Shown here piece by piece: positions 1 to 64,000 of a stretch of 64,000 nt of DNA. How positions within the stretch are numbered: position 1 is the stretch's first letter; every line of letters begins with the position of its first letter. The stretch covers positions 806,001-870,000 of the forward strand of contig NZ_JBBNAC010000001.1 of NCBI RefSeq assembly GCF_037996825.1. Direction: 5' to 3'. The translations under genes and the position numbers were made by a program. The notes under the pieces were generated by a model. The model made no database searches, was not told the origin of the DNA, and saw only the letters and a program-made list of their open reading frames with translations. This stretch comes from Bdellovibrio sp. BCCA (GTDB lineage Bacteria > Bdellovibrionota > Bdellovibrionia > Bdellovibrionales > Bdellovibrionaceae).

Positions 1-449
1 GCGGTAGAAAAAAGAATATCGAGCTCAATCTCGTGCCTTTCATCGACTTGATGAGCGTTCTCATCACGTTCTTGTTGATCACTGCCGTATGGACCCAAGT
101 GTCTATGATTCAGATTGGTAGTTCTCTTTATGGGAAGAAGTCGGACACTCAACCGGCTCCAACGCCTCCACCGAACGCAGATGTTGTTTTGAAAGTGGAT
201 GTGAAGGAAGCGGGTTACGTATTAACTGTTGGGAGACAAATCATCAGTCTTCCCATGGTGAACGAACAGTTTGACGAAGCCGGCCTGGTCGCTCAGTTGC
301 AACGTGTGAAACAGCTTTATCCTGAAAAAGTGGATGCGGTTGTCAGCGTTGCCGACGCAATTCCTTATGAACAGCTTATCAAAGCAATGGACAACTGTTT
401 AACCGCAGGTTTCTCAGCCATTTCCGTTGCAACAGGAGGGCCTAATTAA
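1..449 (+). CDS. ExbD/TolR-like proton-channel protein, 5' end missing
   Basis: Inner-membrane protein of the ExbD/TolR family, which works with a TolQ/ExbB/MotA-type partner to turn proton flow into work on the envelope. The reading frame is open from base 3, so the true start lies before the window. The stretch NIELNLVPFIDLMS, just before a hydrophobic segment, is the family signature with the membrane aspartate; the GTG at 33 is an internal valine of this motif and not a start. A periplasmic tail of about 110 residues follows. It overlaps the next gene by one base (TAATG), and that gene is a second family member. A TolQ-type gene is expected just upstream. Tol-Pal, ExbBD or an Agl-type gliding motor are all possible. 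Confidence 0.85.
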   Translation, partial: GRKKNIELNLVPFIDLMSVLITFLLITAVWTQVSMIQIGSSLYGKKSDTQPAPTPPPNADVVLKVDVKEAGYVLTVGRQIISLPMVNEQFDEAGLVAQLQRVKQLYPEKVDAVVSVADAIPYEQLIKAMDNCLTAGFSAISVATGGPN

Positions 450-1039
450 TGGCCATCTTTAGACCCGGTGAAAGACACCGTTATCACAACATCTTGAGTA
501 AGCGTAAAGGGAAACGTGACGTTACGGCGTTGCTGTCATTGACGGCGATGGTGGATATGTTCACGGTTCTGGTGATCTTCCTTCTGCAAAACTACAACGC
601 AACAGGAGAGATTCTTTACATCCCGAAGGAAGTCGTTCTTCCGAAGGCTTCCAGTGTGCGCGAATTAAAACCCGCTCACGTCGTGACGATTTCCAATAAA
701 GAAATTCTTTTGGATAAAGACACCGTAGCGACATTTGATGAAGTGAAAGCCGCGGAAGATTGGAATATCGCCAATTTGAAAACGCAATTGCAAGAAGCTT
801 TGGCAAAATCAAAAGCCGAGCAAGAAAGCAAACTGCAGAACAAGATCCGCGACGTGGTTGAATCCACTCGTGGTGAAGTTGAAGAAGATCCTAATGCATG
901 GAGCAAAGTGACGATCCAAGCCGATAAAGGCGTGGACTTCCTGACTGTCAAAAAAGTTTTGTACACGGTCACTGAGGCAGGCGCTGGTGAAATTAATTTC
1001 GCAGTGACTAAACTTCCTCAAGAATCGACATCAAATTAA
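449..1039 (+). CDS. second ExbD/TolR-like proton-channel protein
   Basis: A 196-residue protein with a short basic N-terminus (residues 1-28), one membrane helix carrying the sequence MVDMFTVLVIFLLQ with the family aspartate, and a long periplasmic domain with a charged helical stretch around residues 105-145. This is longer than a typical TolR (about 140). The ATG overlaps the stop of the preceding ExbD-like gene, and an AGGAGGG ribosome binding site sits at 434-440, so the two are translationally coupled. Two different ExbD/TolR subunits in tandem recall the Myxococcus AglR-AglQ-AglS motor; that link is inference. The gene could equally be a Tol or Exb component. Confidence 0.8.
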   Translation: MAIFRPGERHRYHNILSKRKGKRDVTALLSLTAMVDMFTVLVIFLLQNYNATGEILYIPKEVVLPKASSVRELKPAHVVTISNKEILLDKDTVATFDEVKAAEDWNIANLKTQLQEALAKSKAEQESKLQNKIRDVVESTRGEVEEDPNAWSKVTIQADKGVDFLTVKKVLYTVTEAGAGEINFAVTKLPQESTSN

Positions 1040-1097
1040 AAGTCAGTTATGCTGCGCAGGACGTTAACCTTAACCGTGCCTGCGCACCACTCAAACT

Positions 1098-2120
1098 ATG
1101 GCTAAATTTAAGAACCTTATTTTTGTAGCTCTGCTGATCCTTTTGTTTGTAGAGGTTCTTATCGTATTTCCGTCTCGCCTTGAGCACGAAGACGAAGCCG
1201 CTGTTCGCGCCCGCGTTGAAGAACAAGATAAACGAGCTTTAGAAAAAGAAGAACGCATTAAACGCGGTGAAAAAGTGGAAGAGCCTTCCAGTCTTGCTGA
1301 ACAAAAAATGCAAGGCGTTCACTTGGTGGAAAGCCAGCAGGGAAATCGCGATTGGGAATTGTTCGCGGCAACAGCCGAGGGCAATCAAGGGCTTGGCAAC
1401 GTCAAACTCAAAAAAGTGAAAGTTCTTTTCTACAACAAAGAAAAAATTGAATTCACAGTGACCGGCGACACCGGAACGATGGATGCAAAAACCAAAGACC
1501 TGAGTGTTGTCGGCAACGTCGTTACACGCTCAGAAAATGGGTACGTGTTTCAAACGCCGTCGATTTTTTATTCTTCAAGAACGCGCATTATTGAAAGCCC
1601 CGAGCAAGTTTTGATGCAAGGACCGAAAGACACTTCGGGGGCTGGCATGTACTTAAAAGGCAATCGAATGAAAGCCTATGTGGATCAATCCAAAATGACC
1701 ATTTTGGATAAGGTCACAGCGCAGAAGCCGGAAAAAAACGGAAAGAAGTTTGAGATTGTCGCCGACGGTGCAGAATTTAGTGGGAAAAACCGCGAAGCAA
1801 AATTTTTGGGCACGGTTCGCATGAACTACGACAATATGAAACTGGAAGGACCGGAAGCTTCATTCTTGTATAAAGCCGGCGAAGATATTTTAAGTTCGGT
1901 TGCGGTCAAAGGTGGTGTGCGCGTGAGCGATGCGAGTAAGTATGCCACCTCTGAGAGTGTGAACCTGGACCTTTTGTCGAATAAGTACACATTCAAAGGA
2001 CGTCCGCGAGTCATTCAAAACAATGATGAATTGAGTGGCGAAGAAATCATCTTCCTCGACGGCGGAAAAAGAGTTAAGGTTGAAAGAGTTCGCGCGAAGG
2101 TGGAGAATAAAGAACAATGA
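1098..2120 (+). CDS. lptC: LptC-type LPS export protein with LptA-like C-terminal half
   Basis: Predicted periplasmic bridge component of LPS export. It has one N-terminal membrane helix (residues 5-24), a charged linker (30-70), an LptC-like beta domain (about 75-200) and a second beta-rich region (about 205-330). The second region ends in [19 protein letters not shown], which resembles the C-terminal end of LptA/OstA repeats. At 340 residues it is far longer than LptC (about 190), and no separate lptA lies between it and lptB, so an LptC-LptA fusion is the simplest reading. It overlaps lptB by four bases (ATGA). The order lptC-lptB-rpoN is conserved in many Gram-negatives. LptC identity is likely; the fusion is inferred from length and repeats. 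Confidence 0.75.
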
Positions 2121-2839
2121 GCATGCTCACCATCAAAGACATTTCTAAATCTTTCAAAAAACGTAAAGTCGTTGATGGCGTTTCTTTTTCCGTTGAATCA
2201 GGCCAGGTTGTCGGACTTTTGGGTCCGAACGGTGCCGGAAAAACCACGTCGTTTTATATGGTCGTGGGTTTGGTTCAATCGGACTCTGGAACTATCAATA
2301 TCGATGAAGTGAACATTTCTCAGGAGCCCATGTATAAACGGGCTCGCGTCGGTTTAAGCTACCTTGCGCAAGAACCGAGTATTTTCAGAAAACTCACGGT
2401 GGCCGAAAACATCACCGTGGCGTTGGAAGCTCACGGTTACTCTGGCGCACAACGCTCGGAAAAACTTGAACAACTGATTGGTGATTTCCACGTCGACCAT
2501 ATTCGTGACAGCTACGGTTACGCGTTGTCAGGCGGTGAGCGCCGTCGTGTGGAGATCGCTCGTGCACTGGCGGGATCTCCCAAATTCCTTTTGCTGGATG
2601 AACCCTTTGCGGGGATTGATCCGATTGCGGTCGCTGATATTCAAAATATCATCCGCGACCTTAAGGCCAAAGGTATAGGAGTTCTCATAACGGATCACAA
2701 CGTGCGTGAGACTTTGGGCATTTGCGATTATGCTTATATACTGAAGGACGGGAAGATTCAGGTGAGCGGAAGCTCTGATGAAATTGCTAATTCTGAAATC
2801 GCCCGCAAATTCTACTTGGGCGAAAACTTTAAACTTTAA
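2117..2839 (+). CDS. lptB: LPS export ABC transporter ATP-binding protein LptB
   Basis: Cytoplasmic ATPase of the LptB2FG transporter, which powers LPS extraction from the inner membrane. At 240 residues it has the family length. Walker [10 protein letters not shown] is at residues 36-44, the ABC signature [15 protein letters not shown] near 138-152, Walker [14 protein letters not shown] directly after, and the switch histidine in ITDHNVRE. The extra arginines after the signature (GGERRR) are typical of LptB. It overlaps the LptC-type gene upstream by four bases and is followed 12 bases later by rpoN, the usual arrangement. Confidence 0.95.
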
Positions 2840-2851
2840 GGAAGGACTTTC

Positions 2852-4285
2852 ATGGCTCTCAGACAGACGATGAACCTGAGCCAGTCTCTGGTGATCACTC
2901 CACAGTTGCAACAGGCGATCAAGCTTTTGCAAATGTCACGCATGGAGTTGGAATCGGCTGTTCGCTCTGAGCTTGAAGAAAATCCGATCCTTGAAGAAGC
3001 AGAAACCTTGAAAGAAGAGGATCTGCAAAGAACGAAGGAAGCCGCTGACGAAGTTCAGCATACAGAGGCTCCGGATCAACAAAACATGCAAGACCCACAA
3101 AAACAAGATGAGTTTGAGTGGGAATCCTATATCGAAGCCAATCAAAAGCCTCCGCAATCAGGAATGGCAGGTTCTGAAGAGATCATGAACTATGAGAACG
3201 TCATCACGGCGTCTCAAACTTTGCATGACCATCTTTACTGGCAAGTGAAAATGAACGGCTTTTCTGAAGAGGAAGAGCAAGCTGCTGACGCGTTGATCGG
3301 TGCGATCGACGATGACGGTTATATCAAAATTCCTCTTGAGCAATTGGCTGAAGAAGAAAAAATTGAATTAGGACTTCTGGAAGATACTCTGACATTGATT
3401 CACGAATTCGATCCGCCGGGTGTGGGCGCGCGTGATCTTAAAGAGTGCCTTTTGATTCAAGCCAAACACTTGGAAGAAGACACTCACGATCTTGTGAACT
3501 TGATCAACAATCATTTGAAAGATCTTGAGAAAAAGAACTACGAAGCCATTGCCAAAGCTTTGAGTCGTGACGTGGAAGACGTGATCGAGATGTGTAAGAT
3601 CATCTATGCCATGGACCCAAAACCAGGTCGCGCTTTTGTTAGTTCTGATACGCATTATGTGACTCCGGACGTTTACGTTTACAAAGTGGGCGACGATTAT
3701 GTGGTCTCTTTGAATGAAGACGGTCTTCCGCGCCTTAAGATTTCTAATTTCTATAAGAACATGCTTAAAGGTGGCAAAACCACGGGTGATAAAACTCAAG
3801 ACTACATCCAGGAAAAACTTCGTTCTGCGGTGTGGTTGATTAAGTCAATTCACCAAAGACAGCGCACGATTTACAAAGTGACAGAGTCGATTGTAAAACA
3901 TCAGCGCGATTTCTTTGAAAAAGGTTCTGAGTATTTAAAACCAATGGTCTTAAGAGATATCGCAAACGACATCGGCATGCACGAATCTACTGTGAGCCGT
4001 GTGACGACAGCAAAATACGTGCATACTCCACAAGGTATTTACGAGCTTAAATATTTCTTCAACTCGGGTATCAGTTCTTCAGACGGGGACTCGCTTGCAA
4101 GTGAATCTGTAAAAATCAAAATCAAAGATTTGGTTGCAAAAGAAGATCCGAAAAATCCGCTTTCAGATCAAAAGATCGTGGATATGCTTAAAGTGGAAGG
4201 GATTCAGATCGCACGCCGTACGGTTGCTAAATATCGTGACATGCTGAAGATCTTGCCTTCATCTCAACGTAAAAAATATTTCTAA
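2852..4285 (+). CDS. rpoN: RNA polymerase sigma-54 factor RpoN
   Basis: Alternative sigma factor that needs enhancer-binding AAA+ activators. It is 477 residues, the normal length. Region I is the Gln/Leu-rich N-terminus (LVITPQLQQAIKLLQMS). An acidic region II follows at about 60-105, and then the core-binding domain. The helix-turn-helix contains DIGMHESTVSRVT, and the RpoN box ARRTVAKYR lies near the C-terminus. The ribosome binding site AAGGAAGG precedes the ATG, 12 bases after lptB. Transcription probably continues from the lpt genes. It is followed by a hairpin shared with a convergent gene. Confidence 0.97.
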   Translation: MALRQTMNLSQSLVITPQLQQAIKLLQMSRMELESAVRSELEENPILEEAETLKEEDLQRTKEAADEVQHTEAPDQQNMQDPQKQDEFEWESYIEANQKPPQSGMAGSEEIMNYENVITASQTLHDHLYWQVKMNGFSEEEEQAADALIGAIDDDGYIKIPLEQLAEEEKIELGLLEDTLTLIHEFDPPGVGARDLKECLLIQAKHLEEDTHDLVNLINNHLKDLEKKNYEAIAKALSRDVEDVIEMCKIIYAMDPKPGRAFVSSDTHYVTPDVYVYKVGDDYVVSLNEDGLPRLKISNFYKNMLKGGKTTGDKTQDYIQEKLRSAVWLIKSIHQRQRTIYKVTESIVKHQRDFFEKGSEYLKPMVLRDIANDIGMHESTVSRVTTAKYVHTPQGIYELKYFFNSGISSSDGDSLASESVKIKIKDLVAKEDPKNPLSDQKIVDMLKVEGIQIARRTVAKYRDMLKILPSSQRKKYF

Positions 4286-4290
4286 ATTAA

Positions 4291-4320
4291 AAGCGCTCCT
4301 CAAAAGAAGAGCGCTGCTTC
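4291..4320. terminator. hairpin between convergent rpoN and a small secreted-protein gene
   Basis: AGCGCTC (4292-4298) pairs with GAGCGCT (4309-4315). No clean T-run follows on either strand, so terminator function is uncertain. Confidence 0.4.
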
Positions 4321-4333
4321 TGCGGTCTCAGGT

Positions 4334-4636
4334 CTATTTCGGCTCAACGCCACCGTTGTTATCGCCGACTTTACGGCAAGTGTAGCCACAGCGTACGAAA
4401 CGCTTGTGCACGCCACCCCAACAATATTTAATCACGCGTTCATAGGAAGGTGGGCAGTTGTGGTGTTCCATAATGCAGTAATTAGCATCTGTCGCTTGTG
4501 CAGAGTCACAGCTCACAGCCGTGATTGGTGCCAAGACAAAGGCTTGTTCTTGAGTGGCAGAAAGATCTTCAGAAGCAAATGCCAAAGATCCTGCAAGTAA
4601 AAGAGCACTTGTCAGTGATAAAACGAGTTTTTTCAT
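4334..4636 (-). CDS. small cysteine-rich secreted protein
   Basis: A 100-residue protein with a clear signal peptide (MKKLVLSLTSALLLAGSLAFA, cleavage predicted after AFA). The mature part of about 79 residues contains six cysteines (SCDS, YCIM, NCPP, YCWG, RCGYTC), an even number that suggests disulfide bonds in an exported domain. A ribosome binding site (GGAGGATTT, read on the minus strand) precedes the start. It runs convergent to rpoN and divergent to apt. I do not recognise the family. It may be a small periplasmic or secreted factor. Confidence 0.75.
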   Translation of the reverse strand: MKKLVLSLTSALLLAGSLAFASEDLSATQEQAFVLAPITAVSCDSAQATDANYCIMEHHNCPPSYERVIKYCWGGVHKRFVRCGYTCRKVGDNNGGVEPK

Positions 4637-4788
4637 AAATCCTCCTCCGGATTGTTTTTTTGTTCACTATGAGGCGAGAATAGTTTTGAAAATCGCGATC
4701 AATCAAAAAAGAACCCGTGTGGATGTCGGAATACATCGGGCTTAGCTGGCCGCAATGTCTCGGTCCTAAAATCTTTGTAAGAAAAGGA

Positions 4789-4816
4789 CTGTCGTTTTTT
4801 ATTTCAGCACTATATT
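4789..4816 (+). promoter_or_regulatory. possible promoter of apt
   Basis: A good -10 (TATATT, 4811-4816) lies 41 bases before apt, with only a weak -35 (CTGTCG, 4789-4794) at a 16-base spacing. The rest of the 4637-4856 gap shows nothing clear. Confidence 0.35.
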
Positions 4817-4856
4817 CTGTGTTCGAACAGCCGCAAACCCACTTCTGGAGAGCCTG

Positions 4857-5354
4857 ATGGATTTAAAAAGCCTGATTCGCGATGTACCTAATTTTCCTAA
4901 AGAAGGTATTTTGTTTCGAGACATGTCACCTCTTTTGCAGAATCCCGAAGCGATGGATTTCGTTTCAAAGCAGCTTGTGAAAAAAGTGAATCTCTCCGAA
5001 ATAGACTATTTCGCGGGAATTGAATCGCGCGGATTTATTTTGGCGTCGCATATGGCGGCAACTCATAAAAAAGGTTTTCTTCCGATTCGTAAAGCGGGGA
5101 AATTGCCTCCACCGACAAAAAGAATTTCTTATGCTCTTGAGTACGGCACCGCTGAAATTGAACTTCCTTTAGGCAAGGGTAAGATCATGATTGTCGATGA
5201 CGTTTTGGCGACGGGTGGAACACTGCAAGCGGCTATTGATTTAAGTCAGATTGCGGGCTACAAAGTGGAGTCAGTGGCGGTTCTTGTGAATCTCACTTTC
5301 TTGAATAAAATGAAATTTAATAACGAAGAGGTTTTCTCCCTTGTTCAATATTAA
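4857..5354 (+). CDS. apt: adenine phosphoribosyltransferase
   Basis: Converts adenine plus PRPP to AMP in purine salvage. It is 165 residues, close to the usual 170-180. The N-terminus RDVPNFPKEGILFRDMSPLL is the Apt signature, and the PRPP-binding loop VDDVLATGGTLQAAI lies near residues 112-126. A GGAGAG ribosome binding site precedes the ATG. The last 14 bases overlap the next gene, a nucleoside phosphorylase, which would supply free adenine: a compact salvage pair plausible for an organism that feeds on prey nucleic acids. Confidence 0.95.
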   Translation: MDLKSLIRDVPNFPKEGILFRDMSPLLQNPEAMDFVSKQLVKKVNLSEIDYFAGIESRGFILASHMAATHKKGFLPIRKAGKLPPPTKRISYALEYGTAEIELPLGKGKIMIVDDVLATGGTLQAAIDLSQIAGYKVESVAVLVNLTFLNKMKFNNEEVFSLVQY

Positions 5355-5916
5355 TGATGTCGCGCTTGTGATGGCTCTGCCTGGAGAATCACAAGGACTT
5401 TTTGAAAAAGAAAATATTCCTGTTATTTACACTGGTATTGGTAAAGTGAATGCCTCTTTAACTGCTATGGATGTTATTCACAAAACGAAGTGCAAAGTGA
5501 TGATCAATCTTGGCACGGCGGGAAGTTCCAAGTTTAAAACTCATGACTTAGTGGAAGTGTCTACTTTCGTACAAAGAGATATGGATATTTCTCCTCTGGG
5601 TTTTAAAGTGGGTGAAACTCCATTTGATCCATTGCCAAGTGGTATTGAATTGATTCCTTACTTTCCGGAACTTCCAAAAGGAATTTGCGGAACGGGTGAC
5701 AGTTTTGAAACGGGTGCGCCGAAAGTTCCGTGTGAACTAGTCGACATGGAAGGATACGCTTTAGCCAAAGTCTGTCGCAAGATGGGTGTGCAATTGATCT
5801 CCTTAAAGTACATCACCGACGGTGCCGATCACAACGCGCACAACGATTGGGAAGCCAACCTTGTGCACGGTTCAAAAAAGTTATTCGAGTACTACAGAAA
5901 AATGGTGACTACTTAA
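5341..5916 (+). CDS. nucleoside phosphorylase / MTA-SAH nucleosidase-like enzyme
   Basis: Predicted to cleave the glycosidic bond of a purine nucleoside such as methylthioadenosine or S-adenosylhomocysteine. The beta strand VALVMALPGE, the MINLGTAG loop, the VDMEGYALAKVC helix with substrate-binding Met-Glu, and YITDGADHNAHNDW with the catalytic-type Asp all fit the MTAN/PNP fold. At 191 residues it is shorter than MTAN (about 230). The start is taken as TTG 5341, because an ATG at 5371 would cut the first beta strand. Overlap with apt suggests that it feeds adenine to Apt. The exact substrate cannot be read from the sequence. Confidence 0.75.
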   Translation: MFNINDVALVMALPGESQGLFEKENIPVIYTGIGKVNASLTAMDVIHKTKCKVMINLGTAGSSKFKTHDLVEVSTFVQRDMDISPLGFKVGETPFDPLPSGIELIPYFPELPKGICGTGDSFETGAPKVPCELVDMEGYALAKVCRKMGVQLISLKYITDGADHNAHNDWEANLVHGSKKLFEYYRKMVTT

Positions 5917-8140
5917 TCCAGAGTTCTACTTTAGGAACGCCGACGCCCGAACCCGCCATATCTTCGCAGGCTGGAATGCCTGCCGGAGTTCCCCATGCAG
6001 CATAAGAGCCAATAGCATAAAACCAGTTTCCGGAGCTCACAGAGCCATCGGCAAGTGATGACGTCGTTGCACTGTTAAATTCCAAGCCACCCCAGAAATT
6101 ACTTGAGCAGCCGATTGAAATCCCTGTGTATCCTGCCGCAGCTTGCGATGTGAAATTACTCGTCTGAGTCCACCAGTTTCTGGGCGCATATCCCGGCCAA
6201 TCTATTTTTAACTCAAGTTTTCCACTGCGACGGAAACTTTCAAGTTTACCTAAAATCGAATAACGAGTGGCTGTGGGATTGTACACGTTATAAGAATTTG
6301 CTTCAGCTCCATTCGCAAAATATCCACCGGCAATATCGTGATAAAGAATGCGAGTCCATCCACCGCCATCCGAAGTCATATCACAGTAAACGGGAATCGG
6401 CGGATTGTTGTTTCCCGCCCCATCAGGATCGATGTAGTAAATTCCATTTCCATAAGCGTATCCTGCATCGTAAATAGCTTTGCATGAAGAATAAATTTGC
6501 GGAGGATCAATTTCTTTCACCCATAAATTAACTTCTGAAGAATGGGATGTAGATCCATCAAAGGTGCTGGCATCTGGAATGCCTCCGTTATAGGCCGTTG
6601 TTGCGCCAATGGAATACCACCAACAACTCCCGTTACATCCATCAATATAAGAGTTGTTACTATTGCCTGCCCCATGTGTTCCGTTTCCTAACTCAAGACC
6701 AATCCACTCTGGCATTGTCGCGCCAATGCTGACAGGATAATATCCTGTCACGTTCACGTCTGTTGTCGGGTTGCTGGTTTGATACCAAATATTTTTTGCG
6801 GCTCGGCCCGGCCAACTGATGCGGAAAAGAAAACGGCCGTGACTGCGAAAACTCTCAAGCTTATTGATGATTGAATACAAATTGTTGGTAGGATCACCAG
6901 GATTTGCAGAGGCCGCTGCTCCAAGGCTCGCAAAATATCCTCCAGCAATATTATGTCTAAAGACGCGAGTCCATCCCCCGCCATCAGTCGTCATATCGCA
7001 GTAAGCTTGAAAAGGCGCATTTCCTCCCGGACCGTCGGGGTCAATTGTGTAAAGACCATCTGTGGTAGCGCCGCCCAATTTTTTGTGTTCGTAACAATTT
7101 GCATACGTCGAATACTCACGAACATAATACCAACCATTTCCCGCAGCTTGTCCTGTCGCCGCATCCGCATCAGTCGCATAAGCTTTCGTAGAATTCACCC
7201 AATAAGCGCCGTTATAATAACCGCCGCCCATGGTTTCACCACCACCGGTCATGGAACCACTCCAACAAGTGTAATACCAAAAAGGAGTGTTGCTATAACC
7301 AGCGGAGCACGATTGGCCTGCGATGGTGATATCGGTGTCGCTGGTCGTGAGAGCTTTTCCCGTATGATAAGCGGTGAGGCCTGGAGCGACGGAGCCGGTG
7401 AGATTGGTCAGATTCAAGAGATTCAAAGTGTACTGGCGAAACGGATCGAATTTTTCCAAAGCCATCTTTGCTACTTGAGCTGCGGCCTTGCCGTAATCGG
7501 TTCTCCACTCGTACATGAAGTCCATGTACTTTTGTTTTTTACCGATCTCATTCCACTGATCTAATCCGACAAAGTAATTGTATTGTTCTTTATTGCCTGT
7601 CACGAGAGAACAATTTGCACCAGTCGCCGAAGTGCTTCCATTCGCCAATGAACAGCGGGGGGTATTGCTTCCAGATGTGGTGTTGTAAAAGCTCAGATTC
7701 GTCGTCGGCTTGTTTGTTCCGCCACGCAAGTTACTCCACACTAGAGTCCATCCACCACCGTCCGTGGTCATGTCACAGTAAGTGACGTAAGAAGCATTGG
7801 CTCCGGCTCCATCGGGATCAATGTAGTACATGCCACTGCCGATCCACGCGCCTCCGTTGTCTTTAATCTCTTTGCACGAGCGGCAGTCTTTAGTAAGAAC
7901 CGCAGCAGGTTTGTTTGCAAGAAATGTCGTCCATCCGGTGAGATTTAATGTCGGAACAAAATAATCTTTTGTCGCATGTGTGTTCGTGAGAATTTTGCAC
8001 TGGTTGTGAACAGGAATACTCATCGAAGTTCCATGAGTTAAGTGGAATCCCTCGGACGCCGTATTAATCGCAAACGATTTTTGAAAAATCAAAAGGCTGA
8101 GGAAAGCAAATAGACGTGCAAGTGTTCCCAGTGTTTTCAT
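5909..8140 (-). CDS. large secreted protein with three fibrinogen-like modules
   Basis: Start chosen at 8140 because MKTLGTLARLFAFLSLLIF...SFA is a classic signal peptide; upstream in-frame starts only add a charged stretch. The 743-residue product carries three modules of the form C-K-x-I...YxIDPDGxG...YCDMTxDGGGWTxx (about residues 89-135, 340-385 and 545-590). This is the core of fibrinogen C-terminal-like domains, which bind sugars or proteins in animals and occur in some bacterial exoproteins. The mature protein is rich in Gly, Tyr, Trp, Asn and Ser, with Cys pairs. It is probably an outer-surface or secreted adhesin, possibly for prey contact (inference). Its 3' end overlaps the convergent phosphorylase gene by eight bases. 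Confidence 0.8.
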   Translation of the reverse strand: MKTLGTLARLFAFLSLLIFQKSFAINTASEGFHLTHGTSMSIPVHNQCKILTNTHATKDYFVPTLNLTGWTTFLANKPAAVLTKDCRSCKEIKDNGGAWIGSGMYYIDPDGAGANASYVTYCDMTTDGGGWTLVWSNLRGGTNKPTTNLSFYNTTSGSNTPRCSLANGSTSATGANCSLVTGNKEQYNYFVGLDQWNEIGKKQKYMDFMYEWRTDYGKAAAQVAKMALEKFDPFRQYTLNLLNLTNLTGSVAPGLTAYHTGKALTTSDTDITIAGQSCSAGYSNTPFWYYTCWSGSMTGGGETMGGGYYNGAYWVNSTKAYATDADAATGQAAGNGWYYVREYSTYANCYEHKKLGGATTDGLYTIDPDGPGGNAPFQAYCDMTTDGGGWTRVFRHNIAGGYFASLGAAASANPGDPTNNLYSIINKLESFRSHGRFLFRISWPGRAAKNIWYQTSNPTTDVNVTGYYPVSIGATMPEWIGLELGNGTHGAGNSNNSYIDGCNGSCWWYSIGATTAYNGGIPDASTFDGSTSHSSEVNLWVKEIDPPQIYSSCKAIYDAGYAYGNGIYYIDPDGAGNNNPPIPVYCDMTSDGGGWTRILYHDIAGGYFANGAEANSYNVYNPTATRYSILGKLESFRRSGKLELKIDWPGYAPRNWWTQTSNFTSQAAAGYTGISIGCSSNFWGGLEFNSATTSSLADGSVSSGNWFYAIGSYAAWGTPAGIPACEDMAGSGVGVPKVELWIK

Positions 8141-8241
8141 AGCTAATTTATCGGCATTTTGACGAAAAAAATGAGTTAAACGTTCTGTAATGAAACGCTG
8201 AAAAAGCTCAGCTTTGGTCTGGAAATTCCGATAAGACATCT

Positions 8242-8724
8242 ATGAAAAGGTCATATCAAATTGCGACGTTTTTTGTGGCGGTAGTGGGCTTGTCCTTGGG
8301 CTTTCTTGGCAATCCATTTGGGGCGAAAGAAAAGAAAATCGATCCGCAAGAGGTCGATGCTCTTTATCAAAAAGCTAAAATCTATTTTCATGCGGGAAAT
8401 TTTGAAGGGGCTATCGATACGGCAAGAAAACTTCCGAAAGAAATTCCTCCGCGTTACGCCGACATCCGTGACGTGCAAAAACAATCCGAAGAAGCATTAA
8501 AAAAATACCGCAAACAATTGGAAGAGGGCGCTTTAAGCCCCCGGCACGTGGACCGTTTGCCGGCGGCTCTTAGAGATTCTTATTTCGATGCAAAAATTGA
8601 AGCGAAACAGGGGCGATGCCGCCAAGCGTACGAAAATATGGCGCCGGTCAGCCGTTATTTAAATAATCGAGAAGACCTCGAAATTTTTAAGCGCTGCCAA
8701 TTAACCAAAAATAAATCCAAATGA
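8242..8724 (+). CDS. membrane-anchored TPR-like protein
   Basis: 160 residues. An N-terminal hydrophobic segment (residues 7-24) reads as an anchor or uncleaved signal. It is followed by helical repeats: DALYQKAKIYFHAGNFEGAID matches the TPR consensus spacing, and DAKIEAKQGRCRQAYENMAPV suggests a second, poorer unit. The rest is charged. It starts 101 bases from the divergently transcribed fibrinogen-like gene. It is probably a scaffold-type periplasmic protein; no specific function can be assigned. Confidence 0.65.
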   Translation: MKRSYQIATFFVAVVGLSLGFLGNPFGAKEKKIDPQEVDALYQKAKIYFHAGNFEGAIDTARKLPKEIPPRYADIRDVQKQSEEALKKYRKQLEEGALSPRHVDRLPAALRDSYFDAKIEAKQGRCRQAYENMAPVSRYLNNREDLEIFKRCQLTKNKSK

Positions 8725-8808
8725 GTCTCAATATAAGGCTCATCTTTAGTCGGGTCTGGCCGATAAAGAAGTACGGGCTGAAATGACCAGCCAAAAAGGA
8801 GAAGACAA

Positions 8809-9159
8809 ATGAAACTCAACTATACCTTTAAGCACTTGGACCACTCTGATTCCCTTGTTACTTATACGGAAGAGAGAATGTCAGAGGTTGGACGCTTCCT
8901 GCTTAAAGATGGGTACGGCAGCGTGTATTTCAGTAAGCAGAAAAATGAATTCTGCGTTGAGATCTCCGTTAACACTCGCGAAAAATATTTTAAGGCCACA
9001 GCTTTTGGAATGGATGTGTACGCAGCTGTCGACGCTGTTTCGGAAAAATTGGAAAAACAATTTTTAAAAATCAGCAAGCAGCTTAAAAATCATAAAAAAC
9101 CAGAGCTTACAAAAGAAGGTCGTTTGGAGCAGGCAATCCGCTTCAAAAAGGCGGCCTAA
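8809..9159 (+). CDS. hpf: ribosome hibernation promoting factor (short HPF/RaiA type)
   Basis: Binds the 30S subunit in the mRNA/tRNA channel and inactivates ribosomes in starvation. At 116 residues it is the short form, without the C-terminal dimerisation domain. The beta-alpha-beta-beta-beta-alpha pattern is visible: FKHLDHSDSLVTYTEERM, then VYFSKQKNEFCVEISVNT and DVYAAVDAVSEKLEKQFLK, the last being the family's helix motif. A strong AAGGAGAAG ribosome binding site precedes the ATG. Its own terminator follows. Hibernation would suit the free-swimming, non-growing attack phase (inference). Confidence 0.92.
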   Translation: MKLNYTFKHLDHSDSLVTYTEERMSEVGRFLLKDGYGSVYFSKQKNEFCVEISVNTREKYFKATAFGMDVYAAVDAVSEKLEKQFLKISKQLKNHKKPELTKEGRLEQAIRFKKAA

Positions 9160-9197
9160 GGTCGTTTGTGGAGAACGACATTTGATAGACAAACTAA

Positions 9198-9232
9198 AGA
9201 GGGTGGTTTAGAAACAACCACCCTTTATTTTT
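9198..9232 (+). terminator. terminator of hpf
   Basis: GGGTGGTT (9201-9208) pairs with AACCACCC (9216-9223), followed by TTTATTTTT. Confidence 0.85.
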
Positions 9233-9247
9233 GAACGTACGTGTAAC

Positions 9248-9847
9248 ATGAATGAAAAACCCCATTGGGAGAGTTTTCTTTTTTCAGCTTCAGTGAAAGA
9301 AGATCAGCTCACTCAGCTTTATAAATATCGCCTTCTTATTGTCGTGACCGTGATCACCGGTCTCTTAATGTGGACATATAGTTTTATTTCTCTGTTCTTC
9401 GTCCAAGGGAAAACGTTGGCTGCCATTGGAATCACCTGTTCGGTGATTCACGCTTTGTCGCCGTTGGTGTACCGACTTTCCCGTTCGATGACCTTGGCGG
9501 CCTACAACATGGTGACGGCGGGGATGACCTTTCAGTTTTCCTTTTCATTTTTCACCGGAGGCTTTTACTCGCCCACCTTGATTTGGTTTGCGGTACTGCC
9601 GTTGATTGTGGGACTCCTCACAAATAAAACTCACGCGGCGATCTGGACATTCCTTTCGGCCTTCGCTTACGTTTTGATGTTTTATCTTCACGAGGCCGGG
9701 GTGGTGCCGGAGTCGACGCTGTCTGATTTAGGGAAAACGCTGACGCAGTTTATGATCGGTTTGGGACTGATCAGTCTTGTTGGCGGGTTCACATTATTTT
9801 TCCTGGAACTGGGTTATTTTTATTATCACAAACCCAAGGGATCTTGA
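9248..9847 (+). CDS. multi-spanning membrane protein resembling a sensor input domain
   Basis: 199 residues with about six hydrophobic segments (roughly 28-52, 56-75, 80-110, 113-128, 130-150 and 163-190). It ends right after the last helix with a short basic tail. Such a helix bundle, with a charged N-terminus and closely spaced helices, is what sensor kinases and cyclases carry as their membrane input domain, but no kinase, GGDEF or other output domain follows. It may be an orphan receptor, a remnant or an independent membrane protein. It is flanked by the hpf terminator and the metK leader, so it is probably transcribed alone. Confidence 0.6.
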   Translation: MNEKPHWESFLFSASVKEDQLTQLYKYRLLIVVTVITGLLMWTYSFISLFFVQGKTLAAIGITCSVIHALSPLVYRLSRSMTLAAYNMVTAGMTFQFSFSFFTGGFYSPTLIWFAVLPLIVGLLTNKTHAAIWTFLSAFAYVLMFYLHEAGVVPESTLSDLGKTLTQFMIGLGLISLVGGFTLFFLELGYFYYHKPKGS

Positions 9848-9881
9848 CCCCTCATTGCTGCTTTGGTAGGTTGGCCGTTCG

Positions 9882-9963
9882 CTAAATGCGAAGGGCATTT
9901 AGGATGGTTTCGGGTATAATTTCGAAGACCCAAACCGAGCTCATTAACACCTTTCCTAATGAG
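9882..9963 (+). promoter_or_regulatory. structured leader of metK: three consecutive hairpins
   Basis: Hairpin 1: CTAAATGC (9882-9889) with GCATTTAG (9895-9902), eight perfect pairs. Hairpin 2: GGTTTCGGGT (9906-9915) with ACCCAAACC (9928-9936), one bulged C. Hairpin 3: CTCATTA (9940-9946) with TAATGAG (9957-9963), which covers the start of the metK ribosome binding site (GAGGAAT, 9961-9967). SAM-sensing leaders are common before metK, but I could not match this to a known SAM riboswitch class. Caution: TATAAT at 9915-9920 lies inside hairpin 2 and could be the promoter, in which case only hairpin 3 would be transcribed. Confidence 0.45.
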
Positions 9964-9974
9964 GAATAAAAGCA

Positions 9975-11138
9975 GTGAAAAACTATCTTTTTACGAGTGA
10001 ATCAGTCTCTGAGGGGCATCCGGATAAAATGGCGGATCAAATCTCTGATGGCATCTTGGACGCTATTTTGGCGCAAGATCCAAAGGGCCGTGTTGCCTGT
10101 GAGACCCTGTTGACGACAGGTTTGATTGTTGTTGGTGGAGAAATCACAACATCAGCAAAAGTAAACTTCTCTGAAGTTGCTCGTGAAGTTGTAAAGCGTA
10201 TTGGTTATGACCACTCTGATAAAGGTTTTGACTACAAAACTTGCGGCGTGATGATCGCTGTCGGTCAGCAGTCTCCAGATATCGCTGTCGGCGTCAAAGA
10301 AACTCTCTCTGATGATCAAGGTGCGGGCGACCAAGGCTTGATGTTCGGTTACGCTGTGAATGAAACTCCAGAGTTGATGCCTCTAAGCATCGCAATGTCT
10401 CACAAACTTGTGAAAGACTTGGCAGCACTTCGTAAAGCCAACAAAGTCGACTGGCTCCGTCCAGACGCTAAATCTCAAGTCACTGTTCAGTACGAAAACG
10501 GAATCGCAAAACGTATCGATGCGATTGTGATTTCAACTCAGCATGCGGATTCTGTCTCTAATGCGACAATCAAAGAATTCATCACAGAAGAGTTGATCAA
10601 AAAATCCATCCCAGCAAACTGGATTGATGCGAAAACAAAATTCTTCATCAACCCAACGGGCCGTTTCGTAACGGGTGGTCCAATGGGTGATGCGGGTCTG
10701 ACGGGTCGTAAGATCATCGTGGACACTTATGGTGGTCACGGGGCTCACGGCGGGGGCGCGTTCTCTGGTAAAGATCCTTCAAAAGTGGATCGTTCTGCCG
10801 CTTACGCATCTCGTCATATTGCTAAGAACATCGTGGGTGCCGGTTTAGCTGAAAGATGCTTGGTTCAAGTGGCTTACGCGATTGGCGTGGCAGAGCCTGT
10901 AAGCATCAGCGTTAACGATTACGGTACAAGCAAAGTGGGTCCTGAGATTCTTGAAAAAGCAGTTCGCCAAGTTTTCGACTTGAGACCTGCCAGAATCACA
11001 AAAGACTTGGATCTATTGAGACCTATCTACAGTCCAACGGCAGCTTACGGTCACTTCGGCCGCAATGAAGAGTCGTTCACTTGGGAAAAGCTCAATAAAG
11101 TGGACCAACTGAAAGACGCTGTTAAAACTTTGGCTTAG
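9975..11138 (+). CDS. metK: S-adenosylmethionine synthetase
   Basis: Makes SAM from methionine and ATP. It is 387 residues, the standard length. Visible signatures are [20 protein letters not shown] at the N-terminus (methionine/ATP site), the [12 protein letters not shown] motif near residues 117-128 and the P-loop-like [19 protein letters not shown] near 258-276. It is preceded by a structured leader and followed directly by a strong terminator, so it appears to be a single-gene unit. Confidence 0.97.
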
Positions 11139-11160
11139 TTTTTTAAATAGCACAGTCATT

Positions 11161-11197
11161 GCGCCGAGTTGTTACTAGCAACTCGGCGCTTCTTTTA
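11161..11197 (+). terminator. terminator of metK
   Basis: GCGCCGAGTTG (11161-11171) pairs perfectly with CAACTCGGCGC (11179-11189), followed by TTCTTTT. A TATAAT at 11198-11203, directly after it, may serve as the -10 of lepA. Confidence 0.9.
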
Positions 11198-11226
11198 TAT
11201 AATGGGCGGGCAAAAGAAAGAGGCCT

Positions 11227-13026
11227 ATGGATCCTAAGTTTATTCGAAACTTTTCAATCATTGCTCACATCGACCATGGTAAATCAACTTTGGCTGACGG
11301 GCTTTTGTCTGCAACGGGCGCTCTTTCTGATCGCGAAAAGAAAGATCAATTCCTCGATAACATGGAGCTTGAGCGCGAGCGTGGTATCACGATCAAAGCA
11401 CAAACAGTCTGCTTAGATTTCAAATCTAAAGACGGCAACATGTATCAAATCAACTTGATCGATACACCGGGGCACGTGGATTTCTCTTACGAAGTCTCTC
11501 GTTCTTTGGCGGCCTGTGAAGGTGCGATTCTTGTAGTCGACGCCGCTCAAGGGGTCGAAGCGCAAACGTTGGCAAACGTTTACTTGGCGCTTGAAAACAA
11601 TCTCGAAATCATTCCTGTTCTAAATAAAATCGATCTTCCGTCGGCTGACCCAGAAGGTGTCGCGAAACAAATCGAAGACACTGTTGGTCTTGATTGCACA
11701 GGCATTATCCATGCTTCAGCAAAAGAGAAAATCGGTATCACAGATATTTTGGAAGCCATCGTTGAAAAAGTTCCGCCACCAAAAGCGGATCGCTCTTTAA
11801 CTCCTCGTGCGCTTATTTTTGACTCTTGGTTCGACGCTTATCAAGGTGTCGTTGTCCTTGTGCGCGTGATGGATGGAGTGATCAAAAAAGGTGACAAGAT
11901 TAAATTCATGGCTACAGACCGTGACTATGAAGTTTTGCGCATGGGTAAGTACAAACCATTCCCAGCGATGCAAGACACTCTTGAAGCGGGTGAGGTGGGC
12001 TTTATCATCTGCGGTATTAAAGACATCCGCGACGTGCAAGTCGGTGACACGGTCACTGCGGCAAAACATCCAGCGACAGAACCTTTGGCAGGTTTCCAAA
12101 GAATCAAGCCGATGGTTTTTGCCGGAATCTTCCCGGTTGTGGCGTCTGAGTATGAAAACTTGAAAGACGCTTTGGATAAGCTTTGCTTAAATGACTCTTC
12201 TTTGACTTTTGAAATCGAAAAGTCGGCGGCTTTGGGCTTTGGATACCGTTGCGGTTTCTTAGGTCTATTGCACATGGAAATCGTTCAAGAGCGTTTGGAG
12301 CGTGAGTTCAATCTTGATTTGATCACAACAGCTCCAACGGTTGTTTATAGAATTACGAAAACAGACGGCACAGAGATGATGCTTGAAAATCCATCAGGCA
12401 TGCCGGCAGAAACTCAAATTGTGAAGTTTGAAGAGCCTTACGTTAAGGTGACTTTACATACTCCGACGGATTATATCGGTGGTATTTTAAAACTTTGTGA
12501 AGACAAACGCGGTATTCAAATCAAAATGGAATACGTGACCGATAAAAAGGTCATCATTGAGTACAAATTGCCAATGAATGAAATGGTCATGGATTTCTAT
12601 GACCGTTTGAAGTCCATCTCTAAAGGTTATGCCTCTTTGGAATACGAATTCATCGGCTTTGAAGAATCAGACCTGGTGAAGTTGGATATCTTGATCAATG
12701 GGGAGCCGATTGACGCCCTTTCTTTGATTGTCCACAGATCCAAGGCGCAAAACCGCGGACGCCTGTTGGCTGAGAAGATGAAAGAGCTCATCCCTCGTCA
12801 ACAATACCAAGTCGCGATCCAAGCGGCGATCGGTGCCAAGATTATTGCCCGTGAAACTTTGGGAGCGATCAGAAAAGACGTGACCGCGAAGTGTTATGGT
12901 GGTGATATTTCTCGTAAGCGTAAACTCTTAGAGAAGCAAAAAGAGGGTAAAAAACGTATGAAGGCCATCGGTCATGTCGAAGTGCCTCAGGAAGCCTTCT
13001 TAGCGATCCTTAAGGTGGAGGACTAG
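11227..13026 (+). CDS. lepA: elongation factor 4 (LepA)
   Basis: Ribosome-associated GTPase thought to act on stalled or initiating ribosomes. It is 599 residues, the family length. G1 is [15 protein letters not shown] at 13-27, the switch region ERGITI, G3 [11 protein letters not shown] and G4 [10 protein letters not shown]. The C-terminal LepA domain contains the conserved [20 protein letters not shown] near residues 557-576. It is followed four bases later by the first signal peptidase gene; lepA-lepB is a classic operon. Confidence 0.97.
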
Positions 13027-13030
13027 CATC

Positions 13031-13798
13031 ATGAGTGACAACAAAAATAGCTGGAACTGGCGTACGAAACATTTTTGGACAGAAGGTTGGGGATCTCTTT
13101 TCCTGGCTGTCTTTATCGCCCTCTTCATCCGCTGGGGCTTCATTGAAGCTTATGTGATTCCGTCGGGCTCCATGCTGCCGTCTCTTTTAATTCATGATCA
13201 TATCTTTGTGAATAAATTGACTTACGGTTTGCGCGTTCCGTTCAGCGAAAATTGGTTGGTGAAATTCAACGAACCAAAACGCGGTGAAGTGATCGTGTTC
13301 AAATATCCAAAAGATATGAGCACGTTCTTTATCAAACGTATCGTGGGCGAGCCTGGCGATAAGATTTATTATGAAAACGGAACACTTTTCATCAACGACA
13401 AACCCGTTGATAAAAAAGTTCCTGCCAATTTGGAAGACTTCGCATGGCTTCGCGATGCCGACTTCCAACGTGACGGCAATATCAACGACAACAAAGAAAA
13501 CTACGTCGAATTCACGGAAGAACTTCCGGGTGGAAAAAACCACGCGATCCTTCTTCGTAAAGGTGATATCTACGAAACTTTCGGTCCTGTGACAGTGCCT
13601 GATGATCATTTGTTCGTGATGGGTGATAACCGCATGAACTCTTCCGATGGCCGTGTGTGGGGATTCCTGCCTAAGCAAAATATCTTGGGACGTGCGATGT
13701 TCGTATGGCTTTCTTGTGAAGAGACAGTTCCGGCATTGCCATTCTTGTGCAATCCTTTGACGATCCGTTGGGGCCGCTTCTTCCATCAAGTCAACTAG
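13031..13798 (+). CDS. lepB: signal peptidase I, copy 1
   Basis: Inner-membrane serine protease that removes signal peptides from exported proteins. It is 255 residues with one N-terminal membrane helix (19-39). The catalytic Ser is in IPSGSMLPSLL (about residue 47), the catalytic Lys in FFIKRIVGEPGD (near 101), and box E is FVMGDNRMNSSDGR. Tandem with lepA upstream (4-base gap) and copy 2 downstream, which starts at the base after its stop. About 40 residues between boxes D and E (DFAWLRDADFQRDGNIND) have no obvious counterpart in copy 2. Confidence 0.95.
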   Translation: MSDNKNSWNWRTKHFWTEGWGSLFLAVFIALFIRWGFIEAYVIPSGSMLPSLLIHDHIFVNKLTYGLRVPFSENWLVKFNEPKRGEVIVFKYPKDMSTFFIKRIVGEPGDKIYYENGTLFINDKPVDKKVPANLEDFAWLRDADFQRDGNINDNKENYVEFTEELPGGKNHAILLRKGDIYETFGPVTVPDDHLFVMGDNRMNSSDGRVWGFLPKQNILGRAMFVWLSCEETVPALPFLCNPLTIRWGRFFHQVN

Positions 13799-14506
13799 AT
13801 GACAGAGTCTTCCAACGAAACTCGCAATTTAAAAGGAACGTGGAATCAGGCGATTCTAACGTTCCTTTTTCCGATTTTGCTGGTGATGAGTTTACGTTGG
13901 GCGGTCATTGAACCTTTTGTGATTCCTTCGGGAAGTATGATTCCCAATCTTTTGATTCACGATCACATCTTGGTTAAAAAATTCTCTTACGGTTTGCACA
14001 TTCCATTCAGTGATAAGTGGCTAGCGCAATGGGCGACTCCGCAACGTGGTGACATCGTCGTTTTTAAATACCCTGAAAATCCTGAAGTCTATTACATCAA
14101 ACGCTTGATCGGCGTTCCTGGCGACACGGTCGAGGTAAAAGCAGGCCGAATCACAGTGAATGGTGAAAAGTTTAATCTGTCTCCGTTCGACAATCCTGAG
14201 AATGAAAAAGGTTTTAATTATTTTCAGGAAAGCAACGGACGCAAAGAATACACCGTGCGCTTTCTTTACGAAGAAGTGGGCGACGAGGTCCAAGCTTATA
14301 AAGTTCCAGAAGGTCAGTACTTTTTTATGGGCGACAACCGCGATCAATCCAGTGATTCGCGCTTCTGGGGTTTCGTGAAAAACGACTATATCGTCGGCAA
14401 AGCCTGGGTGATCTGGCTTTCTTGCAATAGCACTTTGCCAACAATGACATTCGTCTGTGATCCTTCACAGATTCGCTTCAATCGAATTTTCAAAAAGTTA
14501 CCTTAG
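13799..14506 (+). CDS. lepB: signal peptidase I, copy 2
   Basis: 235 residues with the same plan as copy 1: a membrane helix (18-37), catalytic Ser in IPSGSMIPNLL, catalytic Lys in YYIKRLIGVPGD and box E FFMGDNRDQSSDSR. The C-terminal LSCNSTLPTMTFVCDP parallels LSCEETVPALPFLCNP in copy 1, so the two are recent paralogues and share a Cys pair. The start codon follows the stop of copy 1 immediately, so translation is coupled. Different copies may handle different substrates, such as the large secretome of a predator (inference). Confidence 0.94.
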   Translation: MTESSNETRNLKGTWNQAILTFLFPILLVMSLRWAVIEPFVIPSGSMIPNLLIHDHILVKKFSYGLHIPFSDKWLAQWATPQRGDIVVFKYPENPEVYYIKRLIGVPGDTVEVKAGRITVNGEKFNLSPFDNPENEKGFNYFQESNGRKEYTVRFLYEEVGDEVQAYKVPEGQYFFMGDNRDQSSDSRFWGFVKNDYIVGKAWVIWLSCNSTLPTMTFVCDPSQIRFNRIFKKLP

Positions 14507-14548
14507 ATTCTTGGCCACCATAATTCGATAAATGACCGCCATAGAAAT

Positions 14549-15088
14549 TTATTTGTCGATCTTGTAGGGGATGGTTTCTTTTTCTCTTTGAGTTGATGGC
14601 TCACGAGTGGTTGGGTCAAACCAAGCAATAGCTTCGATTCTTTCATTAGTCTTTTGATATAGAACAGAAAGTCCCAGTCTGTCGTCCACTAAATTTGAAG
14701 GCTGCGTGAGTGAATGTGGATTTGGTTGAACAGTTGGACTTGCTTTGAGATCAAGGCTCGAATATTTTTTGTTCAAGTCACCAAGTTCAATTGTATCATT
14801 GGGTTGGAGGACCCATAAAATCGAATGAACTGTGTTAGAGTTGTTTTTGAATTTAATAGTGATGTATTGGCCACTATTTTCAGCATTATGGAATTCCCAA
14901 ACTGTCTCATTTTTTAAAACGGTTTGTTGCGACGGTTGGCCTAAAATAGATACAACGTCGCTTTCTTTAGAAGCTCCCACTTTAAGTTGAGATATTTTTT
15001 TAAAGGTAGATGAGTTTTCTGACGTTTTAGTCGTCGAAGAGCAGCTTAAAAGTGACAAACTAAGAAATATCAAAGCTATGAATTTCAT
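14549..15088 (-). CDS. SmpA/BamE-like small lipoprotein
   Basis: 179 residues. The signal and lipobox end in LLSC (Cys at about 16). The segment KVGASKESDVVSILGQPSQ followed by VWEFH matches the SmpA/OmlA (BamE-like) fold, in which a helix precedes a G-x-P turn; the C-terminal half is unassigned. It overlaps the upstream gene on the same strand (15085-15855) by four bases (ATGA), forming a two-gene unit lying opposite to the lepB genes on both sides. The pair looks richer in A and T than its neighbours, suggesting later insertion. BamE itself is a conserved assembly factor, but this more likely is an accessory relative. Confidence 0.65.
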   Translation of the reverse strand: MKFIALIFLSLSLLSCSSTTKTSENSSTFKKISQLKVGASKESDVVSILGQPSQQTVLKNETVWEFHNAENSGQYITIKFKNNSNTVHSILWVLQPNDTIELGDLNKKYSSLDLKASPTVQPNPHSLTQPSNLVDDRLGLSVLYQKTNERIEAIAWFDPTTREPSTQREKETIPYKIDK

Positions 15089-15855
15089 TTTATGCTCCCT
15101 GTTTTTAACTTATCACCATAATGCTTCTTCATCCAATTATATGCTTTTGGAGACACTTCGTTAAGGCGCTTTGGGTTAAATTGATAATATTCCATATTAT
15201 TTGAAAAATCTTCCGCCGGGGAGTTCCGGCCGTCTTCTTCAACGTATCCGTTTTTACGACCTTGCCAGTAAAGAGTTCTATCGTCCACGACCACAGTCCA
15301 GTCCATTGTATCTCTATAGTCTTTAGATGTTTTACGGTCCAAGTGATCGTATATATCGTGCGAAATCTCATGCGAAAAGATACGTCCGAGATTTCTATCT
15401 TTCTCAAAAGCATTATCGTAAAGAACAATATATCCGTCCCCATTGCTTGCTGGATTAGGATGATCTTTTGATTTCTTAAGACGATATATTCCCTTAATTG
15501 TAGATCGCCGAAATTCTTCAGGAAGATCCTCAAGAATATCTAGGAATCTTTGTTTTTGTTCTTCAGTCCAAGTGCTCGACTCTTCGGACTGATGAGGCCA
15601 GCCTGGAGGCAAGCCATCGTAGAGACGTGGGGACCAAAATTCATATGACGGAGTGGATCTTCTACAGTGGCTTTTAACGGTCGTCGCTTTTACAAACTTT
15701 CCGGTGCTTGTGGTGTAAGCATTTCTAAAATGCGAACGAACAAAATGTTGTCCTGGTGGGCAACTGGATGCTTGAGCAAGAGATGTTAGTGGTGCTGCAA
15801 AGCCGGCAGTGAGCACTATTAACAAAAGAGGAATTATTGTAGGTTTGTAGATCAT
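15085..15855 (-). CDS. secreted zinc-metallopeptidase-like protein (HEISH)
   Basis: 256 residues with a signal peptide (hydrophobic to about residue 28, ending SLAQA). The motif GRIFSHEISHDIYDHLD near residue 165 is a HExxH zinc site, and the downstream NGYVEEDGRNSPAEDFSNNMEYY contains a Glu/Asp-rich helix that could supply the third ligand. A Cys pair in the N-terminal part may form a disulfide. It is the first gene of a minus-strand pair placed between lepB copies 2 and 3. Periplasmic or secreted protease activity is predicted from the motif only. Confidence 0.65.
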   Translation of the reverse strand: MIYKPTIIPLLLIVLTAGFAAPLTSLAQASSCPPGQHFVRSHFRNAYTTSTGKFVKATTVKSHCRRSTPSYEFWSPRLYDGLPPGWPHQSEESSTWTEEQKQRFLDILEDLPEEFRRSTIKGIYRLKKSKDHPNPASNGDGYIVLYDNAFEKDRNLGRIFSHEISHDIYDHLDRKTSKDYRDTMDWTVVVDDRTLYWQGRKNGYVEEDGRNSPAEDFSNNMEYYQFNPKRLNEVSPKAYNWMKKHYGDKLKTGSIK

Positions 15856-15969
15856 ATTCTCGACATAGTATAGTTTGTTTATTAAATCTTAGAATTCTTA
15901 AAATGGTGAGGCAAACGTTATCTAACAAAAAAACTTTCAAGAGAGCGCAACTAACGGTAGCATCAGGGG

Positions 15970-16647
15970 ATGAACCGTTGGCGGGAATATTTAACAACTT
16001 TAGTTTTAGCAGTCTTGTGTGCTCTTTTTGTGCGCAATTATTTGGTGACGGCTTATAAAGTTCCAACAGGTTCTATGCAGCCGACATTAAAGCCGGGCGA
16101 TTTTATTTTTTCCTCTCGCATCTCTTATGGATTCTCGATTCCATTTTCCTCTAATAAATGGGGCGCGACTTTGCCAGAGCGTGGGGATCTTGTTGTTTTC
16201 AACTATCCTAATCAGCCCGCTGTGAATTACGTCAAACGTGTCATTGGTTTGCCCGGCGATCGCGTGCAAATTATCAACGGTCGTCTTCATATTAATGAAG
16301 AGGCTTTGAAATATGAAAAAGCTCGGGAAATTCCCGGCGACAATCCAAATCCGGAATTATTTGATATTTACGAAGAGATCTCAGGTCAGACCCACTGGCG
16401 TGTGATTTTCCAAAAAAAATCAGAAGACAAAGATTTTGGTCCTTTGGTGGTTCCTCCAGGGGAGGTCTTCTTGCTGGGCGATAATCGTGATGCAAGTGAC
16501 GACTCGCGCTATTGGGGTACGGTTCCCATGACCCAAGTGGTGGGCCGGGTCGTTTTAATTTGGCTTTCGCTGGATTGGCAAAAGAAATGGGGAGGCGATC
16601 GCTACCCTTCAGTGCGTTGGGAAAGAGTTTTTTCTCCGGTGTATTGA
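15970..16647 (+). CDS. lepB: signal peptidase I, copy 3
   Basis: 225 residues, with a membrane helix (8-26), catalytic Ser in VPTGSMQPTLKPGD, catalytic Lys in NYVKRVIGLPGDR and box E FLLGDNRDASDDSRYWG. It is less similar to copies 1 and 2 than they are to each other and lacks their C-terminal Cys pair; its N-terminus is shorter. It is separated from copy 2 by a two-gene minus-strand block. pyrB follows after 35 bases, so it may lead the pyrimidine operon transcript. Confidence 0.94.
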   Translation: MNRWREYLTTLVLAVLCALFVRNYLVTAYKVPTGSMQPTLKPGDFIFSSRISYGFSIPFSSNKWGATLPERGDLVVFNYPNQPAVNYVKRVIGLPGDRVQIINGRLHINEEALKYEKAREIPGDNPNPELFDIYEEISGQTHWRVIFQKKSEDKDFGPLVVPPGEVFLLGDNRDASDDSRYWGTVPMTQVVGRVVLIWLSLDWQKKWGGDRYPSVRWERVFSPVY

Positions 16648-16682
16648 CATCTCGCCGGGTGCGCCATAGGCTTGGGTTCTAG

Positions 16683-17585
16683 ATGTCATCTAGAAATAAT
16701 AAATCCATTCTCGATCTGCTTTCTCTTGAAAAAACAAAAATCGACTCCCTATTTTCCGTGGCAGACAAGCTGTCTGCGAATGAGTCTATTCCCTTTGAGG
16801 GCTTCGGCAAAACCGGAGCCCTTTTGTTTTTTGAGGCCAGCACAAGAACTCGAATGAGCTTTGAAACGGCTTGCGCAAGACTAGGAATTTATCCTCTGCT
16901 TTTTGATGGAAAATCCGGAACCAGCCTCGAAAAAGGCGAAACTCTGGAAGACACTGTTCTCAATGTCGATGCGATGAAGCCAAGCTTTTTGGTGATTCGC
17001 TCCGGAGACGATTTGGATCTCAAAGCCCTTTCGGAAAAAGTTCAATGTCCTATTCTGAATGCAGGTTGGGGTAAAAAAGGTCATCCGACACAGGCGTTGC
17101 TTGATGCTTACACAATTCGCAAACATCTTGGTACTTGTGATGGACAAAAAGTTTTAATCGTCGGTGATGTTCGTCACAGTCGTGTGGCGGCTTCACATTT
17201 TGAGTTGGCGAAAAAATTAAACTACGAAGTCGCACTCTGCGGGCCGAAAGAATTTTTACCAGAGACGGGAACTTACAAAGTGTTCTCTTCTTTAAAAGAA
17301 GGTCTTCAGTGGGCGACAGTGGCCATGACTTTACGAGTGCAACTTGAGCGTCATTCTTCGCAGTATTCCTTGGCCGATTATCGTGAACACTACGGATTCA
17401 CGGTGAAAAACTTGAAAGATTTGTCATCGAAAGCGTTGATCATGCATCCGGGGCCGATCAATCAAGGAACGGAATTGGATTCTGAAGTTTTACAAGATCC
17501 GCGCTGCAAAGTTTTGAATCAGGTTTCTAACGGCGTTTTGATTCGCCAAAGTCTTATCTACACGACATTGTCGGAGGGGAAATAA
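16683..17585 (+). CDS. pyrB: aspartate carbamoyltransferase catalytic chain
   Basis: First committed step of pyrimidine synthesis: carbamoyl phosphate plus aspartate. It is 300 residues, the family size. The carbamoyl-phosphate motif FEASTRTRMSFETA (51-64), HPTQALLD near 134 and HPGPINQGTELD at the aspartate site are all present. No pyrI regulatory subunit is next to it. It overlaps carA by one base (TAATG), and with carA and carB it would supply and use carbamoyl phosphate. Confidence 0.97.
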   Translation: MSSRNNKSILDLLSLEKTKIDSLFSVADKLSANESIPFEGFGKTGALLFFEASTRTRMSFETACARLGIYPLLFDGKSGTSLEKGETLEDTVLNVDAMKPSFLVIRSGDDLDLKALSEKVQCPILNAGWGKKGHPTQALLDAYTIRKHLGTCDGQKVLIVGDVRHSRVAASHFELAKKLNYEVALCGPKEFLPETGTYKVFSSLKEGLQWATVAMTLRVQLERHSSQYSLADYREHYGFTVKNLKDLSSKALIMHPGPINQGTELDSEVLQDPRCKVLNQVSNGVLIRQSLIYTTLSEGK

Positions 17586-18646
17586 TGAAGGGTTATCTCG
17601 TTCTTGAAACAGGTGAAGTGTACGAGGGACGTTGGAATGGCGGAGAAGATCGCGCTGGTGAAGTCGTCTTTAACACTTCTCATTCAGGTTACGAGGAAAT
17701 TGCCACAGATCCTTCTTATTTCACTCAGATCGTTGTGATGACAGCTCCCATGCAAGGCAATTACGGCATCGAAGACGACGTCTGGGAATCGCGCCGCCTT
17801 TGGATTGAGGGATTTATTTGTCTAGAAATTCAAGACACCGAACGCGATCAAGCTTGGAAAAAACGTCTCACAGAAAATAAAATTCCTCTGGTTACAGAGC
17901 TTGATACTAGAAATTTAGTTTTGCGTCTTCGCAAAGGAACTCCGTGGGGCGCGCTTGTTCAGGCTTCATCCGAACAAGAAGCCCGCAACAAAGCGGTTTC
18001 GTTGATTGCAGCAAAAAAGACCATGGATAAAGATTGGGTTTATCTCACTTCTCGTAAAGAAACAGAAACTCGCCGTGGAGAAAACATGGTGGGTCCTCGT
18101 ATTGCGGTTCTTGATTTTGGCGCTAAAGAAAACATTCTTCGCGAATTGCAAAAGCGTTGCTCCGAAGTGAAGGTTTTTAATAGCCGGGCTTCTGTGCAGG
18201 ATATTTTGGCGTATAATCCCGATGGAATTATGCTCACAAATGGGCCCGGCGATCCCGCTGATGTGAAAATCGCCACAGGCACGGTCCGCGAACTTTTAGG
18301 TGTGAAACCGATTTTTGGGATCTGCATGGGCCATCAAATCCTCGGTCTGGCCCTGGGGGCTAAGACCTATAAATTAAAGTTCGGTCATCGAGGCAGCAAT
18401 CACCCAATTCGCGACACTCTGCTTAATCAAATTTATATGAGCAGTCAAAACCATGGATACGCTGTAGAGGCGGAAAGTCTGCCTCCTGACGCCCAAGTGA
18501 CACAGACCAATCTCAATGATGGCACTGTGGCAGGTTTTTATAGTGAAAAGAGGAAGTATTTAGGAATACAATATCATCCGGAAAGTTGCCCAGGCCCGCA
18601 TGAAGCGACCGGGCTGTTTAGTTACTTTATTGAGCGGATGATATGA
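17585..18646 (+). CDS. carA: carbamoyl-phosphate synthase small chain
   Basis: Glutaminase subunit that hands ammonia to CarB. It is 353 residues. The N-terminal CarA domain (GYLVLETGEVYEG) is followed by a class I glutamine amidotransferase domain with the nucleophile Cys in FGICMGHQILGLALG and the His/Glu pair in YHPESCPGPHEATGLF. The stop overlaps the next start by four bases. Unusually, an unknown gene separates carA from carB. Confidence 0.97.
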   Translation: MKGYLVLETGEVYEGRWNGGEDRAGEVVFNTSHSGYEEIATDPSYFTQIVVMTAPMQGNYGIEDDVWESRRLWIEGFICLEIQDTERDQAWKKRLTENKIPLVTELDTRNLVLRLRKGTPWGALVQASSEQEARNKAVSLIAAKKTMDKDWVYLTSRKETETRRGENMVGPRIAVLDFGAKENILRELQKRCSEVKVFNSRASVQDILAYNPDGIMLTNGPGDPADVKIATGTVRELLGVKPIFGICMGHQILGLALGAKTYKLKFGHRGSNHPIRDTLLNQIYMSSQNHGYAVEAESLPPDAQVTQTNLNDGTVAGFYSEKRKYLGIQYHPESCPGPHEATGLFSYFIERMI

Positions 18647-19290
18647 ACGAATACGAAAAGCTTATAGAAAAAATTCTCAATCACTTTGTTAGCGACGCCT
18701 TCAAAGACGAATTGGCCATGGCCAAAAAGGAGTTCTTTGAAAATGCAGGGACGTTGGATGAAAACTCCGACCACTACGAGTCGCGCATGGCGCAGTTTTA
18801 TGATTGGTATTTTTTCACCCGCGAGCTGAAAGGCTTTGGGCAAACACCACTGGATGCGTGCTTGCTTGTTCGCGAATTGCGTTTTTCTGACGAAGAGTTA
18901 AAGACGCTCGAAGTTTTAAAACAGCACCGTCATTCTATTTTTGAATTTATCAAAATCAAAAACGGCGACGTTTACATCAAAGATCTTTTGGCTAACAAAA
19001 AATTGGTCGTTAAACAGTCTTCTTACGTTTTTGGATTTGATCCTGATGAGCTTTTTGAAGTGCGCTTGATCCCTCAAGGGGATTCTTATGTTTTCACTCG
19101 TGGATTTTGTTTTCATCCCGAGAGCGCAAAAAAATTCATCTTGGGCGAAGTAAAACGCCATCGTAAAGATCCGGATTTGGATCCAGATCTTTTGATGCTT
19201 CGTCTGATTAAAATGCGTTACAAGTTTGAGCAGTATAAACATGTAAGGCCCGAAATGATTTACTCCAACGAGGGGAAATTGGGCATCTGA
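18643..19290 (+). CDS. unknown protein embedded between carA and carB
   Basis: 215 residues, soluble and mostly helical, with no signal. The stretch [20 protein letters not shown] resembles the F-x-x-W-F-x-F-D...G-x-T-x-L pattern seen in SEC-C-associated and related uncharacterised domains, but no Cys cluster is present. The gene starts inside the carA stop (ATGA) and ends 16 bases before carB, so it is co-translated with the pyrimidine genes. It could be a regulator or assembly partner, or simply lodged there. The function is not recognised. Confidence 0.7.
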
Positions 19291-19306
19291 ATCGCAGGAG
19301 GAAAAA

Positions 19307-22300
19307 GTGCCGAGAACGTCCAGTATTAAAAGAGTTTTGATTATTGGCTCTGGACCTATCGTAATTGGACAAGCGTGTGAGTTTGACTACTCCGGCACTC
19401 AAGCCTGTAAAGCCCTGATGAAAGAAGGATTGGAAGTTATTCTTGTGAACTCCAATCCGGCAACGATCATGACAGATCCTGAGGTGGCGACACGAGTTTA
19501 CGTGGAGCCTCTGAAAGTCGATTATCTTGAAAAAATCATTGCGAAAGAAAAACCTGATGCTGTGATCCCGACTCTAGGAGGGCAAACAGCGTTGAATCTC
19601 GCTTTGGATCTTCACGCCAAAGGCATTCTTCAAAAATACAAGGTTCAACTTCTCGGTGCTACACCGACGGTTATTAAAGCCGGTGAAGATCGTGAAATTT
19701 TCCGCGGTATCTTAGATAAAATCGGTGCTCGTTATCCCAAAAGTCATTTGGTCAGAACCTATGAGCATGGTCTGCAAATCGCCGAAGACTTAGGTTACCC
19801 GATGATCCTTCGTCCTAATTACACTCTGGGCGGCGGAGGCGGTGGTATTGCGTATTCTCCAGAAGAATATCAAAACATGCTCATCACAGCTTTACATGAA
19901 AGTCCGACATCGGAAGTTCTTGTTGAAGAAAGCATTCTGGGTTGGAAAGAGTTTGAACTTGAAGTGATGCGCGACCACAAAGGAACTTTCGTTGTGGTTT
20001 GCAGTATCGAAAACTTGGATCCTTGCGGAGTTCATACGGGTGACAGTATCACGGTCGCTCCTCAGCAAACTTTGAGCGATCGCGAATATCAAGAGATGCG
20101 TGATGAAGCTTGCAAGATCATCAACGAAGTCGGTATTCAAACAGGGGGCGCGAATATTCAATTCGCCGTTCATCCCACGACTCGTGAGCGCGTGGTGATT
20201 GAAATGAATCCGCGTGTGAGTCGTTCATCTGCACTAGCAAGTAAAGCGACAGGATTCCCGATTGCAAAAATCGCGGCGTTGTTGGCAATTGGTTACAGTC
20301 TTGATGAACTTCAAAACGACATCACAAAAGTGACGCCGTCTTGTTATGAACCGGCGCTTGATTATGTCGTTACAAAAATCCCGCGTTTTGCGTTTGAAAA
20401 ATTCCAAGGTTCTAAAGATCTTCTCACAACACAAATGAAGAGCGTCGGTGAGGTGATGGGAATCGGTCGCACTTTGCAAGAGTCTTTGATGAAAGCCATG
20501 GCGAGTCTTGAAAAAGATCCGCAAGCGATTCCGGAAGTGGTTTTAGAAACAGGTAAAGTTTCTTATCCGAACAGTCAGCGTATTTATCATCTTTTCCAAG
20601 CGTTTCGCGATGGAAAAACAGTGGCGGAAATCGAAGAGCTGACAAGAATCAATCCGTACTTCTTAGAGCACATCGAAGCTCTGATTAAGTTTGAAAATAA
20701 ATTTAAAAAAGAATTCTCTGATTCCAATACGGAATTATTGCTAGCGGCAAAACGCAAAGGATTCACTGATGCACGTCTTGCCAAGCTTGTAGGTAAAACA
20801 GAAAAAGAAATCTGCCAGTTGCGCGAAAAAAACAATATGTTCCCGCGCTATCAGCAAGTGGATACATGCGCCGGGGAGTTTGAATCTTCCACTCCTTACT
20901 TCTATTCTTCCTATTGGCCGACGGCGTCTGCTACGGTGAATGCCCCTAATGCCGTAGTAATTATCGGAAGTGGACCAAATCGAATCGGTCAAGGGATTGA
21001 GTTTGATTATAGCTGTGTTCGCGGTGTAAAGGGTTTTCAAAAAAGCGGCAGCAAAGTCGTGATGGTGAACTCAAATCCAGAGACAGTTTCAACTGACTAC
21101 GATACGTCAGATGTCCTTTTCTTTGAGCCACTCACAGTTGAAAGTTTGACTGAAATCATGCGCTTTATGAAACCAAAAGGATTTGTCGCTCAACTTGGCG
21201 GTCAAACTCCGATCAGTGTAGCGCATGATTTAGTGAAAGCCGGATTTAAACTTCTAGGTTCTTCATTAGAAACAATTGATCTTGCCGAGGACCGCGGTCT
21301 TTTCACAAAGATTTGCCAAGAACTTAATTTTGCCATTCCAAATTCAGCCATGGCAGGATCACTAGCTGAAGCCCTTCAGCACGAAAAGTCCGTCGGTTAT
21401 CCCATGATCTGCCGTCCAAGTTATGTTTTGGGTGGACGCCGTATGGAAGTGATCGAAAGCCAAGACGAATTGGTCTCCTACTTCCAAAGACATAAAGACT
21501 TTATTTCCTCTGATAAACCATGCTTGATGGATCAATTCTTAGCAGGCGCTCTTGAAGTCGATGTGGATCTCGTGCGCGGTGATGATTGGACCGTTGTTGG
21601 TGGAGTTGTTGAGCATATTGAAGCTGCCGGTGTTCACTCTGGGGACTCCATGGGTGTTCTTCCTCCACAGCGTTTGAAATCTGAAACCTGTGAACGCATT
21701 GAAGAACTGAGTCAGCGTCTTGCTGATCGTATCGGTGTGATCGGTCATTTGAATTTGCAACTCGCTGTGAAGAATGACGTCGTCTACATGCTCGAAGCGA
21801 ATCCTCGCAGCTCGCGCTCAGTTCCATTCGTGGCAAAAGCGACGAACATTCCGCTCATCGATCTAGGTGTCGCAGCGACGTTGGGTAAAAAGAAAAAAGA
21901 TCTTCATCTGGACAAATTAAACTGGAGAAACACACAGCAAGTTTCTGTAAAAGGTGTTGTATTTCCGTTTAAAAAATTCTCCGAGTCAGACTCCATTCTT
22001 GGACCTGAGATGAAATCAACAGGGGAAAGCATGGGCCGTGGAAAAGATTATTCCGAAGCTCTTTCCAAAGCCTTCCTTTCAAGTAACATAAGACTTCCAA
22101 AGATGGGTCAGGTCTTTTTCTCTCTTCGTGATAAAGACAAAGAGTTGATGCTCGACATGGCAAAAGAACTGCAACGTATGGGATATGGCGTTTCTGCAAC
22201 AACGGGAACGGCGAATTTCTTTAACGAACGCGGTGTGAATTGTCTGTCGCTCAGAAAAGTCGATGAAGGTCGTCCGCACTGTGTGGATAAAATCCGCTCG

Positions 22301-22501
22301 GGTGAAGTGGCCTTTGTTATCAACACCACTTCGGGGCGCCGGGCCATCGAAGCGAGCTTCGACATTCGTCGAGCTTGTACGGACTACAATATTCCATGTC
22401 TAACAGAGAGTGACGCTGCTGAGGCTTTCGTTCTTGCTTTGAAAAATCAAAGAAATGAGTCATCATCAGTCGAGGCTCTGGGAGCCATGGAGGAATTTTG
22501 A
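19307..22501 (+). CDS. carB: carbamoyl-phosphate synthase large chain
   Basis: Makes carbamoyl phosphate for arginine and pyrimidine synthesis. It is 1064 residues with two homologous ATP-grasp halves. The N-half has [17 protein letters not shown] and the Gly-rich loop [11 protein letters not shown]; the C-half has [16 protein letters not shown] and [12 protein letters not shown]. An MGS-like allosteric domain closes the protein (about 930-1064), ending with [20 protein letters not shown]. The start is a GTG behind GGAGGAAAA. The stop TGA overlaps the TTG start of the next gene. Confidence 0.97.
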
Positions 22502-23391
22502 AAAGACTCATTCTAGGACTGATTGCACTTCTAGTTTTTTCAAGCGTTCAGGCGGCTGAAACAAATAGCAACGAAACAAACCCACCGTCGATCACCATTG
22601 GTGTGATTCCCGGTGGGAATCCCGAAAACCTGCGTGAGCAAGGTTTGAATTTGGCCAAAGAGCTTCAAGCAAAGCTCAATATTCCGGTTAACATTTATAT
22701 TTCAAAAAACTATGCAGGTCTTATTGAGGCCATGAAAACAAAGAAAGTGGATTTCGCTTTCTTTTCTTCTTTGACGTATGTTTTTGCTGAAGAACAAGCG
22801 CAGGCCAAAGTTCTCCTTAAAAAAGTATGGAATCAGCCGTTTTATTATTCGGCGATCATCACTCCGCAAAGATCTGGAATCAAAAAACTGAAGGATCTTA
22901 AAGGAAAGCGCATTGCCTTTGTGGATGATAAGTCTTCTTCAGGCTATTTGTATCCGCAAGTGGCACTCAGAAAGATCGGTCTTACAGATAAAGACTTTAA
23001 AGAAGTCGCCTTCTCTGGAAATCACCAAGCTTCCATTCAGTTTTTGGAAGCCAACAGAGTCGATGCGGCCGCGGTGTTCAGTGACGACGAAAAGGGAACA
23101 CAGGGCGCATGGGTGAAATTCGGAACAAATAAAAAAGCCAAATATCGCATTATTTGGATGAGTGCTCCGATTCCTAATGATCCATTCTGTGTTCGTCAGG
23201 ATTTTTATGACACTTATCCTAAGACAACGCACACTTTGATGTTTGCTTTGATCGACATCTTGGCCGAATCCCAAGATAAAAACGCTTACTCTGAAATTTT
23301 AGGTTCTCGCGACTTGATGCCTGCCACTTCTAAACAGTATGATCCTGTTAGGGAGATGGTGAAAGCTCTGAATCTTGAGCTCAAACCATAG
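22498..23391 (+). CDS. PhnD-type phosphate/phosphonate-binding protein
   Basis: Periplasmic solute-binding protein of the PhnD/PtxB family. It is 297 residues with a signal peptide (to about 20, ...SVQA). It shows [14 protein letters not shown], the [15 protein letters not shown] pocket and [24 protein letters not shown], all typical of the fold. The start is TTG 22498, overlapping the carB stop and preceded by GGAGGAA. The usual PhnC/PhnE permease is absent; instead an ABC-2 type pair follows. It may sense or bind an anionic ligand for another purpose; the ligand is unknown. Confidence 0.8.
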
Positions 23392-23397
23392 AGTTTG

Positions 23398-24144
23398 ATG
23401 GCAGCAGTACTCAAAGTTGAAAAGCTCAATAAAACATTTAAAGGTGGTCTTTTTGAAAAAGATCGCCATGTTTTGCGTGATGTGACCTTTTCGCTTCCTG
23501 AAGGACAAACTTCCGGCTTCGTTGGCAGCAACGGCTCAGGCAAAACCACAACGATCAAATGTCTTTTCGATTTTATTCGTCCCAACAGTGGCGAAATTCT
23601 TTTTTTCGGAAAACCGTTAAGCAGTGAAAGCAAAACCCGCATCGGCTATTTGCCAGAGCGTCCTTATCTTTATGAATTCCTCACGGGTATGGAGTTTTTG
23701 CGTCTGCACTGGAATCTTTGTTACGGCTCCACAATGAAGGACTTCCATGAAAGAGCCCATGAAGCTCTTAAAAAAGTAGATCTGATGGAGGCCAAAGACC
23801 GCCGTCTTCGTACGTACTCCAAAGGTATGTTGCAAAGAGTGGGAATCGCCCAAGCTATTCTCACAAGACCTGATTTGTTGATTCTTGATGAACCAATGTC
23901 AGGTCTTGATCCCGATGGGCGCGCGATGGTGAAAGACATTTTGCGCGAAGAGCAAAAACGCGGCGTGAGTCTATTTTTTAGCAGCCATCTTCTGCAAGAT
24001 ATGGAAGAGCTTTGCAGTCATTTAGTTGTCATCAATCGCGGGCAAATCCTTTACGACGGAGTTTTAAATTCCTTTATGGCGGAATTCCAAAGCCTTGAAA
24101 GAGCCTTCGCGGTTCTTAAAGGCCGGGAGGAAGCTCATGGGTAA
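23398..24144 (+). CDS. ABC transporter ATP-binding protein (NatA/NosF type)
   Basis: 248 residues. Walker A is GSNGSGKTTTIKC, the signature YSKGMLQRVGIAQAIL, Walker B LLILDEPMSGLDPDG and the switch His SSHLLQDMEE. The pattern belongs to the ABC-2 family (Nos/Nat/Bcr type), where one ATPase drives a small permease. The start is ATG 23398 rather than the TTG just before it. It overlaps the permease gene by eight bases, giving a complete exporter. The PhnD-like gene precedes it by six bases. Confidence 0.92.
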   Translation: MAAVLKVEKLNKTFKGGLFEKDRHVLRDVTFSLPEGQTSGFVGSNGSGKTTTIKCLFDFIRPNSGEILFFGKPLSSESKTRIGYLPERPYLYEFLTGMEFLRLHWNLCYGSTMKDFHERAHEALKKVDLMEAKDRRLRTYSKGMLQRVGIAQAILTRPDLLILDEPMSGLDPDGRAMVKDILREEQKRGVSLFFSSHLLQDMEELCSHLVVINRGQILYDGVLNSFMAEFQSLERAFAVLKGREEAHG

Positions 24145-24907
24145 AGTTTGGGCTTTAGCAAAAACTACTTTGCGTGAAATGTTGCGCGAAAAAGTGTTCC
24201 TCGTTGTGGTTTTGATCGCAGTCGCACTTTTAGCACTGAGTTTCTTACTTGGAGCTTTGTCTTTCGCGGAACAAAGAAAAATTCTCACAGACTTCGGATT
24301 CCTGGCGATTCAAGTGGCGGCCTTAGGTGTGTCTCTTTTTTCAGGCTCCTATTTACTAGCTAAAGAAATCGAAAAACAAACATGTCTTTTGATTCTTTCA
24401 AGACCCGTTAGTCGTGAGCAATTCATCCTCGGAAAAATCTTTGGTGTCCTTGCATTGAATACTCTTCTATTAGCCGCTTTGGGAGTTCTTCTTTGGGCGC
24501 TTTTAGGTCTTTGGAAGGAACCAAATCTTTGGCTATCATTTGTAGAAATATGTCTGAGCCTCTGGTTTGAAAGCGCTGTGATCTTGTGTCTGGTCATCTG
24601 CTTTAGTTTGATCGTCAGACCTGTGCTTGCATTGGGCGCAGGATTTATGGTTTTCCTTCTGGGGCATTGGCTGGGTGATCTGACGTTCTTCGCCGAAAAA
24701 AGCAAAGAAGAACTTTTCATTCAAGCCGTTAAAGTTTTCCATTGGATCACGCCCAATCTTTATCGCATGAACTGGAAGTCCGCTTACTTCTTGGAAAACG
24801 GAATTCCCGCGCAAAATGTGGGGTGGATGATCGCACACATGACAGGATGGGGAATTTTACTCATCCTTGCCACAAATTTCTTCTTCAGGAGAAAAGACAT
24901 TGTCTAA
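24137..24907 (+). CDS. ABC-2 type permease (NosY-like)
   Basis: 256 residues with six hydrophobic segments. The start is ATG 24137, which follows a GGGAGG site; in-frame codons further upstream fall inside the ATPase gene. The N-terminus MGKVWALAKTTLREMLREKVF and the motif LLAKEIEKQTCLLILSRPVSR are typical of NosY/ABC-2 permeases, where the cytoplasmic loop after helix 2 contacts the ATPase. The substrate is not evident. The last bases overlap the start of the prepilin peptidase gene. Confidence 0.85.
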   Translation: MGKVWALAKTTLREMLREKVFLVVVLIAVALLALSFLLGALSFAEQRKILTDFGFLAIQVAALGVSLFSGSYLLAKEIEKQTCLLILSRPVSREQFILGKIFGVLALNTLLLAALGVLLWALLGLWKEPNLWLSFVEICLSLWFESAVILCLVICFSLIVRPVLALGAGFMVFLLGHWLGDLTFFAEKSKEELFIQAVKVFHWITPNLYRMNWKSAYFLENGIPAQNVGWMIAHMTGWGILLILATNFFFRRKDIV

Positions 24908-25691
24908 TTTGGATCTTACTTTCTATATTTTCTTCTTTATTTTAGGAGCGATCTTTGGAAGTTTCGCCAACGTCGTGATTTATCGTCTGCCAAAAGAAGA
25001 AAGCGTCGTAAAGCCTCGCAGTTATTGTTACAACTGCAAAACGCCGATCAAATGGTACGACAATATTCCTATTTTTAGCTGGTTCATCCTGCGCGGAAAA
25101 TGCCGTCACTGTGGCGCAAAATTCTCTTTCCGCTATCCACTCGTGGAATTGATCATGGCGGGACTTTTCACTTTAAGCTTTCACTACGTTGGATTTTCTT
25201 GGTCTTTGTTAGAATATCTGATTTTCATTTTCGGCCTCGTTGTCTGCACCTTTATCGATCTTGATCACATGATTTTGCCTGATGAATTCACTCTTTCAGG
25301 AATCGTGATTGGACTTGTTGGCGCCGCTCTAAATCCTCACCGCGAATTCTTGGACGCCCTTTTCGGCGTTTTAATGGGCGGTGGATTTTTGTGGGGCATG
25401 GCTTACGTGTATTATCTTCTAACAAAACAAGAAGGCATGGGCGGGGGAGATATCAAACTCCTTGCTTGGATCGGCGCGCTTCTTGGATGGAAGGCGATTC
25501 CTTTTGTGATTATGTCTTCAGCCATCATAGGAAGTGTGATTGGTTTGATCGCTGCAAGAAAACAGAAGGCTGGACTAAAGACTGTAATTCCTTTCGGACC
25601 CTACCTGGCCTTAGGTGCTATTTTGTATTTGTTCGGTGGAGAGACCATCGCTCTCTGGTACTTGAACCTATTTTTACCCGGCTTAGGCTAA
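24900..25691 (+). CDS. pilD: prepilin peptidase / N-methyltransferase
   Basis: Bifunctional membrane enzyme that cleaves type IV prepilins and methylates their new N-terminus. It is 263 residues from TTG 24900, which sits seven bases after AGGAG. The cytoplasmic loop has the two zinc-type Cys pairs (CYNCKTP and CRHCGAKF); the catalytic aspartates are in FIDLDHMILPDE and GGGDIKLLAW. About seven more membrane segments follow. It lies directly upstream of pilMNOPQ, whose operon has its own promoter. Confidence 0.95.
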   Translation: MSNLDLTFYIFFFILGAIFGSFANVVIYRLPKEESVVKPRSYCYNCKTPIKWYDNIPIFSWFILRGKCRHCGAKFSFRYPLVELIMAGLFTLSFHYVGFSWSLLEYLIFIFGLVVCTFIDLDHMILPDEFTLSGIVIGLVGAALNPHREFLDALFGVLMGGGFLWGMAYVYYLLTKQEGMGGGDIKLLAWIGALLGWKAIPFVIMSSAIIGSVIGLIAARKQKAGLKTVIPFGPYLALGAILYLFGGETIALWYLNLFLPGLG

Positions 25692-25750
25692 TTTTCTCAG
25701 ATATAACGTTTTGATATCTGGACCTTTTTAGAAGTTCGCGAGAGCCATAT

Positions 25751-25779
25751 TTGACATTCCCTGTCCAAGCAGAAATAAT
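25751..25779 (+). promoter_or_regulatory. sigma-70-type promoter of the pilMNOPQ operon
   Basis: TTGACA (25751-25756) and AATAAT (25774-25779) are 17 bases apart. A start near 25786 would leave a leader of about 75 bases before pilM. Confidence 0.7.
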
Positions 25780-25861
25780 TTTATTATTTAGGACTTGTGT
25801 CCCAAGGACGTAAGTCTTTGAAATGACATCTGAGTGATACAACTGGGGAAGCAGCGAAAGC

Positions 25862-26917
25862 ATGTTTTTTAAATCGAAGAAAGTTATCGGACTCGATATC
25901 GGAACGAGTTCCATCAAACTGGCTGAAATGGACTTCAGTGGCAAAGGAGCCCAGTTGCTTTCTTTTGGTTTCGCGCCAACTCCGCCGAATTCTGTTTCTG
26001 GTGGTGAGATTGTTGATATCGCTTCGGTTGGTATCGCCATTCAATCTTTGATCAATGAAGTAAAATCCAAACGCAAGAGCATCTCTACGGCGATGTGGGG
26101 CACAGCCGTGATCGTGAAGAAAATCACGATTCCCAAAATGGATAAAAAACTTATCAAAGATCAAATCCGTTTCGAGGCCGAGCAATACATCCCGTTTGAT
26201 ATCAACAATATCAGCTTGGCCCATCATATTTTGGCGGGCAGCAGTTCTCCAGACACGATGGATATTTTATTGATCGCCGCTCAAAACGAACTCGTCACTC
26301 AGTACACGCAGGTGATTGAAGTGAGCGGACTTTCTTGCGGCGTTTTGGATGTGAGTGGTTTCGCTCTCGCAAATGCCTTCGAATTGAATTACGGAAAAAT
26401 CCCTGGAGAAGTTGTCGGAATTCTCAACTTCGGCGCATCGATTACAAATTTCGTGGTCGTGCAAAATGGCGAAGTGATTTTCTGCCGTGATATTCCTGTG
26501 GGTGGTGCGAACTACACGAATGAAATCCACAAAGCGATGGGCGTGACAGTGGCTGAAGCCGAAGCCCTCAAACTCAGCGCGATCTCTCGCCGTGAAGTTC
26601 CCGACGAAGTTCACAGTATCATCAGCGCAACCAACGAAGCGGTGACAGAAGAGATTCGCAGCAGCTTGGACTTCTTAAGTGCGACAACAAATGGTCTTGT
26701 CTTGAACCGTTGCTTTTTCACGGGCGGAAGTTCTGCAACATCAGGCCTGACAGAGACAGTGTCTCGTGTGACTGGCATCTTGATGGAGCCATTTAATCCA
26801 TTCTTGCGCGTGAAAGCGAATCCAAAAAAATTCTCTCCCGAATACTTGGATCAAATCAGCTCTTTTGCTGGCGTTGTGACAGGTCTCGCTTTGCGTGAAG
26901 TGGGGGATGCATCATGA
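25862..26917 (+). CDS. pilM: type IV pilus assembly protein PilM
   Basis: Cytoplasmic actin-like ATPase that links the pilus motor to PilN. It is 351 residues. The N-terminal phosphate loop KVIGLDIGTSSIKLAEM, the second loop GILNFGASITNFVVVQNG and the adenosine motif FFTGGSSATSGLTETV are all present. It overlaps pilN by four bases (ATGA). It is the first gene of the alignment-complex operon. Confidence 0.96.
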   Translation: MFFKSKKVIGLDIGTSSIKLAEMDFSGKGAQLLSFGFAPTPPNSVSGGEIVDIASVGIAIQSLINEVKSKRKSISTAMWGTAVIVKKITIPKMDKKLIKDQIRFEAEQYIPFDINNISLAHHILAGSSSPDTMDILLIAAQNELVTQYTQVIEVSGLSCGVLDVSGFALANAFELNYGKIPGEVVGILNFGASITNFVVVQNGEVIFCRDIPVGGANYTNEIHKAMGVTVAEAEALKLSAISRREVPDEVHSIISATNEAVTEEIRSSLDFLSATTNGLVLNRCFFTGGSSATSGLTETVSRVTGILMEPFNPFLRVKANPKKFSPEYLDQISSFAGVVTGLALREVGDAS

Positions 26918-27522
26918 TTAAAATCAATCTGGCATCCGGAGCTTCTATCAGTGCAGGGTCTCCTCTTGGAGCTTCACTGGGAATTTCGTCAGACAGTTTC
27001 TTAGCTCCCGATGAGATGAGAAAAGAAGCCCTGAAGCGTTTGGTTTTGATTCTTGTGGGACCTTTGGCTTTATACATTTATCAAAATCAAAACGTGCCGG
27101 GCAAGGTTGCTGATCTCAATGCAAAAACGCAAGTTTTGACAGAGTTGCAAAACTACAACTCAAAACAAGCGGCCTCTGTTGCGGAGATCAAAAAGTTTAA
27201 AGAAGACGAAGCATTGATTGAGGCGCGTATTTCTGCGCTTGAAAAAATCGCCAAGGACCGTCAAAGAGAGATCCGCGTTTTGGATTTATTGCAAACTGTG
27301 ATTCCTGAAAAGGCATGGCTCACACGCGTGCAAATCAATCCGGATAAAGTAAATGTGCAAGGTTTGGCTTTGAGTGATTTTGAAGTATCCTCTTTTTTGG
27401 AAGCGTTAACAAAGAGCGCATTCCTAATGGACGTGAACTTAGTAAGTTCAAGCGAGATCAATCAAGATGGCGTGATGTTAAAAAAGTTTGAAATTAGCTG
27501 TTTGTTGGAGAGACCCGAATGA
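26914..27522 (+). CDS. pilN: type IV pilus assembly protein PilN
   Basis: Bitopic inner-membrane protein that pairs with PilO. The N-terminus IKINLA is the PilM-binding motif (INLL-type); it is followed here by a longer cytoplasmic part (to about 43) than usual, a membrane helix (45-60), a coiled coil (65-118) and a ferredoxin-like periplasmic domain (120-200). It is 202 residues. It overlaps pilM and pilO by four bases each. Confidence 0.93.
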   Translation: MIKINLASGASISAGSPLGASLGISSDSFLAPDEMRKEALKRLVLILVGPLALYIYQNQNVPGKVADLNAKTQVLTELQNYNSKQAASVAEIKKFKEDEALIEARISALEKIAKDRQREIRVLDLLQTVIPEKAWLTRVQINPDKVNVQGLALSDFEVSSFLEALTKSAFLMDVNLVSSSEINQDGVMLKKFEISCLLERPE

Positions 27523-28127
27523 ATAAGTTCTTTGAAACTCTCGCAGCACAACAAATCAGTAAGGTTCTGATCATCGGATTAGGGCTGACGGCATTTTATT
27601 GGTATGCACTTTACGACGACGGCTCTGCTGTTGACGCGCAAATCGTGCAAATCAGCCAACAGCTTCAAGAAGAAGAAAATAAGAAAAAAGACACGGACGC
27701 GACTTTAAAACAAGTGCAAGAGATGCAAGAGAAGGTCGGACAACTCAGTCAAAAATATCAAGAAATCTCTCGTCGTCTTCCGTCAGTGCTTTTCTCTATT
27801 GATATCAATAAAGCGATCGACGACTTCGCTCGCAATGCCGGCGTGAGTGTGAAATCGAAAAAACCAGGCGACAACGTTAAAAAAGAAGTCGTTGAAGAAG
27901 TTCCTGTGGATGTGACGTTGGAAGGAAGTTACGCGGAACTCGCGCAATTTTCTTTCTTGGTATCGACAGCAGAACGTATGGCTCGTGTGAAAAACGTCGT
28001 GATCACAGAGTCTGAACCCGGAAGTAAGAAGTTGAAATTTGAAGGTCAGGTGGTTGGTTACAAACTGGCTCCTGAAGAAAAGAAAAAACCTGCCGATGGA
28101 ACGGCAGGAACGGAGACTCCGCAGTGA
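27519..28127 (+). CDS. pilO: type IV pilus assembly protein PilO
   Basis: 202 residues. A membrane helix (15-31) is followed by a long coiled coil (40-90, EEENKKKDTDATLKQVQEMQ) and a periplasmic alpha/beta domain (95-190) that matches the PilO core, with VTLEGSYAELAQFSFLVSTA. The C-terminal tail is low-complexity (Lys, Pro, Gly). It overlaps both neighbours by four bases, as expected for equimolar alignment-complex subunits. Confidence 0.93.
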   Translation: MNKFFETLAAQQISKVLIIGLGLTAFYWYALYDDGSAVDAQIVQISQQLQEEENKKKDTDATLKQVQEMQEKVGQLSQKYQEISRRLPSVLFSIDINKAIDDFARNAGVSVKSKKPGDNVKKEVVEEVPVDVTLEGSYAELAQFSFLVSTAERMARVKNVVITESEPGSKKLKFEGQVVGYKLAPEEKKKPADGTAGTETPQ

Positions 28128-28855
28128 AATCTGTAAGATGGATTGTATCTTACATTCTAGTAGCCTCTCTGGGACTTTGGCTTGCTTTTGCAGTGAGTGT
28201 GAAGTTCATGGCTCCTGCGCATTCTCAGGAAACTCCGTCTAACGGAGATTTGCCTGCGGACTTCTTAAAAGAAGTGGAATCGACACAAGTTCCTCCGGCG
28301 GGCGCAACTCCTCCTGGTGGTGGAAAGCAAGCGACTCCACCGCCAGCGCAACAACAGCATGCGCAGCCGGGAGCCGCAGCTCAACCTCAACAACCTCCGC
28401 AGCAACCCAATGTGCCGCCGCCACCTATGGAAAACGAAATGCCAGTGGGTGATGGAGCCACAGCGCAAACACCTCCACCAGCAAGTATTTTGCCGAGTGA
28501 TGGTTACCGTTACGATCCGACAGGAAAAAGAGATCCGTTCAAAGTTTTCAGAACGGTTCGTCCTAAAGATAACGGCGGTTCCGACATCGCAAAACCGAAT
28601 GAAATCCTAGAGCCATTGCAGCGTTGGGAAATCGAGCGTTTGCAGGTTGTCGGTATTTTGTGGGATGTGCGTACACCGCGCGCGATGATTCGCGATCCGG
28701 ATGGCGCTGTATTTACTGTAACAAAAAATTCAAAGATCGGCCGAAGCGAAGGATTTGTAGCGGCCATCCGCGAGGGTGAAGTCGTTGTCGTAGAAACAAA
28801 ATACGACGATGGAAAATCGGTTAAAGAAACTCGCGTCTTGGAATTGAAAAAGTAA
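28124..28855 (+). CDS. pilP: type IV pilus assembly protein PilP
   Basis: Periplasmic link between PilNO and the secretin. It is 243 residues. The N-terminal hydrophobic segment (6-26) lacks a lipobox Cys, although PilP is usually a lipoprotein, so it is probably membrane-anchored. A Pro/Gln-rich linker (46-120) precedes the conserved beta domain (YDPTGKRDPFKVF...VVGILWDVRTPRAMIRDPDG) at about 129-240. It ends 24 bases before pilQ. Confidence 0.93.
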   Translation: MKSVRWIVSYILVASLGLWLAFAVSVKFMAPAHSQETPSNGDLPADFLKEVESTQVPPAGATPPGGGKQATPPPAQQQHAQPGAAAQPQQPPQQPNVPPPPMENEMPVGDGATAQTPPPASILPSDGYRYDPTGKRDPFKVFRTVRPKDNGGSDIAKPNEILEPLQRWEIERLQVVGILWDVRTPRAMIRDPDGAVFTVTKNSKIGRSEGFVAAIREGEVVVVETKYDDGKSVKETRVLELKK

Positions 28856-28879
28856 GTTTATTTATCAGAGGAGGAACGA

Positions 28880-31054
28880 ATGAAAGGACTCATTCGATTA
28901 TTTATCCTAAGTGCGTTGATTGCTTCTATCACCTCTTGTGCCAGCCGTCCTGTTGAGGACGATTTGTCATTAGATGGTGGAGAATCCTCATCTGAAGTGG
29001 CTCCCGCGGAGTCTTCAGGCAATCAAGATGATTTTGCAGACTTTGAAGACGGCGGCGGCGAAACTAAACAAGCCGAAGCGGCTCCTGCGCAAAACGATCA
29101 AGATTTAGCGATTGAAGATGAAGTCAATCAAGCGGAAGGACAACCTCAAGAGCAGGCGGCAACACCACCTGCAGAGACAGTTCCTGCTCCGGCTGAAGAA
29201 GCTTCGCCAACAGAAGATCCATTTGCTGACAGCTCAGTGGCAGACGTTCCAGCGCCAGCTCCAGAAACTCCGGCACCGGAAACTCCAGCTCCGACTGTGA
29301 CAGAGACGATTCCAACTCCAGTGCAAGAGACAGCGCCTACAGTGTCTATTCCATCTGGATCTCCTGCGAACATCACGGATTTGAAGTTTAAAGCCAATGA
29401 AACAGGTGGAACTGTTGTCGTTCAAGCGGACAAGCCGTTGACCTACACGACACGCACAAATCCTGATTTGCACCAGTATATTATCGAAGTCGACAATGCG
29501 AACTTGCCGGACCGTTTGAAGCGTTCTTTGAATACAAAGGACATCAAAGGCAGCATCGGTGCGATCGATGCTTATCAAAATCCAGGTTCAACAACGGCAC
29601 GCTTTGTTATTCAATTGCGTGAAGGTGTAACAGAGCCCGCAGTTCAAGCCGAAGGCAACAGTCTTTTGATCGTAGCTAACGGCGCTGGAACTTCTGCGGA
29701 GGCACACGAGGTTGCTCAAGCAGACGGAACCAATGTGGAGTTGTCTGACGCGAAAATTTTGCCAAGCCAGAACTTGACGGAATTCCTCTCTGGGAACACA
29801 AAGTTTTACGGTAAAAAGATCTCTATCGAAACAAATAACATGGATATCCGCGACGCTTTGAACTTCATCACTGAAGAGAGTGGCGTGAACATGGTGATCT
29901 CTGAAGATGTCAAAGGAGCGGTGAGTTTGAAACTTCGCCAAGTTCCTTGGGACCAAGCTTTGGTTGTGATCATGAAAGCGAAAAAACTCGGTTACACTCG
30001 TCAAGGCAACGTGCTTCGTATCGCTCCTCTTCAAGACTTGAAAGCGGAAGAAGATGATGCAACGAAATTGGCGCAGGCTCGCAAGAACGTGGAGCCTTTG
30101 AAAGTTCGCATGTTCCCAGTAAGCTACGCGAAAGTGGACGAGCTTGAAAAGAAAATCAAAGATTTCTTGGGTGATCGCGGTAAGGTGGTTGGCGATGTTC
30201 GTACCAACGCCCTTGTTGTGACGGATATCGAAGAAAATCTAGAGCGTGCAGCGAAACTAATTGCAAGTCTTGATACGCAACCTCCGCAAGTTTTGATCGA
30301 ATCGAAAATCGTGGAAGCGCAAGAAAGCTTCACTCGTAATATCGGTATTAATTGGGGTGCTTCTGGTGCGCCAATTAAATTGGGTTCGACAGCGCGTGGT
30401 CCTGTGAACATGAATCCAAGCTTTAACATCAACCCGACAGCGGCGACTCCGGGCAACTTGAATTTCAACGTGAGCGTGGGAACTCTGGATGTCTTCGGAA
30501 CTCTGCAAGCGGCGTTGTCTTTGTCTGAAAGTGAAGGGCAGGTGAAAATCCTCTCTGCTCCACGAATCATGACAATGACGAATGAAAAAGCAGATATCAA
30601 TCAGACGACGGAAGAACCAGTTCGTCAGGTGACTCAAAACGGGACAGCAACTCAAGAGACGTTCCAGTTTAAGCCATTGACGTTGAAACTTGAGGTGACT
30701 CCACAGGTGACAGCCGACGGATCTGTTATAATGAAAGTCACTGTGAATAGACAATTCCGTGGTGCGGACGTGAGTAGTGCGGGTCAAGGTGCGTTTGCGG
30801 TCAACAGCCGTGAAGCCAACACTCGCGTACTTGTGAAAAACGGTCAAACAGCGGTCATCGGTGGTATCTACCAAAGCGACGCTGTTGAGAATGAAAACGG
30901 TGTACCTTGGTTCCGTGAGCTTCCAGTTGTGAGTTACTTGTTTAAAACAAAGAACGTCACAAGAAACAAATCGGAGCTGCTAGTTTTCCTTACACCAAGA
31001 ATCATCGGTCCGGTTGACGCAGGTCCAGTAGCTCCGACAACTCAAGATTTTTAA
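28880..31054 (+). CDS. pilQ: type IV pilus secretin PilQ
   Basis: Outer-membrane channel through which the pilus exits. It is 724 residues. The N-terminus IASITSCAS is a lipobox (Cys about 20). It is followed by an acidic, Pro/Glu/Ala/Gln-rich region (25-160), an AMIN domain (about 165-270), an STN/N0 domain (310-380, IETNNMDIRDALNFI), an N1 domain (405-470) and the secretin beta-barrel (490-715) ending VFLTPRII. The ribosome binding site GAGGAGG precedes the ATG. A lipidated secretin could reach the outer membrane without a separate pilotin (inference). Confidence 0.95.
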   Translation: MKGLIRLFILSALIASITSCASRPVEDDLSLDGGESSSEVAPAESSGNQDDFADFEDGGGETKQAEAAPAQNDQDLAIEDEVNQAEGQPQEQAATPPAETVPAPAEEASPTEDPFADSSVADVPAPAPETPAPETPAPTVTETIPTPVQETAPTVSIPSGSPANITDLKFKANETGGTVVVQADKPLTYTTRTNPDLHQYIIEVDNANLPDRLKRSLNTKDIKGSIGAIDAYQNPGSTTARFVIQLREGVTEPAVQAEGNSLLIVANGAGTSAEAHEVAQADGTNVELSDAKILPSQNLTEFLSGNTKFYGKKISIETNNMDIRDALNFITEESGVNMVISEDVKGAVSLKLRQVPWDQALVVIMKAKKLGYTRQGNVLRIAPLQDLKAEEDDATKLAQARKNVEPLKVRMFPVSYAKVDELEKKIKDFLGDRGKVVGDVRTNALVVTDIEENLERAAKLIASLDTQPPQVLIESKIVEAQESFTRNIGINWGASGAPIKLGSTARGPVNMNPSFNINPTAATPGNLNFNVSVGTLDVFGTLQAALSLSESEGQVKILSAPRIMTMTNEKADINQTTEEPVRQVTQNGTATQETFQFKPLTLKLEVTPQVTADGSVIMKVTVNRQFRGADVSSAGQGAFAVNSREANTRVLVKNGQTAVIGGIYQSDAVENENGVPWFRELPVVSYLFKTKNVTRNKSELLVFLTPRIIGPVDAGPVAPTTQDF

Positions 31055-31066
31055 AGGGAGGGAACA

Positions 31067-31621
31067 ATGAAAAAACTTTTGTACGTCTCGTTACTAGTTT
31101 TATCAGTAGTTCTCGGTTCCTGTTCCCAAGAAGCAGGCAACGTTGAAGTCTCAATCAGTGGCTCTTCTTTGCCTTTGATCCCGGCAACGGCGGTTAGTTG
31201 TTTAGCGCGTGAAAATGCTGGAACTGATACGCCAACAGCGGATATCTCACCAAGCTATTTCCGTGTCCCAACAATCACGTTTACTCGCAAAGATACAACT
31301 AAGAACCTTATCATCGCTTTTATTCGCATCAATATTCCAGTTCCAGGCAGTTCAACACCGATCAACTGTGAGGTCGGTGGCGATGGTCTCGCGGCCCTGA
31401 AGGGGACTTGGTTTAGCAGTGGAACGAAAGAAGCATTGATTCCAAGTGGAGATGCGAATAAAACATTTTCCACAGACTGCGCTCTCTATTGCGGCGGCAT
31501 CACAATGAATAGTGGCACAACAGCCAGCGGAACCATGGAGGTCTTCGGTCTAGAGCGCGACGCTGCCGGAAACGAAACTCCAGTAAAAACATCGACAACG
31601 ATCACAGTCGAAAGTTTCTAG
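31067..31621 (+). CDS. lipoprotein downstream of pilQ
   Basis: 184 residues. Signal and lipobox end in VLGSCSQE (Cys about 19). The mature part is Ser/Thr/Gly-rich and beta-like, with four further Cys residues. It starts 12 bases after the pilQ stop and ends before a terminator, so it is the last gene of the pilMNOPQ transcript. A role in secretin assembly or the pilus exit site is possible from position only; no homology is recognised. Confidence 0.75.
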   Translation: MKKLLYVSLLVLSVVLGSCSQEAGNVEVSISGSSLPLIPATAVSCLARENAGTDTPTADISPSYFRVPTITFTRKDTTKNLIIAFIRINIPVPGSSTPINCEVGGDGLAALKGTWFSSGTKEALIPSGDANKTFSTDCALYCGGITMNSGTTASGTMEVFGLERDAAGNETPVKTSTTITVESF

Positions 31622-31645
31622 TTTTAAGTTCAAATAAGATTTAAG

Positions 31646-31676
31646 AAAGGCTCCTAAAAGGAGCCTTTTGTTTTTT
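31646..31676 (+). terminator. terminator of the pil operon
   Basis: AAAGGCTCC (31646-31654) pairs with GGAGCCTTT (31660-31668), followed by TGTTTTTT. Confidence 0.9.
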
Positions 31677-31764
31677 GAAAAACGCCCCGAGTTATCGCCA
31701 TGACTCTTTACCAACGATGTGAATAATCAGTGACCTCCGCAAAGACCCGTTTTATAAGCCATCC

Positions 31765-33075
31765 ATGGACCTATTTTCCGCCTCTGCCGCAGCCTCAAGC
31801 TCATCTCCACTTTCAGAAATTCTTCGCCCGAAGAATTTAGATGAGATCATTGGCCAAGATAAAACCTTGGGACCAAAATCAAAGCTCGGCCAGATGTTGC
31901 GCAAAGGTTATTTGCCAAGCCTCATTATCTGGGGGCCTCCAGGAACGGGAAAAACCACCTTTGCGCTGGCTTTATCTCAGCATTTCAACGCTCATTTCGT
32001 AAATATCAACGCCGTGGACTCGGGAGCCAAAGCCTTAAGAGAAATCGGTGAAGAGGGCAAAGACCGCCGTCTACAGCTCCAGCAAAAAACCGTGCTTTTC
32101 GTCGACGAAATTCATCGTTTTAATAAAGCCCAACAAGACGTCCTTCTGCCGTTCGTGGAAAAAGGCGATCTCGTTCTCATCGGCGCCACCACGGAAAATC
32201 CAAGCTATGAATTAAATCGAGCTTTGCTCAGTCGCTGCCGTGTCGTTATTTTTGAACGACTTTCTGAAGAAGACCTTAGCAAGATCGTCAGTCGAGCGGA
32301 AACTCACTACAAAAAACAGCTCGATATGATCCTCACCAAAGAGGCGATCAACAATCTACTTGAATATTCTGACGGAGATGCGCGCAGACTCATCAACAGT
32401 CTCGAAATTCTCTACAATTTCACAAAAGATCAAGAGGATGGCGAGCGTCTTGATGTGAACGACATGCGCGAGCTTCTTCAGCAAAATCCGCTGGGTTACG
32501 ACAAAAGCTCCGAGATGCACTATGATCTTATATCGGCATTCATCAAAAGCGTGCGCGGAAGCGATCCCGATGCGGCCGTCTACTATCTCGCACGCATGAT
32601 CGACGGAGGAGAAGATCCTATTTTCATCGCCCGCCGTTTGATTGTCTTAGCGTCTGAAGATATCGGCAACGCCGACCCAAGAGCAATCTCTGTCGCCATC
32701 GCAGGTCTTCAAGCTGTCGAAGCGATCGGTCTTCCCGAAGGAGCCATCACTCTTTCACAAGTAACGACGTATTTAGCCTCATGCCCGAAATCAAACGCCT
32801 CCTATATGGCGTTGAATAAAGCCCGCGAACTTGTAGAAAAAACCAGAACATTGCCAGTCCCATTGCATTTGCGTTCGGCAAAAACCGCTCTCGCAAAAGA
32901 TTTAGGATACGGCCGAGATTATAAGTATCCGCACAACTATCCGACAGGATGGGTCGACCAAAGTTATCTTCCACCTGAAGTCAGCGAAGCTCAATTGTAT
33001 GAGCCAACAACTCGCGGTTTCGAAAAAACAATCCGCGAATACTTATCTTGGATGAAGGGAACAAACAAACCCTAA
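31765..33075 (+). CDS. rarA: replication-associated recombination protein A (RarA/MgsA)
   Basis: AAA+ clamp-loader-like ATPase acting at stalled replication forks. It is 436 residues. [14 protein letters not shown] at the N-terminus, Walker [15 protein letters not shown] (54-67), Walker [17 protein letters not shown] (about 109-124), sensor 1 GATTENPS, and the C-terminal tetramerisation domain with [19 protein letters not shown] and the final [11 protein letters not shown] are all classic. It is monocistronic by spacing. Confidence 0.96.
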
Positions 33076-33128
33076 ACCCTTCGAACACATCCTCGCGGAC
33101 GCGCCCTTTAGGCTGCTGCTCCGGAACT

Positions 33129-33434
33129 TTAAATAGCTCTTTGAGCGCAAACACACACGCAAGTCTGCGTGCCTTGAGCAACGTGCGAGTGTTTTGTATT
33201 CGCAGGAATCTCTAAGCGATCTCCCGGGCGCAACACAAACTGGTTACCAGAAATATTAAAGATCATCTCTCCCGAAACAATCACGCGCACTTCGGCGAAC
33301 GGATGACGGTGATCTTGAACCTTCATTTGCGGTTCATAGATTTCGTCATAAGGTTCCAAACCTTCAGATTCCAAAATCATGTGAACCTGTTGTTTGCTTG
33401 GAACGATCGGTGCTTGCCAACGAGTGATGATCAT
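33129..33434 (-). CDS. small cupin-domain protein
   Basis: 101 residues forming a single cupin. Motif 1 is HPFAEVRVIVSGEMIF and motif 2 is LRPGDRLEIPANTKHSH, with the expected His, Glu and His metal-ligand positions. The N-terminal 35 residues (WQAPIVPSKQQVHMILESEG) resemble a lead-in that other small cupins have. It is probably a metal-dependent enzyme or sugar/ligand-binding protein. It is convergent with rarA. The next 220 bases upstream contain no other gene. Confidence 0.8.
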   Translation of the reverse strand: MIITRWQAPIVPSKQQVHMILESEGLEPYDEIYEPQMKVQDHRHPFAEVRVIVSGEMIFNISGNQFVLRPGDRLEIPANTKHSHVAQGTQTCVCVCAQRAI

Positions 33435-33656
33435 AGTGAGTGCCTCTTTCGATTCATGGTTATCTCAAATCGGAACGGTGACTTCAAGTCACGCCGCCAT
33501 GAATCTCGCCTTGAAACATTATCGCGATAATCTATTCAAATTGCGACAGGATAAGAGGCCGGATTCTCATCTTTTTTTGTTTTTGTGTTAAGTCCTTTTG
33601 TGGATTGTCGATACCTAATGTGTAGGAAGGACCCTATATGTTTAGGGGAGGGTATT

Positions 33657-34169
33657 TTGAGCAGTAAATCGAAGTCGACACATGCGGAATTAGATCACAT
33701 CTTGAATTTTGTCGATGCCTCGAAAGGTCTTCGTGCGAAGATCAACGAGTCAGGCCGAGTGCAAATTCGCCAAGATCTAGATGGAAAAGTATTCTCCTTT
33801 ATCACTCAAGACGTGAATGAAGTTCTTCATCGCGCGGATTCTGAAGGAAAACCTTTCATTCAAGTGAATTTCAAGAATGGAACGAAAGTTTTATTGACGG
33901 AAACTCTTGTGGGTTTCAAGCCGATTGAAACTTTAGGTTTAGACATGGGCCGTATTCCAAAAGTAGTGACAACTCCGGACCTAGTAAGTGTGTTTGAAGC
34001 TATTGAAGAGTCTTTAGGTGCTGATAACGGCCTTGATCACGAGGTCGAAATCCTTAAAAAAGTGTATTTGGCCATTATTTCAGGCGGAGAAAAAGTCGGA
34101 TTCGACTTAGCCGTTGAAAGAAAGTGGTTGAACAGACTTCTTGCGTCAAAATTTAAAGCCAGCGCTTAA
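33657..34169 (+). CDS. unknown conserved-type cytoplasmic protein
   Basis: 170 residues from TTG 33657, chosen because GGGGAGGG (33644-33652) sits at the right distance; an ATG at 33618 has no ribosome binding site. There is no signal or membrane segment. A beta-rich first half (RAKINESGRVQIRQDLDGKV...KPFIQVNFKNGTKVLLTETLVGFKP) is followed by a helical C-terminus. The family is not recognised. It is followed by a strong terminator and then the rRNA operon. Confidence 0.7.
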   Translation: MSSKSKSTHAELDHILNFVDASKGLRAKINESGRVQIRQDLDGKVFSFITQDVNEVLHRADSEGKPFIQVNFKNGTKVLLTETLVGFKPIETLGLDMGRIPKVVTTPDLVSVFEAIEESLGADNGLDHEVEILKKVYLAIISGGEKVGFDLAVERKWLNRLLASKFKASA

Positions 34170-34205
34170 TCTTTTGTAAATCCAACGACTTAAACTAAGT
34201 TTTCT

Positions 34206-34236
34206 AATAATCGAGGCGCAAGCCTCGATTATTTAT
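34206..34236 (+). terminator. terminator before the rRNA operon
   Basis: AATAATCGAGGC (34206-34217) pairs perfectly with GCCTCGATTATT (34222-34233) around a GCAA tetraloop. Confidence 0.85.
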
Positions 34237-34294
34237 TAAGCAACTTTAGTACGGTCATTAAATTTTCGAAAAAAAGCTATTGACCTTTTTGGGC

Positions 34295-34430
<136 letters not shown>

Positions 34431-34450
34431 AAAAAAATAAAAGAAGAACA

Positions 34451-34478
34451 TTGACGGGGACAAAAAAATCATTAAGAT
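34451..34478 (+). promoter_or_regulatory. possible second rRNA promoter between tRNA-Ala and 16S
   Basis: TTGACG (34451-34456) and TAAGAT (34473-34478) are separated by 16 bases. Transcripts starting here would skip tRNA-Ala. Confidence 0.45.
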
Positions 34479-34524
34479 TGGTTCCTCGCGCTTCGGTAAC
34501 GAAGCAAATGCGATTTAAAAATTT

Positions 34525-34540
34525 CGCTCTTTGAAAACTG
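34525..34540 (+). promoter_or_regulatory. boxA-like antitermination site in the 16S leader
   Basis: CGCTCTTTGAAAACTG resembles the boxA core TGCTCTTTAACA bound by NusB-S10. A similar site precedes 23S. Confidence 0.65.
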
Positions 34541-34543
34541 AAT

Positions 34544-34570
34544 AGCTAGATAGAAAAGATTTTTGGGCTC
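34544..34570 (+). other. 5' strand of the 16S processing stem
   Basis: These bases are complementary to 36267-36290 after 16S, with two long matched blocks (AGCTAGAT and GATTTTTGGG). The stem loops out the whole 16S, the usual RNase III substrate. Confidence 0.75.
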
Positions 34571-34660
34571 TTTGAATGATGAGTAATTATCATTCGCAAT
34601 TTCAAAAAATAAATTCGAACAAACACAGCGTAAGCTAGTTGTTTGGTTGAGAACAGAATT

Positions 34661-36183
<1,523 letters not shown>

Positions 36184-36266
36184 TATCCGGTCAATCTTCA
36201 CTAAGACATGTTCTTAGTAAGTTAAAATGACCCAATCTTAGGTCAACTTACTCTTCCCGAGTAAGT

Positions 36267-36290
36267 GAGTCCCAAAAATCTCATCTAGCT
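36267..36290 (+). other. 3' strand of the 16S processing stem
   Basis: Partner of 34544-34570. Just before it, at about 36247-36266, CTTACTC and GAGTAAG form a small hairpin. Confidence 0.75.
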
Positions 36291-36338
36291 GTTTAGTTTT
36301 GAAAGAGTGAATTTCTCTTTATTTCTCGCATCTAACAA

Positions 36339-36415
<77 letters not shown>

Positions 36416-36475
36416 ACTAATGAGTTGGACTGTTAAGTGTGAGTGATAGAAGAGAGATGACACGCGAACGATTTT

Positions 36476-36490
36476 CGTTCTTTGACAATT
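36476..36490 (+). promoter_or_regulatory. boxA-like site before 23S rRNA
   Basis: CGTTCTTTGACAATT closely matches the spacer boxA of other bacterial rRNA operons. Confidence 0.65.
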
Positions 36491-36530
36491 GAATAGATTG
36501 ATTTAGTTGATTTTTAGCGAGGTTAGTTCC
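36486..36530 (+). other. 5' strand of the 23S processing stem
   Basis: 36486-36519 is complementary to 39615-39647 with only a few mismatches, and 36520-36530 to about 39576-39585. Together they close a long helix around 23S. Confidence 0.8.
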
Positions 36531-36535
36531 ATTTT

Positions 36536-39474
<2,939 letters not shown>

Positions 39475-39575
39475 AAATTTTTCTTCTTAACATAGTTAAC
39501 GAAGATTTCGTTTCTAAGACCTCTTTTTAAGAGCGAGAAACTAGCTCTCTGAATAAGTAAGAGAGTGATTAATTT

Positions 39576-39647
39576 GGGACTAACCAACCTTACTCTGACA
39601 CGATCAGAGTAAGTCGCTAAAAATCAGCTAAATCAATCATTCAGTTG
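39576..39647 (+). other. 3' strand of the 23S processing stem with internal hairpin
   Basis: 39615-39647 pairs with the 23S leader. Between its two blocks sits a perfect ten-pair hairpin, CTTACTCTGA (39589-39598) with TCAGAGTAAG (39604-39613). The remaining 23S-5S spacer holds no tRNA. Confidence 0.75.
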
Positions 39648-39746
39648 TAATGATAAAAGAAGTAACTTCTCCATTTGGATTGGAAGTAAGTTGCAAAGAA
39701 CGAAAAGGTTAGTGTAAGAAGCTAACCACTTTGATTAATAAACGCT

Positions 39747-39866
39747 TTGCTGGTGTTTATAGCAGAGGGGCCACACCTGATCCCATTCCGAACTCAGAAG
39801 TTAAGTCCTCTTGCGGCGATGGTATTGCACGGGCGACCGTGTGGGAGAGTAGCACGACGCCAGCTC
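39747..39866 (+). rRNA. rrf: 5S ribosomal RNA
   Basis: About 120 bases. GCTGGTG and CGCCAGC close the terminal helix. The internal CACCTGATCCCATTCCGAAC and CAGAAGTTAAG are the conserved 5S core. The ends are approximate. Confidence 0.96.
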
Positions 39867-39877
39867 TATTTTACTTG

Positions 39878-39912
39878 AACCCGGGTTACTAACGTAATCC
39901 GGGTTTTTTTTT
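39878..39912 (+). terminator. terminator of the rRNA operon
   Basis: AACCCGG...TTAC pairs with GTAA...CCGGGTT around a short loop, followed by nine T residues. Confidence 0.92.
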
Positions 39913-39947
39913 GACTAATGATGGATTCCACTCCACTAACGAAGACC

Positions 39948-40982
39948 TTATTTTCTATCGAGATTTTTCTTAAAGACTTTCCAAAATGCTTCGAAATCTT
40001 CGATGAAAGGCATGTGTCCTAAACCCTTCAGCATCACAAGTTTACTCTTGGGAATCATGTGTGAAACTTGTTTGCTGATAACGGGATAATTTCCCATTTT
40101 CTTTTTCATTTCTTCCGTAGCCCATGCCTTTCCAATAGCCGTGCGATCGCGATCTCCAATAATCAAAACAGTTGGCGCTTTGATATTTTTAAATTCATAA
40201 AAAACCGGCTGAGTAAAAATCATGTCAGAAGTTAAAGCGGCATTCCAGGCAATCACAGGATAGTCGGGACCTTCTAACCATCCTGTCGGAACTTCAAGCC
40301 ATTTATCGTATTCAGATTTCCATTTTCCATCGTAATAACTATCTAGCTGGTACTGTTTTATCTTTTCAGGAGTGCTTGCAAGCTCGGCCTTATAGGCTTC
40401 GTCGATATTGCGATAGCCTGTCATCGTTTTCCAATCTTCTAAACCAATCGGATTCACCAAAAATAATTTTGTCACACTCTCAGGATACATCAGTGTAAAT
40501 CTTGTCGCGACCATTCCACCCATCGAGTGACCTAAAAGATAAAACTTTTCGACTCCCAGGCTATGTAAAAGATTTTTTGTATTCTGTGAGAGGGTTTGGA
40601 AGCTGTATTGATAGTTCTTAGGCTTTGAGGATTTTCCAAACCCAATTTGATCCGGAACAATCACACGGTAGCCTTCTTGATTCAGTCCCAGGATCACATG
40701 TTCAAAGTAAGCACCGGGAAAGTTTTTTCCGTGCAAAAGAACAATGATCTTATCACTGGGCTTACCTGCAGGAATATCCATGTAAGCCATCTTCAAATCT
40801 TGCTCTTGAGATTTGAAAGAAAAATATTTTACTTCGAAAGGATATTTATACTGAGTGAGGTCGGCATCGAAGCCTTTTGCTTCTTTCGTACCCACAGATT
40901 CTTTCGCTTTAGAAGAAGACTTACCCGTTGTCGCGCAAGCCGCAATCAAAGACATCATAAATAACAGAGAAAGAATTTTCAT
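39948..40982 (-). CDS. alpha/beta-hydrolase lipoprotein
   Basis: 344 residues. A lipobox LIAAC (Cys about 16) precedes a Ser/Lys linker and a full alpha/beta-hydrolase domain. The oxyanion region is VLLHGKNFPGAYFE, the nucleophile Ser is in LGHSMGGMVA, an acid Asp is likely in IIGDRDRTAIGKA and the His is in GLGHMPFIEDF. The order fits proline iminopeptidase or epoxide-hydrolase-like enzymes. It is probably an outer-membrane or periplasmic ester- or amide-cleaving enzyme. It lies ten bases downstream of the gene at 40993-41679 on the same strand, so the two form an operon. Confidence 0.9.
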   Translation of the reverse strand: MKILSLLFMMSLIAACATTGKSSSKAKESVGTKEAKGFDADLTQYKYPFEVKYFSFKSQEQDLKMAYMDIPAGKPSDKIIVLLHGKNFPGAYFEHVILGLNQEGYRVIVPDQIGFGKSSKPKNYQYSFQTLSQNTKNLLHSLGVEKFYLLGHSMGGMVATRFTLMYPESVTKLFLVNPIGLEDWKTMTGYRNIDEAYKAELASTPEKIKQYQLDSYYDGKWKSEYDKWLEVPTGWLEGPDYPVIAWNAALTSDMIFTQPVFYEFKNIKAPTVLIIGDRDRTAIGKAWATEEMKKKMGNYPVISKQVSHMIPKSKLVMLKGLGHMPFIEDFEAFWKVFKKNLDRK

Positions 40983-40992
40983 CGGATTCTCC

Positions 40993-41679
40993 TTATTTTG
41001 TCACGGCTCCTTGAGCTGTCGCAGATGGAGCCGCTCCAGAAGTAGGAACGTTATTTTTTGGAGCAGATTGTTGTGTAGCTTGCTGCTGCGAATTTTGATT
41101 GTTTGAATTCGCCGCCGTCGGTTGTTGTTGATTTGAGCTAGCACCAGCAGTTTGTGATTGCGGTTGTTGTCCCTGAGTAGGAGTTCCTGCTTTTGCTGGA
41201 ACTTTTTTCTCTGGCGGAGCTACCTTATTTAAATCATTCATCGTGTAAGTGCGGCCGATCTCGAAAATTTTATTCTTCGACTTAATATCAAAAAGACTTG
41301 CTTGAATAATGATGCCAGGATTTTCCTCATCAGGCAGATCCATCACTTCAAGTTCCAAATAACTTTTTCCATCTTTCACGCGTTGAATATGTGGTCGCTG
41401 TTTACCAAGAATCGCGCGAGCCAATTCTGAGTTCATACGAAACTCCACAGTTGCGATTGATCCCCACTGGGCAGGAAGTTCTCCGTTTTGTGCTAATGAT
41501 TGAAAATCATCATTGATCATCTTCGCAAGCTGTTGGGCCGGAGTGAGCTGCACACAAGCTTCAGCGGCTTTCTTGTCCTTCTTAAGAGCATGAAGGGGAT
41601 TTCCTTCTTCTTGCAAAGCCAGAAAAGCGATTGTACCAGCAACAACAATAATCAACGCACCGATGAGCTTATAAAGCAT
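40993..41679 (-). CDS. membrane-anchored protein with Gln/Asn-rich tail
   Basis: 228 residues from 41679, where GGAGG precedes the ATG; a longer in-frame start at 41748 lacks such a site. A membrane anchor (4-21) is followed by a folded domain (50-150) with VEFRMNSELARAILGKQRP, then a low-complexity tail (155-228) rich in Gln, Asn, Ala and Ser. Tails of this type often act as flexible linkers. The family is not recognised. The downstream hydrolase lipoprotein is probably co-transcribed. Confidence 0.7.
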   Translation of the reverse strand: MLYKLIGALIIVVAGTIAFLALQEEGNPLHALKKDKKAAEACVQLTPAQQLAKMINDDFQSLAQNGELPAQWGSIATVEFRMNSELARAILGKQRPHIQRVKDGKSYLELEVMDLPDEENPGIIIQASLFDIKSKNKIFEIGRTYTMNDLNKVAPPEKKVPAKAGTPTQGQQPQSQTAGASSNQQQPTAANSNNQNSQQQATQQSAPKNNVPTSGAAPSATAQGAVTK

Positions 41680-41847
41680 GAATCCTCCATCACTGATATT
41701 ATTGGAAAGATTTTGAAGAGCCTCAAAGTCTTTCCCCTCAGAGCCCAAAATCGCTTCTTCGGCCTAGGTCTCCTAAAACTCCTAAACCTCTGAAATTTCA
41801 CACAAAAAAGTGTCTTTGAGGGGCTCTTGTCAAAGAGATCGACAGAA

Positions 41848-41868
41848 GGGCCCCTTGCAAGGGGGCCC
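41848..41868. other. G/C-rich hairpin between divergent genes
   Basis: GGGCCCC (41848-41854) faces GGGGGCCC (41861-41868) across TTGCAA. There is no T-run, so it is not an obvious terminator. The rest of 41680-41963 shows no gene. Confidence 0.45.
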
Positions 41869-41963
41869 AGGTGTGTCAATAGAATGCCTTTAAAAACAAT
41901 AACTTAGAAAAGTCTTAAGATTTTGGCATCGAGCTTGGAAGTAAATGGGTGAGAGAGGTGTCT

Positions 41964-43094
41964 ATGAATGCGCTCACCAGAATGGCAGCATTGTCCTTTT
42001 TAGTAGGACTTTACGTGGGATGTTCCCCTGTGAAGTTCGCGTTGGACGACAGCAAATGTAAAGAAAGCGGTTGTATCGTTGAAAACGGGAAATACTCGTT
42101 CAACTATACGGCGACGGCGGGTCGTGGAAAAGTCGACATTCTGATTGTGAACGACAACTCAGCTTCGATGTCGTTTGAACAAGCGCGCTTGGCTCCTCGC
42201 TTTAATAACTTTATTTCTGAATTAGATAATCAAAAGATCGACTATCGTATCGCAATGACAACAACAGATGTCGCAAGGTCCGATGCGGGAAGTTTAATTT
42301 CTTTTGGCGGAAATCCTTATATTACCGGAAATCATTCAGACAGATTCAATTTGTTTAATCAAACGATTCAAAGACCGGAGACTTTGGCTTGCGAAAAGTT
42401 CATTGCAAACTGGATCCGTAACAACGGTGGTAACAGAGACTCCATCAATTCATCAGCTTATTCTCAAGAGTACGCAAGAAATTGCCCATCAGGTGATGAG
42501 CGTGGCGTTTACGCTGCGAACTTAGTTGTGAATAACAATCCTTCAAGCTTTATCCGTAGTGATGCTCACTTGGCTGTGATCTTCTTGGCGGACGAGGATG
42601 AAAGAAGCGGTCTTTATCAAAATCAAGGTTATGCTCTTGAGCAAATGGATCAACCTGGTTACTTCGTCAGCAACGTCAAAGCGAAATTGGGTGAAGATAA
42701 ATTCAATTCTTTGAGTGTGCATGCGATTGTTGTGAAAGATCAAAACTGCTTAAACCAACAAAATAGCCAAGCGTTGGACAACTACAGTCCGACAGTGGGA
42801 TTGGTGACGGGCAGTTACGGAAACGTTTACCTTTCATTCACAAATGCCGGCTGGGGAAGCTCAGCGGATATTTGTTCGAATGATTATACGACTCAGTTGG
42901 GTCAAATTCGCTCGAAAATTTCAGAGCGTATTAAGGACATCGTGTTGAACTGTTCAAATCCAACAGACCTTGTTGTGACGGTTTCAGGAAGCCCTGTTTC
43001 TCATCACTTGGAAGGCAAGACGTTGAAGTTCAATCAATACTTGGCTCCAGGCACGAGCGTGAGCTTGTCATACAAGTGCAGCTCTTTGGACTAA
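41964..43094 (+). CDS. von Willebrand factor A-like lipoprotein
   Basis: 376 residues from ATG 41964 (GAGAGGTG precedes it). The lipobox is GLYVGCSPV. The mature protein has VDILIVNDNSASMSFEQA, a D-x-S-x-S-like metal-ion-dependent adhesion site with Asn-Asp-Asn in front. Several further Cys residues (LACEKFI, NCPSGD, NCLNQQ, DICSND, NCSNP, YKCSS) suggest disulfides. vWA domains mediate metal-dependent protein binding, so a surface-binding role is plausible. Its own terminator follows. Confidence 0.82.
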   Translation: MNALTRMAALSFLVGLYVGCSPVKFALDDSKCKESGCIVENGKYSFNYTATAGRGKVDILIVNDNSASMSFEQARLAPRFNNFISELDNQKIDYRIAMTTTDVARSDAGSLISFGGNPYITGNHSDRFNLFNQTIQRPETLACEKFIANWIRNNGGNRDSINSSAYSQEYARNCPSGDERGVYAANLVVNNNPSSFIRSDAHLAVIFLADEDERSGLYQNQGYALEQMDQPGYFVSNVKAKLGEDKFNSLSVHAIVVKDQNCLNQQNSQALDNYSPTVGLVTGSYGNVYLSFTNAGWGSSADICSNDYTTQLGQIRSKISERIKDIVLNCSNPTDLVVTVSGSPVSHHLEGKTLKFNQYLAPGTSVSLSYKCSSLD

Positions 43095-43124
43095 GGCAAG
43101 GTCCACACCTTGCCTTTTTTATTT
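43093..43124 (+). terminator. terminator of the vWA-like lipoprotein gene
   Basis: AAGGCAAGG (43093-43101) pairs with CCTTGCCTT (43108-43116), then TTTTATTT. It begins within the stop codon. The gap after it, to 43297, holds nothing else that is clear. Confidence 0.9.
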
Positions 43125-43297
43125 CTCCCGCGCCATTTGTATTAAAAAGTGCTTAATCTGATTTTGATTTATTCAAATTGAGACAAAATGTTTTATAAAA
43201 TGTAGAACTTCTAATCATCGCCATGAATCTTTCTTGTTTGTTACTTTTTCTGAACCTAAGGCTTTAGTCCTGAAAGTGGTTTCCGATACATCTAACC

Positions 43298-43984
43298 ATG
43301 GGCATGTTAGACAGATACAAAAAAAAGGGCGGCTTCAATCAACTTCTTCAACTTCTTGAGACTTCTCCTATGGCGAAGCGAGAGCAGTTTTTAGGTCTTA
43401 TCGCAGGGGAAAGTCCCGCGTGGGAGGATGCGCTTCGTAAGCGAATCCTGACGATCGATAAGGTGTATAGTTGGGATGGGCAATATCTCGTAGAAATCTT
43501 TTCGCGAGTGCAGCCACTCACGTTGGCGAATGCACTTCATGGCTCTCCACAAGAGCAAGTGGATCAGCTTCTAGGCTGCCTGCCGCCGATTTCTAAACGC
43601 AAGATCACAGATCTTTTGGCAGAGTCAAATCCGACCCCCGCAGAGAAGTCGACGTGTATTTCAAGAATGCTTTCTGAGGTGCGCGGGTTTATTTCGCAAG
43701 GGATCTTGAAGCTAGAAAAGATTGATCCGGATCTGCATGTTCCTGAGAACATCGAAGAGGTGCTCAGTGCAGGTGGTTTCACGGTGCCTCTGACATATGA
43801 TTACGATACCACGAAGAAAGAGGCGAAACCGGCTGCCGTTGGTGAGACGACAGATCCGGGCGCGCAGCAAGAAGTGGATTTCTTAAAAAGAAAACTCAAT
43901 CAACTTGCCTCTGAAGTGAATGCTCTAAAGCACGAAAACTCTGTCTTAAAAGACAAGCTCACTCAGATTAAAAAGATCGCTTAA
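43298..43984 (+). CDS. FliG C-terminal-like protein with coiled-coil tail
   Basis: 228 residues, soluble. Residues about 10-142 align by eye with the middle and C-terminal domains of flagellar rotor protein FliG: ILTIDKVYSWDGQYLVEIFS, ANALHGSPQEQVDQLLGCLP, SKRKITDLL and EVRGFISQGILKLE follow FliG's order of helices. The N-terminal FliF-binding domain is missing, and some torque-helix charges seem altered. A Pro/Thr linker and a coiled coil (190-226) are added. No flagellar gene is adjacent. There is no clear ribosome binding site before the ATG, and a second ATG at 43304 is possible. It is probably a repurposed FliG-like scaffold. Confidence 0.65.
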   Translation: MGMLDRYKKKGGFNQLLQLLETSPMAKREQFLGLIAGESPAWEDALRKRILTIDKVYSWDGQYLVEIFSRVQPLTLANALHGSPQEQVDQLLGCLPPISKRKITDLLAESNPTPAEKSTCISRMLSEVRGFISQGILKLEKIDPDLHVPENIEEVLSAGGFTVPLTYDYDTTKKEAKPAAVGETTDPGAQQEVDFLKRKLNQLASEVNALKHENSVLKDKLTQIKKIA

Positions 43985-44001
43985 ATTTATTCTTTCAGAC
44001 A

Positions 44002-44034
44002 AAAGGCGCTGGTGTTCTGTCAGCGCTTTTTCTT
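44002..44034 (+). terminator. terminator after the FliG-like gene
   Basis: GCGCTG (44006-44011) pairs with CAGCGC (44021-44026), followed by TTTTTCTTTT. Confidence 0.75.
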
Positions 44035-44190
44035 TTCCGGATTTCATCTGAAGACATCTGTGTTTCAAATCGAAACAACAAATCCCCACATTTTGTCGAG
44101 TCTTTTGACAAACTGAGTTTTCTCTAAACCCAGCCCAACCCTCAGTCGATATGCCAGACATAGGACGTCAAATTAGTACGTGAGGTAAAA

Positions 44191-45918
44191 ATGTCATCGC
44201 AGATGTTCAGCATGTTTGTTGGGTCGCTTTTGGTCGTGTCTGTTTCAGCGCAAGCTCAATCTTTGTCTGTTCCACAGCTCGACCTAGAGTCACAATTCTA
44301 TCAAGAGTTAGCAAAAGAGTCGGGTCAAGATGTTCCAACCGCGAAAGGATTTCTCGAAGAAGTTCCAGATGGTTTGAGCACAAAGGACATGAGTCCTCAA
44401 TGTGATCCTCGACGTTTCGAAGATAGCATTGTCGGTAAAAAACTTTCCACCGCGCAATACTACAAAGTTGCCAAAGATTATTTCGCAAGATGTGCGAATG
44501 AGCTAACAAGCAACTCTACAACGGGGATTTTGGGACTTCTTAAATTTTCGAAGTTTCAATATCCGTTCCTCACTCATCCGCAAGTGAAAGAATTCATGGT
44601 GAAACTTCCGGATGGAACAAAAATTCCGGGAATTTTGGCAATGAAACAAGATCCTCGTCCTCGTCCACTCGTAATTGTGAAGTGCGGCGTTTTCTGCTCA
44701 GCGGCGCAGACAGCGTCGATGAAAAGTTACTTGATGCACTTATTCGATCAAAGCCCGTTTAACGTTTTGCTTTTAGCGAATCAAACCGGCATGGACTATA
44801 TCTACTACAATAAAAAAGTAACTTTGGGCGGTTGGTCTGAAGGTTATGAAGCGATTGAGGTCGGTAAGTGGATGCGTGATAAGTGGGAATACAAAGATCG
44901 TATTTCCAGTGTTCACTTAATGGGTATCAGTCTTGGCGGTAATGCGGCCGTGATGGGCGCGGCTTTCAATGATAAATATCTTCTTCCTGATGGGAAAAAA
45001 GTGTTTAATTCAGTGACGGCGATTTGTCCGGTGGTAAGCCTTCGTCCGACGTTGGATCATCTGTTCGGCGGTCAAATTGTAGGTCGTATCTTTGCTAAAA
45101 TGTCGAAAGATCATTTTAGAGAAGCTCGTCAATACATCACGGATGTTCCTGATTTGATCACAGACGGAAAAATTCCATCCAGTCGTTTGGGTATGGCTGA
45201 TTATATCGGTGAGCTGGCGTCGACATCTTTACAAAGACGTGGAATTGCAAGCACTCCGCAGTCTTATTTCAAATCCAATAACTTCTGGAACTGGAAAGAG
45301 GAAGTAAAGACACCTTTAATGGTGTGGGCTTCCAAAGACGATATGGTTGTGAACAACGAAATCAACGCCCAAGTTGTAGAGCATGATGATTTCTATGAAA
45401 AGTCTGCGAACGTAGGCGTGCTTAATCTGAAATACGGAAATCACTGCGGCTTTTCATCAGCGTACGGAGCACAAGCTTCTGCGGCAGTGTTGAGAACTTT
45501 CGTATTAACTCACAGTCCCGAGTTCGTAGATGAATACAATAAGAAACAAGAAATGCCTTGGACATTTGGTTTCAAAAAACTGGGTCCTCAATATGAGCAT
45601 ATCGGTCAAAGCTGGAACTTTTCTTCTCAGTCAGACCAAGTGAAAGTTTCTTTCCGCATCTTTAATTGGAATGGCGGCAGAGAGTGTGCTGACAAAGGTC
45701 CATGGTTGGCGAACCGTTCGTGCACAACTACGAAAGAGATTTGGGTGCCAGTGTCTTCTTTGACAGCATTGGGTGCGCGTATTCCTCGTACGGAGGCGGA
45801 AGCTCAGGCATTGACTCGCGAATTTAACACGAAAGTGGAATTCCGTATCAAAGGCCATCCGCTTAATGGTACAAATAGTAATGAATTCTATATGATTTGG
45901 AGAAGTCACTTCGAATGA
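44191..45918 (+). CDS. secreted alpha/beta-hydrolase-like protein
   Basis: 575 residues with a signal peptide (MSSQMFSMFVGSLLVVSVSAQA). The core resembles YheT-type hydrolases: LVIVKCGVFCSAAQTASMKS, then HLMGISLGGNAAVMGAA with the nucleophile-type Ser near residue 247, WASKDDMVVNNE as the acid loop and KYGNHCGFSSAYG with the His. The C-terminal 110 residues appear to be an extra domain with two Cys. It is probably a periplasmic or secreted esterase or peptidase. The stop overlaps the pyroglutamyl peptidase start by four bases. Confidence 0.8.
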   Translation: MSSQMFSMFVGSLLVVSVSAQAQSLSVPQLDLESQFYQELAKESGQDVPTAKGFLEEVPDGLSTKDMSPQCDPRRFEDSIVGKKLSTAQYYKVAKDYFARCANELTSNSTTGILGLLKFSKFQYPFLTHPQVKEFMVKLPDGTKIPGILAMKQDPRPRPLVIVKCGVFCSAAQTASMKSYLMHLFDQSPFNVLLLANQTGMDYIYYNKKVTLGGWSEGYEAIEVGKWMRDKWEYKDRISSVHLMGISLGGNAAVMGAAFNDKYLLPDGKKVFNSVTAICPVVSLRPTLDHLFGGQIVGRIFAKMSKDHFREARQYITDVPDLITDGKIPSSRLGMADYIGELASTSLQRRGIASTPQSYFKSNNFWNWKEEVKTPLMVWASKDDMVVNNEINAQVVEHDDFYEKSANVGVLNLKYGNHCGFSSAYGAQASAAVLRTFVLTHSPEFVDEYNKKQEMPWTFGFKKLGPQYEHIGQSWNFSSQSDQVKVSFRIFNWNGGRECADKGPWLANRSCTTTKEIWVPVSSLTALGARIPRTEAEAQALTREFNTKVEFRIKGHPLNGTNSNEFYMIWRSHFE

Positions 45919-46532
45919 TGAAGACGCCTCGAATTCTTGTTACCGGTTTTTCTCCTTTTCTTGGGGAGAAAATCAATCCAAGTGAAATCCTTCTTGAATG
46001 GCTCAAGAAGGATTTTGCCTTTCAAAGCAAAGTTGAAACATTGCTTTTGCCAGTTTCTTTTGCGGCTGCTGCGTCTTTGTTAGAGTCTCGCATTGCGCAG
46101 ACGTCCTATGATTATATTTTCATGTTGGGACAAGCTGGAGGGCGTTCAAAAATCAATCTTGAACGTGTGGCTCTCAATTGGATCGAAACCGAAAAGCCAG
46201 ATGAAGATGGTGTGACTCCTTTGCAGGGGCCTATTGTCTCTGGAAAAGAAAGTGCTTTGTTTTCTACCTTGCTTGTATCTAAATTTAAAGACCAGTTGCA
46301 AGAAAAGCAGCTCCCTATTGCGGTCTCCCTTAGTGCGGGCGGATATGTCTGCAACTACGTTTATTACAAAACTCTTTTGTGGCTTCGGGAAAATAAAAGA
46401 AAAAGCCAAGCTTGCTTTATTCATGTGCCTTTTTTGCCAGAGCAAGTTTTAGATAAGCCAGATATGCCTTCCATGGATTTAGAAACCATGAAGAAAGTCT
46501 TGGAAGAAATTCTTCAAATCGCCTTAAATTGA
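45915..46532 (+). CDS. pcp: pyroglutamyl-peptidase I-like protein
   Basis: Cytosolic cysteine peptidase (family C15) that removes N-terminal pyroglutamate. It is 205 residues. ILVTGFSPFLGEKINPSE matches the family N-terminus GFEPFGG-N-x-S, the catalytic Glu is in NLERVALNW, the Cys in LSAGGYVCNYVYYK and the His in CFIHVPFLPEQ. The start overlaps the preceding gene's stop. It would help digest peptides taken from prey (inference). Confidence 0.88.
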   Translation: MMKTPRILVTGFSPFLGEKINPSEILLEWLKKDFAFQSKVETLLLPVSFAAAASLLESRIAQTSYDYIFMLGQAGGRSKINLERVALNWIETEKPDEDGVTPLQGPIVSGKESALFSTLLVSKFKDQLQEKQLPIAVSLSAGGYVCNYVYYKTLLWLRENKRKSQACFIHVPFLPEQVLDKPDMPSMDLETMKKVLEEILQIALN

Positions 46533-46593
46533 GAAAAATATTTTTGAACCTGACCCCTGGGAACAGCGTCTAAAGCTGTAAATAGGAGGAACT

Positions 46594-47010
46594 ATGAAGT
46601 TCTCTAAGTCTCTTATAACGATTTTAGCAATCACGATGCTTTCTGGAATCGCTATGGCTCGCGGAGAGCGGGATCATCATAAGGACGAATTTGCTCCTAT
46701 GGAGCGTCAATTCAGTCCTGAGAAGATGAAAGATCTGGGGCTGAGCTCAGAACAGATTTCTAAACTCAAAGCTTTGCGTGAAGCTAAAAAAGAAGAGGTT
46801 AAAAAACTTCGTGAGGAAATGAAACAGGCAAAGATGGCTTTTAAAGAGGCCGTAAGAACCAATGCTTCCAAGGATGCTATTTCACAAGCTTATCAAGCGA
46901 TGATGGATAAAAAGATTCAGCTTGGCAAAGCCCGACTTGAGAACTTGTTGGCGGCAAGAGACGTGTTAACAGATGAGCAACGCGCGAAGCTTTTCAACAA
47001 AGGACAATAA
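46594..47010 (+). CDS. Spy/CpxP/ZraP-like periplasmic protein
   Basis: 138 residues with a signal peptide ending MAMA. The mature protein is all-helical and highly charged, with two LTxxQ-like stretches (LGLSSEQISKLKALR and RDVLTDEQRAKLF), the hallmark of the Spy/CpxP/CnrX family of envelope chaperones and metal sensors. A His-rich N-terminus (RDHHKDE) could bind metal. It is followed closely by an ECF sigma gene and an anti-sigma-like gene, so it is probably the sensing part of a stress cassette (inference). Confidence 0.8.
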   Translation: MKFSKSLITILAITMLSGIAMARGERDHHKDEFAPMERQFSPEKMKDLGLSSEQISKLKALREAKKEEVKKLREEMKQAKMAFKEAVRTNASKDAISQAYQAMMDKKIQLGKARLENLLAARDVLTDEQRAKLFNKGQ

Positions 47011-47020
47011 GGCAGACAAA

Positions 47021-47512
47021 GTGAGTTTAAACTCCGAAGAAGCTTTTAAATTGTTCTACGAGTCCCACGCTTCCAAAGTGCGGGGCCTTCTTTTCCGTTT
47101 GGTCGGTGAAGCTTCTTTGAGCGATCTCACGCAAGAAACCTTTATGAAAGCCTGGGAATATCGAGAACGGTTTCGTGGTGAAAGTGAAGCCTCTACGTGG
47201 CTTTATCGAATTGCCTATAACTGTGCCGTTGATTTCCTGCGCCGGTCGGGAAAGGCCCGTGAGAATTTACAGATAGATCTAGTTACGGACACATTGGAAA
47301 AAAATATTTCTGACAAAGAAATCGCAAATCTGGCTTTAAAGAGTCTTGATATCGAGCACAGGGCCGTTGCTGTTTTATTTTATATTGAAGATCAACCGAT
47401 CAAAGATATTGCTGTGATATTAGAACTTCCCGAAGGAACGGTGAAGTCGAGATTGAATCATGCACGTAATAAAATGAGCGAAGTCTTAACAAAGAAAGGA
47501 GTGAAGTTATGA
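47021..47512 (+). CDS. ECF-type RNA polymerase sigma factor
   Basis: 163 residues from GTG 47021; an ATG at 46973 would overlap the preceding gene by 38 bases and add 16 unlikely residues. Region 2 is YESHASKVRGLLFRLVG with DLTQETFMKAWEYRERFRGE (-10 binding), and region 4 is FYIEDQPIKDIAVILELPEGTVKSRLNHARNKM. The next gene overlaps it by four bases and looks like its anti-sigma factor. The Spy-like gene upstream completes the unit. Confidence 0.92.
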   Translation: MSLNSEEAFKLFYESHASKVRGLLFRLVGEASLSDLTQETFMKAWEYRERFRGESEASTWLYRIAYNCAVDFLRRSGKARENLQIDLVTDTLEKNISDKEIANLALKSLDIEHRAVAVLFYIEDQPIKDIAVILELPEGTVKSRLNHARNKMSEVLTKKGVKL

Positions 47513-47811
47513 GTGACGACCTTTTAAAAAAGTTCTTAAAAGAAAATACAGCAGAAGTTCCGTCAGCTCCGCTGGGAGAATCTTCGCGTATCTGGCGTAA
47601 GATCAATGACAAGTCCGAACGCAAGCGTATGTGGTGGATCGTACTTCCGGTGATGGCAACGAGCTGTCTGCTAGCTATTGTTATGCGTTTAGAAAAGCCC
47701 GCTCCTGTCATGGGGGAAGAGGAAGCGTATCTTTATCAAGAATGGAATGAAATGGTGAGCGACGTTGATACGGACGTTGATCAGGAATTTGTTTCTGTCT
47801 TTGAAAAATAA
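47509..47811 (+). CDS. small membrane protein, likely anti-sigma factor
   Basis: 100 residues: a cytoplasmic N-terminus (1-40, with SDDLLKKFLKENTAEVP), one membrane helix (42-59) and an acidic periplasmic tail. It has no zinc-type HxxxCxxC. Its position directly after an ECF sigma gene with an ATGA overlap, and a single-pass topology, fit an anti-sigma factor, but this rests on context. Confidence 0.65.
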   Translation: MSDDLLKKFLKENTAEVPSAPLGESSRIWRKINDKSERKRMWWIVLPVMATSCLLAIVMRLEKPAPVMGEEEAYLYQEWNEMVSDVDTDVDQEFVSVFEK

Positions 47812-47843
47812 CAAAGCGTCGTTTTTCAGGCGACGCTTTGTTT
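47811..47843. terminator. bidirectional terminator between the sigma cassette and the OmpA-like gene
   Basis: ACAAAGCGTCG (47811-47821) pairs perfectly with CGACGCTTTGT (47831-47841). Confidence 0.8.
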
Positions 47844-47856
47844 GCCCGCTTCCTTG

Positions 47857-49011
47857 TTATTCAATTTGCGAAAGTACTTCACGAAGTTTTGCTTCGTCTT
47901 TAACTCCCGTGAACACAAGTTCTGCGCGACGATCTGAAGCCTGAACTCCTGTAGAATCCTCAGAGCCCATGCCTTTAGCTATAACATCCGAAGAGCGAAG
48001 TCCGTTTTGGCGCATGATATTGCGAACGGAATCAGCTCGTTGTTGTGAAATTCTTTGATTGATAGCAGGGCTTCCAGAGGCATCGGCATACCCGTGGATC
48101 TCCACTTTTTCAAAGAGATCTCTATTATCAGCTAAAGCTTTGGCCACTTTAGATAGTTTTTCCTGATCCTCAGTGGAAACAGAAGCTTTTGCTGTATTGA
48201 ACTGAATTTCACTGCCTGAACCTAAAACGCTGGAAAGTGCGACATTACGAAGGGCGGACTGTGGCTGAACCTCAGCGACAGGACGAGAAGGTGGTGTTGA
48301 AACTTCTTCATTGGCCATTTCTTCAGATGTAGCAGACTCTTCATCTAAATTCGTTACGTTTTGCGGTTCACGTTGAACAGGATTTTCGTTCGCTGCTGTT
48401 TGACGGACCGAAGTTCTGTAAGCTCCTGGATTCCAACCGATTTGCAAATCAACGAGATACATAGGAACTAATCCGTCCGTGTTGTTTGTGAGTGACATTG
48501 CACGCACGCCCAGACGAGCCAGCCAGCTTGGTGTCATGTTGAATTCACGAAGTACCTGCAAGCCGACAAAGTGCGCGTCTCCCTGATCTGCAGAAAGAGC
48601 TTTACCTTGTTCGTATAGTTGATCCGCAACTATACCTGCTTGCCATTTACTATCCCAGCGATAACGGGCTGCTAATTCCAACGCTCCACCTGTTCTCGAG
48701 GTATCGAGTGTGGTATCCCGACTTTGTGTGAATTGTTGGTTGTTCACACCGTAACCTAGATCCATAACAAAATGGGATGCAGGGAAGTAGTAAGATCCTA
48801 AGAGTTTTAAGGTAGCAGGGGTGCCTTCTGCTGCGCTGACATTTTCATATCCTGTGTAACCACCACCAAGTGCGATGAACGGAACAAGGCCTTCTGGAGC
48901 ACGTTCAGCTTCTTCGCGAGAAAATTCAAGAGCACTTGTCGTCGGTGTTTGTTGATTTGCGTTAGCTAAGGACCCAACACTGATTAAAGCGACGAGGATG
49001 AGTGTTTTCAT
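47857..49011 (-). CDS. OmpA-family outer membrane protein
   Basis: 384 residues from 49011, because GGAG lies six bases before it and MKTLILVALISVGSLANA is a proper signal peptide; longer in-frame starts add non-signal sequence. The N-terminal half is a predicted eight-strand barrel (GGGYTGYENVS...VMDLGYGVN...QAGIVADQLYEQGKAL). After a Pro/Glu/Ser linker (about 205-255), the C-terminal OmpA domain binds peptidoglycan: IQFNTAKASVS, IHGYADASGSPAINQRISQQ and SDRRAELVF with the ligand-binding Asp and Arg. It anchors the outer membrane to the wall. Confidence 0.93.
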   Translation of the reverse strand: MKTLILVALISVGSLANANQQTPTTSALEFSREEAERAPEGLVPFIALGGGYTGYENVSAAEGTPATLKLLGSYYFPASHFVMDLGYGVNNQQFTQSRDTTLDTSRTGGALELAARYRWDSKWQAGIVADQLYEQGKALSADQGDAHFVGLQVLREFNMTPSWLARLGVRAMSLTNNTDGLVPMYLVDLQIGWNPGAYRTSVRQTAANENPVQREPQNVTNLDEESATSEEMANEEVSTPPSRPVAEVQPQSALRNVALSSVLGSGSEIQFNTAKASVSTEDQEKLSKVAKALADNRDLFEKVEIHGYADASGSPAINQRISQQRADSVRNIMRQNGLRSSDVIAKGMGSEDSTGVQASDRRAELVFTGVKDEAKLREVLSQIE

Positions 49012-49281
49012 AGCCATCTCCTTTTTTAACATCTTCAGTATCGACCTTGTATAGAGAGGGTCAAATTTTTGCGAGCCTAAAGAATGGAGCTTTGTTGAGA
49101 TAAATAGTTTGCACATTACTGCAAAGAAATTTGTCCACTTAAAAAGATGTGGCATGTCAAACCGAGACTTGCCAACGTCTGTTTTCAAATTTGAAACAAG
49201 AGACGCTAAACTCGGTGCATACAATTTGACCTTACTCAGTCCTCCTTCTAGAGTTTTTAAATGACATTGTGGAGGCATTTT

Positions 49282-49848
49282 ATGCGTAAGGTTTTAGTTG
49301 TATTGATGGGGCTTTTTATTGTGTCTTGTGCTTCAAAACACAAAGCAAAAGATATCGATACAAATGTGGATATGTCAGCACCAGTGCGGTCTGATTCTGT
49401 TGTTGGCGTTAAAGACGGCGACATGGTTTATCAACGTAAAGTGGCAATGAATGAAGAATTGCGCCGTTTAGAATTAGATGTCTATGATCTTGAAGCGAAA
49501 GTGATGGGCGGACCTCGTTATTTAGACAACCGCGGCCTTTATGGTGTGTTACGTGACTGTCGCGTTCAGCTGGGCGATGTCAATAACAGTGGCGATGGCA
49601 AAGTCCGTTGGACTGAAGCACGTGAATATGTCACGCCGGACGATGATTTTTCATCGATGGGTATCGAGGATAAAAAACGCATCGTCGGGGTTTCTGAAGA
49701 ATTCTTAAAAGATCGATTGGCGCGCTTTAGAGGTTACAGAAATACCCTGGAAAAGCGTCAGGATGAGTATGAAACAAAAGTAAAAATGTGCCAGTTGGAA
49801 CTGGCGGCGCAAAAGAAAAAAGCGAAATCCGCTGAACTTTCTGAATAG
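49282..49848 (+). CDS. helical lipoprotein
   Basis: 188 residues from ATG 49282, with GGAGG eight bases before. Lipobox LFIVSCASK (Cys about 15). The mature protein is charged, with coiled-coil-like helices (residues 50-75 and 135-180), and holds DVNNSGDGKVRWTEAREY, which looks like a calcium-binding-like acidic loop (D-x-N-x-S-x-D). The family is not recognised. It is divergent from the OmpA-like gene. Confidence 0.75.
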   Translation: MRKVLVVLMGLFIVSCASKHKAKDIDTNVDMSAPVRSDSVVGVKDGDMVYQRKVAMNEELRRLELDVYDLEAKVMGGPRYLDNRGLYGVLRDCRVQLGDVNNSGDGKVRWTEAREYVTPDDDFSSMGIEDKKRIVGVSEEFLKDRLARFRGYRNTLEKRQDEYETKVKMCQLELAAQKKKAKSAELSE

Positions 49849-49852
49849 TAAT

Positions 49853-49878
49853 AAAAGGCTCCTCCTGGAGCCTTTTTC
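49853..49878 (+). terminator. terminator of the helical lipoprotein gene
   Basis: AAAAGGCTCC (49853-49862) pairs with GGAGCCTTTT (49867-49876), followed by T residues. Confidence 0.88.
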
Positions 49879-50002
49879 GTTGCCTGTCTAATCTTTCGTC
49901 AGTCTTCCTGCTCTCAGAGCGCTCCTAAAGAACTTTCCAGATGGCTCGTTTTTAGCTAGGAATGCGAGTGATTTAACAACTCCTAAATTGGAAGGTAATT
50001 TT

Positions 50003-50560
50003 ATGAAGAAGACTCTAGCGGCTCTTTTTTCCTTGTTGGCTCTGAGCAGTGTAGCTTCGGCAGCTCCTTATTATACGGGAGTGGGCTGTAACGAAGAAGG
50101 TACGCGTTGTACTTTCGGAAAGCCGTCTGGCCGTGTTTTGAACTGGAGTAAAAAAGGTACGGTTCAAGAGTTGGGCGAACGTTGTGAAAAGTTCATCAAC
50201 AATATCGAAGCTCGTAAAAATGAAATCGCCAAATCTCAACGAGTTGAGTTGAAGTATAAGAACTTCACTTACGGTTACTCTCAGGACATCCAAGAAGACG
50301 GCCGCGCAAAGATCATATGCAGCGTAGAGCTTCATTCTGAAGTGCCTGAGGTTAAATTTGACTCAAGAATTGTTAAGAAATTTTTCTGGGTTTGTGAATC
50401 AAAAGACAGCGCTGGCATCTGTGCTCATTACGTAAGTGAGTGTGAAGCGGCTCGTGATGAAGCTCTTCAAGACAAAAACGTGTTAGACGCTACAATCTAC
50501 CGTGGTGCTTCTTTGTTGCAAGGTTCGATCTGTGAAGTTGTTACGGTGAAGTTTAAATAG
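50003..50560 (+). CDS. secreted protein with paired cysteines
   Basis: 185 residues from ATG 50003, behind GGAAGG. The signal peptide MKKTLAALFSLLALSSVASA is clear. The mature part holds eight Cys residues (GCNEEGTRCTFG, ERCEKF, IICSVE, VCESKDSAGICAHYVSECEA, GSICEVV), likely all in disulfides. No family is recognised. A terminator follows. Confidence 0.78.
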   Translation: MKKTLAALFSLLALSSVASAAPYYTGVGCNEEGTRCTFGKPSGRVLNWSKKGTVQELGERCEKFINNIEARKNEIAKSQRVELKYKNFTYGYSQDIQEDGRAKIICSVELHSEVPEVKFDSRIVKKFFWVCESKDSAGICAHYVSECEAARDEALQDKNVLDATIYRGASLLQGSICEVVTVKFK

Positions 50561-50581
50561 TTCTGTAATTTTAATTGAAAC

Positions 50582-50612
50582 AAAAAAGCCCGGTCTGCAC
50601 CGGGCTTTTTTT
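50582..50612. terminator. shared terminator between convergent genes
   Basis: AAAAAAGCCCGG (50582-50593) pairs with CCGGGCTTTTTTT (50600-50612). Confidence 0.9.
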
Positions 50613-51483
50613 ATTTTAAAATGTTCTGACGATTTTCTTGTAGGAAGTCTTTAATATCTTTAGGAGCACGTCCTGAAAGTTCCAGAACAGCACTAGTGAC
50701 TTGATTCGCATAGCCTTGTTTGGCTGTCACATCAAAGGATACGAAAAGATCCGCCCACGTTTCAGGAAGTCCTGACTTCATCAAAGCTTGTTTGAACTCA
50801 GACTCTGGCATGTCGATGTAAGGAAGGGATCGGCCCGCGATTTCACTGACAATACCTGCAATGTCTTCGTAACTGACGGCGCGAGGTCCTGTGACATCAG
50901 TCACGGTGTTTTGTGTATAAGAAGCAGAGAGCGCACCAGCCGCCGCATTAGCGCAGTCTTCTCTGGTCACGTAAGCTGTTTTTCCTTTTCCTGCGGTCCC
51001 TGCAAAAGCTCCCATGCTCAAGGCTGTGGCGAGGGCCGGAAGTAAATTATCTGCATAAAGATTATTTCTTAAAAATGTATAACTGAGTCCGCTTGATTGA
51101 ATCATTTTTTCTGTTTCAAAATGCTCTGGAGCGACCGCAGCAGGAGCTTTGTCCGGATGAGGATAAGACGTGTAAATAATGTGTTTCACTCCGGCTTTTT
51201 TTGCAGCCTCAACTGCGTTTTTATGTTGAGCAATGCGTGAACCAATTGCATCGGTACTGATGAGCAAAAGGCGGTCAGCTCCCTTAAATGCTTCCGCGAG
51301 AGAAGAGGCGTCATTGAAATCAGCGGCGCGGATAGTGACTCCGCGTTTTGCGTATTCATTTAGTTTTTCTGGATTGCGGGTTGTCGCAATAATGTTTCTT
51401 TTTGGGCCTTTTAATAAAGTATCTAAGACCAGTTTGCCTAGGTGTCCTGAAGCGCCTGTTACTAAGAGTGTCTCTGTGCTCAT
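50611..51483 (-). CDS. NmrA-type NAD(P)-binding oxidoreductase
   Basis: 290 residues from 51483, where GGAGAAA is well placed. The Rossmann motif LLVTGASGHLGKLVLD opens the protein, followed by IIATTRNPEKL. The next strand has ADFNDASSLAEAFKGADRLLLIS. The canonical Tyr-x-x-x-Lys is absent, as in the NmrA/quinone-oxidoreductase QorB group. It may reduce quinones or act as a redox sensor. It is divergently transcribed from a LysR-type gene that is a likely regulator. Confidence 0.88.
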   Translation of the reverse strand: MSTETLLVTGASGHLGKLVLDTLLKGPKRNIIATTRNPEKLNEYAKRGVTIRAADFNDASSLAEAFKGADRLLLISTDAIGSRIAQHKNAVEAAKKAGVKHIIYTSYPHPDKAPAAVAPEHFETEKMIQSSGLSYTFLRNNLYADNLLPALATALSMGAFAGTAGKGKTAYVTREDCANAAAGALSASYTQNTVTDVTGPRAVSYEDIAGIVSEIAGRSLPYIDMPESEFKQALMKSGLPETWADLFVSFDVTAKQGYANQVTSAVLELSGRAPKDIKDFLQENRQNILK

Positions 51484-51546
51484 TGTGTTTCTCCTTGATA
51501 GACACATCATAACTTTAAGAAAACCTTCTGATTAGATAGTAAAATG

Positions 51547-51575
51547 TGGAAATATTATCCGGATAACCGTATAAT
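51547..51575 (+). promoter_or_regulatory. lysR promoter with embedded palindrome
   Basis: TATAAT (51570-51575) ends only six bases before the lysR ATG (51582), and a TGGAAA-like -35 (51547-51552) is 17 bases upstream. Between them lies TTATCCGGATAA (51555-51566), a perfect palindrome that is a candidate operator for LysR autorepression or control of the divergent NmrA-type gene. The geometry predicts a leaderless lysR mRNA. Confidence 0.6.
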
Positions 51576-51581
51576 GAAAGA

Positions 51582-52460
51582 ATGCAATTAGACGGAATAG
51601 ATATCTTTGTAAAGGTCGTGCAAGCAGGAAGCTTTACCAAAGCGGCAAAACTCTTAGGAATGCCGCTAACGACGGTGAGTGGGAAGGTCGCACTTTTGGA
51701 AAAACGTCTTGGCGTGACCTTGCTTCACCGAACCACTCGAAAACTAAATCTTACAGAAGCGGGGGAAGCGTATTTTCGCCGTTGCCTGCGAGTCTTAGAT
51801 GAAGTAGAGGCGGCAGAAAAGGAACTCACTACGAAGCGTAGTGAGCCGGAAGGAACTTTGCGCATCACTTCTACGATCGACGTCGGTCATATTATTTTGC
51901 CTCCTATCATTAAAGAATATCTTAAACGTTATCCCAAAATGCGTGTCGAACTGGTGGCAACCAATCGCTTGGTGGATTTAATTTCAGAAGGTGTGGACTT
52001 AGCGATTCGTATTGGATCTTTGAAGGATTCCACAATGGTCGCTCGAAGATTTTTGGAATCGCAAGCTTCCTTGTGGGCGAGTGCCGCCTATGTGAAAAAG
52101 CATGGACTTCCCAAACATCCCCGTGATTTGGAAAAGCACCAGTGTATTAGTTTTTCCGCAGAGAAAAATAACAACATCCGCCTCAGTCGTCAGGGGGAAA
52201 CGCAAACAGTCGCCTTTCCGAGTCGCATTGTTGTGGATGATATGGAATCCACGAAAGCTTTTGTGATGCAAGGAGACGGCATCGGTCTTATTCCTCAGTT
52301 CTTGTGTGAAGAAGAAGCAAGGCAGGGAAAACTTATTCCAGTTCTTCCCCAGTGGACGTGGGGATCGTTGAGTTTGTCTTTTGTGTATCCAGCGCAGCGC
52401 TTTGTCGCTCCGAAAGTGCAGTCCTTTATTGAATGCGCGTTGAAATCCTTGAAGGACTAG
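51582..52460 (+). CDS. LysR-family transcriptional regulator
   Basis: 292 residues, standard length. The winged helix-turn-helix is at 1-60 (DIFVKVVQAGSFTKAAKLLG, then TVSGKVALLEKRLGVTLLHR). The effector domain follows with EGTLRITSTIDVGHIILPPI. Divergent from the NmrA-type oxidoreductase 98 bases away, a classic LysR/target pair. No Shine-Dalgarno sequence is visible before the ATG. Confidence 0.95.
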   Translation: MQLDGIDIFVKVVQAGSFTKAAKLLGMPLTTVSGKVALLEKRLGVTLLHRTTRKLNLTEAGEAYFRRCLRVLDEVEAAEKELTTKRSEPEGTLRITSTIDVGHIILPPIIKEYLKRYPKMRVELVATNRLVDLISEGVDLAIRIGSLKDSTMVARRFLESQASLWASAAYVKKHGLPKHPRDLEKHQCISFSAEKNNNIRLSRQGETQTVAFPSRIVVDDMESTKAFVMQGDGIGLIPQFLCEEEARQGKLIPVLPQWTWGSLSLSFVYPAQRFVAPKVQSFIECALKSLKD

Positions 52461-52483
52461 GCACTTCTTGTTAGATTCTCGCC

Positions 52484-52813
52484 ATGCCACATATTCGCAT
52501 GCGTGCCGTTAAAAAAGATCATGTGCGTCAGCTCAGCCAAAACTTAGCTCCTGAATTAGCTCAGGTCATGAGTACGGCAGAAGACAATTTTACTTTTGAA
52601 TGTATTGCGACTGAGTTTTTCTTTCAAGGTCAGGCCACAGTGTCTTATCCATTTGTAGAAGTCCTCTGGTTTGCCCGCTCTCAAGAAGTCCAAGATTCCT
52701 CAGCGCGGATTATTACGGACAAGGTCAAAGCCTTAACTGGAGCGGAAGACGTTGTAGTGGTTTTTCAAGTCCTGGAAAAATCATCTTATTACGAAAACGG
52801 CCAGCATTTCTAA
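52484..52813 (+). CDS. DUF1904-like small protein
   Basis: 109 residues, a compact alpha/beta protein. PHIRMRAVKKDHVRQLSQNL and PFVEVLWFARSQEVQDSSAR fit the DUF1904 family pattern (tautomerase-like fold). The function of that family is unknown. It lies 23 bases after the LysR gene on the same strand. Confidence 0.7.
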   Translation: MPHIRMRAVKKDHVRQLSQNLAPELAQVMSTAEDNFTFECIATEFFFQGQATVSYPFVEVLWFARSQEVQDSSARIITDKVKALTGAEDVVVVFQVLEKSSYYENGQHF

Positions 52814-52859
52814 ATTGGTCATGTCCGAAAACCGCCAGTTGTGGTAGGGTTGGGGAGTT

Positions 52860-54278
52860 ATGATCAAGGGCATGAAAGAGCTTTCCTCAGAAGACTTAAA
52901 AAAGATCATCAAAAGAAGTGATCCCCGCTACGATGGACACTTTTATTTTGGCGTAAAAACGACAGGCATTTACTGCCGTCCTGTGTGCCCGGCAAAACCG
53001 AAGCCTGAAAATATTTTGATTTTTAAAAGTGCTAGCGAAGCTGAAAATGCGGGATATCGTCCTTGTTTGCGCTGTCGTCCTGATGCGGCTCCTGGCAGTA
53101 AAATTCTACAAGGAACTGTGAATAGTGTTTCAAGAGCTTTACGTATTATTGATGAGACGACAGAAGACTCGTTAAACGTGGCAACCCTGGCAGATAAAGT
53201 GGGAATGACAGATCGTCATTTACGTCGTCTTTTTGACGAGCATCTGGGCGCTTCTCCCATTGAAATTCTTGTGACAAAACGCCTGCACTTGGCAAGACAG
53301 TTGATTTTGCAAACCTCAAATCCCATTACGGATATCGCTTTGGCTGTGGGATTTAAATCCATTCGCCGTTTCAATGAAGCTTTTAAGACTTTATATAGAG
53401 TAACGCCGTCACAAGTTAGAAAAGAATCTTCTGGCGAAAATAAATCCGAACTGACTTTGTCTATCTCGGTGCGGGCTCCTTTTGATTGGCAAAATATTCT
53501 TTCGTATCTGACTCGTCATGAAACTTATGGAGTGGAACAAGTCACCTCAGATGTTTATGTGCGATTTATTCCTATCGAGAAAGGTGCAGCCTCAATTCGT
53601 GTGCGCTATGAGAAAAAAGACAATGCTCTTAAAATTGAGACAACTCATCTTCCGTTACTGAATATACGCCAGAGTATCGCTTTGTTAAAACATCTTTTCG
53701 ACACCGAGCACAACCCGGTGCATTTGCCTCAGTCTTTGAAGATGAAGCCTCAAGGTGTTCGTATTCCGGGATGCTACGATGGATTTGAAGTGGCCGTTTC
53801 TATTATTTTGGGTCAGCTTGTTTCTACGGAGCATGCTAAGAAGAAAGTGAAAGACTTAGTTTTGCGCTTTGGAAAAAAGATCAGCGATACGGAAGAAATT
53901 TATATATTTCCGACGCCGCAAACACTGAGCAAAGCAAAGATTGAAGAGTTGGGAGTGACGAAAGTGAAAGCCGCCGCCATTCGCAGCTTGAGTGAAGCTG
54001 TTTTAAGCGGGGAGATCGTATTATCTCCCATGGCGGATTCTGAAGCTGTCAGAAAAAAACTTTTAGCTATTAAAGGTATCGGCCCTTGGACAGTCGAGAT
54101 GATTGCGATGCGATGCCTTGGAGATTCGGATGCCTTTCCGGCCAACGATCTTATTGTGGAAAGAGCGATTAAAAATAGAATGATTCAAGTGGAAGAGTGG
54201 GCGTCTTTTCGTGCGTACCTTGTTCATTGCCTTTGGCGGGATTCCGTATCCGTTTCTAAGAAAGGAAAATCTTTATGA
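52860..54278 (+). CDS. Ada N-domain / AraC / AlkA DNA-glycosylase fusion
   Basis: 472 residues with three parts. An Ada-type zinc domain (about 8-85) has the four Cys in GIYCRPVCPAKP and YRPCLRCRP; its first Cys accepts methyl groups from phosphotriesters. An AraC helix-turn-helix pair (about 95-190) reads SLNVATLADKVGMTDRHLRR. The AlkA glycosylase (200-465) carries the helix-hairpin-helix IKGIGPWTVEMIAMR and the catalytic Asp in DAFPANDLIVERA. It is a sensor, regulator and base-excision enzyme in one chain. It overlaps ogt by four bases. The ATG at 52872 is an alternative start. Confidence 0.93.
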   Translation: MIKGMKELSSEDLKKIIKRSDPRYDGHFYFGVKTTGIYCRPVCPAKPKPENILIFKSASEAENAGYRPCLRCRPDAAPGSKILQGTVNSVSRALRIIDETTEDSLNVATLADKVGMTDRHLRRLFDEHLGASPIEILVTKRLHLARQLILQTSNPITDIALAVGFKSIRRFNEAFKTLYRVTPSQVRKESSGENKSELTLSISVRAPFDWQNILSYLTRHETYGVEQVTSDVYVRFIPIEKGAASIRVRYEKKDNALKIETTHLPLLNIRQSIALLKHLFDTEHNPVHLPQSLKMKPQGVRIPGCYDGFEVAVSIILGQLVSTEHAKKKVKDLVLRFGKKISDTEEIYIFPTPQTLSKAKIEELGVTKVKAAAIRSLSEAVLSGEIVLSPMADSEAVRKKLLAIKGIGPWTVEMIAMRCLGDSDAFPANDLIVERAIKNRMIQVEEWASFRAYLVHCLWRDSVSVSKKGKSL

Positions 54279-54763
54279 GTTTCTATTACCAAATTATTGA
54301 AAGTCCTATTGGAGATCTTCACGCCATTGCCGATGATGAAAGTCTTTGGATTCTTGGACATGATACGAATATCAAGGCACTCAAGGCGAAATTTCCTGAG
54401 GTCGTAAAAAAAGAAAATGAAATCATCGCGGATGTGCGCAAGCAGCTTAAGGAATATTTTTCCGGCAAGCGCCAAGATTTTGATGTGCCAGTGACTTTGA
54501 AGGGAACCGAGTTTCAATGCCAGACCTGGAAGGCCCTTTCAAAAATTCCTTACGGAAAAACGGTGAGCTATCAAGAGCAAGCGACAAAGCTTCGTAAGCC
54601 CTTGGCCGTGAGAGCTGTAGGACGCACAAACGGTTTAAATCCGATTTCCATCATCTTGCCTTGCCACAGAGTCATCGCAAAGTCCGGGCACTTAACAGGA
54701 TATGCAGGCGGATTAAAAGCCAAAGAATTCCTTTTGGACCTTGAAAAGCGCCACTCTGATTAA
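54275..54763 (+). CDS. ogt: methylated-DNA--protein-cysteine methyltransferase
   Basis: Removes methyl groups from O6-methylguanine in a suicide reaction. It is 162 residues. The active-site IILPCHRVIAKSG carries the acceptor Cys; the DNA-binding helix is TVSYQEQATKLRKPLAVRAV with the arginine finger, and NGLNP is conserved. Together with the Ada-AlkA fusion upstream (ATGA overlap), it forms a complete alkylation-repair operon: the domain missing from the fusion is supplied in trans. It overlaps the convergent DadA-like gene by four bases. Confidence 0.96.
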   Translation: MSFYYQIIESPIGDLHAIADDESLWILGHDTNIKALKAKFPEVVKKENEIIADVRKQLKEYFSGKRQDFDVPVTLKGTEFQCQTWKALSKIPYGKTVSYQEQATKLRKPLAVRAVGRTNGLNPISIILPCHRVIAKSGHLTGYAGGLKAKEFLLDLEKRHSD

Positions 54764-56007
54764 AAACGATTCACATCCAAAACTTTCAGATCCACAAACG
54801 GCGACTTGCCCTCAAGAAGATCCGAGACAAGCAGGCCCGTTCCTGCTCCACTTTGCAGACCCAACATCTGATGTCCTAAAGCGAGCATTAAGTTCGAAAT
54901 ATTTTTGTGATAACCAATCAAAGGCACTCCATCAGGAGTGCAGGGGCGAAGTCCGGCCCACAATTCTTGAACCTGAAGTTCTTGAGGAAGATGCAAAAAC
55001 TCTCTCGCACCTTTTTTGATATTTTCCACTCTTTGCGGCGTGATAGAAAAATCTTGGTCAACCAATTCTAGAGTTCCAGCAATGCGTAAAGAATTCTGTC
55101 GGGGAGTGATGGCGATTTTCTTTTCAACCAGCATCATGGGATACTGCGGCTGTTTTTCTAAAGGCGGAACGATCATTGCGTAACCTTTTCCACCTAGAAC
55201 GGGAACGCGGAGACGCATGATGCGTGCTAAAGATTTCGACCAGCTTCCGGTTGCCATCACGACTTGTTTAGCGTGAATTTCTCCTTGTGAAGTCAGAACC
55301 TTTTCGACCTTGTCTCCGGAGACCACAAGATCTTTCAATTCACATTGTTCAAGAATCTCTCCACCGTGAGCACGAATTTCTTTTGCAAAAGCCTGCACAA
55401 CTAAAAAGGGCTCTGCCATGGCTTCGTGAGAAAAATAAACGCCACCTAACAAAGGAGCCTTCAAGGCCGGTTCCATTTCTTGAATATCGTCGGAGTTTAA
55501 AACTTTTCCAGGAACGCCAAGATTTTTAACGTAGTTCAATTCTTCAACAGCCGCAGCGACGCCAGATTTTGTCTGACTCACCATCAAAAGACCTTTTTGC
55601 TGAAAGTGAATCTCTGGATATTTTTGTCCAAGCTTTTCATATTCCGTCAAACTTTTTTGCGAAAGAACAACCAGCGCATCCACTGCGCGTTTTGCCTGAG
55701 TTTCATTCATAGCCTTCATAAATTGAAAAAGCCACGAAGCGAGATCCAAAGAAAACGAAGGTTTGATATAAAGAGGACTTTCCGGATCCAAAAGCCACTT
55801 CATGGATTTGATCAACATTCCCGGCATCGGTAAAGGCATCGCAAAACAAGGCGTCATCCATCCTGCGTTTCCGTAAGAGCAGCCTTTCCCAACTTGTCCT
55901 TTATCAATTACACAAACTTTGGCGCCACGACGAGAAAGTTCCGCACCCACCGCCGTACCAATAATGCCAGCGCCTACTACCAAGATATCGACTTCTTTTT
56001 TTTGCAT
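54760..56007 (-). CDS. D-amino acid dehydrogenase-like FAD oxidoreductase (DadA type)
   Basis: 415 residues. The dinucleotide motif ILVVGAGIIGTAVGAELSRRG opens it and is followed by VCVIDKGQVGKGCSYGNAG; the Gly-Asn-Ala-Gly and the C-terminal LWAGLRPCTPDGVPLIGY are DadA signatures. It oxidises D-amino acids, plausibly D-alanine released from prey peptidoglycan (inference). There is a 53-base gap to the SDR gene upstream. Confidence 0.9.
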   Translation of the reverse strand: MQKKEVDILVVGAGIIGTAVGAELSRRGAKVCVIDKGQVGKGCSYGNAGWMTPCFAMPLPMPGMLIKSMKWLLDPESPLYIKPSFSLDLASWLFQFMKAMNETQAKRAVDALVVLSQKSLTEYEKLGQKYPEIHFQQKGLLMVSQTKSGVAAAVEELNYVKNLGVPGKVLNSDDIQEMEPALKAPLLGGVYFSHEAMAEPFLVVQAFAKEIRAHGGEILEQCELKDLVVSGDKVEKVLTSQGEIHAKQVVMATGSWSKSLARIMRLRVPVLGGKGYAMIVPPLEKQPQYPMMLVEKKIAITPRQNSLRIAGTLELVDQDFSITPQRVENIKKGAREFLHLPQELQVQELWAGLRPCTPDGVPLIGYHKNISNLMLALGHQMLGLQSGAGTGLLVSDLLEGKSPFVDLKVLDVNRF

Positions 56008-56060
56008 GCCTTATTTGATGAAGTTTCCCGTTAAAAAGCAATAGGTCTAGGTGGCCTGGT

Positions 56061-57104
56061 CTAGTGATCTTCACCCCGAATGGATCCTTCGTTATTGCGA
56101 AGGGCGGCCTTTTCATTCAAAGCCGTCAGTACTGAGGGAGAGATTCCGGAATGAGCGTCCTTACCTTCAACAACCAAGTCCGAATCATCAGTCGGCCCTG
56201 GCATAACCACGTTAGCCAAATGAACAATGTCAGAAAAAAAGTTAGGAAAACGCGCTTGAAGGACCGTCGCTATTTTCGTAGAAGCTGAAATCATCAACTC
56301 CGCTTTGCCGTACTTACTGGCATCAACAATTTTCTGCGCAGCTCTTTCAGCGTTGGTACTTAACCCTGGCAGTGAGGCTAATATAGAAAACCACGCATAC
56401 TCTTTTTCCACTTGCCCCTTAAAAGTCGCGTGATCAATAGAACCCGTACGCATCACACTTGGTGAGACTGTTGTAACATAAATCTTGTCGCGAAGAAGTT
56501 CCGCTCGCAAAGTGCGAGAGTAACCAACCAGTGCATGCTTACCGGCACAATAAGCAGCTCGGTGAGGAACGGGAACAAGCCCGCCAATCGACGCAATGTT
56601 GATGATACGAGCTCCTGCTTTCAGATAAGGACGGCAAGCTTCAATAAGGTGATAAGGTGCCCAGAAGTGGATCGCCAAAGATTCTTCGAAGTCTTCTTCG
56701 GTGGCATTTTGAATAGGAGCTGAGGAAATGATTCCCGCGTTGTTCACAAGCACATCAATTTTACCAAATTCATCCAAAATATCTGACACCGTGTAAGCGA
56801 TGTCGTCGGGTTTAGTACAGTCGCAAACAAAGCAGTGCACTAAAGTTTCCGGGTAACGATGCTGAATAATATTTTGAGCACGATGAAGTTCTTCTTCATC
56901 ACGAGCTAAGAGGGCAATGCTTGCACCGGCTTTCGCAAATTTTTCTGCAAGAACCAACCCCAGCCCTCGAGAACCTCCGGAGATGACAACGACGGCTCCT
57001 TTAAAAGTTCGGGCACGAAATTCATCACGTATTTTTGAGGCGACAATGGCAGAGGAAAATCCAACTCCGAAGGCAGTTAAAATTTTTTTTGCTGAGCTGG
57101 CCAT
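56061..57104 (-). CDS. short-chain dehydrogenase with C-terminal extension
   Basis: 347 residues. An N-terminal hydrophobic stretch (4-25) could anchor it. The cofactor motif VVISGGSRGLGLVLAEKFA follows. The catalytic Tyr-Lys is YCAGKHALVG, with the Ser in NIASIGGLV and the NNAG motif present. About 70 residues after the SDR core (LMISASTKIATVLQARFPNF...) are typical of the DltE-like group. The substrate is unknown. It is upstream of the DadA-like gene on the same strand. Confidence 0.9.
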   Translation of the reverse strand: MASSAKKILTAFGVGFSSAIVASKIRDEFRARTFKGAVVVISGGSRGLGLVLAEKFAKAGASIALLARDEEELHRAQNIIQHRYPETLVHCFVCDCTKPDDIAYTVSDILDEFGKIDVLVNNAGIISSAPIQNATEEDFEESLAIHFWAPYHLIEACRPYLKAGARIINIASIGGLVPVPHRAAYCAGKHALVGYSRTLRAELLRDKIYVTTVSPSVMRTGSIDHATFKGQVEKEYAWFSILASLPGLSTNAERAAQKIVDASKYGKAELMISASTKIATVLQARFPNFFSDIVHLANVVMPGPTDDSDLVVEGKDAHSGISPSVLTALNEKAALRNNEGSIRGEDH

Positions 57105-57244
57105 GGGAAGTTCTCCTTATCAGAATGAGTAACTCATCTTAGTCCGAAGGAAAGAAGAAGGATATTTGTCAAATATTCCTCTGTGTTTTAGCGAAGGCGA
57201 TTTTTTAACGTGTCTCGTTTTTCGATTTGAATAAAAAATAGGTT

Positions 57245-58099
57245 ATGAATTGGTTGTTCCAACGTCTTAAGTCCATAAACTACAAACGGCTTTCTTCAAA
57301 GATTGGCGAGGATGACATTTTAGAGATGTCAGCTTCTTTGGCGTTTTACACAGCATTGTCTCTTGCGCCTCTCTTGGTTCTTCTTTTGACGTTTATTTCA
57401 CTGATTAACGAAAGCTTTCAAGAACAGCTTCTTTTACAGATTCAAGGTCTGATCGGAAGCGAAGCCAGTAAACTCATTCGAGAGATTGCCAAGAATGTGG
57501 ATAAGCAACCGAAAGTTCGGGATCTGGCCGGAGTTCTCGGTCTTGTCACTTTGCTCTTATCCGCTGGAGCTATTTTCGGAGATCTTCGTCATTCCTTAAA
57601 TAGAATTTTTCAAGTGACTCTAGAGCAAAAATCAGAAAAGGGAGGATCATTTGTGACGGGGGTTTGGGGATTTCTAAAAGAAAAACTTTTTAGTATGGGA
57701 ATGGTTTTAACATTCGTTTTTATTTCTATTGTTTCTTTGATGGTATCGTCGGTCTTGTCTCTTTATCTGAAAGGCAGTGATCAGGTTGTTGGACAAGTTG
57801 TTAACTTTATTGTTTCGCTCTGTATTTTTTGGATTTTATTTTCAACAATTTATTTTTTCATTCCGCAAAGAGATGTCAGTAAAAAAGTGGCGGCGACATC
57901 GGGGCTTATTACGGCGATTTTGTTTTCAATCGGAAAAACATTGATAGGTCTTTACCTTGGCCAGAGCGCAGCGGCTTCTTTGTATGGGGCCGCCGGCTCT
58001 TTCATTGTTTTACTGATGTGGGTCTACTATTCCTCTGCCATTATTTATTTCAGCGCAGAACTTGCGCATGAAATTAACAATAAAGAGACGAAATCTTAG
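57245..58099 (+). CDS. YihY/BrkB-family membrane protein
   Basis: 284 residues with six membrane segments. Diagnostic pieces are ASLAFYTALSLAPLLVLLL near residues 30-48, AIFGDLRHSLNRIF near 109, the IYFFIPQRDVSKKVAATSGLI loop and the C-terminal ASLYGAAGSFIVLLMWVYYSS. The family is widespread in the bacterial inner membrane and sometimes misnamed RNase BN; its function is unclear. Confidence 0.93.
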   Translation: MNWLFQRLKSINYKRLSSKIGEDDILEMSASLAFYTALSLAPLLVLLLTFISLINESFQEQLLLQIQGLIGSEASKLIREIAKNVDKQPKVRDLAGVLGLVTLLLSAGAIFGDLRHSLNRIFQVTLEQKSEKGGSFVTGVWGFLKEKLFSMGMVLTFVFISIVSLMVSSVLSLYLKGSDQVVGQVVNFIVSLCIFWILFSTIYFFIPQRDVSKKVAATSGLITAILFSIGKTLIGLYLGQSAAASLYGAAGSFIVLLMWVYYSSAIIYFSAELAHEINNKETKS

Positions 58100-58109
58100 C
58101 CTGAGCGGT

Positions 58110-58529
58110 TCAGACGATCGCATTAAGTTCTTGTACTAAGGACGACACTTGCTCTTGAGAAAGAGAATCTACCTTAGCGAGATCGCTTTCCATCACAGCC
58201 ATCTCTTTTCGTGTCTTTGCAAGAAAGTGAATACTTAATACGACGGCAAGTAAAATCAGAAGACCGGGAATGCTTAAAAGACCCAGCAGTGTGATCGCAT
58301 AAGCTTGTCTTAAAGATCTGTTTTTATCGTGGGTAACGATATCAGGACTTAAAGTTTGAAAGTTTGAATTTGTGTAAGACCAATAGAGATTTAATTTTTC
58401 CAAATTGGCATTCAAAGTTTTTAGTTTCACGGAATTAAGACGTCTGCGAACCATGTAGATATTAAAGCCACTCACCATAAGTGAGAGGACAAGACAGACG
58501 GCCCAAATTCCGACAACTATTTCAATCAT
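58110..58529 (-). CDS. small two-helix membrane protein
   Basis: 139 residues from 58529 (the longer in-frame start adds no known feature). One helix is at 4-24, another at about 75-98. A charged loop lies between them, and the tail is acidic and coiled-coil-like. It converges with the YihY-type gene. I recognise no family. Confidence 0.6.
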   Translation of the reverse strand: MIEIVVGIWAVCLVLSLMVSGFNIYMVRRRLNSVKLKTLNANLEKLNLYWSYTNSNFQTLSPDIVTHDKNRSLRQAYAITLLGLLSIPGLLILLAVVLSIHFLAKTRKEMAVMESDLAKVDSLSQEQVSSLVQELNAIV

Positions 58530-58715
58530 AACTCTGCCAGTGCTTTGAAGTTTGTGATTTAACTTTACCACTGGAGCATTCAAAACTCTTTGCCCGCAGT
58601 GTCGCAAAGCACGAATACGAGAAAGAGATTGTATTGTCGCAGCTCACATGAAGGCGCATATCCTAAGGTCCTCTGAGATTTTAAAATTGATGTGTTTATA
58701 AACGTGGAGGAAAAA

Positions 58716-59297
58716 ATGCCTGTCAGAAAAGTCGCCGTTATCGTGGGAAGTCTTCGCAAGGAATCATTCAATCGTAAAATGGCGAAAGTTCTTCTGGGTC
58801 TTGCGCCATCGTCACTAAAACTTGAGATCGTCGAAATCGGGGATCTGCCGCTTTACAATCAAGACCTCGACGATGAAAATCGGCCTCCCGAAATCTGGCA
58901 GAAGTTCAGAACGCAAATCAAAGGTTATGAAGGCGTTCTTTTCGTCACACCCGAATACAATCGTTCTATTCCCGGTGTTTTGAAAAACGCTATCGACGTG
59001 GGGTCTCGTCCTTACGGAAAAAGTGTCTGGGAGGGGAAACCCGCCGCCGTGGTGAGCGTTTCTCCAGGAGCCATCGGTGGCTTTGGCGCCAACCATCATC
59101 TTCGCCAGTGCATGGTGTTCTTGAATATGCCAGCGATGCAGCAACCGGAAGCTTACATCGCCAACGCGGCGAAAGTTTTTAAAGACGACGGATCTTTAGC
59201 CCAAGATGAAACGCGTAAGTTTTTAGAAAAATTTATGAAATCTTTTGCGGAGTGGGTGGAGTTGCATTGTGAAGAAATTCGACCCGGGCATTCTTAA
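58716..59297 (+). CDS. NAD(P)H-dependent FMN reductase (ChrR/YieF type)
   Basis: 193 residues from ATG 58716 behind GGAGGAAA. Flavodoxin-like fold: VAVIVGSLRKESFNRK (phosphate loop), LFVTPEYNRSIPGVLKNAIDV (FMN-contact motif), KPAAVVSVSPGAIGGFGANHHLR. It reduces quinones or chromate in known relatives, protecting against oxidative stress. It converges with the MerR-fusion gene. Confidence 0.93.
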   Translation: MPVRKVAVIVGSLRKESFNRKMAKVLLGLAPSSLKLEIVEIGDLPLYNQDLDDENRPPEIWQKFRTQIKGYEGVLFVTPEYNRSIPGVLKNAIDVGSRPYGKSVWEGKPAAVVSVSPGAIGGFGANHHLRQCMVFLNMPAMQQPEAYIANAAKVFKDDGSLAQDETRKFLEKFMKSFAEWVELHCEEIRPGHS

Positions 59298-59308
59298 GTT
59301 GGTTCCCG

Positions 59309-59335
59309 AGAGGGGCTCGGGCCTTCCGAGCCCTC
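59309..59335. terminator. hairpin between convergent genes
   Basis: GGGCTCGG (59313-59320) pairs with CCGAGCCC (59326-59333). No T-run follows, so termination is only likely. Confidence 0.45.
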
Positions 59336-59372
59336 AGTCGAATATCTATAACAATATTAAATCCCAGGACCT

Positions 59373-60860
59373 CTAAGCTTTTAAATAAAATTCGTGAGGA
59401 GTGGGTTTGTATCCAAATTCAAACCAAACGAGGCCGTGCTCTTTTTCCCAAGCCTCAAGTGTCGCGATGTACTCTTTTGGCCAAAGTCCTTTTAAAATCG
59501 CAGTCTGCTTGTACTGAAGCCAGCCATTCACCGAATGGGCTTTTGAGTAGACCTTCTTACAACTAGAAAGTAATAATTTTCTAGTTTCAGTGTCATTCAC
59601 CTTCTCAAGAGCAGAGACCTCAAGAGAGTTTTCATTATTAGCGATCGCTCTTTGAATTCTGTTCGCCTCAAGAATTGAGACTCCCGTTGTTCTTGCGAAA
59701 ATTTTAAGCCAATCCTCACGGAATATTAACAAGCCTTTAGTGTCCTTCAGTTCCGGTAAAGAGTTTGGACAAGCGGCCTCCATTCGTGGGTAAGCAAAAA
59801 ACGCCTCACGCATTCCTAACGACATTAAACAGTCTTGAACCATATAATCCATAGGGCCTTGGAAGCTATTTACCTTGAAGAACCCTTCAAGCTCCTCATT
59901 CTTCCATCGAGATTTTTCGCGCCATTCGACAGAGCTATTTTGATGCGCGTGGAAGTTGGGACTCCAATCGAGCCAGAAGAGACCTCGCGTGCCATTTTTA
60001 GGAGCTTGTAAAATTATCGGATCATAGTCGGAAAAAGAATTAAATTCCACTTTGCCGATTTGTTTTTCAAGGGATTTAAAAATATCTAAAAGCGGACTTC
60101 GAAAGGCGATGACTTCAACGCCCGTTTTTTGTGTGAGCTCATCGCACATTCGACCAATTTCTTGGTGACGGGAATACTCAACATCCAGCCAAACAAATTT
60201 GGTGGCACTGAAAAGTTCCGGCAACAGTCCATAATCCATCGGATTTCTTTTGGAATAGCCTTCGCCAAATAAAACCAGACTCCCTGCTGAATTTCCGCGC
60301 CCAGGGCCCAAAAGAATATTTTCTTTTTTTGCGTATTCGATAATTTGACGAATTCCAGTAATAACTTGCTTTTTCTCATGGGAATAAAGCGAGATTTCTT
60401 CGCGCATGTGTAAGAGCGCAAGCTCATCGACAACGCCTTTTCTTTTTAGATTGTTCTCACTGATTTCTATGATGTTCTCCATAACTTGACTCCTCTCAGT
60501 CTCTGACAATTCCTTGTCTTGTTTTAAAGAGGTCAAAATGGATTCCAGGCTTTTTATCTGTTGCTGCATTTGCGAGACACTTTTGCGGCTCTCGCAAAGG
60601 CGCGCTTCCAGAAGTTCTTGCAGTGATTGCTCGTTCGTTTCGCGCAACAACGTCTTGATTTGCTCCAGCGGAAAACCAAGATGTTTGTAGTGCACAATGC
60701 GTTTCGCCGCTGAGATTTGCTCAGTCGTGTAAACGCGGTAACGGCTTTCACTCCGAGTGTGGGGAGATAAAATCTCCTTCTCCTCATAGAGGCGCAGCGC
60801 TTTAATGGAAAGCCCCGTGCGTTCGCCAAATTCGCTGATAGTAAGCCAGTTCTTCATCAT
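59373..60860 (-). CDS. MerR-type regulator fused to a Pol III alpha (DnaE)-like core
   Basis: 495 residues. Residues 5-73 are a MerR winged helix (LTISEFGERTGLSIKALRLY, then SRYRVYTTEQI) followed by a dimerising coiled coil (about 76-140). From about 165 the chain follows DNA polymerase III alpha: IIEYAKKENILLGPGRGNSA (Pol III: YAKEHGIPVGPGRGSAAGSL), MDYGLLPELFS, FQGPMDYMVQD, GLLIFREDWLKIF with EANRIQRAIANN, and SKAHSVNGWLQYKQTAILKG. The PHP, OB and tau-binding parts are absent. Of the catalytic Asp pair PDxDxDF only LDVEY remains, and the third Asp region (KxDFLGL) reads AFRSPLL. It is probably not an active polymerase. Its target and ligand are unknown. Confidence 0.85.
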   Translation of the reverse strand: MMKNWLTISEFGERTGLSIKALRLYEEKEILSPHTRSESRYRVYTTEQISAAKRIVHYKHLGFPLEQIKTLLRETNEQSLQELLEARLCESRKSVSQMQQQIKSLESILTSLKQDKELSETERSQVMENIIEISENNLKRKGVVDELALLHMREEISLYSHEKKQVITGIRQIIEYAKKENILLGPGRGNSAGSLVLFGEGYSKRNPMDYGLLPELFSATKFVWLDVEYSRHQEIGRMCDELTQKTGVEVIAFRSPLLDIFKSLEKQIGKVEFNSFSDYDPIILQAPKNGTRGLFWLDWSPNFHAHQNSSVEWREKSRWKNEELEGFFKVNSFQGPMDYMVQDCLMSLGMREAFFAYPRMEAACPNSLPELKDTKGLLIFREDWLKIFARTTGVSILEANRIQRAIANNENSLEVSALEKVNDTETRKLLLSSCKKVYSKAHSVNGWLQYKQTAILKGLWPKEYIATLEAWEKEHGLVWFEFGYKPTPHEFYLKA

Positions 60861-61009
60861 GAACCTCTGATACTAAGGCTCAAGTCCGCCCCAAGGGCAG
60901 AGTAAAGTGGAAAAAAGCAGCAGATCCTGTCTTCAAACGCACTGCGTGTTTTGGGTTTCCACCATCGACCGAGTAGAACCGTAGAACCTTAATTGGGTAG
61001 AGCCGGTGC

Positions 61010-61046
61010 TGAAAAGAAAAAACCCAGTGTTTCCACTGGGTTTTGA
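61010..61046 (-). terminator. terminator of tRNA-Pro
   Basis: AACCCAGTG (61021-61029) pairs with CACTGGGTT (61034-61042); the T-rich tract lies on the minus-strand side (61010-61020). Confidence 0.85.
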
Positions 61047-61061
61047 TTTTAAAAAATAAAA

Positions 61062-61138
<77 letters not shown>

Positions 61139-61149
61139 ACGAGGACAGG

Positions 61150-61178
61150 AACATAAAAAATTAGAGGCCTGTTGTCAA
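61150..61178 (-). promoter_or_regulatory. promoter of tRNA-Pro
   Basis: On the minus strand, TTGACA (61173-61178) and TATGTT (61150-61155) lie 17 bases apart, and the -10 ends 12 bases before the tRNA. Confidence 0.7.
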
Positions 61179-61220
61179 ATCACTAGATACTAACGCACGA
61201 CATAAGCTATTCTTTTTTTC

Positions 61221-61883
61221 ATGGAAAACTTCATCAACTCGCTTCCGAAGCCCGTTCTTGCCATTTTAGCTATAATAATAGGCATTTTTGTCTTTATGTT
61301 GATCAACCCACCGCACACGGTGTGTGACACGCAAGCTTCCACTTTCAAAGAAACTCAAGCCGGAAACATCTTTCCGACCGTGGTTAAGAAAAATAAAATC
61401 CCTCCGGCGATTGTTCGCGCCAAAGAAGCCTGCCAGCTCGGGAACAGTGCGGGTTCTTGCTACGAATATTTTATGGTGCTTAAAAAAGTGGCGGATGATG
61501 TCGGCAAAGCTTCAAGTGAATGCACGGCTCAGCTTTACAATATCACCGAAGTGAAATCAGCATTGAATGACGGCATTGAGTTGATGGCGCGCCTGGCTTG
61601 GGGAATAAAACCACCAGAGCCAGGGCTTGAAAGATTCGGCTGGATGCAAGAGGCAGAGATAGCCGTGTTCTGCCGTTTGAAGAGTGTGTACCTCCGCGCG
61701 AATGGGGAGGAGGCGTGGGCTGCGCTTCGTAAGAAGGTCGCTGCGAAACTTCCTGGTGAGGAAGTTCCTTTTTCATCGGACCCTGCGCAGGCAACTGTGG
61801 AGCCAAAAAAAGCGACAGAGATGTTAGCGGAACAAGATATTTGGAACCGCAGTTTGTTCTCTGTGCGCTGTGAAGCTTTCTAG
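61221..61883 (+). CDS. membrane-anchored protein with cysteines
   Basis: 220 residues. A single N-terminal membrane helix (10-29) is followed by a periplasmic domain with six Cys residues (VCDTQ, ACQLGNSAGSCYEY, SECTAQ, VFCRLK, VRCEAF) and mostly helical content. No known motif is visible. It converges with the small gene at 61880 by four bases. Confidence 0.72.
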   Translation: MENFINSLPKPVLAILAIIIGIFVFMLINPPHTVCDTQASTFKETQAGNIFPTVVKKNKIPPAIVRAKEACQLGNSAGSCYEYFMVLKKVADDVGKASSECTAQLYNITEVKSALNDGIELMARLAWGIKPPEPGLERFGWMQEAEIAVFCRLKSVYLRANGEEAWAALRKKVAAKLPGEEVPFSSDPAQATVEPKKATEMLAEQDIWNRSLFSVRCEAF

Positions 61884-62086
61884 AGAGACACCACCTCCAA
61901 AGATTTCCACTGTGGTTTGTGATTGCGATATTCCAACCGGCCGTACAGAGCGAAGTTTTCGTCGTTGCGGTTTTGAATCACGTAAGTCAGAGATTGAATG
62001 CGTTGCAAACTCCACTCTGCCGGATTCAAACCGAAGTTTTTAAGTTGTGCCTGAAGTTTCAAAAGAGTCATTTCGTAAGATTTCAT
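61880..62086 (-). CDS. small unknown protein
   Basis: 68 residues from 62086, the ATG nearest to an AGGA-type site; a longer form from 62137 is possible. Helix-strand pattern (MTLLKLQAQLKNFGLNPAEW, then ENFALYGRLEYRN). There is no signal. The unusually tight overlap with the convergent neighbour leaves it uncertain but plausible. Confidence 0.5.
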   Translation of the reverse strand: MKSYEMTLLKLQAQLKNFGLNPAEWSLQRIQSLTYVIQNRNDENFALYGRLEYRNHKPQWKSLEVVSL

Positions 62087-62236
62087 AGGAACCGTCCTTT
62101 TAAAGTTTGTGTTTCGTTCGCCATGTCCCTTGTGCAAGGCGAAAGCCGGACGGTGCGTCTGGTAAGCTGCAATTAAACGTTGCTAGAGGTGCTTAAGCCC
62201 TTGAGTTGTCTGGGGCGGTGGTCTACGTTCTTGGAT

Positions 62237-62635
62237 ATGAGACGCAATGCTTTCCTTGGATATTTAATCGCACAAGTCGTCGTCATCGTTCTGGTGACGG
62301 TTATCTTTAAAACCATTCCCGATCGTCAGATTGCAGCCACCGTGGCAGGAGTCCTCTTTGTCGGACTTCCGGTGGTTTTGATGGCGCTGGAATATAAGAG
62401 AGCTCAGCTCAGCCAGTTTTTCTGGTTTGTGGCGGTTCTTCAGTTTTGGACGTTGTTTGCTTTGCCGATCTTGGGAATTCGGCTCTTAAATTGGGGAGTT
62501 TCCTTTGAGGAGTTATCGTTTATTGGAATTCCCGGACCTGTGCTGCATCAGTGGTCCAGTAAAAGTTACATGGTGATGGTGATCTTCACCGCGTGGACTT
62601 GGTTTAAACTCTCTCGCAAGCCTTCAGAACAGTAG
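62237..62635 (+). CDS. small multi-spanning membrane protein
   Basis: 132 residues from ATG 62237 (upstream in-frame starts add a non-membrane stretch; the ribosome binding site is weak in each case). Four hydrophobic segments (about 6-26, 34-50, 61-81 and 106-122). No family is recognised. A bidirectional terminator follows. Confidence 0.65.
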   Translation: MRRNAFLGYLIAQVVVIVLVTVIFKTIPDRQIAATVAGVLFVGLPVVLMALEYKRAQLSQFFWFVAVLQFWTLFALPILGIRLLNWGVSFEELSFIGIPGPVLHQWSSKSYMVMVIFTAWTWFKLSRKPSEQ

Positions 62636-62645
62636 GTCAGAAAAT

Positions 62646-62675
62646 AAAAAAGCCGGCGATAAACCGGCTTTTTTC
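62646..62675. terminator. bidirectional terminator before rpsR
   Basis: AAAAAAGCCGG pairs with CCGGCTTTTTT; T-runs lie on both strands. Confidence 0.88.
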
Positions 62676-62711
62676 TTCCCATCAGGAAATCATTATTTCA
62701 GCAGAGAGCTA

Positions 62712-62981
62712 TTAGATCTCGAAAGGAACTGGAGAGATCGCTTCAGCTCTGTGGAAATTATCGTAAGAATCAGAACCAGAAGGCAATAGGCCTAGGTTAC
62801 GAGCTTTCTTAACTGCAGCAGCAACTTTCTTTTGTTGAGCTACGCTAAGCTTAGAGATTCTAGATGGAGTGATTTTACCACCGTCACCGATAAAACGTGT
62901 CAAAGAAGCTGGATCTTTGTAATCGAATACGTGATCGCCTGAGAATTCCTGACGGTATTTGCTACGAGTTGTCTTTTTCAT
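62712..62981 (-). CDS. rpsR: 30S ribosomal protein bS18
   Basis: 89 residues. FDYKDPASLTRFIGDGGKIT followed by PSRISKLSVAQQKKVAAAVKKARNLGLLP is the family core. It contains no Cys, so it would not bind zinc. The C-terminal 20 residues (SGSDSYDNFHRAEAISPVPF...) extend beyond the usual end. It normally sits between rpsF and rplI, but here it stands alone, divergent from rpmB. Confidence 0.93.
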   Translation of the reverse strand: MKKTTRSKYRQEFSGDHVFDYKDPASLTRFIGDGGKITPSRISKLSVAQQKKVAAAVKKARNLGLLPSGSDSYDNFHRAEAISPVPFEI

Positions 62982-63041
62982 TACTATCCTCTTTCGATTT
63001 CCTTTTGGTTAGCGAGTTAATGTGTGTACAAGAAAAAAGAG

Positions 63042-63070
63042 TTGCCATCAAGTGTCTTTTTACTTTATAT
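63042..63070 (+). promoter_or_regulatory. possible promoter of rpmB-rplX
   Basis: TTGCCA (63042-63047) and TTATAT (63065-63070) are 17 bases apart, giving a leader of roughly 75 bases. Confidence 0.4.
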
Positions 63071-63152
63071 GGTTACTTCTTGTTTGCAGCGCCCCTATTA
63101 AGTTTGAAGGATGGCGTTGACCCAGACTTTAGATGAGCCAGAGGAGCTTAGA

Positions 63153-63437
63153 ATGAGCAGATGTGAAATTACTGGAAAAGGCCCTGTTGTTAAGAACTTG
63201 GTGTCTCACTCCAACATTAAAACTAAATCGACAGCTCAACCAAATGTTCAGAAAAAACGCATCTTTAGCCGCGTTTTGAACCAAATGGTGAGATTGCAAA
63301 TCGCTACTAGCGCGATCCGTGATATGGAACACGTTGGCGGTTTCGATAACTACATTCTTAATTCAGACGATTCCAAGCTTTCAAAAAGAGCTATGGCCGT
63401 TAAATTGAGAATCAAAAAGAAAATTTCTTCTAAGTAA
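63153..63437 (+). CDS. rpmB: 50S ribosomal protein bL28
   Basis: 94 residues from ATG 63153, behind GAGGAG; a longer frame from 63111 adds a non-L28 stretch. MSRCEITGKGPVVKNLVSHS with NIKTKSTAQPNVQKKRIF is the family N-terminus. Only one Cys is present, so it lacks the CxxC zinc site of some homologues. It is followed 12 bases later by rplX. Confidence 0.93.
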   Translation: MSRCEITGKGPVVKNLVSHSNIKTKSTAQPNVQKKRIFSRVLNQMVRLQIATSAIRDMEHVGGFDNYILNSDDSKLSKRAMAVKLRIKKKISSK

Positions 63438-63449
63438 TTGAGGCCGTAA

Positions 63450-63704
63450 ATGAAATTGAAAATTAAAAAAGGCGCGACTGTACAAGTTATCACTGGCTCT
63501 GACAAAGGTAAGAAGGGTTCAGTTTTGGCTGTTGATGCTAAAAATATGAAAGTTCAAGTTCAAGGTGTGAAAGTACAAACACACTACGACAAAAAAGACG
63601 GTCTTTTGAAAAAAGAAGGCTTCATCGACTACTCAAATGTGAAGATGGTTGAAGCTGCTGCGAAAAAGACTTCTAAAAAAGCTACTAAGTCTAAAAACGC
63701 GTAG
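63450..63704 (+). CDS. rplX: 50S ribosomal protein uL24
   Basis: 84 residues. The KOW motif KIKKGATVQVITGSDKGKKG is at 3-22, and the second half is VQGVKVQTHYDKKDGLLKKE. A Lys/Ala-rich C-terminus follows. It is a little shorter than the usual 100-105. uL24 is normally inside the spc ribosomal operon next to rplN; here it is paired with rpmB, so it has moved or is a second copy. Confidence 0.9.
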   Translation: MKLKIKKGATVQVITGSDKGKKGSVLAVDAKNMKVQVQGVKVQTHYDKKDGLLKKEGFIDYSNVKMVEAAAKKTSKKATKSKNA

Positions 63705-63715
63705 TTTTTAAGTCA

Positions 63716-63739
63716 GACGGATCTGTCATAGGATCCGTC
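63716..63739 (+). terminator. hairpin after rplX
   Basis: GACGGATC (63716-63723) pairs perfectly with GATCCGTC (63732-63739). No T-run follows. Confidence 0.5.
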
Positions 63740-63879
63740 GGCAAAGTTTGCCTAAGACAAAGTCTAAATTTGGTCCTTAAGGCGATCTCTCCATTTAAGT
63801 CTCTAATATAGCTGCGTAAAATCTAAGTTGGGTTTACAAAGATTACTTTGACCTAACTTGTTAAAAGAGGAGAGGCAGC

Positions 63880-64000
63880 TTGAAAAGGGATCAAATCTCA
63901 GCATTAAAAAGCACAAAAGCACTGTTCTCGGCGACGATGACGGTGCTTTTTTTTTCGTCGTTGGCGTCCGCTGATCTAGGTGATTCTTTAGTGCTGTGCA
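63880..64000 (+). CDS. exported protein, 3' end missing
   Basis: Reading from TTG 63880, behind GAGGAGAGG, gives a signal peptide (charged start KRDQ, hydrophobic LFSATMTVLFFSSLASA, likely cleavage before DLGDS). The frame stays open to the window end. The rest of the gene is outside, so no function can be given. Confidence 0.7.
   Translation, partial: MKRDQISALKSTKALFSATMTVLFFSSLASADLGDSLVLC

Follow-up and report, generated by a model that had tools for sequence, protein, structure and literature searches.

A FliG C-terminal unit with a coiled-coil tail, encoded in addition to canonical FliG and confined to flagellates among the Bdellovibrionota genomes searched

Described FliG relatives and the domain content of the new protein

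Within the C-ring of the flagellum, each FliG packs its ARM_C against the ARM_M of its neighbor and turns C1-6 toward the stator. A second FliG within one flagellate is known from spirochetes, which carry full-length FliG1/FliG2 duplicates. Outside the flagellum, a FliG-like helical fold occurs in the N-terminal domain of MgtE, a channel for Mg2+ that also has CBS and membrane domains. Bdellovibrio cells are very fast swimmers that use a single sheathed flagellum, possess three MotAB pairs and become nonmotile on entering prey. For B. bacteriovorus HD100 and Tiberius, “FliG (2 copies)” is counted in a passage of PMC3539863 that names no locus and gives no analysis.

Here we describe a gene of Bdellovibrio sp. 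BCCA, located in a window of 64,000 nucleotides (the whole stretch of DNA that was analyzed). A literature search found no study of its product. The open reading frame at 43298 to 43984 is present as the first-pass annotation had given it, and its product has the following parts.

43298..43984, + strand: coding sequence of a FliG_C-like protein with a coiled-coil tail, 228 aa (open reading frame read in the window; relatives in 86 of 100 related genomes; purifying selection)
43322..43729, + strand: FliG C-terminal unit (ARM_C + C1-6), residues 9-144, from the Gly11-Gly12 hinge (Z 14.3 against FliG 192-328; Pfam FliG_C; orthologue alignment)
43778..43852, + strand: disordered linker, residues 161-185 (pLDDT <50; poor conservation in the orthologue alignment)
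43856..43978, + strand: C-terminal coiled-coil helix, residues 187-227, in a conserved C terminus ending KKIA (AlphaFold2 helix; near-invariant leucines and isoleucine)

Several lines of evidence establish the protein as a true FliG homologue, beyond chance. First, residues 38-117 match Pfam FliG_C at 27.5 bits (E=4e-6; cut-off, 23.3), and phmmer matches the protein to the PDB FliG 3hjl (E=1.6e-4). Second, a profile of its family matches canonical FliG of the same phylum at E=1.1e-6 over 113 columns, the canonical profile in that comparison being shallow, and whole-genome searches with family profiles recover the C-terminal half of canonical FliG (E 1e-10 to 1e-12 with the profile of the short form described below). 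Third, the best solved-structure matches to an AlphaFold2 model built from 57 orthologues (pLDDT 88) are all FliG: Salmonella FliG 192-328 (VIA; Z 14.3, 136 residues aligned) and the FliG domain of the MotAB-FliG complex 8ucs (Z 13.3, rmsd 1.5 over 87 residues). The likeness to FliG proposed from the letters alone was thus borne out by both the profile search and the structure prediction that had been suggested for it. NCBIfam returned only chance matches to the coiled coil, and a viral fold library gave no match below E 0.65.

The protein shares with FliG (Pfam FliG_C, PF01706) the fold and helix order of ARM_C and C1-6, over the whole stretch between the Gly-Gly hinge and the final helix. 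Unlike FliG, it lacks both FliG_N, which Pfam did not detect and in whose place only a 10-residue peptide precedes the hinge, and FliG_M (EHPQR), for which Pfam gave no match at E up to 10. Absence of the FliF-binding N-terminal domain had been predicted; middle and C-terminal helices had been proposed together, and of these the C-terminal unit is present and the middle domain is missing as well. Spirochete FliG1/FliG2 resemble this case in being a second, divergent FliG in a flagellate, but those copies are full-length, whereas the present protein retains just the C-terminal part of FliG and adds a coiled coil. The likeness to the MgtE N-terminal domain (Z 6.4 over 54 residues of 8gps) is weaker and shorter than that to FliG; MgtE_N is absent by Pfam, and 228 residues hold neither a CBS nor a membrane domain.

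Also unlike FliG, the protein carries an added linker and coiled coil. The coiled coil, first placed at residues 190-226, is modeled as one helix of 41 residues (187-227; pLDDT about 90-96), in which L210, L221 and I224 are near-invariant over 57 sequences. A basic N-terminal peptide, M-x-M-L-D-R-Y-K-K, is likewise near-invariant before the hinge in orthologues. The torque charges of FliG are mostly lost: in 57 orthologues, mapped by hhalign in a register that is uncertain there by a few residues, the position of E. coli K264 is mostly H, R281 is I, S or T, and D289 is hydrophobic, with the D288 position still acidic (D/E) in 37 of the 57. This loss had been suspected from a hand alignment, although the VDDR region then taken as the torque helix is not that helix. 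The coiled coil and the basic peptide are better conserved than the torque surface.

Truncation relative to FliG and the loss of most torque charges would also be expected of a degenerate, functionless duplicate. We give that reading next to no credence, as dN between orthologues is 0.12 to 0.19 at dS of 1.3 to saturated, which indicates purifying selection, orthologues occur across the class, and the promoter described below is invariant; a pseudogene was rejected on dN/dS.

Paralogues, neighborhood and promoter

A count of FliG paralogues, as earlier suggested, gave one canonical FliG of 344 aa in the genome, which holds the place in the fli operon with fliF and fliH as neighbors, plus the present protein, encoded elsewhere. 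No flagellar gene adjoins the long form in the window, as first noticed, or in the neighborhoods of relatives that were read. A conserved operon partner was sought for the long form, but the neighbors change with genus and none is kept outside the genus; ABC transporter genes upstream, tried as partners, are local to one family (c5/c6). A complete rRNA operon (tRNA, 16S, tRNA, 23S, 5S) lies at window positions 34324 to 39865, about 3.4 kb upstream, and contigs of relatives end close to the gene because of it.

Long-form orthologues with a tail of similar length occur throughout the Bdellovibrionia, including HD100 (G006) and Tiberius (G002), the two strains with two FliG copies counted. In the 3,782,950-bp genome of HD100, the orthologue occupies positions 828327-829007. 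A short form of ∼155 aa, without the coiled coil and matching the long form at E 1.7e-51, occurs beside or in place of it. In three families flhG-fliA lies ∼6 kb upstream of the short form, with hisS and aspS in between (fliA called by NCBIfam; flhG by likeness to MinD/FlhG ATPases and position before fliA). Adjacency to flagellar genes in relatives, named at the outset as evidence against a role outside the flagellum, therefore holds for the short paralogue only, at that distance, and the long form is without it. At four short-form loci (L072:7462-8462, L079:7298-8450, L081:7584-8456 and L086:7983-8957), a small uncharacterized gene of 130 to 173 aa is directly 5′ of the short form (one product tested, with no Pfam match), and at three of the four both genes are ∼6 kb downstream of flhG-fliA; the other side of these loci is occupied by a convergent gene for a TadA/CpaF-like ATPase. 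A scan of named genomes with one peptide pattern matched Bdellovibrionota, plus a handful of records whose names are generic or doubtful; distant members may exist elsewhere. Of the short relatives from other parts of the phylum, such as Bacteriovoracia, some were checked individually.

Upstream of the gene is a sigma28/FliA-type promoter, whose two elements are as follows.

43262..43269, + strand: −35 element, CTTTAGTC (invariant in 22 of 22 Bdellovibrio orthologues)
43283..43288, + strand: −10 element of the same promoter, CCGATA, ending 9 bp before the ATG (unchanged in all 22; in agreement with the published consensus)

The arrangement CTTTAGTC-N13-CCGATA is invariant upstream of the ATG in all 22 Bdellovibrio species compared. 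The bases on either side vary, and between most of these species synonymous change in the gene is close to saturation, so the invariance reflects selection. The attack-phase promoter consensus of HD100 is TTAAG-N16-CCGATA, read as FliA/sigma28 (PMC3627812), and the activity of FliA on a flagellin promoter has been shown (PMC5430801); the attack-phase program is FliA dependent (PMC3627812, PMC5430801). The −35/−10 elements reported here have approximately the published sequence and spacing, and a flagellin gene of the same genome has CTTTAG-N15-CCGAT, with the same −35/−10 spacing.

TTTAGTC-N13-CCGATA has a single perfect match within the window, but a whole-genome scan for the exact pattern with one mismatch gave 26 matches compared to 34 in a reversed control. 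As this is no excess, the case for the promoter rests on conservation and not on rarity. Across the family, CCGATA occurs within 80 bp upstream of 41 of 69 long-form and 10 of 17 short-form genes compared to 29 of 741 neighboring control genes, these sequences not being independent and 11 of the 29 control matches belonging to the next downstream gene, which may share regulation. That downstream gene (44191 to 45918 in the window) encodes a large, secreted-looking hydrolase and has CCGATA upstream in 11 Bdellovibrio relatives; judged by this motif, it may also be an attack-phase FliA gene. Several short-form and some long-form genes (e.g., the short-form genes L085, L087, L090 and L091) have a possible operator about 25 to 40 bp before their CCGATA, in the form of a palindrome close to GTCTCAAnTTGAGAC.

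On this promoter evidence, expression of the gene would be driven by FliA. The mRNA is probably leaderless or nearly so, since the −10 element ends 9 bp before the ATG and no Shine-Dalgarno sequence is visible before it. FliA in Bdellovibrio also drives many nonflagellar attack-phase genes (PMC3627812), and the promoter therefore indicates phase rather than organelle.

Co-occurrence with the flagellum, pili and a FliF-FliG fusion

The family is present in 87 of 107 near-complete Bdellovibrionia genomes, in addition to a normal FliG encoded in the fli operon. It occurs in 87 of 98 flagellate genomes versus none of 9 nonflagellate genomes (Fisher p 5e-8, with the kinship of genomes ignored), and profile searches found it in none of the 17 flagellum-less genomes of the phylum. 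A single weak match (E 5.6e-5) came from a flagellum-less genome (G215), in a frame of 451 aa. Four genomes that had appeared to carry the family without FliG (G009, G062, G074 and G188) have FlhA or six flagellins and are flagellates with assembly gaps. On an rpoB tree, the flagellum-less genomes belong to several groups, each without the protein, and the starred branches force at least four label changes. Part of this co-loss may be explained by general genome reduction, as the flagellum-less genomes are also small.

The first-pass annotation had proposed work outside the flagellum, in gliding or pili. A FliG-like scaffold of such a nonflagellar machine would agree with the lack of flagellar neighbors of the long form and of FliF- and FliM-binding parts, and Bdellovibrio both glides and has pili (PMC3539863). 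A component of type IV pili should, however, be kept where the pilus outlasts the flagellum, and PilT is above its cut-off in 13 of the 17 flagellum-less genomes, all of which lack the protein. The FliA-type promoter and the location of the short paralogue near flhG-fliA also run counter to the proposal, which we consider improbable.

The protein is linked to the flagellum yet dispensable: 11 flagellate genomes are without the gene, and on the rpoB tree they represent at least seven independent losses. Flagellates that lost it are G004, G081, g40 (G082, G095 and G097) and part of g3. Dispensability in some flagellates would suit a FliA-regulated attack-phase or polar-organizing protein in which the FliG_C fold serves as a generic helical docking module that does not touch the working rotor, as might serve to place the flagellum, to control the quality of its assembly or to resorb it when prey is entered. 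Such a role would also agree with the FliA-type promoter, with the breadth of the FliA regulon beyond flagellar genes (PMC3627812) and with a coiled coil and basic peptide that are better conserved than the torque surface. It would require, on the other hand, that the FliG fold be kept for a new partner, and a flagellar partner explains the absence of the protein wherever the flagellum is lost more simply. We regard this role as rather unlikely.

Following up FliG_M matches in frames of 580 to 630 aa revealed a membrane protein that is encoded in HD100 (L288:1924-3654:−) as well as in other genomes. In a model of moderate confidence (pLDDT 73), residues 15-147 match FliF RBM3 (Z up to 11.5), residues 268-572 match whole FliG (Z 13.8, with a large overall rmsd, as for a multidomain chain), and a long hydrophobic helix (165-192) lies between the two parts. 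As modeled, the protein is a natural FliF(RBM3)-TM-FliG fusion of about 577 to 631 aa across genomes. It scores better as FliG (TIGR00207, E 1.7e-11, which is below the TIGR00207 cut-off) and may be the second of the two FliG copies counted in HD100 and Tiberius, instead of the orthologue of the present gene. The clusters that encode it fall into two classes.

L306:9424-16191 (HD100, G006:C1:2913423-2920190), L307 and L312: fusion cluster, first class
L308, L309, L310 and L311: fusion cluster of a second, diverged class, with a similar layout next to MotA and MotB

The fusion gene is accompanied by genes for a MotA and a MotB (MotB_plug + OmpA) of its own, for a lipoprotein that has TPR matches and for a VWA protein, and the first-class cluster also has a gene for a HAMP-SpoIIE phosphatase. 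MotA2 and MotB2 are Bd3021 and Bd3020 (PMC11323537), and gene order indicates that the stator pair of the HD100 cluster is probably this MotAB2. The cluster has the look of a rotary motor that is complete in itself and separate from the flagellum, and it is a better candidate for a nonflagellar rotary motor than the protein of the present study. If so, one “flagellar” stator pair of HD100 belongs to a separate rotary machine.

Could the protein be a loose subunit of this second MotAB-type motor? Its profile matches the fusion (E 1.1e-8, 129 columns) slightly better than it matches canonical FliG, for which the profile was shallow. Co-occurrence is nevertheless poor: G004 and G095 have the cluster without the protein, and the genome of the window has the protein, no detected fusion cluster and no FliG_M match besides canonical FliG. 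A domain tree groups the fusion with canonical FliG and places the family of the protein apart. Poor co-occurrence and the domain tree led us to reject membership in the second motor, which we hold to be very improbable.

Possible role at the flagellar rotor

The combination of a C-terminal FliG unit and a coiled coil suggests an add-on regulator or tether. We propose that the protein is an optional accessory of the rotor region of the flagellum, expressed from its FliA-type promoter in the attack phase, and that it docks on FliG or the stator; we rate this proposal at an even chance of being correct. Weighing against it are the loss of most torque charges, the repeated loss of the gene among flagellates and the lack of a conserved operon partner of the long form outside the genus. 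The protein corresponds to the part of FliG that packs on the ARM_M of a neighbor and presents C1-6 to the stator. Lacking a FliF- or FliM-binding part, it would be unable to build a ring alone; because only ARM_C and C1-6 are kept, it could dock on FliG or the stator but not anchor to FliF or FliM. Most likely its ARM_C would dock on canonical FliG, or its C1-6 would touch the stator. The flexible linker and coiled coil would then dimerize the protein or tie it to a second partner, and the outcome would be to tune how the rotor assembles, how the stator engages or how the motor switches while the predator swims.

A more specific version of this accessory role, which we put forward tentatively and consider doubtful, is that the torque/switch unit of FliG, detached and tethered by a coiled coil, serves as a rotor regulator that can be removed, such as a brake, a clutch or an adaptor of the stator. 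Its production in the attack phase would depend on FliA. It would represent a FliG-derived motor modulator of an undescribed kind, possibly one that stops or dismantles the flagellum at prey entry. As a putative accessory that derives from FliG, is conserved throughout the class and has an attack-phase promoter, the protein is a directly testable candidate for motor tuning.
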